Shown here: piece by piece, positions 1-37,893 of the stretch
Numbering within the stretch: position 1 is the stretch's first letter
How the letters are laid out: each line of letters starts with the position of its first letter
From: Methanothrix sp.
GTDB lineage: Archaea; Halobacteriota; Methanosarcinia; Methanotrichales; Methanotrichaceae
Direction: 5' to 3'
DNA length: 37,893 bases
Assembly: GCA_025361645.1 (NCBI GenBank)
Contig: JANYKI010000030.1
Span: forward strand, 1-37,893
Position numbers and translations under genes: made by a program
The notes under the pieces: model-generated
Told to the model about the DNA's origin: nothing
Seen by the model: the letters and a program-made list of their open reading frames with translations, nothing else
The model's database searches: none

Positions 1-188
1 AGAGGTATTCAGCAGACTTCAGCTCGGAAAGTACATTCCTGCCTGAATTAATTTTTGGCTATGCCCTACAAGAACCACAGCGCGGCGGCTTATTTTTTCA
101 AGATATTATAAACTCCGGTCATATCCTAATTGACATCAAAGTAAAGCTTTTTTATAAAGAGCGGCATTATATGCTGGGTGAAAAATCA

Positions 189-1073
189 ATGAGATTATCA
201 ACAATTGCAGCAATCTTAATGCTGATGCTATCTTCAGCGGCTTTAGCCGCTACCGAGGCGCATCAGCTAGGACCTTATACTGTATCGTTCAATATGAACA
301 CCGATATGATCTACCAGATTCAGACAGAAGAGCCGGGGGTCTATCCTTTTGTAACCATCTATCCGCTCGTGATAAAAACGGATAATACAACGGGTGCATC
401 CATAAGCATAACTCAATACAACAACCTCACACCCTCAATTCTGGGAGTAAACGAGGAGATTGCAGCCCTGCGGATGGCTCTCAGAGGCATTAACGTCACT
501 GCCCCAGAGAAAATGGTCATCGATAACAGGAACGGTTTCCTGCTCTCGGGAACGCCTTTCGCCGGCATGGGCAACGCGCCTTCCGGATTCATGTTCTACC
601 AGGCCCAGTACTGGCTGGACAGCAAGGACTGCGAGTGCGGCCCGGTCTCTGTTGGCACAGTGCTCGTGAACATCGCCTCGACGTACCCCCAGAATGTTAC
701 AGGGAGTCTGCTGAGCAGCATCCAGGTGGCTGCGGGCCAGATGCCGCCCACGCAAGCCCAAGATCAGATAGTGTCTATAACGCCATCTTCAAAAAATGTC
801 CCAGAGGAGACATTCGGCTTTGTTGAGGGCAGAGTATATAATGAGAAGAACGGTGTGGGTGTGGCCTCGGCTGAGATGACGGTAGATTATAACCCTACGA
901 GAATAATGACCGACGCTCTTGGCAATTACCGGTTAAAGGTCCTGCCAGCACAGCACCGCATCGGGGCCCAGTCATCGGAATACGGCGTTGTACCAACTTC
1001 GATCACGGTATTCCGGAACCAGACCACCAAACTGGATCTGAAAGCTGTGAGCAGGCAAGGCACTGGGGTATAA
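189..1073 (+). CDS. Secreted protein with C-terminal carboxypeptidase-regulatory-like (Ig-like) domain
   Basis: No family is recognised for the bulk of this 294-residue protein. The N-terminus is a typical signal peptide: basic start MRLS, a hydrophobic run rich in Leu/Met/Ala, and an ALAA-type cleavage region near residue 21, so it should be exported. The last ~80 residues (VEGRVYNEKNGVGVASAEM..., then TDALGNYRLKVLPA) match the carboxypeptidase-regulatory-like beta-sandwich pattern often found in archaeal surface proteins. I chose ATG 189 over ATG 171 because GGTGA sits 7 bases before it and because the signal peptide then starts cleanly; a TATA-like TTTATAAAG lies at about 151-159. The same frame stays open upstream to the window edge, but that sequence is AT-rich and does not look coding. 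Substrate and function are unknown. Confidence 0.75.
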   Translation: MRLSTIAAILMLMLSSAALAATEAHQLGPYTVSFNMNTDMIYQIQTEEPGVYPFVTIYPLVIKTDNTTGASISITQYNNLTPSILGVNEEIAALRMALRGINVTAPEKMVIDNRNGFLLSGTPFAGMGNAPSGFMFYQAQYWLDSKDCECGPVSVGTVLVNIASTYPQNVTGSLLSSIQVAAGQMPPTQAQDQIVSITPSSKNVPEETFGFVEGRVYNEKNGVGVASAEMTVDYNPTRIMTDALGNYRLKVLPAQHRIGAQSSEYGVVPTSITVFRNQTTKLDLKAVSRQGTGV

Positions 1074-1470
1074 GGGCTGATCCCAGCTCCAAGCAGTGCA
1101 TATAACCTGTAATTCATTCTCTCTTTTTTCGATATGCTTTAAATGGTTGGACATTATTATAAGGATACTTTCAGGCCAATTTTCCTAAACTCGTTTGATG
1201 AATAAGAAGGAGGGAGGCAAAAGTCAATTGGATGTAGGAGGGAAAAATAGCCATCGACTTTCGCCAATATACTATACGTCAATTGCCGAGATAAAAGGCT
1301 TTCGGTTCAGGCTGAAAAGATCAGTTCCACACCAAAGAAATAATCGAGAGAATGAGATAGCGAGACGCAGGCCGGGCCAGCACCGCATCCACAGCGCTCT
1401 AATCGACGGAGCCAATCACCGCGAAGTGATGGAAAGATCTATAGCTACCCGCCGCGATATCCCGCATTGA
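1074..1470. other. Intergenic stretch with promoter and doubtful ORF
   Basis: About 400 bases without a convincing gene. A TATA-like TTATTATAAGG lies at about 1154-1164, about 33 bases before ATG 1198, and an open frame (1198-1470, about 90 residues, very rich in Arg/His) runs up to the stop directly before the ABC ATPase start. It has no Shine-Dalgarno and no recognisable domain. It may be the leader of the ATPase transcript or the remains of a lost ABC-transporter partner gene. Confidence 0.4.
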
Positions 1471-2229
1471 ATGGCTCTGCTGGAGATCAAGGGCGTATCC
1501 ATGCAATTTTTCGCGGACGGAAAAGAGATGGTAGCCCTTCAGGATATTAACCTGGAGATAGAGGAGAATGAGTTCGTCTGCTTCATCGGCCCCTCCGGCT
1601 GCGGCAAGACCACACTGCTGCGCATAGTCGCGGGCCTTGAGGAGGCGACGAGGGGCACCGTAACTCTTGATGGCGAACCCATAATCGGTCCCGGACCGGA
1701 GAGAGGCATGGTCTTCCAGGAGTACTCGTTATTTCCCTGGCGAACGGTCATCGATAACATCGTCTTCGGCCTGGAATTGAAAGGCATACCTTCCGAGGAG
1801 CGACTTGCCCAGGGCCGCCAGTATCTAAAGATGGTGGGACTGGAGCGTTTTGAGACGCGCTATCCGCATGAGCTGTCTGGGGGCATGAAACAGCGGGTGG
1901 CCATCGCTCGTGCTCTGGTCAATCATCCCAAGGCCCTGCTCATGGATGAGCCCTTTGGAGCCCTGGACGCTCAGACGCGCAACATCATGCAGTCCGAACT
2001 TCTGCGCATCTGGCATGAGGAGAGAAAGACGGTGGTTTTTGTCACCCACAGCGTTGACGAGGCCATATACCTCGCGGATCGCATCGTGATCATGTCCGCC
2101 CGGCCGGGGAGAATTAAGGATATCATTGAGATCCCACTTCCTCGCCCCCGCAACAGAACCAGCTCTGAGGTCAATATCATAAGGGATCGCATACTCTGCG
2201 ACCTCTCCTCTGAAATAGTGACTTGTTAA
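1471..2229 (+). CDS. ABC transporter ATP-binding protein, nitrate/sulfonate/taurine type
   Basis: ATPase subunit of an importer of the SsuB/TauB/NrtD class, which energises uptake of small anions such as sulfonates, nitrate or related compounds at the inner face of the membrane. All motifs are present in the 252 residues: Walker [10 protein letters not shown] at 40-48, Q-loop Gln 83 ([10 protein letters not shown], typical of this class), signature LSGGMKQ at 135-141, Walker B LLMDE at 156-160, D-loop GALD, and switch His 193 (VTHSVDEA). Length is normal. Unusually, no permease or substrate-binding gene lies beside it in the window: upstream is a doubtful open frame and downstream is egsA. 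ATG 1471 directly follows a stop codon and has no clear Shine-Dalgarno, but the family N-terminus ([10 protein letters not shown]) supports this start. Substrate cannot be assigned. Confidence 0.9.
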
Positions 2230-2294
2230 GGATATGATTTTATATCGCCATAGACCAATTACATCTTAGCCTGTTTTTCGCTGGTGAGAAGGCA

Positions 2295-3344
2295 ATGGTC
2301 GGATCTAGGTGGATGGAACTCCCGCGCATCGTAGCGGTAGGTAGTGGCGTGATACTGGAGCTATCCGAGATCTGCACCAGCCTGCAGCTCAAAGGGCGTG
2401 CTCTTATCATCACCGGCCCGCGTACCCAGGATGTGGTGGGAAAGGCCATCTTTGAGCTCTTATATGACGGCGGATACGAGCCAAAGACCCTCATTTGCAG
2501 CGCCTCCAAGTTGGAAGAGGTAGGTCGCGCAGAGCGTTTGGCGCGGGAGATGGGGGCAGGTTTTCTTATCGGGGCCGGAGGCGGCAGATCGATAGACATT
2601 GCCAAGCTCGCATCACTCGGAGTAAATGTACCCTTTCTGTCAGTGCCCACGGCCGCTTCGCATGACGGCATCTGCTCCTCTCAGGCCTCTTTGACGGTCA
2701 ATGGGGAGACCACTTCCATCAAAGCGCATTCCCCGCTGGCCATTGTTGCCGACAGCAAGATAATATCCCAGGCTCCGGCGCGGCTACTGGCCGCCGGATG
2801 CGGCGACATCATCTCCAACTACACTGCCATTTTGGACTGGCAACTGGCCCATCGCCTGCATAATGAGGAGTACAGTGAATATGCCGCTGCCCTCTCCGGC
2901 ATGACGGCGCGCATGATCGTTGAGCTTGCGGCAGATATTCGGCCGGGCCGGGAGGAATCGGCCCGAATAGTAATCAAAGCCCTGATATCCAGCGGAGTGG
3001 CCATGAGCATAGCCGGATCGTCGCGTCCAGCCAGCGGCTCGGAGCACAAGTTCGCTCATGCCATGAACAAAATTGCTCCAGGAAGGGCTCTGCATGGCGA
3101 GCTTTGCGGTCTGGGCACCATTATGATGATGTATCTGCATGGCGGGGACTGGAAGAATATAAAAAGGGCACTGGCAATGGTAGGCGCCCCCATCTCCGCG
3201 GCAGAAGCGGGTTTGGATGCAGATAGCGTGATCTCTGCCCTGGTCAGTGCCCACGAGATTCGACCGGAACGCTATACCATCCTGGATTTTGGCCTGAACA
3301 GAATGGCGGCGACCAAAGCGGCTGAAGCTACGGGAATAATCTAA
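2295..3344 (+). CDS. egsA: sn-glycerol-1-phosphate dehydrogenase
   Basis: Makes sn-glycerol-1-phosphate from dihydroxyacetone phosphate with NAD(P)H, the step that sets the stereochemistry of archaeal membrane lipids. The 349-residue protein has the iron-alcohol-dehydrogenase-like layout of the family: nucleotide-binding GAGGGRSIDIAK at 93-104, the SHDGICSS substrate loop at 122-129, and probable Zn ligands Asp 171 (AGCGD), His 251 (GSEHKFAHAM) and His 267 (LHGELCGLG). Length is that of the archaeal family. ATG 2295 is preceded by GGTGA, and a TATA-like TTTTATATC lies at about 2238-2246, so it probably has its own promoter. It heads a tight plus-strand cluster with UPF0179 and cofG. CarS, a later enzyme of the same lipid pathway, is at 20506-21042. 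Confidence 0.95.
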   Translation: MVGSRWMELPRIVAVGSGVILELSEICTSLQLKGRALIITGPRTQDVVGKAIFELLYDGGYEPKTLICSASKLEEVGRAERLAREMGAGFLIGAGGGRSIDIAKLASLGVNVPFLSVPTAASHDGICSSQASLTVNGETTSIKAHSPLAIVADSKIISQAPARLLAAGCGDIISNYTAILDWQLAHRLHNEEYSEYAAALSGMTARMIVELAADIRPGREESARIVIKALISSGVAMSIAGSSRPASGSEHKFAHAMNKIAPGRALHGELCGLGTIMMMYLHGGDWKNIKRALAMVGAPISAAEAGLDADSVISALVSAHEIRPERYTILDFGLNRMAATKAAEATGII

Positions 3345-3378
3345 AATAATAATAATCATGAAAAAAGGAGAATGAACT

Positions 3379-3828
3379 ATGTCCGAGGCATCCACACAAA
3401 TTACGCTGATTGGAACGAAACTTGCCAGCATTGGCCTGGAGTTCACCTTCGTGGGCCCCACGCCGGAATGCGAGACCTGTAAGCTTAGAAACACTTGCAT
3501 TAACCTGGAGCCGAGCAGGCGCTACAGAATATTGGGGACCCGCGGGGAGCTGGTTCATGATTGCCCTATCCACGAGGCTGGAGTGCGGGCGGTTGAAGTG
3601 GCGGAGAGCCCCATAATTGCGGCCTTTGACGCCAGAAAAGCATTTCCCGGTTCCAAGATAGTCTTTGAAGCCATGAAATGCGATGATCCCGAGTGCAGCA
3701 TGTATGATATGTGCCACCCATCGGGACTGAAAGATGGCGAAAGATGCACTATTGTGGATATAGTGGGCGAGGCTCCTGAAGACTGCCCGCTGGGAAATGT
3801 CTTGAAGCTGGTGGAGTTTCGTCGTTAG
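3379..3828 (+). CDS. UPF0179 family protein
   Basis: Conserved archaeal protein of unknown function, 149 residues. It carries two cysteine clusters that look like metal-binding sites: C-x2-C-x5-C in [14 protein letters not shown] near residues 33-41, and C-x4-C-x5-C in [12 protein letters not shown] near 100-111, with a further Cys near 136. The sequence matches the UPF0179 pattern closely (start TLIGTKLA, middle HDCPIHE, SPIIAA). A strong Shine-Dalgarno AAAGGAG lies 7-8 bases before ATG 3379. It is followed after three bases by cofG and is probably cotranscribed with egsA. The role is not known; the cysteine pattern suggests a zinc or iron-sulfur protein, which is inference. Confidence 0.88.
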
Positions 3829-3831
3829 GTT

Positions 3832-4833
3832 ATGAATCGTAAGATGAAAACACTCACCTACTCCAAAAATATTTTTCTTCCCGTGACAAACCTCTGTAGG
3901 AATCGCTGCGGCTACTGCTCTTTTCGAAAAGAACTGAAAGAAGCCCATTTGCTTTCCAGATCAAAAGCGCTGCATCTGCTGGAACAGGGCGCTCTATGTG
4001 GATGCAGCGAGGCACTTTTTACTATGGGAGAGAGCCCCGGGTCCGTCTCGGGCTTTGAGAGCATCCTGGCCAATGCCGGCGTCGCGGATCTAATGGACTA
4101 TTTGGTGGAGCTATGCGAGCTTGCCCTTGAGTTTGGACTGCTGCCCCATAGCAATGCCGGCCTGCTGAGCCAAGAAGATCTGCGGCGCTTGCAGCCGTAT
4201 AACGCCTCAATGGGGCTGATGCTGGAGACGACTGCCCTGCTGGATGCACATGCACAGTCGCCGGGAAAGAGGCCAAACTTAAGGTTGCAGTACATGGCCA
4301 TGGCCGGAAGACTGCGTATTCCTTTCACCACAGGCATAATGGTGGGCATAGGCGAAAGCATGCAGGACCGGGTAGATGCGCTCCGCAAGATTGCCCATCT
4401 GCATAGCGCCTTCGGTCATATTCAGGAGGTCATCATCCAGCCGCTGGATCCTAAATCGGGAACGGCTCTGGAGAATGCACCCCGGCCAGAGATAATGAAT
4501 CTCTGCCGGACGGTAGAAGCGGCGCGCGGGATCCTTCCGCCTGATGTGGCCATCCAGGTCCCTCCTAACCTGGTGGACCCGCGTCCCATGCTTGCCGCGG
4601 GTGCAACCGATCTGGGAGGAATTAGCCCTGTTACTGTGGACGGCATAAATCCCGATCGGCCCTGGCCGGATGAAGATGGGCTGCACCACCGTCTCTCGGA
4701 TTATAACCTGAGAGAGAGGCTGCCCGTTTATCCCCGCTTTATTGCTATGGGCTGGCATGGCCATGAAACCCGATCGTTGGTGGATTTCCTGGCGGGCGAG
4801 GACGGTCTTCGGGCGAAAAAGTATATCTTCTAA
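3832..4833 (+). CDS. cofG: 7,8-didemethyl-8-hydroxy-5-deazariboflavin synthase subunit CofG
   Basis: Radical SAM enzyme that, with CofH, joins a pyrimidine intermediate and a tyrosine-derived radical to build Fo, the deazaflavin chromophore of coenzyme F420. The radical SAM motif C-x3-C-x2-C is at Cys 22, 26 and 29 (CRNRCGYC), preceded by the family signature LPVTNL. Length of 333 residues is normal for CofG. The start is ATG 3832; ATG 3844 is possible. cofD, which acts later in F420 synthesis, lies about 1.2 kb downstream with three unrelated small genes between them; no cofH is in the window. F420 is the hydride carrier of methanogens. Confidence 0.94.
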   Translation: MNRKMKTLTYSKNIFLPVTNLCRNRCGYCSFRKELKEAHLLSRSKALHLLEQGALCGCSEALFTMGESPGSVSGFESILANAGVADLMDYLVELCELALEFGLLPHSNAGLLSQEDLRRLQPYNASMGLMLETTALLDAHAQSPGKRPNLRLQYMAMAGRLRIPFTTGIMVGIGESMQDRVDALRKIAHLHSAFGHIQEVIIQPLDPKSGTALENAPRPEIMNLCRTVEAARGILPPDVAIQVPPNLVDPRPMLAAGATDLGGISPVTVDGINPDRPWPDEDGLHHRLSDYNLRERLPVYPRFIAMGWHGHETRSLVDFLAGEDGLRAKKYIF

Positions 4834-4838
4834 GGCGG

Positions 4839-5033
4839 GTGGACAGTACACTTGTGAAGAAGAATTGGCTTGAGATTGGCCTTAGTACTGGCCTCGTATT
4901 TCTGATGGTTGTCCTCATTTTGGGGGCACAAATAGCCCTTCCCGCCGAGCTGAGATCTTCGAGCTTTGCTCTGATCGTCCTGCTCTTCATGGTGGCCATG
5001 GGCTTGGTAGGATTAAAACTCGTGGACCTGTAA
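4839..5033 (+). CDS. Small two-helix membrane protein
   Basis: No family recognised. The 64-residue product has two hydrophobic helices, roughly residues 12-29 (IGLSTGLVFLMVVLILGA) and 40-60 (SFALIVLLFMVAMGLVGL), with a short loop, so it is an integral membrane hairpin. It starts at GTG 4839, five bases after the cofG stop; GTG 4854 is an alternative. It lies between cofG and sepF in the same direction. A role with SepF at the membrane is possible but only suggested by position. Confidence 0.65.
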   Translation: MDSTLVKKNWLEIGLSTGLVFLMVVLILGAQIALPAELRSSSFALIVLLFMVAMGLVGLKLVDL

Positions 5034-5068
5034 TATAATAATACACATTTCCTTTGCGGGGTTTTTAG

Positions 5069-5434
5069 ATGGCTGGATTTCTGGAAAAGCTCAAGCTCAT
5101 AGGAAAGTCTAAGGAGCAGGATTACTCTGAGGTCGATCTGGGTCAGTTCGAGGAAGGGAGCGGCTCCCCGGAGATAATCTTAAGGGTAGCGGAGCTGGGA
5201 CGGGTAGAGGTTCTGCCCGAGATCAAACAGGAGATTTATGCCGGCAATATTGTCCTGGTGGATATCGCCGGACTGAAGCGGGATAAAGCTGCTTTAGACC
5301 GGGCCATTGGTGAACTGAAAAAGGCAGTGGAAGACGTCTCCGGAGATATAGCCGGAGTTGGCGATGATCTCATAGTATTGGTTCCCAGCGGCATAAAGAT
5401 TGACCGTGAGAAGGTGGTCGGGAGCAAAGATTGA
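5069..5434 (+). CDS. sepF: Archaeal cell division protein SepF
   Basis: Membrane anchor of the FtsZ ring in archaea. The 121-residue protein has the expected order: a short amphipathic N-terminal helix (MAGFLEKLKLIGKS, predicted membrane-targeting), an acidic linker (residues 17-31), and the SepF core at about 35-115 (ILRVAELGRVEVLPEI, GNIVLVDIAGL, DDLIVLVPSGIKI). Length and pattern fit archaeal SepF (DUF552). An AT-rich TATA-like segment at about 5033-5043 places the likely transcript start just before ATG 5069, giving a nearly leaderless message. The stop overlaps the TTG start of the ZPR1 gene, so the two are translationally coupled. Confidence 0.9.
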   Translation: MAGFLEKLKLIGKSKEQDYSEVDLGQFEEGSGSPEIILRVAELGRVEVLPEIKQEIYAGNIVLVDIAGLKRDKAALDRAIGELKKAVEDVSGDIAGVGDDLIVLVPSGIKIDREKVVGSKD

Positions 5435-6012
5435 ATCTAACCACAAACGCGCCCTGTCCCGTATGCTCTGTCCAGATGCAGTTTTGCTGGGAGACGGTAG
5501 AGATACCTCATTTTGGAGAGACCATGGTCATTGCCGGGATCTGTGACTGCGGCTTTAGACACAGCGATACTATTCTCTTAACTCAAAAGGAGCCGGTGCG
5601 CTTCACTCTGCTGGTGACAAGCATTGAAGATCTGGATGCAAGAGTGATTCGTTCTTCCAGCGGCACGCTTCGCATCCCGGAGCTTGGCGTGGACATCGAG
5701 CCTGGGTTTTCCTCGGAGTCGTACATATCCAATGTGGAGGGCGTCCTTGACCGAATCCTGGGCGTGGTGGGCTTTGCCACGCGCTCGGCGCGAGAGGCGG
5801 AAAGTCCGGAAAGCATCAGTAAGGGCGAAGAGATCCTGGAGAAGATCAACCTTGCCAAAGCCGGCCGGTTTCCTCTGACCCTTATTATCGAGGACCCTCT
5901 GGGAAACAGCGCAATTGACTATGAAAAAGCCGTGAAATCGACACTTCCTGATGAAGATGCGGCTCATCTCAAGACGGGCATGATTATCGTGGATGTCGAA
6001 AGTACTGGTTAA
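5431..6012 (+). CDS. ZPR1-type zinc finger protein
   Basis: Archaeal member of the ZPR1 family, 193 residues with a single zinc finger and beta-sandwich unit; eukaryotic ZPR1, with two such units, binds translation elongation factor eEF1A. The zinc ribbon is C9-P-V-C12 ... C38-D-C40-GFRHSD, matching the CPxC...CxCGxR pattern. The downstream part (EPVRFTLLVTSIEDLDARVIRSSSGTLRIPELG and LTLIIEDPLGNSAID, cited as separate pieces) is the ZPR1 domain hallmark. The start is TTG 5431, overlapping the sepF stop by four bases, so it is translated with sepF. Archaeal function is not established; a chaperone-like role in translation factor folding would be by analogy. Confidence 0.88.
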   Translation: MNLTTNAPCPVCSVQMQFCWETVEIPHFGETMVIAGICDCGFRHSDTILLTQKEPVRFTLLVTSIEDLDARVIRSSSGTLRIPELGVDIEPGFSSESYISNVEGVLDRILGVVGFATRSAREAESPESISKGEEILEKINLAKAGRFPLTLIIEDPLGNSAIDYEKAVKSTLPDEDAAHLKTGMIIVDVESTG

Positions 6013-6027
6013 TCTGTAGGATTCAAA

Positions 6028-6921
6028 ATGCTGGTTTTGAGCGGCGGCACGGGCACACCCAAGCTTCTCCTGGGCCTGAAGGAGCTTTTGCGGCCAGAGG
6101 AGCTCTCTGTGGTGGTGAACACGGCAGAGGACCTCTGGATTTCCGGGAACTACATCTCCCCCGATCTTGATTCAGTGCTTTACACTCTGGCCGATATGAT
6201 CGATGAGAAGAAATGGTGGGGCATTAAGGGCGACAAGACCCTCACCCATGACTCCTTGATCGCGATGGGCATCAAAGAGAAGCTGCAGGTAGGGGACAGG
6301 GATCGAGCCGTTCATATATTTCGCTCCGAGTTGCTTCGCCGGGGGGTCAAACTCAGCCATGCATCGCAGGCCCTGGCCGAATCTCTGGGTGTGAAGCAGC
6401 GGGTCGTTCCCATGACGGACGACATTGTTTCTACGGTCGTTTCTACCCCGGAAGGTGTGATGCACTTTCAGGAATTCTGGGTAGGACGCCGGGGATTGCC
6501 GGAGGTTCGCGACCTCTTTTTTGCGGGTCTGGATGCCGCTCTTCCCTGCCAGGCTTTTCTGGATCTGCTGGAAAAGGAAGACACCATTCTCATCGGTCCC
6601 AGCAATCCCGTCACCAGCATCGGCCCCATTTTGGCTCTGCAGGGCGTGCGCGAGCGGCTGGCGGACAAAATGGTGGTGGCCATGAGTCCATTCATTGGAA
6701 ATAAGCCGGTGAGCGGTCCGGCTGCTAAATTCATGACGGCCATGAATGTCCCTCCCAATGATGAAGGCGTGCGATCAATGCTTGGCAAGGTGGACCTCTT
6801 CCTGGTGGACAAAAAGAGCAGCTACCAGGGAGAGTGCCGGCGCATGAGCACGCTCATGAGGACGAGAAGGGAGAGCGGCAAGGTGGCGAAGGAATTGCTG
6901 GAACTCATCTCCGCGGCCTGA
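6028..6921 (+). CDS. cofD: 2-phospho-L-lactate transferase CofD
   Basis: Transfers the phospholactyl (or equivalent) moiety from the guanylyl-activated precursor to Fo, giving F420-0. The 297-residue protein starts with the CofD glycine-rich motif LSGGTGTPKLLLGL (residues 3-16) and continues with VVVNTAEDLWISGNYISPDLDS (two adjoining pieces, 31-52) and MTDD near 132, all hallmarks of the family. Length is normal. Translation starts at ATG 6028 with a GTAGGATT Shine-Dalgarno-like stretch, 15 bases after the ZPR1 gene, so it probably belongs to the sepF-ZPR1-cofD transcript. With cofG upstream this forms a split F420 cluster. Confidence 0.95.
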   Translation: MLVLSGGTGTPKLLLGLKELLRPEELSVVVNTAEDLWISGNYISPDLDSVLYTLADMIDEKKWWGIKGDKTLTHDSLIAMGIKEKLQVGDRDRAVHIFRSELLRRGVKLSHASQALAESLGVKQRVVPMTDDIVSTVVSTPEGVMHFQEFWVGRRGLPEVRDLFFAGLDAALPCQAFLDLLEKEDTILIGPSNPVTSIGPILALQGVRERLADKMVVAMSPFIGNKPVSGPAAKFMTAMNVPPNDEGVRSMLGKVDLFLVDKKSSYQGECRRMSTLMRTRRESGKVAKELLELISAA

Positions 6922-6995
6922 ATCGAGCAAGAGCGGAAGCTCTAATAAGAAGAAACCGCTAAATAGGTTTTAATAGAATTTATTGGGAAAGGATT

Positions 6996-7169
6996 ATGAA
7001 ACAAAAAATAGTAATTGCTGGTCCCAAAGTTCACGGCGTAGGATATCGGCCCTTTTTGATCGCTCTGGCCGATGAATTCGAAATCGGAAAGTTCTCGGTT
7101 CATAATTCAGAAGATGATGGCAAACAGATAGTAATCGCCAAAGCAGATGCTGAGGATGCTCAAGCATGA
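6996..7169 (+). CDS. Shortened acylphosphatase-like protein, copy 1
   Basis: A 57-residue product whose first 35 residues match the acylphosphatase fold start: a beta strand (QKIVIAGPKV), the loop HGVGYRPF with the phosphate-binding Arg, and the helix LIALADEFEIGKF followed by SVHNS where true enzymes have the catalytic Asn. Full acylphosphatases have about 90 residues, so the second half is missing: after VIAKADAEDAQA the frame stops. The stop TGA overlaps the ATG of the next, related gene (ATGA at 7166), so the two are coupled. It may be a decayed gene, or the two short products may complement each other. AAAGGAT lies just upstream of ATG 6996. Confidence 0.6.
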   Translation: MKQKIVIAGPKVHGVGYRPFLIALADEFEIGKFSVHNSEDDGKQIVIAKADAEDAQA

Positions 7170-7423
7170 AGATAAAGATCAAAATTACGGGCGGTAAAGT
7201 GCATGGAGTGGGCTATCGGCCGTGGCTTACTGATGTTGCCGTAAATGCCGGCCTGCGTGGATTTTATGCTGGCAACCGTACAGAAACAAGCAAGCCCCAG
7301 TTTGCAGAGGTAGATCGCATCGAGACCGAAGAGTACACAGGGGCGGTTATGCTTCTGGAATCGTATGCGGTAATACATACCACGGTGCTGTTGAATAAGG
7401 CAATTCTACTTCTTTCCGGATAA
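7166..7423 (+). CDS. Acylphosphatase-like protein, copy 2
   Basis: Tandem paralogue of the preceding gene, 85 residues. It repeats the strand, loop and helix (KIKITGGKVHGVGYRPWLTDVAVNAGLRGFYAGN), with the Arg of the HGVGYR loop and the Asn of AGN in the places of the acylphosphatase catalytic pair. After residue 42 it passes abruptly to TSKPQFAEVDRIETEEYTG, which resembles the C-terminal part of the domain; the middle strand and helix appear to be deleted in frame. The C-terminal 30 residues (HTTVLLNKAILLLSG) extend beyond a normal acylphosphatase. Activity is doubtful; no neighbour suggests a substrate. Confidence 0.62.
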   Translation: MKIKIKITGGKVHGVGYRPWLTDVAVNAGLRGFYAGNRTETSKPQFAEVDRIETEEYTGAVMLLESYAVIHTTVLLNKAILLLSG

Positions 7424-7475
7424 ATGATCTCCGCGGGCCGGATACGCTTATCAAGGCCTAGCAAAAATACCCTTC

Positions 7476-7492
7476 TGCCAGGAATCCTGGCA
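7476..7492 (+). terminator. Hairpin before methanogenesis marker 12
   Basis: TGCCAGG-AAT-CCTGGCA forms a perfect 7-bp stem with a 3-base loop, 14 bases before ATG 7506. There is no U-run after it, so it may be a terminator of the acylphosphatase transcript, a processing site, or a hairpin in the leader of the next gene. Confidence 0.4.
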
Positions 7493-7505
7493 TTGGGCTG
7501 ATTTA

Positions 7506-8441
7506 ATGTTCATAGGAGTAGACCACGGAACCACCGCCATAAGATTTGCCACCCCGGAGGGTCGCTGCTGGGACCTTTCCAGGCAAGAGGCAAGCCTCCT
7601 TTCTGCCGAAGAGATAGTGCTACGCATTGTTCAGAATCTGGGCCACGACATCGTCGACCTGGTAGCCCTCAGCTACTCCATGGGAGACGGCTTAACCCGG
7701 ATTGTGAGGCTGCAGGATGCACCTAACCGCGGCCTGGTCCAGCAGGATGGAGCCGGTCTGCATGTGGGCGGCGGTACCCGTGTCTTTGAGGCCATCCAAA
7801 CCTCAGGCTGGCCGGCCATCCTTCTGCCCGGCATTCATCGCGCCAGCGATATCGATCCCCGTTTGAAAGTCTTCTCGCACGGCATGAGCCCGGAGAAGGT
7901 GGGCCTGGCCTACGGCGTTTTTAGAGGCAAAAGCCATAGCTTCATTGTGTGCGATGCCAGCTCCAACACCGTTACATTTGCCGTGCTACAGGGAAAGATC
8001 GTCGCCGCTATTGACGCGCCCATCTTTGCCCCCGGACTGATGCAGGGGCCACTGGATGTGGAGGCCATAAGAGATGTCGACTCCGGGAAGATGACGGCTA
8101 ACCAGGCTTTCAACTGCGGCGGCATTCTCTCCCGGATGGGGCGGGCAAACTTAGAGCAATGCCTGCCCGAAGAGGAAAGCCAGGCCCTCGAATCCCTATC
8201 ATTATTCGCGGCCATGGAGATCAATGCCCTTCTCGTCCTCTGTCGCGACCGGGGCGTGGAGACACCGGATCTATTCCTGGCGGGTAGCCCCGCCGCAAAG
8301 CTGAGCCGGCGCGTATCCGAGCTCCTGGGCCGGACTGTACTGCCTCTGTACAGCTCTGCGGCTGCCTTTGGATGCGCCTGGGTCGCCAAAGACGTATTTG
8401 ACGGCTCGAAGAGCATTCTGGGACTGAAGGTGGACCTGTAG
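7506..8441 (+). CDS. Methanogenesis marker protein 12
   Basis: Protein restricted to methanogens and relatives (family TIGR03281, UPF0285), of the ASKHA actin-like ATPase/sugar kinase superfamily; its exact role in methanogenesis is not known. The 311 residues begin with the phosphate-1 loop MFIGVDHGTTAIRFA and later contain the second phosphate motif SFIVCDASSNTVTFAV near 147-162 and the adenosine motif LFLAGSPAAKLSRRV near 257-271. Length is that of the family. ATG 7506 is used; a Shine-Dalgarno is weak. A small Cys-containing gene follows after 22 bases and is probably in the same transcript. Confidence 0.88.
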   Translation: MFIGVDHGTTAIRFATPEGRCWDLSRQEASLLSAEEIVLRIVQNLGHDIVDLVALSYSMGDGLTRIVRLQDAPNRGLVQQDGAGLHVGGGTRVFEAIQTSGWPAILLPGIHRASDIDPRLKVFSHGMSPEKVGLAYGVFRGKSHSFIVCDASSNTVTFAVLQGKIVAAIDAPIFAPGLMQGPLDVEAIRDVDSGKMTANQAFNCGGILSRMGRANLEQCLPEEESQALESLSLFAAMEINALLVLCRDRGVETPDLFLAGSPAAKLSRRVSELLGRTVLPLYSSAAAFGCAWVAKDVFDGSKSILGLKVDL

Positions 8442-8463
8442 ACCGGTCGAAGAGGGAGGAACT

Positions 8464-8718
8464 ATGGGGTATGTGAATGAGGCAGATTTAGCAAAGCTTG
8501 AGGCTGAGTTTGCAGTTTCTCGCAAAGAAAAAATGTTAGCCCATAATATGCTACAAAAAGTTTCAAAAGCTCTCTCGGAGGCTGAGGCAGCATCTGCAGA
8601 CGCTTCGTTGATCGACCGTCTTGACATGATGCAGATGGTGCTTACAGAGATCGCGAAGGAGAACGTCTGCACCAATGCCAAATGCCCGCACTACAATAAG
8701 AAATGCAAGATGAGATGA
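8464..8718 (+). CDS. Small coiled-coil protein with C-terminal cysteine motif
   Basis: No family recognised. The 84 residues form a long charged helix or coiled coil (about 5-63) followed by a compact tail CTNAKCPHYNKKC with cysteines spaced C-x4-C-x6-C and a His, which could bind a metal. A strong Shine-Dalgarno GGGAGGAACT directly precedes ATG 8464. It lies 22 bases after methanogenesis marker 12 and is probably cotranscribed, so a role linked to that protein is possible, by position only. Confidence 0.75.
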   Translation: MGYVNEADLAKLEAEFAVSRKEKMLAHNMLQKVSKALSEAEAASADASLIDRLDMMQMVLTEIAKENVCTNAKCPHYNKKCKMR

Positions 8719-8745
8719 GCGATGTCCTGGTGCCAAAAAGTCAAA

Positions 8746-9153
8746 TCACAGCATATCCGGCGGGCATACTATCATTTTGATATATCCCTGCAAAGAGAGG
8801 ACTTCTCTGGCCTCCGTCGGCTTCCAGTTCTCGTCAACCAACGGCTCCCATGAGGCGCCCTTCTTGCACCATTTCATCAATTCTTCCATGGTACAAAATC
8901 CCGATGACATTCCATTGGACTTGTCCTCAAAAAAACCGAAGAATTTCTTGGTAATCGGCCCGTACTCCGCCATATACCAGTGCATATTCTTTTCGTTAAA
9001 TAGGTGCAGATAGATGCGCTCCACGCCTACGCAATAATGATATTCGGAAAGATTGGGCAGTCGGGTCAGATCGCTGGGTGCTAAATCGGTGAATTTCTTT
9101 GTCAAATGCATAGCCTCCGTGGCTAAAGCACATCTTTCGGGTTGCCTCCTCAT
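8746..9153 (-). CDS. DUF2958-like protein
   Basis: Reads right to left, 135 residues. The pattern LPNLSEYHYCVGVERIYLHLF, then WYMAEYGP, FFGFFED, then GFCTMEELMKW resembles the DUF2958 family seen in plasmids and integrative elements (Leu-Pro-x-Leu..., Trp-Tyr-x-x-Glu-Tyr, Phe-Phe-Gly, Gly-x-x-x-x-x-Glu-Leu). The function of that family is unknown. The first 15 residues look unlike protein and ATG at 9108 (preceded by GGAGG, spacing only 2) is a possible true start. It converges on the gene before it and diverges from the TOPRIM gene. Assignment to the family is by pattern and moderate. Confidence 0.6.
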   Translation of the reverse strand: MRRQPERCALATEAMHLTKKFTDLAPSDLTRLPNLSEYHYCVGVERIYLHLFNEKNMHWYMAEYGPITKKFFGFFEDKSNGMSSGFCTMEELMKWCKKGASWEPLVDENWKPTEAREVLSLQGYIKMIVCPPDML

Positions 9154-9254
9154 TAAGTATCCGCTCCATGACCAAAAAGCTTCTGCACCATCCCGCCCCC
9201 TCAGGAATCATCGTTTTTTAGTTTCGGATGGTATACTTGCGGAAACGCTCTAAT

Positions 9255-9265
9255 CTATATATTTT
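9255..9265 (+). promoter_or_regulatory. TATA box for the TOPRIM gene
   Basis: CTATATATTTT centred about 28 bases before ATG 9288, which places the transcript start at or just before the start codon (leaderless or nearly so). This supports ATG 9288 rather than ATG 9228. Confidence 0.55.
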
Positions 9266-9287
9266 GGCATCAATAGGAAATACAGAT

Positions 9288-10103
9288 ATGACCGAACCAT
9301 TTGTAGATACTGAAACGGATCGAACCAAGTCCCGGTGGTTGGCAGAGGTATATCGTAATTTTGTAAGGGACATCGGCAGGTCGAGGACCACGCTTCGAGC
9401 CATGTTTTACTATGCGATGCAAAGGAAGGAGACAGATTATCCTATTTGTGGATGGTTCGTAGGCGAGATTCGGATCACACGGCCTTACCATGAAAGCGAT
9501 GGTGAGAAGCTTTCCAAGTGGATGAGCAAAGCAAGAAAGCTGGGTTTCATTCCTGCGGACGCCATTCTGGATGAGATTCCGGGAGAGCACCTGTTTTTGT
9601 CGGAAGGTTCTCTGAGAAGATCCAATTCCATGGAAGTTTGGCTGAATAAGTCCGCGCTAAATCCATTAATAGGTCCTGTCTGTGAGAAACACCGCGTAAA
9701 CCTCGTCTCTGTCAGTGGTAGTGCCTCGGAGGAGGCCATCGAAGCCCTGTACCGGCGCTGCGACTCTCCGACCGTCATTCTCTGTCTCTCCGACCTGAGT
9801 TCTGGCAGTGCTTTCTTTTGCCAGGATCTGGCGACGACGATTGCAAAATTAAAGCCACCGGGATGCAATGCCGATATCAGAGTAAAATGCCTTGGTCTCA
9901 AGCCCGATCAGGTTATGGAGCTTAAGATTCCCCTGGTCTCGGGAAGTAATGATTCGAAAGAGAACCAAGAAAGGTTCAAGAGATATCTCAAAGCGCACTC
10001 TCTTGATCCAAGAAAGATGGCGGAACTCGATGCATTGGAGGTCTATTATCCGGGAGGCATCGTAGGCTTCCTGGACAAATTCCTTTCCGAATACGTCGAA
10101 TGA
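9288..10103 (+). CDS. TOPRIM-domain protein, Spo11/TopoVI-A-like, with degenerate metal site
   Basis: 271 residues. The N-terminal half (TTLRAMFYYAMQ, then KLSKWMSKARKLGFIPADAI) follows the helical pattern of the winged-helix region in Spo11/TopoVI-A-like proteins of mobile elements. The C-terminal half is TOPRIM-like: conserved Glu 116 in MEVWLNKSAL, a GSASEE turn, and the strand TVILCLSDLSSGSAF where the family has D-x-D-P-S-G. Here the first Asp (169) is kept but the second is Ser 171, so metal-dependent cleavage may be lost. The family occurs in phages and mobile islands. A TATA box 28 bases upstream supports ATG 9288; ATG 9228 is in frame. The next gene downstream encodes a tandem-HTH protein, and copy A of a repeated promoter element begins 47 bases after the stop. 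Confidence 0.7.
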   Translation: MTEPFVDTETDRTKSRWLAEVYRNFVRDIGRSRTTLRAMFYYAMQRKETDYPICGWFVGEIRITRPYHESDGEKLSKWMSKARKLGFIPADAILDEIPGEHLFLSEGSLRRSNSMEVWLNKSALNPLIGPVCEKHRVNLVSVSGSASEEAIEALYRRCDSPTVILCLSDLSSGSAFFCQDLATTIAKLKPPGCNADIRVKCLGLKPDQVMELKIPLVSGSNDSKENQERFKRYLKAHSLDPRKMAELDALEVYYPGGIVGFLDKFLSEYVE

Positions 10104-10149
10104 TAGCCATTTCTACCTTCTTCTTATCCGTGCTAAATACATGATACGC

Positions 10150-10290
10150 GAAAAAGCATTTATACTTCCAAGCGCTGTAAACCATACCTCAATGTAAAGG
10201 TTTACGCCGCATTGTGGAGGGGGTTCTGTCATCATCCACCATACGATTGAGGGCCGGCAAGAGAATACTGGCCTTCTATCCTCAATCACA
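10150..10290 (+). repeat. Repeat element copy A: promoter, inverted repeat, terminal hairpin
   Basis: First of four related elements. In order: AAAAAGC, TATA box TTTATACTT (10159-10167), inverted repeat arms TGTAAACC (10176-10183) and GGTTTAC (10199-10205), a conserved CATCATCC (10230-10237), and a closing hairpin GATTGAGG (10245-10252) / CCTCAATC (10280-10287) with an inner GCCGG/CTGGC pairing. By archaeal spacing the transcript would start within the inverted repeat, so the element could specify a short RNA of about 100 bases upstream of the tandem-HTH gene. Confidence 0.7.
10245..10287 (+). terminator. Closing hairpin of element A
   Basis: Perfect 8-bp outer stem GATTGAGG/CCTCAATC and inner stem GCCGG/CTGGC, about 40 bases before the HTH gene. 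It could end a short RNA or act as an attenuator for that gene. Confidence 0.5.
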
Positions 10291-10326
10291 GCCAACCATC
10301 CAAAGATGCTTCCAGCCAAGGCGAAT

Positions 10327-10833
10327 ATGACAAAGTGCATACTGAAAACCGGTCTAGATTCAGTAAACCCACCTGTAACCCAACCGACTGATAAGACTAT
10401 TCACAACCTTGAAATCTATCTTTCAAATAGCAGCCATTTTAGATCCTGCATCTATGATCGCCGAGAGGTTCAATGTATAGCCGGTCGTTTTGGCTTATCT
10501 CCGGAGCGAATTCGCTGTGAGCTTAGAAGGCTCGGCTATCAATTGACCAATAACGGTCATGGCCGAATGATCTGGAAGAGCAAAGAAGGCGAACGCATGA
10601 ATCATAACAAAAGGATCGCCTCCTTGGAAGATTATATTGCCAAATGCGAAGCCAGACAGCTACAGTTTTTTGACAGATCCGAAATTGGCAGGATCGCGAA
10701 AATAAATGGAGTAGACCGCGACTGCGTTAGAACTGCACTGCGACGCAGAGGTTATAAATTGAGCAAAAACACCCACAACATCGTTGTTTGGATCAAGGAA
10801 CGAAAAAGCATTTATACTCCCGAGCTAATGTAA
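10327..10833 (+). CDS. Protein of two tandem HTH-like domains
   Basis: 168 residues made of two copies of one ~62-residue unit (about 27-88 and 98-161). Aligned positions include LE-x-Y, DR-x-E, IA, G, R-x-x-LRR-x-GY and a closing W. The DR-x-E...IA...LRR pattern looks like a helix-turn-helix domain that reads DNA, as in small resolvase/regulator HTH units, but no exact family is recognised. Start ATG 10327 is preceded by AAGGCG; ATG 10306 is in frame. The gene sits between copies A and B of a repeated promoter with an inverted repeat, and its last codons form the upstream edge of copy B. This makes it a candidate to bind these inverted repeats; that is inference. Confidence 0.6.
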   Translation: MTKCILKTGLDSVNPPVTQPTDKTIHNLEIYLSNSSHFRSCIYDRREVQCIAGRFGLSPERIRCELRRLGYQLTNNGHGRMIWKSKEGERMNHNKRIASLEDYIAKCEARQLQFFDRSEIGRIAKINGVDRDCVRTALRRRGYKLSKNTHNIVVWIKERKSIYTPELM

Positions 10834-10947
10834 ACTATGCCCAATGGCATGGGTTTACATAGCCGCTGCGTAGCGGTGCGATTTGGCCATCATCCGCCCG
10901 AAATTTGGGGCCAGTAAGGGATTACCGGCCCCCTCTATCCTCTTTTC
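10800..10947 (+). repeat. Repeat element copy B: promoter, long hairpin, terminator
   Basis: Closest to copy A and overlapping the 3' end of the HTH gene. TATA box TTTATACTC is at 10811-10819. The inverted repeat is the strongest of the set: ATGTAAAC and ATGCC pair with GGCAT and GTTTACAT around a CAAT loop (10828-10860), a 13-bp stem with one small internal loop. A second hairpin CCGCT-GCGT-AGCGG follows at 10863-10876, then CATCATCC (10888-10895), then a terminator-like hairpin and pyrimidine tail. No ORF lies in the predicted transcript, so a noncoding RNA of about 110 bases is likely. Confidence 0.72.
10907..10947 (+). terminator. Terminator hairpin of element B
   Basis: GGGGCC-A-GTAA / TTAC-C-GGCCCC with a GGGA loop (10907-10932), ten base pairs with one A-C mismatch, followed by CCTCTATCCTCTTTTC. 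The same CTCTATC-type pyrimidine tail follows the hairpin of copy A. Confidence 0.65.
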
Positions 10948-11083
10948 ACCTGCATCTTGTGATCGTTGCAGCGCGCAAAATAGCATAAGGCCCAGCCGTT
11001 CTCTGTAACGATAACTGCAAAAAGGTGCACCCCAGAACAAGCTAGGGGTTATTCATTCAAAAAATATATATTTGGGCTGCGGC

Positions 11084-11242
11084 CTAGGCAGACTTTTTGT
11101 TTCCCAAAGCAACAATAGCTATGCCAGCGCCTGCAACAGCTGCATCCCCAATAACCATCATCATAGTATTGCCGCCTGAAGTGAATATCGCGGCGATCCC
11201 TATAACAAACAATACTCCACCGATCATGCCACTTGTTTGCAT
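11084..11242 (-). CDS. Small glycine-rich two-helix membrane protein
   Basis: 52 residues, no family recognised. Two hydrophobic helices (about 6-21, GMIGGVLFVIGIAAIF, and 27-46, MMVIGDAAVAGAGIAIVALG) joined by a TSGGNT turn and ended by a basic NKKSA tail. Start ATG 11242 has a strong Shine-Dalgarno TGGAGGG; the longer frame upstream is only the translated promoter repeat. The promoter is copy C of the repeat element, so this is the one copy that directly drives a protein gene. It lies downstream of the symporter in the same direction. Confidence 0.7.
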   Translation of the reverse strand: MQTSGMIGGVLFVIGIAAIFTSGGNTMMMVIGDAAVAGAGIAIVALGNKKSA

Positions 11243-11264
11243 TTCTTTTCCCTCCACATTATTA

Positions 11265-11336
11265 TGAACAATTGTAAGCCCATGTGATTGGGTCGGGTTT
11301 ACATATACATGGAAGTATAAATGCTTTATCGTTGAA
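11265..11336 (-). repeat. Repeat element copy C: promoter of the small membrane protein
   Basis: On the minus strand: AAAGC, TATA box TTTATACTT (11313-11321) and the inverted repeat ATGTAAACCC (11295-11304) with GGGCTTACA (11273-11281). It leads after about 30 bases to the Shine-Dalgarno and ATG 11242. It lacks the closing hairpin of copies A, B and D. Confidence 0.7.
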
Positions 11337-11347
11337 TGCATAGTTGT

Positions 11348-12703
11348 CTAAACCACGCTCTTGCATTCCTGCTCCGTATACTGTTTCTCCAACCAGCTTA
11401 CCCCGAATAGGAATGCTGCGGAGACCGCCATGCCAAGCAGAGGATACGTCTGGCCCAGGAAGATTGCGGTTACTCCGCCTCCCAGCAGCGCAGCCAGCGC
11501 ACCGGAAGGCGTAAGGCCCAGCCGCTCTCGGTAAAATCCGGCAATAACCGGTAAGAGCAGACCACTGGTAAAGACGGTATAGGCGATAAGCAGCGTCTTG
11601 ATGATGCTGGGCAAGGAAACAGCCAATGCCAAAGCCAAGAGCCCTATGATTAACACAAAAAGCCTTGACAATGCCATCAGCTTCTCTTCACTTGTTGCCG
11701 GTCTTGCCTTTCTGTAAATATCCAGAGTTAAAATGGAGGTGGCCGTCATAAGGCTCGTGTCTGCTGAGGACATGAATGCAGCCAGGAGAGCTGCGGCCAC
11801 CAGGCCTTCCATTGCGGGCGAGAGAAGCCCCGTCAGGAGCACGGGAATGGCCAGCTCAGGTGATGCGCCAGGGTAAAGCGACCGGGCGAAGATGCCCAGG
11901 GATGTGATGAGGAAGGCCAGGGGAATGAGGATGACGGCTGCGATCGCCGCTGATATCTTTGCTTCTCTGGGGGTATGGGCAGAGAGAAGACGAGAATACA
12001 TATCCGGCCCGACCAGGTATGCCGAGCCGACAACCAGCAGCATGGACAACACGTTCCATCCGCCCATATCAGCCGAAGTGGGAAAACTCTGGCTGAAGAT
12101 CAAGCCGGGTCCTGCAACCTCCAGGGCTTTGGAAAACAGGACAATCATTCCCACTAATATTATCATGAGCTGTACCAGGTCGGTCCTTATCACCGAGCTC
12201 TGCCCTCCGTGAGCTGTGTAGAGCACGAAGACGGCCGTACATGCTGCCATGAATAAAGTCTCGTTTCCTCCAAATACGGCAACCAGCACCTTGCCGCAGG
12301 CCACAATCTGCACGGCAATTACTCCCACCCAGGAGATGATAATGAGGGCGGAGGCGACAAACCTCACCCTTTCCCCATAAAATGATCCTACCAAATCGGG
12401 CAGAGTGCTGCATCCGCTAGCTCTTACTCTCTCGGCAAAAAAAGTCGCCAGCACCAGCAGGCCAGCCGTACCGGAGAGCATCCACCACGCGCCAGGCAGG
12501 CCTTTGCTGAAGCCCAGGCCCGCCATGCCCAGAGTTGCTGAAGCGCCAATGATAGTGGCACAGAAAGTGCCTGTAAGAAGAACCAGTTTTATGCTCCGCC
12601 CCGCCAGGTGGAAATCCTCCATTCCTTTCAGGCGGTGTCCCCAAGCGCCGATGACAAGCATCGCCAGCAGATAGATTACTATTATGACGGCAGCCGGATC
12701 CAT
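11348..12703 (-). CDS. Sodium/solute symporter (SSS family)
   Basis: Sodium-coupled uptake carrier of the membrane, 451 residues with about 12-13 hydrophobic helices over its whole length, as usual for the family. Family signatures include the N-terminal YLLAMLVIGAWGHRLKGMEDF-like helix with the FHLAGRS cytoplasmic loop, GASATLGMAGLGFSKG in helix 2, and SSADTSLMTATSILTLD (about 309-325), whose Ser/Asp positions match the Na2 site. The solute cannot be told; if the host is an acetate-using Methanothrix, acetate is one idea, but that is inference. Start ATG 12703 has GAGG nine bases before it; the in-frame extension to 13015 is untranslated promoter repeat. It has its own TATA box at 12757-12764. 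Confidence 0.88.
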   Translation of the reverse strand: MDPAAVIIVIYLLAMLVIGAWGHRLKGMEDFHLAGRSIKLVLLTGTFCATIIGASATLGMAGLGFSKGLPGAWWMLSGTAGLLVLATFFAERVRASGCSTLPDLVGSFYGERVRFVASALIIISWVGVIAVQIVACGKVLVAVFGGNETLFMAACTAVFVLYTAHGGQSSVIRTDLVQLMIILVGMIVLFSKALEVAGPGLIFSQSFPTSADMGGWNVLSMLLVVGSAYLVGPDMYSRLLSAHTPREAKISAAIAAVILIPLAFLITSLGIFARSLYPGASPELAIPVLLTGLLSPAMEGLVAAALLAAFMSSADTSLMTATSILTLDIYRKARPATSEEKLMALSRLFVLIIGLLALALAVSLPSIIKTLLIAYTVFTSGLLLPVIAGFYRERLGLTPSGALAALLGGGVTAIFLGQTYPLLGMAVSAAFLFGVSWLEKQYTEQECKSVV

Positions 12704-12722
12704 AAACCATGCCTCACAAAAT

Positions 12723-12764
12723 TGTAAACCATTTTTCGCGGATAAGGTTGACAAGCCTATAAAT
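12723..12764 (-). promoter_or_regulatory. Symporter promoter with TGTAAACC half-site
   Basis: TATA box ATTTATAG (12757-12764, minus strand) places the transcript start near 12733. Immediately after it lies GGTTTACA on the minus strand (12723-12730), the same octamer that forms the arms of the four repeat elements. This could tie symporter control to the same binding factor. Confidence 0.5.
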
Positions 12765-12807
12765 CTCTTTCTGTAGCTGTAACTGCAATGCTGATTGATA
12801 ATTAAAA

Positions 12808-12956
12808 TTGATAAGAGAAAATAGAGGGCCAGCACCTTTTTTTTGGCTGGCTCTCTATTGTCGGGCCGGATAGTGGATAAACCCCACCGCAATTTCGGTG
12901 TAAACCCATGGCGTTGGGCAAGGTTTACATAAGCTCGGAAGTATAAGTATTTTTGC
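12808..12956 (-). repeat. Repeat element copy D: promoter, inverted repeat, terminal hairpin
   Basis: Minus-strand copy upstream of the symporter. TATA box ACTTATACTT is at about 12941-12950, arms TGTAAACC (12922-12929) and GGGTTTACA (12899-12907). After about 45 bases comes a hairpin GAGAGCCAGC / GCTGGCCCTC around a poly-A loop (12824-12855), followed by CTCTATTTTCTCTT. It would yield a noncoding RNA of about 100 bases that ends before the separate symporter promoter. Confidence 0.7.
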
Positions 12957-13268
12957 CTGGGAACCAGTCTTATGCCCTTACCTTGATTTGTCTTTCCATA
13001 CCGCTTAGGGCGCATCGAAGGATATCGGCCTGACTCGTCTCAGAGTTCAACGCCTCGTCAAAATGTAAAGCTTCTAAGTAATAATTGAGTGAATGATATA
13101 TTATTCAGATATACTTAGAGCAAGATTATAAATTTTTCTTCGCGAAGAATCAATTTGAGGATATTATTAATCAGCTGCATCTGGCATGTTCCATCTGCTT
13201 GCCTCGCCGCCGTTTGACTAAGAAGTTCCAAAAAATTACCACGATAAAATAGAGATAAATATAATGCA

Positions 13269-13290
13269 GATCCTGGCACGAGCCAGGATC
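13269..13290 (-). terminator. Terminator after the 36-residue membrane protein
   Basis: GATCCTGGC / GCCAGGATC, nine perfect base pairs with a 4-base loop, 14 bases after the stop of the small gene and followed on the minus strand by TGCATTATATTTATC. Confidence 0.65.
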
Positions 13291-13304
13291 CGAAAGAGCC
13301 AGGT

Positions 13305-13415
13305 TTATCTAACGCCTGCTCTGCTATCAGACCACCTGTTGAACACAGTTGGCAGTATGAATGTACAAAGACCGAATAATACTATGGCGATCAACTGGCT
13401 CGTGATATCTGGCAT
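13305..13415 (-). CDS. Single-helix small membrane protein, 36 residues
   Basis: Too short for standard gene finding, but well signposted. ATG 13415 has a full Shine-Dalgarno GGAGGTGA seven bases upstream, and a nine-bp terminator follows the stop. The product MPDITSQLIAIVLFGLCTFI continues to PTVFNRWSDSRAGVR: one hydrophobic helix (about 7-24) and a basic tail. A TATA-like GTTTATG lies near 13486. It points the same way as the sodium/solute symporter about 600 bases on. Small accessory peptides of symporters exist, but no homology is claimed. Confidence 0.5.
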   Translation of the reverse strand: MPDITSQLIAIVLFGLCTFILPTVFNRWSDSRAGVR

Positions 13416-13636
13416 CTATTTTTCACCTCCATTCATGACATTGGATACGCTAGACCTAGGCCCTCTCCTACTGCATCCCACATAAACTTTGTGCTATCTA
13501 ATCAATTCGGCTAGTTGCTATTCCTGCTAAAAATTGGATTCAGAGGGATAAAATAGGGGATGAAGGAGGTGAGATAGAGGTCAATTCCCTCAAGTATGAA
13601 TCCTGCCATAATGAATTCTTTTTAGATACTCTGCCA

Positions 13637-13780
13637 TTAAGTCGGACTCAATAGTATCGATATGATGATAGCAGCCAGCCAAAATCCTACCCACAATGGG
13701 TACACACCCAACTCCTGATGACCAAGTTTCATTTTCTTATTCCTCCCAATTTGGTAATTTTTCCTTTTTTCCAAATTCAT
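13637..13780 (-). CDS. Small single-helix membrane protein, 47 residues
   Basis: The C-terminal part (VYPLWVGFWLAAIIISILLS) is a hydrophobic helix ending right at the C-terminus (LSPT), so the protein is tail-anchored. Two starts are possible: ATG 13780, overlapping the stop of the preceding small frame (ATGA), or ATG 13732, which gives 31 residues and has the better Shine-Dalgarno (GGGAGG, spacing about 9). No family recognised. It points toward the 36-residue membrane protein and symporter. Confidence 0.45.
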   Translation of the reverse strand: MNLEKRKNYQIGRNKKMKLGHQELGVYPLWVGFWLAAIIISILLSPT

Positions 13781-13872
13781 CCTTTTTCAAAGTATTTATC
13801 TTTTTCCAAGCGGTATTTGCAGATACTTTTTTTAAGCAGCAGCTCCTTGCTTTCATCGGCAGGACGTTCCAC
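13777..13872 (-). CDS. Possible 31-residue charged peptide
   Basis: GTG start at 13872 with GGAG five bases before it, product rich in Lys/Glu (ADESKELLLKK..., KYRLEKDKYFEKG), stop overlapping the ATG of the next small frame. The coupling and a TATA-like TTTATATC on the minus strand near 13925-13932 speak for it; the short length against it. Alternative frames are also open here. Confidence 0.25.
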   Translation of the reverse strand: MERPADESKELLLKKSICKYRLEKDKYFEKG

Positions 13873-13918
13873 AATAACTCCGTCTTAGAAATGACACATA
13901 AACGTCCGTAATAAGTAT

Positions 13919-13932
13919 TGATATAAAGGAAC
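13919..13932 (+). promoter_or_regulatory. Divergent TATA region
   Basis: TTGATATAAAGG reads as a TATA box on both strands, about 40-50 bases before the plus-strand gene at 13968 and about 55 before the small minus-strand frame at 13872. Confidence 0.4.
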
Positions 13933-13967
13933 TCATAAGGATGGAAAAATGAGGTGCCGCGAGAAAA

Positions 13968-14426
13968 ATGCCTGGCCCAAAATACACAAAGATAGAGATA
14001 ACCCCTGAAGCCTTTCTGGCTCTTGAATCGGAAACTATTCTTCAGAGCAAGACCCTGAAGAGACTAGCGTCCGAGCTAATACTGAATGGGGTTTCTGAAG
14101 CGTCCCTGGATTTTGCTCAAAGAGCCTTGGCCGCCAACATGGCCAGCCAAAAGTCAAGCGAAAAACTGGCAAAAGTGATCAAGGATATCGGTACTTCTGA
14201 GATAAAATTTGATGCTGCTTTTTTAGAGATTATTGAAAATATGATAAAAGAGAAGGAATATCTGGAAACAATGCTATACGTTGCCCAGCATACGGCTTCC
14301 ATGCAGCGCGATGAACTTCACAGAGTACTGACGATCTGTGAATATCATAATCTCTCCACTGCACACAAAGCCAATATTATTAAGAATTTAAATGATATCG
14401 AATCGGGCAATTGCAAATTCCAATAA
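13968..14426 (+). CDS. All-helical protein of unknown function
   Basis: 152 residues, no family recognised. After a short start (MPGPKYTKIEITPEAFLALE) the protein is predicted to be wholly alpha-helical, with amphipathic segments at about 25-60, 60-80, 84-105 and 108-145 and no membrane helix or cysteine motif apart from two isolated Cys. GAGGTG lies about 14 bases before ATG 13968. It has its own promoter and a clear terminator just after the stop, so it is a single-gene unit. Its composition (many Lys, Glu, Ile, Asn) is more AT-rich than the housekeeping genes nearby. Confidence 0.7.
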   Translation: MPGPKYTKIEITPEAFLALESETILQSKTLKRLASELILNGVSEASLDFAQRALAANMASQKSSEKLAKVIKDIGTSEIKFDAAFLEIIENMIKEKEYLETMLYVAQHTASMQRDELHRVLTICEYHNLSTAHKANIIKNLNDIESGNCKFQ

Positions 14427-14435
14427 TATAGGACG

Positions 14436-14457
14436 AAGGCCGGAAAGCCGGCCTTTT
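14436..14457 (+). terminator. Terminator of the 13968 gene
   Basis: AAGGCCGG / CCGGCCTT, eight perfect base pairs around AAAG, followed by TTC, nine bases after the stop. It also separates this gene from the convergent small gene at 14467. Confidence 0.75.
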
Positions 14458-14466
14458 CAGCCTACA

Positions 14467-14643
14467 TCATTTAATCATTTCAACAGCGGCAATTACTACT
14501 ACCAAAATTGCAGCTGCTATCATTACAAGGTTTCTAACCTCGATGTGCATTACTTGTTCTCTCATATGCTTGGGTCTATGAGTGACTACCTCATGGATCC
14601 AAACCTCATGTTGCAGCATTGCGTCGCTCTTTACAACTGTCAT
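14467..14643 (-). CDS. Tail-anchored small membrane protein, 58 residues
   Basis: Not found by length cut-offs but strongly supported: ATG 14643 is preceded by a near-ideal AAAGGAGGT, spacing 7. The N-terminal 38 residues are soluble and rich in His, Val and charged residues (HEVWIHEVVTHRPKHMREQ), followed by one hydrophobic helix (about 39-54, LVMIAAAILVVVIAAV) and EMIK at the end. It lies 53 bases after the YkgJ-type gene in the same direction and may share its transcript, which itself follows the mtr operon. No family recognised. Confidence 0.6.
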   Translation of the reverse strand: MTVVKSDAMLQHEVWIHEVVTHRPKHMREQVMHIEVRNLVMIAAAILVVVIAAVEMIK

Positions 14644-14696
14644 AAATCTTACCTCCTTTAGCAGGGCGCTGGAATAACCATGCCTTTGCCCTGTTA

Positions 14697-15356
14697 TTAC
14701 TCTTCAGTAGAAAAACTTTGCCAGGCAATAGATCTGCGGCCAGGAAGTGTTCTGCAAACCTCTGCATCCTTCTGGATCTTGCCCTCTCTCGCCAGGATGC
14801 CTACTTCAGAGGCGATTGACTCGCTCCTCTGCCGAAACTGGTCAACTACCAGCCTCTCCAGATCTTTTTTGGCAACGCTTTTCCCTTTGCCGATCCCTGG
14901 ACATGTGGGATTGTAACCAATGCTAAGGATGAGATCACCTTCTGGCGTTGACTTCTCCTCCACTCGGAATGGGAAGAGCTTGCAGGCCCTCGGTCGCACC
15001 GGATAAACGGTGCAGCCCTCCTCGTAGAATACGCAGGTGGTATCCTCCTTGCTCTTCATGACCGGAATGTCCAGGATCACCTTCTTTCCTCCTTCCTCGG
15101 CCCGCACGAATTTGCCGTCGTACTCGTAGAGCGTGTCCACGAAATCCTTCGCGACAAGCACAGTCTTGCGGCCTATGCGTTTGATGTCCTCTTTCGTCAG
15201 GTAGATGAGGTTGGACTTCTCCCAGAACTCCTTTAGTTGCTCCATGGGAACCAGGTCCTCAAACTCCGCTGGCCTTTTATGATGGCAACAGGAGCCGCAC
15301 CTCTGGCACATGAATTTGATATCTCCAAACGCCGTTTGCACAACAACGCGAGGCAA
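14697..15356 (-). CDS. YkgJ family cysteine cluster protein
   Basis: 219 residues of the CxxCxxCC / YkgJ family, predicted to bind a zinc or iron-sulfur centre. Visible motifs are CQRCGSCC at 17-24 and, in the middle, CVFYEEGCTVYPVRPRAC followed by LFPF, the two cysteine groups that mark the family; another Cys is in NPTCPG. Function in methanogens is not defined; members act in protein maturation or demethylase-like contexts elsewhere. TTG 15356 is chosen because GAGGT lies five bases before it and it keeps the N-terminal strand ahead of the first cluster; ATG 15311 would begin immediately at that cluster. It follows mtrH by 32 bases and may be read from the mtr transcript. Confidence 0.82.
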   Translation of the reverse strand: MPRVVVQTAFGDIKFMCQRCGSCCHHKRPAEFEDLVPMEQLKEFWEKSNLIYLTKEDIKRIGRKTVLVAKDFVDTLYEYDGKFVRAEEGGKKVILDIPVMKSKEDTTCVFYEEGCTVYPVRPRACKLFPFRVEEKSTPEGDLILSIGYNPTCPGIGKGKSVAKKDLERLVVDQFRQRSESIASEVGILAREGKIQKDAEVCRTLPGRRSIAWQSFSTEE

Positions 15357-15388
15357 GGAAACCTCAAAAAGAGGAAAAAAGAAGGCGC

Positions 15389-16324
15389 TTAAAGCGTCTT
15401 CTTATAGGGATGGTCGTCGGTCAGAACCTTCAGCCCGAGCTCCTCAGCCGACTCTGCCTTGAAGATGTCCACCATGGCGGCAGCCGGGAAGATCATGGGT
15501 GCGTTCTCGATGGGGCCGTACAGATAGAAGTCTGCGCCCAAGATGCCAGCCACCAGGTTGGCCCCGATGTCCACAGGTGCAAAGGCTTCCTTGTGCTCTT
15601 TCTTCCATCTCTTCATCCAGTCCCAGGCGGAGGCTGCATTGTGGAAGCCTGCGCCCACGGGAAGGCCCAGTTGCGCCTTGACGGCGATGCATGCCCTGTA
15701 GGTAGCACCGGAGCCGTTGCCCAGAGGCATGGCCGCTACATCCAGGAGAATCCTGGTGATGCCGCACTCTTTGGCGTAATCCAGCATGCCCTTCTTGGCG
15801 CCGCCGGCAGCCTTGGTCAAGATGTTCATCTTGCCAACGGTTCCCTTCTCCATGGCATTGAAGGCTAGGACGATAGCGGCATCGAGGTCGCTGTCCTTGA
15901 CGGCCTGCAGCTCCTCTGGTGTAATGGAGGCGTTGATGGAGTTATGGATGGCCTTGTCGGCTACGCCGATCTCAGAGGCGTACTTGACGCCGAAGGCGCG
16001 CACCGACGGTGCAGAGGAATCGATGAGGAATGGGTAATCGGATATGCCCACAAACCAGTCGATCTCCTTCTTCATGGCCTCATCACTCTCTGCAACAATC
16101 TGGTTCATACAGGAGTTGCCGGTGATGTCGCTCATCTCAACCTGTTTATTCCAGAGCCTCTCGGCGGCTGCCGCGTCAAATACTCCGTGATCCGGATCGG
16201 ATACGATCTTGTGCCTGGCGTAGAACATGGTGCCTATGCAGCATGTGGGGTACTCTCCAGGCTGGCCCCCAACCTTGAACTTGCCAAACTCGAAGACCTC
16301 TTGCTTCCTATCAAACTTAAACAC
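15389..16324 (-). CDS. mtrH: Tetrahydromethanopterin S-methyltransferase subunit H
   Basis: Soluble subunit that moves the methyl group from methyl-tetrahydro(sarcina)pterin to the cobamide of MtrA. The 311 residues have the MtrH start (MFKFDRKQEVFEFGKFKVGGQPGEYPTCC, in two parts) and the TIM-barrel pterin-binding motifs such as GNSCMNQIVAES and LLDVAAMPLGNGSGAT. GTG 16324 follows the mtrG stop directly (TAAGTG). It is the last gene of the mtrEDCBAFGH operon. Confidence 0.96.
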   Translation of the reverse strand: MFKFDRKQEVFEFGKFKVGGQPGEYPTCCIGTMFYARHKIVSDPDHGVFDAAAAERLWNKQVEMSDITGNSCMNQIVAESDEAMKKEIDWFVGISDYPFLIDSSAPSVRAFGVKYASEIGVADKAIHNSINASITPEELQAVKDSDLDAAIVLAFNAMEKGTVGKMNILTKAAGGAKKGMLDYAKECGITRILLDVAAMPLGNGSGATYRACIAVKAQLGLPVGAGFHNAASAWDWMKRWKKEHKEAFAPVDIGANLVAGILGADFYLYGPIENAPMIFPAAAMVDIFKAESAEELGLKVLTDDHPYKKTL

Positions 16325-16570
16325 TTAAATCACCCTTGTCCAGTTACCGGCATATACGAACAGCACATATGCCAGTATAATGATCAATCCTGCGCAAACA
16401 CCGTAGGCGGTACCTAGATCCCTGCCGATAGACTTGCCTGCCCGCAGGAATTTCTCGCCTGAGTAGAACTCGATCTTCTCATCGATCTTATCCAACCTGG
16501 CCATAAGCTGGTTGAACTGTTCCGGATCGACAACCGCGACGGGTACTGTCTGTCTTCCTTCTTCAGCCAT
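16325..16570 (-). CDS. mtrG: Tetrahydromethanopterin S-methyltransferase subunit G
   Basis: Small stalk-type subunit of the Mtr complex, 81 residues: a soluble helical part (VDPEQFNQLMARLDKIDEKIEF, cited in two halves) and one C-terminal membrane helix (about 55-75, TAYGVCAGLIIILAYVLFVY). Start ATG 16570 comes three bases after the mtrF stop. Position between mtrF and mtrH is the standard order. Confidence 0.94.
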   Translation of the reverse strand: MAEEGRQTVPVAVVDPEQFNQLMARLDKIDEKIEFYSGEKFLRAGKSIGRDLGTAYGVCAGLIIILAYVLFVYAGNWTRVI

Positions 16571-16573
16571 GGC

Positions 16574-16810
16574 TCACAGCCCCCCCTTAAATATGAAGAA
16601 CGGCCCGATCATCATCAAGAGAGCGATGATGAAACCGGTGAAGAATCCCATCGAAACGGTGGAAAGAACTCCTGAGCTCATTTTCGTCTCTCTGGCCAGG
16701 AGCTGGCCCTTATACTTGATGTCCTCTACAATGTCATCGAAGTACCCTTCTTGGGTCATGATAACCGTGGGATATCCCTGGCCGTAGACAACCTCTTTCT
16801 CCTCTGCCAT
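16574..16810 (-). CDS. mtrF: Tetrahydromethanopterin S-methyltransferase subunit F
   Basis: 78 residues. It has an N-terminal soluble part (YFDDIVEDIKYKGQLLARETK) and a C-terminal membrane helix (about 53-74, MGFFTGFIIALLMMIGPFFIF). A strong AAGGAGGG precedes ATG 16810. MtrF resembles the C-terminal part of MtrA in layout and anchors the stalk of the Mtr complex. Confidence 0.94.
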   Translation of the reverse strand: MAEEKEVVYGQGYPTVIMTQEGYFDDIVEDIKYKGQLLARETKMSSGVLSTVSMGFFTGFIIALLMMIGPFFIFKGGL

Positions 16811-16812
16811 TT

Positions 16813-17550
16813 CTAGATCCCTCCTTTGGGTGCGATCCTCAGGATTAAGCCGAAGAGGATCAGGACAATGGTCATGCCTAGGGCAAGGCCTTCCATCTTT
16901 CCTGCATAAATGCCCGCCTGCAGCTTGTTGAGAAGACCGTTGACAGTCACTGCGGATTGCTGAATTCTGATCCGGTCTCTGATCTCCACAACTTCGGCTG
17001 CCAATGGCCTGGGCCCGTGGACTTCCTCTTCGTCTCCGCCCCGGTTGATCTCTATTCTCATGGGCTCGACGTCTAAGGCCCCCGGATCCTTGGAGACAAG
17101 CTCCTGGATCTTGGCCTTGATCGCGCCCATGTCCTCGGTGTCCATCATCATGACGGGCTGAACTTGCGTTTTGATCCGCTCTATGGACTCCTCGTTCAGG
17201 TTCTGGATGAAGGGAATGGCGCCCGTGGCCCCTACAATCTTTCCCTCCTTATCTATGCCGTCTTTGAGGAAGGCTTCTACAGCCTGGCCGGTGATATGCC
17301 CTTTGACCTCCATTCCCGTAATGATCAGGTATCTGATGTTGGGATTGGAGACCAGATTGGCGGTCATTTTCTCTATTCCGATGTTCTCTGTCTTGCAGGG
17401 TCCAACCAGACCGGCACCGGCAGCGAACAGCTCGGAGGCCTTGAGATGCGATCCGCAGGTACAGACGGCCACCGGGCTTTCCGGATTTCCAACTTCATAC
17501 TCGCCTGTGATCAGCGGCCAAGGATCGGTAGGCTTCTTCTTAAGTACCAT
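16813..17550 (-). CDS. mtrA: Tetrahydromethanopterin S-methyltransferase subunit A
   Basis: Carries the cobamide cofactor that accepts the methyl group and hands it to coenzyme M. The soluble domain contains the family signature GPCKTENIGIEKM (50-62) and GHITGQ with His 85, the expected cobalt ligand; the C-terminus is a single membrane helix (about 217-238, GLALGMTIVLILFGLILRI). I chose ATG 17550 (245 residues), with GGGAGG nine bases upstream, over GTG 17556. The coding region starts just inside the mtrB stop. Confidence 0.96.
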   Translation of the reverse strand: MVLKKKPTDPWPLITGEYEVGNPESPVAVCTCGSHLKASELFAAGAGLVGPCKTENIGIEKMTANLVSNPNIRYLIITGMEVKGHITGQAVEAFLKDGIDKEGKIVGATGAIPFIQNLNEESIERIKTQVQPVMMMDTEDMGAIKAKIQELVSKDPGALDVEPMRIEINRGGDEEEVHGPRPLAAEVVEIRDRIRIQQSAVTVNGLLNKLQAGIYAGKMEGLALGMTIVLILFGLILRIAPKGGI

Positions 17551-17552
17551 TC

Positions 17553-17912
17553 TCACATGCCTCCCGTATGCGTTACTGCGGCTCTTACAATCGCTACTCC
17601 TTCCGGCGTGGCGAACAGCGAGCTGATCAGGATGACAAACGCCACTACCAGGCCGATGATTAAGCCCGCCCAGATGTTGGTGTAGAGGCCGCCGATGTAA
17701 GAGGCTTTGCCTCTGTTGGCATAGGACTCCATGAGTTCGCTGTCCGGCCCCAGTTGGTTCATCATATCCTGCGCTATCCTGTCCAGCCTCTCAATCTTAG
17801 GATAGAGCGGATCGAGCGCGTACTGAACGACGTCCTCCCTCTCCTGTGAGACTGTTCCCTTGATTGGGTCAAATAGCAGACCCAATTCGGGTGATACTCT
17901 AACAACTCCCAT
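17553..17912 (-). CDS. mtrB: Tetrahydromethanopterin S-methyltransferase subunit B
   Basis: 119 residues with a soluble N-terminal part that contains DPIKGTVSQER and a single C-terminal membrane helix (about 79-100, NIWAGLIIGLVVAFVILISS). GGAGGAG precedes ATG 17912. The sequence ends with an extra stretch after the helix (ATPEGVAIVRAAVTHTGGM). It lies in the standard position between mtrC and mtrA. Confidence 0.94.
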   Translation of the reverse strand: MGVVRVSPELGLLFDPIKGTVSQEREDVVQYALDPLYPKIERLDRIAQDMMNQLGPDSELMESYANRGKASYIGGLYTNIWAGLIIGLVVAFVILISSLFATPEGVAIVRAAVTHTGGM

Positions 17913-17925
17913 TTTCTCCTCCTCC

Positions 17926-18738
17926 TTATAGCGCGCTCGGGGGCAGAAGCCCGGTTCCTACCACTGCGGCAGCATCTCTCTTTGCCAGTCTGAAGTACCA
18001 GACAAAGAAGTAGTACCAGAGTGCAAAGCCCACTACTATCGTCAGCATTGCCGGAGCAAATCCGATCGTCACTATGGAGCATATGCCAAGTCCAAACATG
18101 GCCAGTCCGCCGACCATCATACCATCGATGAGCGTCCTGTCCTGCTTCTCATCAGGTCCCAGGTTGGCGTTGAACGGATGGAATAGGGCCATGCCTCCCA
18201 GGATGAAGATGACTGCCAAAAAGCCGGTGTTGTAAACGGTGGCTATGATCTCGTTGTACGATAGAGATCCGGATAGGCTAACGCTCCAGGCAAGTACTGC
18301 CATGGTGCATGCGCCGGAGCCGTCCATCAGTCCTTCTTCCATGATGGGGATGTTGAATTTCATTACCTTATTACAGAGAGTGCCAACGACATACCCGAAG
18401 ACCATGGCGTAAACCAGAGTGATAATCGGGCCTCCCCAGTCAAATCCGAATCTTCCGGCGATGTTCAGGCCGAACACGGCAGCTACGCACGCCATTCCCG
18501 TGCACAGCATTCCCATGGCGGGTACTCCCGTGCCTAGACCATAGGAACAGATTCTGCGGATGGAGTTCGCGCCCCACAGCACTGCAAATAAGGCTGCAAT
18601 GCATCCTATGAAGGAGAATACCTTCGTTCCTGTCATAGCGTTAAGGCCCACAGTCAGATATATCCCGACAACTGACCCGATTATGCCGTACATCCTGAGT
18701 TGCTTGGGCTCTAATTTGAATCCTTTTAGCTGATCCAT
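17926..18738 (-). CDS. mtrC: Tetrahydromethanopterin S-methyltransferase subunit C
   Basis: One of the three polytopic subunits that form the sodium-translocating part of Mtr. The 270 residues contain about seven to eight hydrophobic helices. ATG 18738 has GGGAG nine bases before it and is preferred to TTG 18747, which lies inside mtrD. Gene order and length agree with other mtr operons. Confidence 0.95.
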   Translation of the reverse strand: MDQLKGFKLEPKQLRMYGIIGSVVGIYLTVGLNAMTGTKVFSFIGCIAALFAVLWGANSIRRICSYGLGTGVPAMGMLCTGMACVAAVFGLNIAGRFGFDWGGPIITLVYAMVFGYVVGTLCNKVMKFNIPIMEEGLMDGSGACTMAVLAWSVSLSGSLSYNEIIATVYNTGFLAVIFILGGMALFHPFNANLGPDEKQDRTLIDGMMVGGLAMFGLGICSIVTIGFAPAMLTIVVGFALWYYFFVWYFRLAKRDAAAVVGTGLLPPSAL

Positions 18739-18739
18739 C

Positions 18740-19441
18740 TTAAACAACTCCCAAGGGCTGGATAAGCACCGTCATAATTGCCAAGAGTATTCCTGCAACC
18801 AAGCTTGCTTTGAATGCCAGGGGCCACTTCTTGAACTTGGGATCGTGGAATCCTTCGATAGTTCCCTGAATGTTCCAGGAGGGAATTACAGCTTGCACGA
18901 AGAATATGCCTATGGCGAAGATTGCTGCTTGCGCCGGATTGCCTCCGATTTGCAGACATGGGTAGTAGATCATAGCTCCACCGACGCCACCTAAGAGAGC
19001 GCCAATGGTGCCGCTCACGAAGCATACCGTGGGGATGCCCTGACCTACCGTTCCCGGAGCCACATAAGGCGGCTGGGGAAACATGGTTATGGGGTCATAG
19101 TTGACCTTGGCCGAGGCATAAGGACAGCCAACGGCATAAGAGTAGATGAAGTCGCCAGTCAGCATTGTGGCATCCATCATGATCATGGAGCCCACAGCGC
19201 CGGTAGCCAGAATCGGCCAGATGTTATCTGTGACGGACATCATCAAACCGGCGGATAATAGACCGGTCAGACCCGAGCCTGCTGCCAGGGTAACCGTACC
19301 TGTACCGATACCTGTAGCCTGCGCCATAGCTGCCGGAGCGCCGCCCACAGGCACAAAATGTACGCCTACGCTCACCAGGAGACCGCCAACTATGATCTCC
19401 AGCATATAAATGAGCATATTAGTATCAAAGACAAGGCTCAT
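18740..19441 (-). CDS. mtrD: Tetrahydromethanopterin S-methyltransferase subunit D
   Basis: Polytopic membrane subunit, 233 residues with about six hydrophobic helices and conserved stretches such as GGLLVSVGVHFVPVGGAPAAMA and FIYSYAVGCPYASAKVNYDP. Its ATG overlaps the mtrE stop (ATGA at 19438-19441), indicating coupled translation. Confidence 0.95.
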   Translation of the reverse strand: MSLVFDTNMLIYMLEIIVGGLLVSVGVHFVPVGGAPAAMAQATGIGTGTVTLAAGSGLTGLLSAGLMMSVTDNIWPILATGAVGSMIMMDATMLTGDFIYSYAVGCPYASAKVNYDPITMFPQPPYVAPGTVGQGIPTVCFVSGTIGALLGGVGGAMIYYPCLQIGGNPAQAAIFAIGIFFVQAVIPSWNIQGTIEGFHDPKFKKWPLAFKASLVAGILLAIMTVLIQPLGVV

Positions 19442-20343
19442 GCTGCAATGTCCCCCTTATAGCCTGGATATGGCCCGTACTTCTTCCTCGCGGAGATTTC
19501 CATATAGAGATTATATAAGTTCATAGCAAGTACAAAGAAACATCCCATCGCGATGGCATAAGTTGCCTGAGTAACGGGGTCAAATACCGTTGTTCTCCAG
19601 TTGTCCAGGAACACTGTTAGGCCGAAGCCAAGACCCGTGCACGGACCGCCGAACTTGGCGCAGAACCATGCGTTATCAATAGAATTTCTTAGGCCCGCTT
19701 CTGCCTTCCTGACGATCTGTCCGGAGAGCATAGTGTTGAGGCCCTGTCCGAATAGCCTCCACTGGAATTCACGCTCGCCACCGTAGTGGATATCGCCCAC
19801 TGACGACCCGATAGCTCCCACAGTTATGCCCCAAATGAGGCCGATAACGGGAATCGGGAAAGGATGATGAGGCGTGAGCACGTAGACCTGAATAATTGCA
19901 ATCAGGGTTATGCAAAACGACGTTATCCACACATGCGCCATGATGGATGGCGTTGTGTACCTGATGATATCCAGGTAAATCCACTGATTGAACCTGGCCT
20001 GGCTGGCAGACCGTCCTAGGTAAGCGCTAATAGACATAACGCCGTCGAATAGAGCGGCTAATGAAGCACCAGCAACTGCTGCAAAGAGCAAAGGCATATG
20101 ATAGCCTTCGATGAGCACATAAGCCATGAGACATGCAACCGCACACCACAAAGCATTCGATGGTGGCTCGCCTGCAATGGCCTTATTATAAATCCGGTGG
20201 GGATTTCCTACCTGAGCAGCCAACTGAACTTGTGAGTTGGGATTGCTTTGAGAACCAATATCCGAGTCGATATCCTCAGAAGCACCCGCAACAAACGCAA
20301 GAGCACCAGCCGCAGCACAGATCCCCATGCCAAATGCGTCCAT
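19438..20343 (-). CDS. mtrE: Tetrahydromethanopterin S-methyltransferase subunit E
   Basis: First gene of the operon and the largest polytopic subunit, 301 residues. It includes the family motif SDIGSQSNPNSQVQLAAQVG and GEPPSNALWCAVA. MtrC, D and E together carry out sodium transport coupled to methyl transfer to coenzyme M. GGAGGAGGAATAC precedes ATG 20343, an unusually strong ribosome site, as expected for a highly expressed operon. Confidence 0.96.
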   Translation of the reverse strand: MDAFGMGICAAAGALAFVAGASEDIDSDIGSQSNPNSQVQLAAQVGNPHRIYNKAIAGEPPSNALWCAVACLMAYVLIEGYHMPLLFAAVAGASLAALFDGVMSISAYLGRSASQARFNQWIYLDIIRYTTPSIMAHVWITSFCITLIAIIQVYVLTPHHPFPIPVIGLIWGITVGAIGSSVGDIHYGGEREFQWRLFGQGLNTMLSGQIVRKAEAGLRNSIDNAWFCAKFGGPCTGLGFGLTVFLDNWRTTVFDPVTQATYAIAMGCFFVLAMNLYNLYMEISARKKYGPYPGYKGDIAA

Positions 20344-20424
20344 GTATTCCTCCTCCTTTTCATTTCACCAATTTCATGCTGTTTCAGGATAAAATTGGCT
20401 ATGACGCTCTCGGTATCAATTACC

Positions 20425-20441
20425 TAAACTTATAAACCTTT
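20425..20441 (-). promoter_or_regulatory. mtr operon promoter
   Basis: On the minus strand GCGAAAGG-TTTATAAGTTT gives a purine-rich BRE and a consensus archaeal TATA box, about 90 bases before mtrE, so the message would have a leader of about 65 bases. Confidence 0.7.
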
Positions 20442-20505
20442 CGCGATAGCGGACAGGGAAAATATCTTGCTCATCGCTATCTAATGCAGGTGAAACAAAT
20501 TGAGC

Positions 20506-21042
20506 TTACCAGGGTTCCCTCTTCGCACCCATCCGGTAGCCGATGATATTTGTAACTCGGTGCAGTATAGGGGTTATTAATAATACTATTAATATTATAA
20601 TAGTAGTAAAGTGCTGCATAAACCAGTCCGGTGCGGTGATCAATGTGAGAAGCCAGGCCCCAATGACAAAATCAAGCTGATCTATGATAAAAAGGGGCGC
20701 ACCTCGCTTAAGACCCATGCGGCGCTTGAAGAATGCCGCTACGATATCGCCCAGCATTGCTCCCAGAGAGAGGGCCAGGAGAATGAATAATTGCTCAATG
20801 CCGCTGCCAAAAGTTGGCAGGCCGACATAGGGTGCGACCTGGTTTTGCAAAAGCCCGACCAGAACGCCGCAGACGGTTCCCGCGAAGGTTCCCCGAAAGG
20901 TTTTGCCGTCGCCAAGCAAGCGCCGGCCGTCCGAGAAGATCCGGCCTCCATCCAGAGGCATGCCTCCGCCGAAGAGTGCGGCACAGTTATTGGGTATGTA
21001 TGCGGGCAGCATCAGCCAGAAGGCAATGATCAGGGCATTCAT
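20506..21042 (-). CDS. carS: CDP-archaeol synthase
   Basis: Integral membrane cytidylyltransferase that makes CDP-2,3-bis-(O-geranylgeranyl)-sn-glycerol from CTP and the unsaturated archaetidic acid, ahead of polar head-group addition. The 178 residues show four to five hydrophobic helices and the family motifs MLPAYIPNNCAALFGGG (11-27), PLDGGR and DGRRLLGDGKTFRG (37-50), with the cytoplasmic Asp-rich loop that binds CTP. ATG 21042 has AGGAAG upstream. It lies opposite to the HMG-CoA synthase cluster and beside tRNA-Gly; egsA of the same pathway is at 2295. Confidence 0.92.
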   Translation of the reverse strand: MNALIIAFWLMLPAYIPNNCAALFGGGMPLDGGRIFSDGRRLLGDGKTFRGTFAGTVCGVLVGLLQNQVAPYVGLPTFGSGIEQLFILLALSLGAMLGDIVAAFFKRRMGLKRGAPLFIIDQLDFVIGAWLLTLITAPDWFMQHFTTIIILIVLLITPILHRVTNIIGYRMGAKREPW

Positions 21043-21153
21043 TCTTACTTCCTGAATCGTTTTCGCGTTCTCTCCCTTATATCAAAGTATCTGAGGGACT
21101 AATGGATTTTGGATCGAAACAGTTAAGTTCAACCTCTGCCACCTAAGGGGCGG

Positions 21154-21251
21154 GCGTCGATGGTCTAGTGGTTATGACTTGGGCCTTCCAGGCAGATTTT
21201 GATTCTCTGCGAAGCAAGCCTACAACCCGGGTTCGAATCCCGGTCGACGCA
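21154..21251 (+). tRNA. tRNA-Gly(TCC) with intron
   Basis: Acceptor stem GCGTCGA (21154-21160) pairs with TCGACGC (21244-21250), discriminator A 21251, no encoded CCA. Anticodon TCC is at 21187-21189. The T arm is CCGGG-TTCGAAT-CCCGG. Anticodon stem TGGGC (21180-21184) pairs with GCCTA (21218-21222), which requires removal of a 26-base intron at 21191-21216 in the canonical archaeal position 37/38. Confidence 0.93.
21191..21216 (+). other. tRNA-Gly intron
   Basis: Twenty-six bases inserted directly after the base following the anticodon (37/38), with internal pairing GGCAGA/TCTGC consistent with a bulge-helix-bulge substrate for the archaeal splicing endonuclease. Confidence 0.75.
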
Positions 21252-21303
21252 CTTCTTTTTTGATTAAATTAATTCTTACGTTGAATGCCGAATTATTTTC
21301 GCT

Positions 21304-21314
21304 AGATTTATATC
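21304..21314 (+). promoter_or_regulatory. TATA box of the HMG-CoA synthase cluster
   Basis: GATTTATATCC lies about 28 bases before ATG 21338, predicting a leaderless transcript for the regulator and the genes behind it. Confidence 0.55.
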
Positions 21315-21337
21315 CTAGTTTAACCAGTTGTTGATTT

Positions 21338-22057
21338 ATGAATTCCGGTGGGGAGATCTCCAACGCACGAGGATTACTGGCCGAGAAGATAGCAGGAGAG
21401 ATCACCCTTTCCACTAGTCCTGGGGACACCCTGAGGAAATGGCGCAGAAACTTCGCCATAACCCAGACCGACCTGTCCAATCATATGGGCATGTCTCCTT
21501 CCGTGATCTCCGATTATGAGAGCGGCAGGCGAAAGTCCCCCGGCATAATGATCGTGAGCAAGATCATTGATGCGCTCCTGCGCATCGATGAGAGTCGCGG
21601 CTGCAATGTTCTGCGCGCCTACGAAAACATGTGGGGCGACATTTTAGGCATGGACTCCATCTGCAGCGTCTGCGAGTACCAGGATCCCATCCACCTCGCG
21701 ACCATTGTCGAAAAACTGAATGCCGAGGTCATCTTCGGCCGCACGGATATCACCATCTGGGGCTATACGATAATAGATAGCATGAAGGCCATCATTGAGA
21801 TGCTTCCCGACCAGTTCCAGAAGATCTACGGACGCAGCACGGCTCGCGCCCTGATATTCACCGGCGTTCACTCGGGCAAATCGCCCATGGTGGCGGTGCG
21901 GGTGAGCAACCTCAAGCCCGGCGCGGTAATCTTGCAGGGGATAATGCCGTCCGATGTGAGTCCCATTGCCATTAGAATCGCCCAGGTCGAGAATATTCCT
22001 CTTTTAACGACACATTTTTCCGTTGACGATATCTCTATTGCTCTGAGCAAAGGGTGA
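21338..22057 (+). CDS. Archaeal HTH transcriptional regulator (COG1709-like)
   Basis: 239 residues. An Xre-type helix-turn-helix is at about 31-75 (LRKWRRNFAITQTDLSNHMG, then SPSVISDYESGRRKSP), followed by a C-terminal ligand-binding-like domain (about 110-237) with GRTDITIWGYTIID and HSGKSPMVAVRVSNLKPG. This combination is the archaeal COG1709 type. It is followed after six bases by HMG-CoA synthase, a pairing widely seen in archaea, so it is likely to control the mevalonate genes. That target is inferred from position. Confidence 0.82.
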   Translation: MNSGGEISNARGLLAEKIAGEITLSTSPGDTLRKWRRNFAITQTDLSNHMGMSPSVISDYESGRRKSPGIMIVSKIIDALLRIDESRGCNVLRAYENMWGDILGMDSICSVCEYQDPIHLATIVEKLNAEVIFGRTDITIWGYTIIDSMKAIIEMLPDQFQKIYGRSTARALIFTGVHSGKSPMVAVRVSNLKPGAVILQGIMPSDVSPIAIRIAQVENIPLLTTHFSVDDISIALSKG

Positions 22058-22063
22058 AATCTC

Positions 22064-23101
22064 TTGGTCTCTGGTATTGTAAGTTATGGGGTCTATATCC
22101 CGCGATTTCGCATAAGATTGGACGAGATTGCCCGGGTTTGGGGGGACGGAGAAGAGATCTCAGAGGGTCTGCAGGTCTTCGAGAAATCCGTGCCCGATCT
22201 GGATGAGGATACGGTGACATTCGCCGTGGAAGCGGCAAGAAATGCCTTGCAGCGCGCACGGATTGATCCGAAAAGGATAGGTGCCATTTATGCCGGCTCG
22301 GAGAGCCATCCTTATGCCGTGAAGCCCACCGCCACCATAGTTGGTCAGGCCGTGTGCACCTCATCCTCTTTTACGGCTGCGGACTTCGAGTTTGCCTGTA
22401 AAGCGGGCACCGCTGCCCTCCAGGCGTGCCTGGGCCTTGTCAGTTCCAATCTAATTGATCTGGGCCTGGCCATAGGCGCGGATGTGAGCCAGGGCGCTCC
22501 GGGAGATATGCTGGAATATACGGCCGCAGCCGGTGGAGCGGCGTATCTGATAGGAAGCAAAGATGTGGCCGCAGAGATAGAGGGCACTTATTCTTTCACA
22601 ACCGATACCCCTGATTTCTGGAGACGGGAGGGCATGGCCTATCCTGAGCACGGGGGAAGATTCACGGGCGAGCCGGCCTACTTCAAACATGTGACAGGTG
22701 CTGCGCGCGGCCTTCTTGAACGAATGGGCAGCGCGCCCGAGGATTATGATTATGCCGTATTTCACCAGCCCAATGGCAAGTTTCCCGTCCGCGTGGCCAA
22801 GATGCTGGGCTTTTCCAAAAAGCAGATCGAGCCGGGATTGATTGTGCCATTGATCGGTAACACCTACTCGGCATCCTGCCTCATTGGTCTTGCCGCCACT
22901 TTAGACATCGCACAGCCCGGTGAGCGCATCTTTGTGACCAGCTTTGGCTCCGGCGCGGGAAGCGACGCCTTCAGCATAAGTGTGAAAGATAAAATTGATG
23001 ATATCCGCTGTGGCGCACCAAGTGTTCGCGACTATATCGGCCAGGCCGAGTATCTTGATTATGCCATGTATGCCAAGCATAAGGGCAAGCTGAGAATATG
23101 A
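22064..23101 (+). CDS. Hydroxymethylglutaryl-CoA synthase
   Basis: Condenses acetyl-CoA with acetoacetyl-CoA to HMG-CoA, the committed carbon skeleton step of the mevalonate pathway that supplies isoprenoid lipid chains. The 345-residue archaeal-type enzyme shows the nucleophile Cys 112 in [10 protein letters not shown], the catalytic His in [10 protein letters not shown] (about 233), and the typical end [22 protein letters not shown] 22064 is the start, with GGGTGA upstream. Its stop overlaps the thiolase ATG (ATGA), which fits the thiolase/HMG-CoA synthase/DUF35 complex known from archaea, where acetoacetyl-CoA is channelled. Confidence 0.95.
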
Positions 23102-24261
23102 GATCCGTATCCATAATTGGTGTAGGCTGCACCAAGTTCGGAGAGCGATGGGATGTCTCTTTGCGCGACATGATCGCTGAGGCCGGGGTGATGGCCATTG
23201 GGGATGCCGAGATCACCGGTGAGCAGATCGACGCTCTCTACGTGGGCAACATGAGCGCCGGCCGGTTCATCGAGCAGGAGCACATCGGGGCGCTCATCGC
23301 CGACTGCGCCGGCCTCTCCCGTCTGCACGTGCCCTCCACGCGCGTGGAAGCGGCCTGTGCCTCCGGGGGCCTGGCGCTACGCCAGGCGGTGCTGGCGGTG
23401 GCCAGCGGCTATAGCGATATTGTCATCGCGGCGGGCGTGGAGAAGATGACCGATGTCTCCACCGGCACTGCTGCCGACGCATTGGCCGCGGCAGCGGACC
23501 GGGAATGGGAGTGCTTCTTTGGCGCCACCTTTCCTGCGCTCTATGCCATGATGGCCAAGCTGCACATGCGCCGCTATGGCACAACCCACGCCCAGATGGC
23601 CCAGGTGGCGGTGAAAAATCACCACCATGCCTGCATGAATCCCATAGCCCAGTATCACATGGAGATAACGATTGATGATGTGTTTAATTCTCCCATGGTG
23701 GCGGACCCTCTGCATGTCCTGGACTGCTCTCCCATCTCCGATGGAGCGGCGGCATTGGTGCTTGCCCCTACGGAAATGGCAAGAAGGTTTTCCGAAGAGC
23801 CCATAAAGATCGTGGGCAGTGCCCAGGCGAGCGACACGCTGGCACTGCATGATCGTCGCGATCTGACCACATTGGACGCCACCGTCCATGCCGGGCGCTC
23901 TGCCTTCACCCAGGCCGGGATCGAGCCGCGCCATGTTGACGTGGCCGAGGTGCATGACTGCTTTACCATAGGGGAGATCCTGGCCATAGAGGACCTGGGA
24001 TTCGTGGAGAAAGGCCAGGGCGGCAAAGCCACAGAGGATGGTATGACGGCCTTGGGCAGCAGCCTGCCCATCAACACCTCTGGAGGGCTGAAGGCCTGTG
24101 GTCATCCCGTGGGTGCTACCGGAATAAAGCAGGCCTATGAGATCGTCCTGCAGCTGCGCGGGAAGGCAGGCAAGCGCCAGGTGGATGAGGCGGAGGTGGG
24201 CCTGGCTCACAATGTGGGCGGTTCGGGCGGAACGGCCCTGGTCCACATATTTACGAGGTGA
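23098..24261 (+). CDS. Acetyl-CoA C-acetyltransferase (thiolase)
   Basis: Makes acetoacetyl-CoA from two acetyl-CoA and feeds the neighbouring HMG-CoA synthase. The 387 residues follow the archaeal thiolase/SCP-x pattern: nucleophile Cys 87 in [12 protein letters not shown] near 283, and the C-terminal CGHPVGATG motif near 338-346. It overlaps HMG-CoA synthase by four bases and the DUF35 gene by four bases, so the three are translated together. GC content and codon use are higher than in the accessory region. Confidence 0.94.
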
Positions 24262-24683
24262 TGATGACAAACCAAGCACCCAGATTCTGGAGAAGCATAC
24301 CGCAAAGATACAATCTTTCCGGGACACACTGCACTTGCTGCAATGAATACTTCTTTCCTCCCAGAAACCTCTGCCCCAACTGCCGTCGCGGGGCACATTT
24401 AGAGGATTACACCTTCAAGGGAACGGGCAGTGTCATCACCTATACTACTATCTATACTGCCACCGAGGACTTCGACCGGCTGACGCCCTATAACCTGGCC
24501 ATCATCCAACTTGATGAGGGGCCCAAGATTACCGGTCAGATCGTCTCCAGCTCAGCGGGTGTGAAAATCGGCATGCGCGTTCGGCCCGTATTTCGCATCC
24601 TGGGAAAAGAGGGTGATAAGGGCATAATCTACTACGGCACCAAGTTTGCGCCTCTGTTGGAGCCGAGCTGCTCTACGGAATAG
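24258..24683 (+). CDS. DUF35 OB-fold protein with zinc ribbon
   Basis: Scaffold that joins thiolase and HMG-CoA synthase and shares a CoA-binding site in the archaeal complex. The 141 residues have a rubredoxin-like zinc ribbon (Cys 25, Cys 28, Cys 39, Cys 42 in [18 protein letters not shown]) and an OB fold from about 50 ([14 protein letters not shown]). The start may be GTG 24258, ATG 24261 or ATG 24264; the GAGGTG before the latter two favours one of them. Confidence 0.93.
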
Positions 24684-24861
24684 AACCACATTGTGAGAGG
24701 ATAATGTGCCTTTGTGAACGGCTGATCGTTCTATGCGCCAATCAAGGCTTCGCGTGAGATTCAACTGGGTCCGGTTTCACGCGAAGGCGCGAAGCCGCGA
24801 AGTCAAAACATTGGTTTATTTCGGCCCCGCTATACTAGAACCAGCGAGGGACCTGATGATT

Positions 24862-25134
24862 TTACCCAAAGACGAAATCTGTTCTGCCCATCTTTGGGCC
24901 GCCCTCTTCTGCGGTGAGAAGGATGGGCCCGGTCTTTATGACATTCTCTCGTGCTTTTATCTCGCTGAGCATTCGGGAGAGTCCATTTCTCTCTTCTGCC
25001 TGCATAACTAAAAAGAAGCTATACTCTCCAAAGAGACGATAGACGTCCCTTACTTCCGGCCTTTTTTGCAGATGGGCATAAACCGATCTTTCCTGGCCAG
25101 AGCTAACTTTGATCATTGTCATTCCAAATACCAT
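24862..25134 (-). CDS. Stand-alone Lrp/AsnC ligand-binding (RAM) domain protein
   Basis: 90 residues. The pattern FGMTMIKVSSGQERSVYAHL, PEVRDVYRLFGEYSFFLVMQA, then LSEIKAREN is the alpha-beta RAM domain of Lrp/AsnC regulators, without the DNA-binding helix-turn-helix. Such single-domain proteins bind amino acids or modulate full-length Lrp partners. Minus strand, with a TATA-like GGTATAAATCC at about 25178-25188, which can also serve the divergent GH57 gene. Its C-terminus overlaps no other gene. Confidence 0.8.
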   Translation of the reverse strand: MVFGMTMIKVSSGQERSVYAHLQKRPEVRDVYRLFGEYSFFLVMQAEERNGLSRMLSEIKARENVIKTGPILLTAEEGGPKMGRTDFVFG

Positions 25135-25238
25135 CCACTAATTCCCCCACTAGAAGCAATTAAGAAATCAGTTCGAGGATTTATACCTTTTGCTCATTTG
25201 AGGATAATTGAGAAGGCCACGCGAAGGATGTAAATATT

Positions 25239-26735
25239 TTGCAGCCGGATATAGAAAACATGACCCTTGTATCCCTATGCTTTGAGGTCCACCAGCCGCT
25301 GCGGCTCAAGAAAAACTTCTTCTGGGACAATTTCTCCCTAAGGGAGGCTGTGCCCAATTTGCGGGAGTTTTATTTCGATGATTCTGAGAATAGGAGGATC
25401 TTTGAGCGCGTATCCGACAAATGCTATCTGCCTGCCAACGAGGTGATCTTGGAGTGCATTAGAAAGCATGAGGGATCGGACAGGCCCTTTAAGGTCGCTT
25501 ACAGCTTCTCAGGCATCTTCCTGGAGCAGTGCCGTGCCTATCGTCCCGAGGTTTTGGATTCCTTTGTCAAGCTGGTGGAGACGGGCGGGGTGGAGGTGAT
25601 GGGGCAGACCTACTATCACTCTTTGGCCAGCCTCTACGAGGATAAAAGCGAATTTTTCGAGCAGGTCAAGATGCATAAGGAGCTTATCTGGGACATTTTT
25701 GGGCTCTATCCTACTACCTTCGAGAATACGGAGCTGATTTACAATGACGAGATTGCGGGAATGGTCGAGAGCATGGGATACCGGGCCGTCTTCACCGAAG
25801 GCGTGGTGGCCGACCCTAATTACGTTTACCGGCCGCCCAAGACCGGCATATCTTTGCTGCTTCGTAACTTCAAGCTCACAGACGACATCGGCTTTCGCTT
25901 CTCCTCGCGTAGCTGGGAAGAGTACCCTCTCACTGCCGACAAGTATGCCGGCTGGCTCGCCGCTACCCCCGGCCAGTGCATAAACATCTTCTGCGACTAT
26001 GAGACCTTTGGCGAGCATCAGTGGGCGGACACGGGTATCTTTGAGTTCCTATCCGTTCTGCCCAAAGAGGTTCTCCGGCATGAGAACCTCTGCTTTGCCA
26101 CGCCTGCCGAGATCGCCCGCGACACTCCACCAGAAAGAGAGCTATCCGTGCCAAATTATGTCTCCTGGGCGGATCTGGAGAGGGATACGAGCGGCTGGCT
26201 GGGAAATGCCTTGCAGCAGGCCTGCTTCATCTACCAAAAGCGACTCGAAGCGTCGGTCAAAGAGAGCCGGGACCCAGAGCTTCTGCAGATTTGGAGGACG
26301 CTTCTCTTATCTGATCATCTCTATTACATTTTCACTCATGGCGGGGGCCCAGGAGAGGTGCACAGCTACTTCAGCCCCTACGGCATCCCTTATGATGCCT
26401 CCGTCACTTACTTTAGCGTTCTATGTGACCTGCACTACCGTCTTAAGATGAGGACCCATCTGGCCGATTCGCCCTTCCGCTTTGCCACAGGCGTGGATCA
26501 GTTCACGGGAGAGGTCGCCTGGAGCTTAGCCGGTCTGCAAAATATTTTAAAAACCGTTTCTCTCGACTCATTGCATTATCATAATAGCCGGGGGGATCTG
26601 GCCCTCTGGGCAGCGACCAGCCTCGCAGATGCGTCTCTTGCCGAGCGTTTGACCAAATTGAAGAGCATCAAGGGGGAGAGACTGCGAAAAGGCTTATTGA
26701 AGGCAGTAGACGCCGTCCTCTTGGGGAGTAAATGA
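25239..26735 (+). CDS. Glycoside hydrolase family 57 (alpha-amylase type)
   Basis: Hydrolyses or rearranges alpha-1,4-glucan. The 498 residues show the GH57 motifs in order: FEVHQPLRL (motif 1, 15-23), GQTYYHSL (122-129), nucleophile Glu 165 in FENTELIYN, and the acid/base Asp 253 in FCDYETFGEHQW. Start TTG 25239 has AAGGATG upstream; ATG 25260 would begin at TLVSLCFEVHQP and is equally consistent with the family. The stop overlaps the start of the debranching enzyme gene, so the two form an operon for storage-glucan breakdown. Confidence 0.92.
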   Translation: MQPDIENMTLVSLCFEVHQPLRLKKNFFWDNFSLREAVPNLREFYFDDSENRRIFERVSDKCYLPANEVILECIRKHEGSDRPFKVAYSFSGIFLEQCRAYRPEVLDSFVKLVETGGVEVMGQTYYHSLASLYEDKSEFFEQVKMHKELIWDIFGLYPTTFENTELIYNDEIAGMVESMGYRAVFTEGVVADPNYVYRPPKTGISLLLRNFKLTDDIGFRFSSRSWEEYPLTADKYAGWLAATPGQCINIFCDYETFGEHQWADTGIFEFLSVLPKEVLRHENLCFATPAEIARDTPPERELSVPNYVSWADLERDTSGWLGNALQQACFIYQKRLEASVKESRDPELLQIWRTLLLSDHLYYIFTHGGGPGEVHSYFSPYGIPYDASVTYFSVLCDLHYRLKMRTHLADSPFRFATGVDQFTGEVAWSLAGLQNILKTVSLDSLHYHNSRGDLALWAATSLADASLAERLTKLKSIKGERLRKGLLKAVDAVLLGSK

Positions 26736-28567
26736 TGAACTATGAAGAGGGAGCGGGCCGGGAGTGGCTGCTGGCCAACGATCTAGGCGGCTATGCCTCC
26801 GCCACCATAGTAGGCAGCAACACGCGGGCCTATCACGGCCTTCTTGTGGCGGCGCTAGAGCCTCCCGCGGACCGCTGGCTTTTGCTCAGCTCCCTGGACG
26901 AGGAGATAGCAGGCATTTCTCTGGCCAATCATCAATATCCGGGTGTGATCTATCCTCAAGGATTCAAATACCAGCAGGAGTTTCGTTCCGACCCTTTCCC
27001 TCGATTATGCTATCAGGTGGGCAGTACCTGGATCGAGAAGACTGTCTTCATGATCCGTGGTGAGAATACTACTATCATCAGCTACAAAATTAAAAATGGG
27101 CAGGGAACGTTTGCCATCGTTCCCCTGGTGCACAGCAGGAGCTTTCACGCTGCATTCCCTCTGCCGCCCCTGAGCCAGGAGCCTCTTGGTGCGGGAACGA
27201 TTCTCCGATCACGTCTTCGCCCGGACATCCGTCTCACTCTCTTCTCGGACGGGGCCGCCTATGTGCCACAAGAGATGATTTACCATAACTTCGAGTACGA
27301 AGAGGAACGATTGCGGGGCTTAGCCTGGAAGGAGGACCTCTTCACGCCGGGCCATTTCGAGATCGAGCTATCTGGAGATGCCGCCTTTGCCATTGCTGCC
27401 TCTACCTGGAGAACCGGCATGCTGGACTGGAGGGCAGAGCAGAAAAAAGAAAAGGAGCGTCTGGAAAAGCTGACTGCTCCCATTCCGGATCTGGCAAAGG
27501 CCGCAGACTCCTTCTTGGTGAAAAGAGATCAAGGCATGAGCCTAATCGCCGGATACCACTGGTTTGATGATTGGGGTAGGGACGCCATGATCTCCCTGCC
27601 CGGCCTCTTGCTCTCTACAGGGCGTTTTGAAGATGCCAGGCAGGTCTTGAAATCCTTCGCAAAAGCAATGAACGATGGCGTTTTGCCTAACGATCTGGGG
27701 GCCGGCTCTTACAACACCGTGGACGCATCCCTGTGGTTTGTTCGGGCCGTATGCAGCTATTTTGAATATTCTAAAGACCGGGAGTTTGTCGGGCAGCTCT
27801 GGCCCAGACTACTGGAGGTATTTCGTCGCTATTCTCGGCCGGGAGAGGACTTTGGAGGGGCCGAGGATGGTCTTATCGTATCCGGGGCAGCGCTCACCTG
27901 GATGGATGCTCGCCTGGATGGCCGGCCGGTGACATCGCGAGCCGGAAAATGCTGCGAGATAAATGCCCTCTGGTATTCTGCCTTGAGAGATATGCAGAAG
28001 CTTTGCGAGGCTTTAGACAAATCAGATCCGGGGTTTACAGAGCTGGCCGAAAGGGTAGGCCATAGCTACCAGCGGTTTTGGAATAGTGAGACCGGCTGCC
28101 TTTATGATGTAATCGACCATGAGGATGCATCCATCCGGCCCAACCAGATTATCGCGGCAGGAATTCCCGATCTTCTGCCTCTGGTTATGAGAAAGAGCAT
28201 TCTTGATGTTGTAACAAGGGAATTGCTCACGCCTTACGGACTAAGAACTCTCTCGCCTCGCGATCCGCGTTATGCAGGCAGATACGAGGGCGACCCTCAT
28301 CGCAGAGATGGAGCTTATCATCAGGGCACCGTCTGGCCCTGGCTCATGGGGCCGTACATTGATGCTCTGCTCTCTGTGAACGGCAGATCCGGGCCGGTCC
28401 TGGTAAAGGCCAGAGAGCTTCTCAGGCCCTTGATAAACATGCATGCCGGCGGGATTGACACAATCCCCGAGGTCTTTGACGGTGATTCTCCCCAGCGGCC
28501 GGGCGGATGCATCTCTCAGGCCTGGTCGGTGGCGGAGGTGCTGCGAGCCAGGGAGACGTGCAGTTGA
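26732..28567 (+). CDS. Archaeal-type glycogen debranching enzyme (amylo-alpha-1,6-glucosidase)
   Basis: Removes alpha-1,6 branches from glycogen. The 611 residues have the N-terminal GDE domain (EWLLANDLGGYASATIVGSNTRAYHGLL, cited in pieces: EWLLANDLGGYAS, NTRAYHGLLV) and a C-terminal (alpha/alpha)6-barrel of GH133 type from about 260, with GYHWFDDWGRDAMISLPG and HRRDGAYHQGTVWPW carrying the acidic residues. Length is normal. Translation starts at ATG 26732 or 26735, overlapping the GH57 stop, with GGGAG upstream. Together with the amylase it would degrade the glucan made by the synthases at 28.7-35.3 kb. Confidence 0.93.
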   Translation: MMNYEEGAGREWLLANDLGGYASATIVGSNTRAYHGLLVAALEPPADRWLLLSSLDEEIAGISLANHQYPGVIYPQGFKYQQEFRSDPFPRLCYQVGSTWIEKTVFMIRGENTTIISYKIKNGQGTFAIVPLVHSRSFHAAFPLPPLSQEPLGAGTILRSRLRPDIRLTLFSDGAAYVPQEMIYHNFEYEEERLRGLAWKEDLFTPGHFEIELSGDAAFAIAASTWRTGMLDWRAEQKKEKERLEKLTAPIPDLAKAADSFLVKRDQGMSLIAGYHWFDDWGRDAMISLPGLLLSTGRFEDARQVLKSFAKAMNDGVLPNDLGAGSYNTVDASLWFVRAVCSYFEYSKDREFVGQLWPRLLEVFRRYSRPGEDFGGAEDGLIVSGAALTWMDARLDGRPVTSRAGKCCEINALWYSALRDMQKLCEALDKSDPGFTELAERVGHSYQRFWNSETGCLYDVIDHEDASIRPNQIIAAGIPDLLPLVMRKSILDVVTRELLTPYGLRTLSPRDPRYAGRYEGDPHRRDGAYHQGTVWPWLMGPYIDALLSVNGRSGPVLVKARELLRPLINMHAGGIDTIPEVFDGDSPQRPGGCISQAWSVAEVLRARETCS

Positions 28568-28613
28568 GAAAATGTCATCAACTGCACAAAGACTGCGGGA
28601 TTAAAAAAATTTA

Positions 28614-28687
28614 AGCCTCGGACGGGATTCGAACCCGCGACCTCGTCCTTACCAAGGACGCGCTATACCGGGCTAAGCTATCGAGGC
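28614..28687 (-). tRNA. tRNA-Thr(GGT)
   Basis: Minus-strand cloverleaf without intron. Anticodon loop TTGGTAA between CGTCC and GGACG gives anticodon GGT. T arm GCGGG-TTCGAAT-CCCGT. Acceptor GCCTCGA pairs with CCGAGGC except for an A-C mismatch at 7:66; discriminator T. No encoded CCA. Confidence 0.92.
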
Positions 28688-28715
28688 GCCAAGAGCCCTT
28701 TGTGCTACTCACCCT

Positions 28716-29891
28716 TCAAGAACCTTTCGGTTGGCCGTGTTTTCTTGCCAATTCATAAACGTCTTCCGTCCTCTTGGCGATGCGATCCCAGCTAAACTCG
28801 GCATCAATCCGGCTGCATCCTGCCCTTGCCAGCTTCATCATCTCCTCGGGATTGGCCAGCAGCCGGTTTATGCACCAGGCGATGGACTCCGGCTGAATAT
28901 AGGCCAGGAGGCCGTCCTCGAAGTTATTAATTATGCTCACCGCCTCCGTCGCCACTACCGGTTTGCAGGCATCCCAGGCCTCCAGTACCACAACGCCGAA
29001 AGGCTCGTTTCTGCTGGGAACGCACATGAGGTCGCAGGCATTGACCAGTTCCTCTTTCTCGGCGCTGGAGGTGTATCCCAGGAATCGGCAGGCATCCGCT
29101 ACGCCCAGCTCGCGAGCTCTCCTCTCGCAGTCCTGCCTCATGCCACCCTCCCCCATGAAGACAAAACGAGCATCGGATCTGTTTCTCAAGATATGGGGCA
29201 CAGCCTCTACCAACAGGTCCGGTCCCTTCTGGATGCTCATCCTGCCGCAGAAGAGTACCATTGGGGCCAGGGGGTGAATGGCGTACTTCTCCTTGACCCG
29301 ACCGGCGTCCAACCCCTTTCTCATCTTTCCCATAATGATGCCGTTTGGTATAATGCTGATCTTGTCTCCAGGCAGGCTGTATATCCACATCAACTCGTCT
29401 TGCATGCGCCTGGTGGTCACAATCACCTTGGTGGCCTCATAGCAGCCCAGCCACTCTCGATGGGAGACCTCCTGGGAGATACCGTGACCGAAGTGGTTTC
29501 CATTCCTGCCCCATTCCGAGCTGTGCATGGTCAGAAGGAAGGGCAAGCCAAAGTACTCCTTTATACGGGTCAAAGCGGGCACAGGATGCCAATCATGGCC
29601 ATGCACTATATCGAATTTGCCAAAGAGATATTGCACGGCCCCGAAGCGATCGTAAAGTGCATCACACATGCGGTTCATCTGAGCCAGGACATCTCCAGAG
29701 CCGTCTACATCGGCCCTCTGGTAATGGACGCCGTTGATCTTGTCGTAGGACTCAAAATCGCCTCGGCGCGTAAAGATATGTACTTCGTGACCCCTTCTGG
29801 CCAGCGCTTCCGAGATCTCTGAGACGTGGGGGGCCACCCCACCGACCTTTATTGAGTATAAGCTCTCCCAGGAGAGCATTGCAATTCGCAT
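28716..29891 (-). CDS. GT4-family glycosyltransferase (glycogen synthase-like)
   Basis: GT-B fold transferase of 391 residues, probably adding glucose to alpha-glucan or a related product. N-terminal domain with the glycine loop KVGGVAPHVSEI (16-27) and HGHDWHP, C-terminal nucleotide-sugar domain with FCGRMSIQKGPDLLVEA and the E-x7-E motif EPFGVVVLE near 316-324, all typical for GT4/GT5 glycogen synthases. GGTGA lies before ATG 29891. It lies on the strand opposite the debranching operon. The donor (UDP- or ADP-glucose) cannot be read from sequence. Confidence 0.88.
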   Translation of the reverse strand: MRIAMLSWESLYSIKVGGVAPHVSEISEALARRGHEVHIFTRRGDFESYDKINGVHYQRADVDGSGDVLAQMNRMCDALYDRFGAVQYLFGKFDIVHGHDWHPVPALTRIKEYFGLPFLLTMHSSEWGRNGNHFGHGISQEVSHREWLGCYEATKVIVTTRRMQDELMWIYSLPGDKISIIPNGIIMGKMRKGLDAGRVKEKYAIHPLAPMVLFCGRMSIQKGPDLLVEAVPHILRNRSDARFVFMGEGGMRQDCERRARELGVADACRFLGYTSSAEKEELVNACDLMCVPSRNEPFGVVVLEAWDACKPVVATEAVSIINNFEDGLLAYIQPESIAWCINRLLANPEEMMKLARAGCSRIDAEFSWDRIAKRTEDVYELARKHGQPKGS

Positions 29892-30049
29892 CTATTCACC
29901 AGTATTGTCTTGCCTTGCAGCTATGGTTATTGATCTTTTGTCGCTACGATATCATCAATATTATCCCTTGCTTTATGAAATACATAAGGAATGAAATAAG
30001 CAAATTATGATTCATTACAGCCGGATAATTGATTAACTTTTCGGCGCTT

Positions 30050-31027
30050 TTAGATTGTTTTTAGCTGTTGTCTGAGCTCCCTAGCTGCATGTTCCGGGGC
30101 AATGGAGTTGATGTACACTCCTGTGCTCCTCTCAAAGCCCGCGATTTTGGAAAGAGCCGGATGAATTCTGATGTTGAGGTGGTAGCTGAAAGGAAGCTGG
30201 GAGATCATAAAATTGTAAGGCGGATCGTTCAAGAGGGATCGCATGCTCCCTAAAGCCCTTTTTAACAAGGCAGCCAGGCTCTTGCCTTCAGCTTCATGCA
30301 TCTCTCCCAGGTTGGCAAAATGCCTCTTGGGCAAGATCCAGGTCTCATAGGGTGCCTGAGAATAGAAGGGTGCAATGAGAATCCAGTTCTCGTTCTCCTC
30401 GATGAGCCGGCATGACTCCTTCTCCTCCGCTACGATATTGCAGAAAGGGCAGATTGATGCCCGGCTTATGGCATCCAGTTCTCTTTTAATCAGAGGCGGA
30501 AGAATGGGAAGGGTGATGAGCTGAGAATGGCTGTGCGATAATGATGCTCCCGCCTCCCTGCCCCAATTCTTGAAGATGGATACATATTTCACAAAGCTGT
30601 TGCTACAGTAATGGACATAGCGATCCCGGTAGACCTGGATGAGCTTTTCCATGTGCTCCTTTGCATAGTCAGCTGGATTTTCACCGTGCTGGGGACTGTC
30701 TACAATCACCTCGTGAAAGCCCTGCCCAGGCTGAGCAATCCATTCCGTCGTGGCGGGCGCAGGGCATGGGACCATGGCTGCGAAAACATTGGGAAAGACA
30801 CGTAGCTGCCAACCGGAAATCCTCTCCTGGCCATCGGATGATACACCTTGCTCAGTGTAAACTGCAGCCGTTGGAGGAGTCATCTTCTCATTTCCGGGAC
30901 AAAATGGGCAAACTGTCTCGTCTCCTGAGACATCCTTAGCTGACTGGAAATCAGATGGCCTCTTCCCGCGTTTTGCAGCGATAATGCAGTATTCATCGAG
31001 GAAGTAATGTCTTCTTAACTCCGTCAT
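30050..31027 (-). CDS. galT: Galactose-1-phosphate uridylyltransferase-like protein
   Basis: HIT-superfamily nucleotidylyltransferase that exchanges UMP between UDP-glucose and galactose-1-phosphate, or performs a related hexose-phosphate reaction. The 325 residues contain Cys 40 and Cys 43 (CPFC) and the active-site H-x-H of SLSHSHSQL (His 165, His 167), the second His being the nucleotidylated one, plus a second HIT-like half with CPFC near 192 and a closing LNIRIHPAL. GAGGGG precedes ATG 31027 and a TATA box CTTTATAAG lies at about 31069-31077. Its place among glycogen genes suggests a role in nucleotide-sugar supply. Confidence 0.88.
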   Translation of the reverse strand: MTELRRHYFLDEYCIIAAKRGKRPSDFQSAKDVSGDETVCPFCPGNEKMTPPTAAVYTEQGVSSDGQERISGWQLRVFPNVFAAMVPCPAPATTEWIAQPGQGFHEVIVDSPQHGENPADYAKEHMEKLIQVYRDRYVHYCSNSFVKYVSIFKNWGREAGASLSHSHSQLITLPILPPLIKRELDAISRASICPFCNIVAEEKESCRLIEENENWILIAPFYSQAPYETWILPKRHFANLGEMHEAEGKSLAALLKRALGSMRSLLNDPPYNFMISQLPFSYHLNIRIHPALSKIAGFERSTGVYINSIAPEHAARELRQQLKTI

Positions 31028-31089
31028 CGTCTGCGTCCCCTCTTATCCTCTTTCGTCAAGCCACTTCCTTATAAAGTATTGCTTTTGAG

Positions 31090-31167
31090 ACTCTCGGAAT
31101 GACCAACGAAACCGAGGCTGCCTTCGCCAAGGCCAGGGAGCTGGGGGCAACTGGACAGGCCTCGTAA
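31090..31167 (+). pseudogene. Remnant of the 3' end of a TPR-protein gene
   Basis: A 78-base block reads in frame as TLGMTNETEAAFAKARELG then ATGQAS and a stop. It is a near copy of the last 26 codons of the intact TPR gene at 31250-32248 (LGKATEAEAAFAKARELGAT...). Similarity runs slightly past the stop (GTGCATA-x-AACC). It is probably what is left of a neighbouring paralogue removed by recombination. Confidence 0.75.
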
Positions 31168-31218
31168 GTGCATAGAACCGGTGCACCTTTCTATCCATTC
31201 TCCTTTTTAAATCCGACA

Positions 31219-31230
31219 GGCATATATTCT
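31219..31230 (+). promoter_or_regulatory. TATA box of the TPR-protein gene
   Basis: GGCATATATTCT lies about 25-28 bases before ATG 31250, consistent with a leaderless message. Confidence 0.5.
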
Positions 31231-31249
31231 GTGCAAACTTAATGGGTTT

Positions 31250-32248
31250 ATGAGATTGGTCTATGCTGTATTCATTATTCTGCTGGTGTTGATGACATCA
31301 GCGCAATGCCAACAGACCGCAGAAGACTGGTTCGATAAAGGCTTTGCTCTACAGAACCAAAGCAAGCTCGACGAGGCTATCAAGGCTTATGACGAGGCTA
31401 TCAAGCTCGATCCCAATATTGCAGTAGCATGGAGCAACAAAGGCCTTGCGCTCTGTAGTCAGGACAAGTACGATGAGGCTATCAAGGCGTGCGACGAGGC
31501 CCTCAGGCTAGATCCCAACCTTGCAATGGCCTGGAATAACAAAGGCTTTGTTCTCGATGTTCAGGGCAAATACGATGAAGCCATCAAAGCGTGTGACGAA
31601 GCAATCAAGCTCGATCCGAACCTTGCAGCACCCTGGAATAACAAAGGCACAGCTCTCACAGGCCAGGGCAAGTACGATGAGGCTTTCAAAGCGTGTGACG
31701 AGGCTCTCAGGCTCGATCCCAACCTTGCCCTGGCCTGGAGCAACAAAGGCGTTGTCCTCAATGGTCAAGGCAAGTATGATGAAGCCACCAAGTGCTTCGA
31801 TGAGGCCATCAGGCTTGATCCCAACCATGCTGAAGCCTGGTGCAGCAAAGGCGCAGCTCTCGCTGGCCAGGGAAAATACGACGAGGCAATTAAGGCGTGT
31901 GACGGGGGGATCAGGCTAGATCCCAACTTTGTAGCAGCTTGGAGCAACAAAGGCACTGCTCTCAAGAATCTAGGCAAGTATGACGAGGCAATAAAGGCTT
32001 TAGACGAGGCCATCAGACTCGATCTCAACTTTGCAGCATCCTGGAGCAACAAAGGCGCAGCTCTCCTTGGACAGGGCAAGTACGATGAGGCCATCGAGAC
32101 GTTTGACGAGGCCATCAGACTCGATCCCAAATTTGCAGCAGCCAGATACAACAGAGGGCTTGCTCTTGAGGCTCTCGGAAAGGCCACCGAAGCCGAGGCT
32201 GCCTTCGCCAAGGCCAGGGAGCTGGGAGCAACTGGACCGGCCTTGTGA
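31250..32248 (+). CDS. Secreted or membrane-associated nine-TPR protein
   Basis: 332 residues. A hydrophobic signal peptide (MRLVYAVFIILLVLMTSAQC) ends in Cys 20, so lipid attachment or cleavage near there is possible. The rest is nine consecutive 34-residue tetratricopeptide repeats (about 24-325) with the consensus AW-NKG-AL--QGKYDEAIKACDEAIRLDPN. The repeats are so alike in DNA that recent amplification or gene conversion is likely. TPR stacks bind other proteins or peptides; the partner is unknown. A degenerate copy of its 3' end lies just upstream (31090-31167). Confidence 0.88.
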   Translation: MRLVYAVFIILLVLMTSAQCQQTAEDWFDKGFALQNQSKLDEAIKAYDEAIKLDPNIAVAWSNKGLALCSQDKYDEAIKACDEALRLDPNLAMAWNNKGFVLDVQGKYDEAIKACDEAIKLDPNLAAPWNNKGTALTGQGKYDEAFKACDEALRLDPNLALAWSNKGVVLNGQGKYDEATKCFDEAIRLDPNHAEAWCSKGAALAGQGKYDEAIKACDGGIRLDPNFVAAWSNKGTALKNLGKYDEAIKALDEAIRLDLNFAASWSNKGAALLGQGKYDEAIETFDEAIRLDPKFAAARYNRGLALEALGKATEAEAAFAKARELGATGPAL

Positions 32249-32289
32249 GTGCATATAACCCGCACTTCGTCCGGCCCAGTTCTTTTTTT

Positions 32290-33522
32290 TCAATCCGGGA
32301 GCTTTAGGTTTTGGCTAATGCATTCCTTATAAATCGCCAGGGTCCTCTTTGCGGCTTTCTGCCAGGTGAACTCTTCCAGCGCCCGGATCCTGGCATTCTT
32401 TCCCCAGGACTGTAGGCGATCCAAGTCCTCCAGGGCGAGATTAATGCCCCAGGCGATATCTTTGGAATCGCGAGCATTGACATGAACGCCCGTAGGATGC
32501 GCATCGCCTGGATTTTTCACAATCTCTTGCAAACCGGATGTGCCGGAGGCGCCCACCACTGCTGCCTTGCCCATGGCCGCGGCCTCGAGAGCAACTATGC
32601 CAAAGGGCTCATAGATGCTGGGAAATACGCACAAATCCGCCAGAGCATAGTGGTGCATCTTATCCTCAGCATCCAGAAAGTCTGTGACTACAGTGATGCA
32701 GCCCAGCCGTTTCGCCTCCGAAATGGCCCAGCTCTCCAGGCTTCCCTTGCCCACGACCAATAGCTTCAACCGGGGGTGCTCTGCCAGAACATCGGGAATG
32801 GCAGAAAAGAGCTGTACAATCCCTTTGACAGGTTCCAGCCGACCCATGAAGAGCACGATGACATCATCCTCTGCATAGCCATATCTCTTTCGTAGAGCCG
32901 CCAGACGCTCTGGATCAGCCCGATCGGGATCGAAAAACGCGCCGTCCACGCCGTGGTAGCATACGTGAACCTTCTTTGGATTAACACCCAAGCTAACCAG
33001 CTCCCGCTTCATGGCCTCTGAAACGGTAATGATCAGATCCGCTACATTCGCGCCTTTCTTTTCCAGAGCTACGAGCTGGGGATTGGGATTATCCGTTCGA
33101 CCGACCTCCAGGCCGTGCACATGGAAAATCATGGGAATACCTTCCCTCTTAACGGCCATAGCTCCCAGGAGGCCGAGCCAGTCGTGGGCCACACAGAGAT
33201 GGAATGGCCCATTCTCCATGAGTCTCGCCGCAGCTAGCTGGTTCAGGCTGAAAAGGTCCAAAAGGAAGTAAAGGCCTTCCCCCCAGGAAAGGGTCTCCGG
33301 GGAGAGAAATATCTCCAGACCATCCCTGATCGGGACGGTAACCTCCCTGAACACCTCCACACCATTCATATCCTGGTGCCTCTCCAGTTTGTTGTCCCCC
33401 AATGTAAAGACCGAGATTCTCTCACCCAGGGAGACCATTTCTCTGGATATTTCATCCACGTACACACCCAGGCCGCCGAAGATTCTGGGCGGAAACTCGA
33501 TGCTCATGTAGGCGATTCTCAT
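32290..33522 (-). CDS. GT4/GT5-type glycosyltransferase, probable glycogen synthase
   Basis: 410 residues. It begins with the glycogen/starch synthase pattern EFPPRIFGGLGVYVDE (9-24, Gly-rich donor loop), followed by AHDWLG (about 113-118), FHVHGLEVGRTDN, the C-terminal VLFMGRLEPVKGIVQL and the E-x7-E motif EPFGIVALE near 309-317. It probably extends alpha-1,4-glucan from a nucleotide glucose. The start lies 18 bases after the stop of the GT3-like synthase gene, so the two form one operon. Confidence 0.9.
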   Translation of the reverse strand: MRIAYMSIEFPPRIFGGLGVYVDEISREMVSLGERISVFTLGDNKLERHQDMNGVEVFREVTVPIRDGLEIFLSPETLSWGEGLYFLLDLFSLNQLAAARLMENGPFHLCVAHDWLGLLGAMAVKREGIPMIFHVHGLEVGRTDNPNPQLVALEKKGANVADLIITVSEAMKRELVSLGVNPKKVHVCYHGVDGAFFDPDRADPERLAALRKRYGYAEDDVIVLFMGRLEPVKGIVQLFSAIPDVLAEHPRLKLLVVGKGSLESWAISEAKRLGCITVVTDFLDAEDKMHHYALADLCVFPSIYEPFGIVALEAAAMGKAAVVGASGTSGLQEIVKNPGDAHPTGVHVNARDSKDIAWGINLALEDLDRLQSWGKNARIRALEEFTWQKAAKRTLAIYKECISQNLKLPD

Positions 33523-33540
33523 TGTTTTCTCACATCCAGG

Positions 33541-35325
33541 CTAAGCTACCAGATTCTTGTAATACTCCAGTACCGGCTCATTCCAGCTAAACTGTCTGGC
33601 CAAGGAGAAGGACTCTTCGCAGAGCAGCCGGTATTTGACCTCATCATCCAGATAGGTCCAGGTGAAGTAGTCCAGGGCCAGGGCATAATCCAGGACGGTC
33701 TCCTGGGGCTGAGCCTCAATGTTGTCCACAATCACCACGCCTCCCAGGCCCGGCACGCGGCGTTTGATCTTCTTTAAAGCATCACTGTATCCTGCCGCCC
33801 GGCTGACGATGTTGGGGGTGCCTTCCCGGCCCGCTTCCAGGGCGGTGAGAAGGAAGGGCTCATATTGAGAAGGAAATATGCCGGCGACACAGCCGGCCAT
33901 GATCTCATCAGCATGCATTCCCAGGCCGCCGTCGTCGGGTCCCACCCACTGAGGATAGAGCAGTGCCGCTACCATTCGTCTGCCGGATATCAGCTCAGAT
34001 TCATCCAGGCCATGCTCTTTGATCATATTCTCCAGGCGGATCTCGTCGCCCACCAGAACCTCCGGCGTGAGATTGATGGGAAATCCCTCCGGCAGCTTCT
34101 CCTTGTCTTTAGGACCGTGCGCGGCTATCAGGAAGCATACCACCCTTGTCTCCTCGGCATGACGCTGACCGGCTAATCTATGCTTGAGCAGGTGATCCTG
34201 AAGCACCAGGGCATCAAGGAGCTGAAGATATCCTTTATTCTCGATCTCTATGCGGGAGATGGTGAAGACCGGAATTATATTCTCGGATTTTACGCACTTG
34301 CCGTCGCAGTATTTGTAGAGGTTGTCGATCAGAAACTGCTGGATCCGGGTCCGGCAGCGCTCTTTTTTATCCCAGTCGATCTCCTGCGCCACCACATCAA
34401 TTCCATTCCTGATGACAATGCCTTTCAAGCGGTAAAAAAGCATGGCCTCTTTCATGGTCGAATCACCCACGAATGTAACGGCATCGGCATAGCGGGCCAG
34501 AGCCTCCAATGTGGCAAAGCCTGAAGGCGTGCCGGGCTCCATGTTTGAGTCGCCTTGGGCTACCTTTTGCAGAGATTTATAGCCCGCCGTGCGACCGGGA
34601 ACTGTGGCGTGCAATGTGCAGACCGATCTAACCGGAACGCCCAGCTTCTTCAGCCTGGCTGCCGCATAGAAGACTCCAAACTCATGGCAGTGCATGGCAA
34701 CTCTCACTTTGGGCATTACCGACTTGGCAAAATCCGAGACGGCCCGGTCGGTATACTTTTGCGTCATCTCTTCCGGGGCGCGCGTCAGGCCTCGCACCAG
34801 TTCGGATACGGCATAGGAAAGATTGAGGTAGTGGTTGTACTCAGAGCCATAGTGAGCTCTCTCGAAGTTCATGGAATCCAGGCCTACCAGATCAAAGGCC
34901 TCCGTCTTGATGGCGTTATTCTGGGTCATCTCCTGATTCTTCCAGCGCACCATGTGGGACTGATAATAATTGGTATTGAAGAGCACATAGCTGATGGGAA
35001 CGCCTTCTACATTTCTTTGCCCGGTAACTGTCTCAATGCCGGAAGCATTCAGTGTCGCCAGAACGCCCTCGAGCTCTGGCCCATTCTCCAGCTTCTCGAA
35101 TCCCGTGAGATCTGTGACCCGGTTTCTGCCTGTGTTCCAGTCTCCGCCGGAAGTAGGATAGTTGGGACCCGCAACCAAGATGTGCAGGCCGCTTTCAATA
35201 TCACCTCGCGCCACCAGCCCCGCTAGCGTCACTGCCTCTGCATCCACCACATTCCAGATACCGCCCATCTTATTCGAGACGGGACCAGCTTCCTCGGCAG
35301 CCAGGACGATCCATCTTTCGATCAT
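33541..35325 (-). CDS. GT3-like glycogen synthase
   Basis: 594 residues, resembling the eukaryotic-type glycogen synthase (family GT3). Visible features: N-terminal AGPVSNKMGGIWNVV (donor loop with Lys), HCHEFGVFYAAARLKK, CTLHATVPGR, FVGDSTMKEA, and the C-terminal E-x7-E equivalent SQYEPFLLTALEAG near 487-500. Presence of both this and two GT4/5-type synthases in one locus is notable. Start ATG 35325 is preferred over TTG 35343; the ribosome site is weak (GAGATAAA). Upstream lies the IS605-like element, whose first hairpin begins 23 bases from this start. Confidence 0.88.
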   Translation of the reverse strand: MIERWIVLAAEEAGPVSNKMGGIWNVVDAEAVTLAGLVARGDIESGLHILVAGPNYPTSGGDWNTGRNRVTDLTGFEKLENGPELEGVLATLNASGIETVTGQRNVEGVPISYVLFNTNYYQSHMVRWKNQEMTQNNAIKTEAFDLVGLDSMNFERAHYGSEYNHYLNLSYAVSELVRGLTRAPEEMTQKYTDRAVSDFAKSVMPKVRVAMHCHEFGVFYAAARLKKLGVPVRSVCTLHATVPGRTAGYKSLQKVAQGDSNMEPGTPSGFATLEALARYADAVTFVGDSTMKEAMLFYRLKGIVIRNGIDVVAQEIDWDKKERCRTRIQQFLIDNLYKYCDGKCVKSENIIPVFTISRIEIENKGYLQLLDALVLQDHLLKHRLAGQRHAEETRVVCFLIAAHGPKDKEKLPEGFPINLTPEVLVGDEIRLENMIKEHGLDESELISGRRMVAALLYPQWVGPDDGGLGMHADEIMAGCVAGIFPSQYEPFLLTALEAGREGTPNIVSRAAGYSDALKKIKRRVPGLGGVVIVDNIEAQPQETVLDYALALDYFTWTYLDDEVKYRLLCEESFSLARQFSWNEPVLEYYKNLVA

Positions 35326-35357
35326 TTTATCTCGTTGACCCAAGAAGACCCCATCCT

Positions 35358-35498
35358 TTAGGGTGGGGATGAATTGGGTCGCTGTTGTTGCTGCTCATCC
35401 AATACCCGATTAATGATCGTGTCATAACTTTCTCCCTTCGCACCTATCGACTTCAGCCTATCTCTCGTTTCAACCTTCAACTGTATGTTGGTGAACAT
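35358..35498 (-). CDS. Small ribbon-helix-helix/VapB-antitoxin-like protein
   Basis: 46 residues. MFTNIQLKVETRDRLKSIGA then KGESYDTIINRVLDE matches the short archaeal antitoxin-like pattern (beta strand IQL, ETRDRL, KGESYDxII). Such proteins form ribbon-helix-helix-type DNA-binding dimers and usually repress their own promoter. ATG 35498 has no Shine-Dalgarno but lies about 26 bases from the TATA box, so the message should be leaderless. A perfect 17-base palindrome separates TATA box and start. No toxin gene is adjacent; the divergent neighbour is a structured RNA region. The end of the frame runs into the left hairpin of the element. Confidence 0.65.
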   Translation of the reverse strand: MFTNIQLKVETRDRLKSIGAKGESYDTIINRVLDEQQQQRPNSSPP

Positions 35499-35507
35499 AA
35501 GTATTAA

Positions 35508-35530
35508 ATAGTATCACATACTATATAAGC
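35508..35530. promoter_or_regulatory. Bidirectional TATA box and perfect palindromic operator
   Basis: ATAGTAT-CAC-ATACTAT (35508-35524) is a perfect inverted repeat with a 3-base centre. It overlaps CTATATAAGC (35521-35530), which works as a TATA box in both directions: toward ATG 35498 on the minus strand and toward the folded RNA on the plus strand. A dimer of the adjacent ribbon-helix-helix-like protein bound here would shut both units; that is inference. Confidence 0.6.
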
Positions 35531-35537
35531 TTAGTTC

Positions 35538-35813
35538 CCTGGTTAACCAGGAAACAATCTTTCGCCTGAGTAATCAGGTAGGGCACTCTGGTCTACCAGA
35601 GTAAGACGGCGAACGAAAGATACATCGCTCTCTGGTGCATGAGTTCCGCAAGGAACTGAGCAGAACTTAAGGCAATTGAAGCTCTTACCTCTGAGCAGGT
35701 CGCCAGCAGGCCATGGTCTGCCACATCTCCGCCTGGGAGAAGAGTCAACCGACCGATAGTGACACGACTTTTTGCGTAGTCACAAGCCACGTCCTTCAGG
35801 GCGTGGTAGTTGA
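35538..35813 (+). ncRNA. Structured RNA candidate (omegaRNA-like right end without tnpB)
   Basis: About 275 bases with many perfect stems: CCTGGTTAACCAGG (35538-35551); a three-way junction closed by ATCTTTCG (35557-35564)/CGAAAGAT (35614-35621) and holding hairpins CCTGA-GTAA-TCAGG and ACTCTGGT-CT-ACCAGAGT; GTTCC-GCAA-GGAAC (35643-35656) with a GNRA loop; GTGAC (35759-35763)/GTCAC (35779-35783); and the final CCACGTCC/GGGCGTGG hairpin. A plus-strand TATA box 20-30 bases upstream fits. The layout recalls the guide (omega) RNA at the right end of tnpB elements, but no tnpB is present. No ORF of note. Confidence 0.5.
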
Positions 35814-35819
35814 CTTTCT

Positions 35820-36367
35820 TGCAATAAGGCTCACGCGAAGCCGCGAAGGCCTCGGTTGCGTTTTTTGATTAATATACAATTGATATTAGTATTACTATTA
35901 TTACGATCACCACAAAGGCACAAAGACGCCACACAGACGAATCCGCCTCTCAGAAAAGGCTAGACTGCAAAGCGGTGGCGCAAAAGGCCCCTCCAGGCAT
36001 GTGCGAACGGGGAGCGCGCGCGTGCGTGCGGGGCATGTTCATGGAGGAGCTGCCGGCGGAGCTGGTGCCGCGCAGGGGGGCGGAATCAACCGGTGGGGGA
36101 TGGGCTCGAATGATCCAGGAGCGGCGCATCGCTGCCAATATTATTAATTCCACCACAGAGGCGCAGAGCACACCGAGGATGCACAGAGAACGACGAAATG
36201 ACATGGGTTTTGGTGAGCAGAATCCAAACCAGACCACCCAAGACCGCGAGGAAGCCAAAAACACCAGGCTGCAGATGAGTGGTGCGGAAGGGCTCCCAGG
36301 CGGGTGCCCGGCGATCCTTACGAATACGGTTAAATACTACTACTGCATGAGATTGGCTGCCTCTTTT
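35820..36367. other. Noncoding region with dispersed repeats
   Basis: No supported gene. It contains short dispersed-repeat motifs: CACGCGAAGCCGCGAAGG near 35832-35849 (similar to 24779-24803), CACAAAGGCACAAAGACGCC near 35912-35931, and CACAGAGGCGCAGAGCACAC near 36154-36173, plus a GC-rich segment at 35965-36110. The open frame that covers much of it runs through the tRNA-Leu gene and is not a gene. Confidence 0.6.
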
Positions 36368-36452
36368 GCGGGGGTTGCCAAGCCAGGTCAAAGGCGCTGG
36401 ATTCAGGGTCCAGTCACGAAGGTGTTCATGGGTTCGAATCCCATCCCCCGCA
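36368..36452 (+). tRNA. tRNA-Leu(CAG)
   Basis: Acceptor stem GCGGGGG pairs with CCCCCGC, discriminator A at 36452, no encoded CCA. Anticodon loop TTCAGGG between CTGGA and TCCAG gives CAG. A long variable arm (about 36408-36425) and T arm CATGGG/TTCGAAT/CCCATC confirm a class II tRNA. No intron. Confidence 0.94.
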
Positions 36453-37217
36453 CCTAATTCACATATTAAAAAAGGTCATCGCTATCAACGCAGTAGCAAA
36501 GCTGAATTTTAGATAATCAAATGGTTGCATCGCATTATTTATTCCACTTTCTGCCCAATCGTAAATCCCAAAACATGTGACAGATAATAGCCACCAAGCC
36601 ATGCGCGGTCAATTGGGATTATCCAGCCTCCCGCACCCGCACGCGAGCGCACGCAGCCGGGCCCACGGCCCCAGGAGCGTCGCCACGAGCGAGGCCCGGC
36701 TCGGTGGGGCAGCCCGCCCTCGCCAAGGCTCCCTGGCAGCCCACGAGCGGGCCTGCGGCGGTCAAGGTATAGTCACATTATTAGGATCGGCAATTAGTCA
36801 AATGTCCCTGCAAAAAGTCTCTGTACGTCCTCTGTGAGCTTTGTGAGCTCTGTGGTTAAGTTCGTTCGTCACTCAGGCTGACCGCTGCTAATAGTAACCG
36901 TAGATTTGGCGCTAATTTCCTTGGGCGCGGACTGCGCCGTAGGCGTGGTGGGAAAGACCTGCATCGGTGTGCCGACAAGGTTGATCTACTCCCTGAAGAG
37001 CTAGATTGATAAGTCGTTTATCAAGCCGTTTTAATAATACTGATGGTGCCATCTCATAGAATTGATTCCCGCTAAATCGGTTCATACTTAACTGCATTAA
37101 TTTTGCAGTGGCGTCTTGACGGGACAATTGTCAAAAAGCTTATATCTGAAAATCAACAATACGACATATGTTGTGAAAGACGATCTCCCATCTGGCAAAG
37201 GCAAAAAGCATTGGCTC
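36453..37217. other. Noncoding region with GC-rich foldable island
   Basis: No supported gene in about 760 bases. At 36632-36764 there is a sharply GC-rich block in AT-rich surroundings with a perfect 8-bp stem GCCGGGCC (36656-36663)/GGCCCGGC (36693-36700). A dispersed-repeat motif (CTCTGTGAGCTTTGTGAGCT, 36830-36849) follows. The stretch 36900-37090 looks like decayed coding sequence, with a short readable frame ending LIYSLKS at about 37002, but I cannot name its source. A TATA-like CTTATATCTG at about 37138-37147 probably serves the next gene. Confidence 0.5.
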
Positions 37218-37754
37218 ATGGAAAGAAATCCAATAACGGATCTGTTGATAGTTGCATGTGCCGCATTTTTAACCGGTGCAGTAGGTTCGTTCCTGGTAGA
37301 ATTAAATGCACCACACGACTTCAGCATTTCCATTGAACCTGTGAGTGTTTTAGAGAATGGTATCCGCCCATACTATATATTGGGAGATATATATGTAAAT
37401 AATTCACGATGGATGAAGCAATATGACCATTCAGTCTGCCTGTACAGCGACCGAAGTACCCTGTCGAAAGGTGTTGAAGTGGAATTAAAGCCTATTACTG
37501 GCCATGTGCCCTTTATTTCTAAGATGAGCATCCGACTTGATGGTAATAAGAGCACGTTGCTGGAGGAATACAAGTTAAGAATTAAAGCCATAGGCGGAGA
37601 TGAAACCGAGAGATCATGCACTTTTATATTTTATATTAAAAAAGATCAACTCAATACAAACGAAACCCAGACATCACAAATTAAGAATGATGCCCAAAAA
37701 GATTATAAAAATGAAATCAATGGACAAAATTATGCCAAATCGCTTGGCATTTAG
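37218..37754 (+). CDS. Membrane-anchored protein of unknown function
   Basis: 178 residues, no family recognised. One N-terminal hydrophobic helix (about 7-25, TDLLIVACAAFLTGAVGSFL) anchors it, followed by a beta-rich extracytoplasmic domain (about 33-150) and a Lys/Asn/Gln-rich tail. The middle (EPVSVLENGIRPYYILGDIYVN... and GHVPFISKMSIRL) resembles an Ig-like fold, but this is a weak reading. ATG 37218 is chosen because a TATA-like CTTATATC lies about 75 bases upstream; TTG 37116 would add 34 residues upstream of that. The gene is AT-rich compared with the housekeeping genes and lies between mobile-element remnants. Confidence 0.6.
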   Translation: MERNPITDLLIVACAAFLTGAVGSFLVELNAPHDFSISIEPVSVLENGIRPYYILGDIYVNNSRWMKQYDHSVCLYSDRSTLSKGVEVELKPITGHVPFISKMSIRLDGNKSTLLEEYKLRIKAIGGDETERSCTFIFYIKKDQLNTNETQTSQIKNDAQKDYKNEINGQNYAKSLGI

Positions 37755-37759
37755 GAACA

Positions 37760-37781
37760 TGCTCAATACTATGATTGAGCA
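37760..37781. terminator. Bidirectional hairpin between convergent genes
   Basis: TGCTCAAT / ATTGAGCA, eight perfect base pairs around a 6-base loop, just after the stop at 37754 and overlapping the stop of the minus-strand transposase fragment. Confidence 0.5.
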
Positions 37782-37893
37782 ATAGTCAGTATCTCAGCTA
37801 GCCTCGGCATGGCAAATGATTTTGAATAAATATCGTGCATATATTGAAAGAAGCTCACCCCAAGTTTTCTGCACGTATCCTTAATCGATAAAC
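37769..37893 (-). CDS. Transposase, C-terminal fragment (cut by window end)
   Basis: Minus-strand reading from the window edge gives 40 residues, LSIKDTCRKLGVSFFQYMHD then IYSKSFAMPRLAEILTIAQS and a stop at 37769-37771. The pattern ...TCRKLGVSFFQYMHD...MPRLAEIL is that of the C-terminal end of a common DDE transposase group (IS66-like or related). The rest lies outside the window, so completeness cannot be judged. Confidence 0.6.
   Translation of the reverse strand, partial: LSIKDTCRKLGVSFFQYMHDIYSKSFAMPRLAEILTIAQS

Follow-up and report, generated by a model that had tools for sequence, protein, structure and literature searches.

A 2.8-kb locus in a Methanothrix sp. genome carries several copies of one promoter-like element, each running into an inverted repeat, which raises the question of what factor would bind the repeat and which genes it would govern. 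The window analysed here is the whole 37,893-nucleotide stretch of contig JANYKI010000030.1 that contains this locus, and all coordinates below refer to it.

Five repeated elements at one locus

A sequence-only reading of the locus had described four copies (A to D), and all four were found when the sequence was read (Table 1). Their TATA boxes are TTTATACTTCC or one-mismatch variants of it; four such boxes compare with a mean expectation of 0.41, and none of 100 shuffles gave four. The same reading had assigned the copies a common core, of which the lead, the TATA box and the inverted repeat stand, whereas the finer details do not hold throughout: among A to D both arms are perfect in D only (A ends in GGTTTACG, B starts with TGTAAACT and C ends in GGCTTACA), CATGGG is present in B, C and D and absent from A, and the centre of the repeat is CCAAT in B and C, CCAAC in D and CTCAAT in A. 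The positions originally given for the copies (10150, 10800, 11336 and 12956) mark the A-rich lead of each. A fifth copy, E, had been overlooked; it has its own TATA box and lies immediately 5' of a gene for an SSF sodium:solute symporter.

Table 1. Features of the locus (positions in the window; arms are given in the direction of the strand named).
Feature	Position	Strand	Basis
Element A, BRE-like A-rich lead and TATA box	10150..10169 (TATA 10159-10169)	+	TATA match
Element A, BirA-type operator TGTAAACC-N15-GGTTTACG	10176..10206	+	pattern match
Candidate small RNA gene A, body and terminator-like hairpin	10206..10294	+	model match 10206-10287, E 1.6e-21 (training set)
HTH-repeat-like ORF between A and B, 175 aa	10306..10833	+	dN/dS; HTH matches of G024 ortholog
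Element B, TATA box	10811..10821	+	TATA match
Element B, BirA-type operator TGTAAACT-N15-GGTTTACA	10829..10859	+	pattern match
Candidate small RNA gene B	10860..10955	+	model match 10865-10944, E 2.6e-21 (training set)
C-orf, gene for 52-aa hydrophobic small protein	11084..11242	-	relatives in other genomes
Element C, BirA-type operator TGTAAACC-N15-GGCTTACA	11273..11303	-	pattern match
Element C, TATA box	11311..11321	-	TATA match
SSF sodium:solute symporter gene (PF00474)	11348..12703	-	Pfam
Element E, BirA-type operator TGTCAACC-N15-GGTTTACA, between TATA box and SSF start codon	12723..12753	-	pattern match
Element E, TATA box	12758..12763	-	sequence read
Candidate small RNA gene D	12800..12898	-	model match 12813-12898, E 1.0e-23 (training set)
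Element D, BirA-type operator, arms perfect, TGTAAACC-N15-GGTTTACA	12899..12929	-	pattern match
Element D, TATA box	12937..12947	-	TATA match

A scan of the 2.43-Mb genome for the 31-bp repeat pattern, allowing up to two mismatches, returned exactly five places, A to E, rather than hundreds of random sites, and the reversed-pattern control returned none. A sixth operator, with a 14-bp spacer, lies 5' of a second SSF copy on contig C132; with the patterns used, it is the only operator of the genome away from the A-E locus. Copies A to D look like duplicates, in line with the earlier suggestion of a duplicated cassette. A mobile cassette had been offered as the other possibility; four similar copies within 2.8 kb would suit it, and the downstream RNA gene described below does occupy different loci in different species, but the ten neighbouring ORFs include no transposase by Pfam, no element ends were seen by eye and, the operator at the second SSF copy aside, no further copies are scattered through the genome among the matches listed, which makes mobility very unlikely.

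The spacing from the TATA box would place the transcript start inside the inverted repeat, as had been predicted from archaeal promoter geometry. This bears on whether the repeat could instead act as an RNA stem-loop of a 5' leader, its arms pairing once transcribed: that would require a start upstream of the arms, and in 14 of the 22 operator-bearing SSF promoters compared across genomes (G024 being represented by its SSF-proximal site) a C at arm position 4 stands opposite a T, which would be a C-U mismatch in RNA. The spacer also varies from 14 to 17, and the RNA stem-loop is accordingly given next to no weight.

The repeats fit the BirA operator consensus

The published operator of the biotin repressor BirA is TTGTAAACC-[N14/15]-GGTTTACAA, with C occurring naturally at arm position 4 (PMC545781). 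The elements described here read TGT(A/C)AACC-N14..17-GGTTTACA and fit this consensus, their half-sites being TGTAAACC and GGTTTACA with C permitted at position 4. The spacer is 15 bp in A to E and 14 or 15 bp in most relatives, as in BirA operators, with longer spacers of 16 bp in element E of G024 and in the RNA copy of G023 and of 17 bp in G005. Operator and promoter overlap: a TATA-like match lies 7-20 bp 5' of the left arm in 20 of the 22 SSF operators compared (G024 measured at D; G025 and G006 have no TATA-like match), and the distances cluster at about 7-11 or 16-20 bp, roughly one helical turn apart. Sites of NrpR, MsvR, Lrp and TrmB were also considered and were dropped once the BirA consensus fitted.

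In genome G024, the changes at operators A and F affect the two arms jointly, and each site is fully self-complementary (CGTAAACT..AGTTTACG). Such paired changes are what a dimer site would be expected to favour, albeit these two sites match the consensus at only 12 of 16 positions, within shuffle maxima, and F is not an independent case because it resembles A, operator included.

Operator and BirA across the genus

The genome encodes one BirA with a helix-turn-helix (HTH) domain, on contig C70, directly 3' of a biotin carboxylase gene. Pfam assigns it an N-terminal HTH_11 domain together with BPL and BPL_C, and most of its length can be matched to solved BirA entries, among them 6apw and 1bia, the Staphylococcus aureus and Escherichia coli proteins respectively.

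Operators 5' of the SSF gene were present in 19 of the 21 genus genomes with a readable SSF upstream region (at least 60 bp; G024 counted by its SSF-proximal site) and in both family-level relatives read. The count leaves aside G019, whose contig ends 3 bp upstream, the 3' fragment in G014, a second fragment in G022 and, despite its operator, the second SSF copy of the present genome; no SSF match at E 1e-100 was found in G010, G018 or G020. The two genomes lacking the operator are G001, whose BirA has no HTH, and G011, whose HTH helix reads RAAVSSQI for RAAVWKQI, while the BirA HTH is unaltered in the 19 that have it (that of G017 is cut by a contig edge). Operator loss thus tracks loss or change of the BirA HTH among these 21 genomes, with four BirA proteins tested for HTH_11 by Pfam and the others read by eye. 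A degenerate operator pattern matched in 19 of 26 genomes and its reversed control in none. It gave no match in G010, G018 and G020 (the first 93% complete, the other two incomplete), which do have an HTH-BirA, so that BirA either does something else there or binds an altered site. Individual sites differ in strength: the SSF operator of G002 (14/16) scores no higher than the top one of the 100 shuffles made for it, and for the SSF operators of Ch14, PFL3 and G023 the margin over the best shuffle is one. A further pattern match, G002:C87:990, has no TATA box and lies inside a mechanical ORF, and is probably a chance match. None of four bacterial homologues (L080-L083) has the operator. Across the genus and in the two family-level relatives, the place where the element is conserved is the SSF promoter.

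Another regulator might be served by the operator, and the obvious local candidate is the HTH-repeat-like ORF between A and B. The ORF is under purifying selection (dN/dS 0.21 against G015 and likewise 0.21 against G024), its G024 ortholog has weak HTH matches in Pfam (the ORF in the window has none), and a small RNA copy lies 5' of the gene in G000 (the present genome), G015, G024 and G023. Full-length relatives, however, occur in only 4 of the 26 genomes against 19 with the operator, the consensus is the published one of BirA, and operator loss follows the BirA HTH. Short single-HTH relatives are widespread (33-48% identity over 36-76 residues), which keeps a distant paralog conceivable as the regulator, but regulation by the HTH-repeat protein or another such factor is considered unlikely. 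A regulator neighbouring the SSF gene was sought as well and rejected: among 11 neighbour clusters read, no HTH protein is common to all SSF loci.

The factor is most likely BirA, which gives a name to the single factor that had been envisaged, plausibly, over several local genes and RNAs. With a probability of about 0.84, we read the repeat as an archaeal promoter overlapped by a BirA operator, with a predicted regulon of the SSF symporter, the 52-aa protein and three small RNA genes.

Candidate small RNA genes downstream of A, B and D

Elements A, B and D are each followed by a homologous stretch of about 80 bp that is apparently non-coding and includes a terminator-like hairpin, a continuation that had been overlooked; the start of gene A would lie inside its operator. 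Searching with a model of the RNA body gave at least 12 copies (E < 1e-8) in 6 of 26 genomes, a lower bound because the best 150 first-look candidates per genome were scored and 25 of the 26 genomes had more. Nine of these copies have a near-consensus operator 5' (15-16/16), two a symmetrically altered one and one none; the copy in G014 has lost operator and TATA box alike. The gene lies at differing loci, beside a TrkH gene in three genomes and at the SSF locus in three. Eighteen weak matches (E 3e-4 to 0.1, of 30 rows) were dropped: the seven whose upstream sequence was read have no operator, six fall on the opposite strand at copies already listed and five were left unread. Folding exceeded shuffles in D (z -2.86, 0/200 shuffles as good) and in neither A (z -1.14) nor B (z 0.27), covariation is modest, and no Rfam match up to E 1 was found in 9000-14000. 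An own promoter, a conserved non-coding body and a terminator are nonetheless all recognisable at the sequence level, and A, B and D would constitute a small RNA gene family without an Rfam match.

Could these segments be leaders of the genes downstream (the HTH gene for A, the SSF gene for D), with the hairpin as attenuator and no free RNA? The RNA copy 5' of the HTH gene in four genomes and the position of D 5' of the SSF gene in G000, G015 and G024 would suit such an arrangement, but the SSF gene is served by a promoter of its own, with operator E, located between D and the gene, no gene is evident in the same direction downstream of B or of the G017 copy, and the F copy of G024 has no HTH gene behind it. 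Leaders are on balance improbable. Short peptides (22 codons in B; at least 21 in D, from the ATGGG of the operator) are highly improbable: an ATG in the right arm does open a frame in both B and D, yet between G000 and G015 the B frame has six nonsynonymous changes to one synonymous (dN/dS 1.75), the conserved core falls by eye in differing frames in A, B and D, and A of the present genome reads ATG-TAA. For the D frame the same comparison gave a dN/dS of 0.57, on six changes only.

Separate small RNA genes are thus preferred. C-orf, the protein gene 3' of element C, has no Pfam match and has relatives in G015, G024, G023 and G002, the last three of which also lie 3' of operator-like sites (degenerate in G024, 13/16; two mismatches in G002). 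By eye the protein looks membrane-like.

Discussion

BirA has two functions, those of a biotin protein ligase and of a repressor. In biotin-replete cells its biotinyl-5'-AMP-bound form would dimerise on the operator and block initiation; by TATA spacing, the operator would extend from about -13 to +18 in A to D, whereas in E it would lie upstream of that by almost a helical turn. Under biotin shortage the five promoters would all open, releasing the SSF symporter, which may take up biotin or a precursor, the 52-aa hydrophobic protein and the three paralogous RNAs A, B and D. BirA binding, the direction of regulation and RNA expression are all parts of this scheme that we infer.

In several respects the system resembles the known biotin regulon of group II biotin protein ligases, namely the operator consensus, the single HTH-BirA, the link between HTH and operator and control of a transport gene. 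Archaeal BirA sites have reportedly been described already (Rodionov 2002). The regulon members differ, being here an SSF symporter, a 52-aa hydrophobic protein and small RNA genes, and in the operator surroundings that were read no gene for biotin synthesis could be recognised. Small RNA genes transcribed in answer to a nutrient-responsive regulator are known from RyhB (Fur) and from sRNA154 of Methanosarcina mazei, and the candidates described here would share that trait. In contrast to these and to sRNA162, another archaeal small RNA of M. mazei (PMC3510493), the signal here would be biotin acting through BirA and several paralogs would respond; the sequence comparison with them consists of Rfam scans. 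What would be new is the extension of a BirA regulon to small RNA genes in an archaeon, and the data suggest that in this archaeal group a small RNA answers to vitamin supply. Neither small RNAs nor an SSF symporter under BirA control was reported in the titles and abstracts of open papers, among the matches listed, a scope that largely excludes the subscription literature. If correct, the biotin repressor would act on small RNA genes as well as on those of enzymes and transporters, and an archaeal small RNA family would gain an environmental signal.

What the RNAs do is a guess, namely that they adjust the cell to low biotin through base pairing. A vitamin-sparing response, in which low biotin leads BirA to free several paralogous small RNAs and these, in the manner of RyhB, base-pair with mRNAs whose functions consume biotin or are dispensable, while the SSF protein as a new type of biotin transporter and its small membrane partner are induced in parallel, is a speculative and rather doubtful extension. 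When the A, B and D segments were paired with 118 gene starts of the genome, the RNA duplex energies were unselective, and among 18 comparisons of their cores with the starts of pycA, birA, pycB, SSF, C-orf and the HTH-repeat-like ORF no shuffle fraction fell below 0.05, the lowest being 0.087 for B with pycA. PycB is unlikely as a general target: its domain PF02436 is present in four of eight genomes asked (G000, G015, G001 and G011) and was not found in the RNA carriers G024, G023, G017 and G014, the last three of which are incomplete.

Methanothrix is a leading acetate-using methanogen, and the SSF symporter would, if the scheme holds, be a route of vitamin entry into it. The protein belongs to the same family as PutP, PanF and SMVT (PF00474, E 4.3e-36) but falls under the curated cut-offs of all eight NCBIfam families matched, including proline, pantothenate and acetate symporters; among solved proteins, glucose and choline cotransporters are nearest to it in sequence. 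SMVT is reported to be a host biotin carrier (PMC3459881). Methanosarcinales lack genes for biotin synthesis and are said to use BioY (PMC6138646). The SSF protein is put forward as a candidate transporter for biotin or a biotin precursor, a substrate we infer. Among the clusters neighbouring SSF genes, c17 looks secreted by eye and c7 is weakly ParD-like.

Results

Five probable operators at one locus

The sequence-only reading had described four copies of a promoter with an inverted repeat; all four (A-D) are real, each with a TATA-like box upstream, and a fifth copy (E) and the homology of the RNA genes as units had been missed. A scan of the whole genome (G000; 2.43 Mb, 97% complete, the window being one complete 37,893-bp contig, C111) with the repeat alone at no more than two mismatches found exactly five places, A-E, and the reversed repeat found none in the same genome at the same threshold. 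A, B and C have imperfect arms. The earlier proposals that the element was duplicated and that one factor serves several local genes and RNAs were right, while its mobility is unsupported. An operator with a 14-bp spacer also lies upstream of the second copy of the sodium:solute symporter (SSF) gene.

In A-D the TATA box lies 17-18 bp from the left arm. In archaea, transcription usually starts ~30 bp downstream of the first base of the TATA box, and at that spacing the start would therefore fall inside the repeat. The distance in SSF promoters is ~7-11 bp (9 rows) or 16-20 bp (10 rows), G024 excluded; these two classes are about one helical turn apart, so a protein would occupy the same DNA face.

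Features of the locus (window coordinates unless a contig is named)
Feature	Position	Strand	Remark
A inverted repeat	10176-10206	+	behind TTTATACTTCC-like box
B inverted repeat	10829-10859	+	behind TTTATACTTCC-like box
C inverted repeat	11273-11303	-	behind TTTATACTTCC-like box
D inverted repeat	12899-12929	-	behind TTTATACTTCC-like box
E inverted repeat	12723-12753	-	between TATA box and SSF symporter gene start
C-orf, 52-aa hydrophobic protein	11084-11242	-	preceded by C; no Pfam match
Second SSF copy	G000 C132 33784-35169 (L128, L159)		72% identity; one in-frame TAG in matched stretch
Conserved protein of unknown function (DMTEPFVDTETDRTKSRW...)	9228-10103	+	no match in Pfam or NCBIfam
Protein with relatives near SSF	13968-14426	+	8 loci, window included
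58-aa protein, one hydrophobic stretch (MTVVKSDAMLQHE...)	14467-14643	-	no Pfam match
MtrH, MtrG, MtrA, MtrB (methanogenesis)	15389-17912	-	few kb from SSF locus
tRNA match, 98 bases	21154-21251	+	other two in window: 74 and 85

Presence of the probable BirA operator tracks the BirA DNA-binding domain

The genome has one match to biotin protein ligase, with HTH_11, BPL and BPL_C domains, which resembles solved BirA entries across most of its length, e.g. 6apw (S. aureus) and 1bia (E. coli), and birA lies directly behind a biotin carboxylase gene. The G000 repeats agree with the BirA (biotin repressor) consensus TTGTAAACC-[N14/15]-GGTTTACAA published in PMC545781, according to which some delta-proteobacteria have C as the fourth base of the arm.

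The SSF gene was found at an E 1e-100 cut-off in 23 of the 26 genus genomes, and 21 genomes with at least 60 bp readable 5' of it formed the test set. An operator is found there in 19, among them G024, counted by its SSF-proximal site, and G002, whose site (14 of 16 arm positions matching the BirA consensus) is not above its own shuffles and was counted through position and pattern. No operator was found upstream of SSF in G001 and G011 (highest scores 11 and 10 of 16, against up to 13 in shuffles). Among the 25 genomes in which BirA was read, G001 alone showed no helix-turn-helix (HTH), HTH_11 being absent, and G011 retains the fold (HTH_11 E 9.9e-10) but carries RAAVSSQI in place of RAAVWKQI or its lysine-keeping variants, which occur in the others; the G017 protein is truncated by a contig boundary and still shows the last part of the motif. 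Since the exceptions are those with an absent or altered HTH, the operator tracks an unaltered HTH among the 21 genomes (19/19 versus 0/2; Fisher p ~0.005, uncorrected for ancestry). Counter-evidence comes from G010, G018 and G020, which carry HTH-BirA with neither a pattern match nor an SSF gene. A degenerate operator pattern matched in 19/26 genomes and its reversed control in 0/26. The operator also precedes SSF in PFL3 (15 of 16) and Ch14 (14 of 16), the two family-level relatives examined; it precedes none of four bacterial SSF homologs.

A putative family of small RNA genes

Copies A, B and D are each followed by ~80 bp of sequence homologous between them, with a GC-rich hairpin and a pyrimidine-rich tail at its end. 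A covariance model of eight body sequences, trimmed of the operator (A-type sequences keep its final base), found at least 12 copies (E < 1e-8) in 6/26 genomes, i.e. three each in G000, G015 and G024 and one each in G017, G023 and G014, a lower bound with up to 150 candidates scored per genome. The model had been trained on eight of the 12, and G015 A differs very little from one of those eight. Among the three copies new to the model, G024 F resembles G024 A throughout, the G014 copy has no operator (9 of 16) and no TATA, and the G023 copy, where TGTCAACC-N16-GGTTTACG follows a TATA box, gives the strongest independent confirmation. Nine of the 12 have an operator directly upstream with 15 or 16 of 16 positions; in G024 A and F both arms are altered together (12 of 16) into a fully self-complementary form (CGTAAACT...AGTTTACG). 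The gene lies near a TrkH gene, not SSF, in G017, G023 and G014.

A coding role is unlikely for these sequences, because the frame of the shared core differs between A, B and D and dN/dS is 1.75 in frame B; frame D gives 0.57 on six changes, which points neither way. D, G024 D and G017 fold strongly (z -2.9 to -4.6), unlike A and B (z -1.1 and +0.3). Covariation is modest: the number of cells with changes on both sides was reached by 14/500 shuffles, the pair count by 167/500 and the pair-type count by 482/500. No Rfam family matched at the small RNA loci.

Small proteins

In G024, a C-orf relative (73% identical) follows a similar TATA box and an operator that is degenerate (13 of 16). The more distant relatives of G023 and G002 form the second gene of a two-gene unit behind operator-like sites (two mismatches in G002) with TTTATG boxes 19 bp upstream, counted by eye. 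The first gene there, directly adjoining, is a relative of the 58-aa protein, and because of this adjacency the two proteins may work together. Relatives of the 58-aa protein also adjoin the mtr operon at four loci (L048, L049, L050, L061).

Discussion

BirA operators, archaeal ones included, are reportedly known already from Rodionov in 2002. Among the open-access matches listed, none reported BirA-linked small RNA genes, an SSF symporter or the small protein as regulon members, and to that extent these three are new. Judged from sequence, BirA with biotinyl-AMP most likely represses all five promoters (A-E), which biotin shortage would then most likely open. According to the survey in PMC6138646, Methanosarcinales are without biotin synthesis genes (bioB in 1/29 in its table) and BioY is credited with their biotin uptake. 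The SSF protein, which scores below the cut-off of each of the eight NCBIfam families matched, is a putative biotin carrier.

By analogy, the small RNAs may act like RyhB; duplex screens against pycA, birA, pycB, SSF, C-orf and the HTH gene between A and B gave nothing convincing. pycB (PYC_OADA, PF02436) was not found in the RNA carriers G024 (99% complete), G023, G017 and G014 (the last three incomplete). A biotin carboxylase-like gene and BirA nevertheless remain neighbours in G024, so closely related species may differ in their biotin-dependent partner.

Around the locus, mtr clusters also lie near SSF in G015, G024 and G016. The 9228-10103 protein lies near the SSF locus in G000, as do relatives of it in G015, G016 and L061, and another relative precedes the G024 F small RNA; the L061 relative of the 13968-14426 protein has a weak, below-cut-off ParD antitoxin-like match (E 0.00041). 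The 98-base tRNA match possibly contains an intron.
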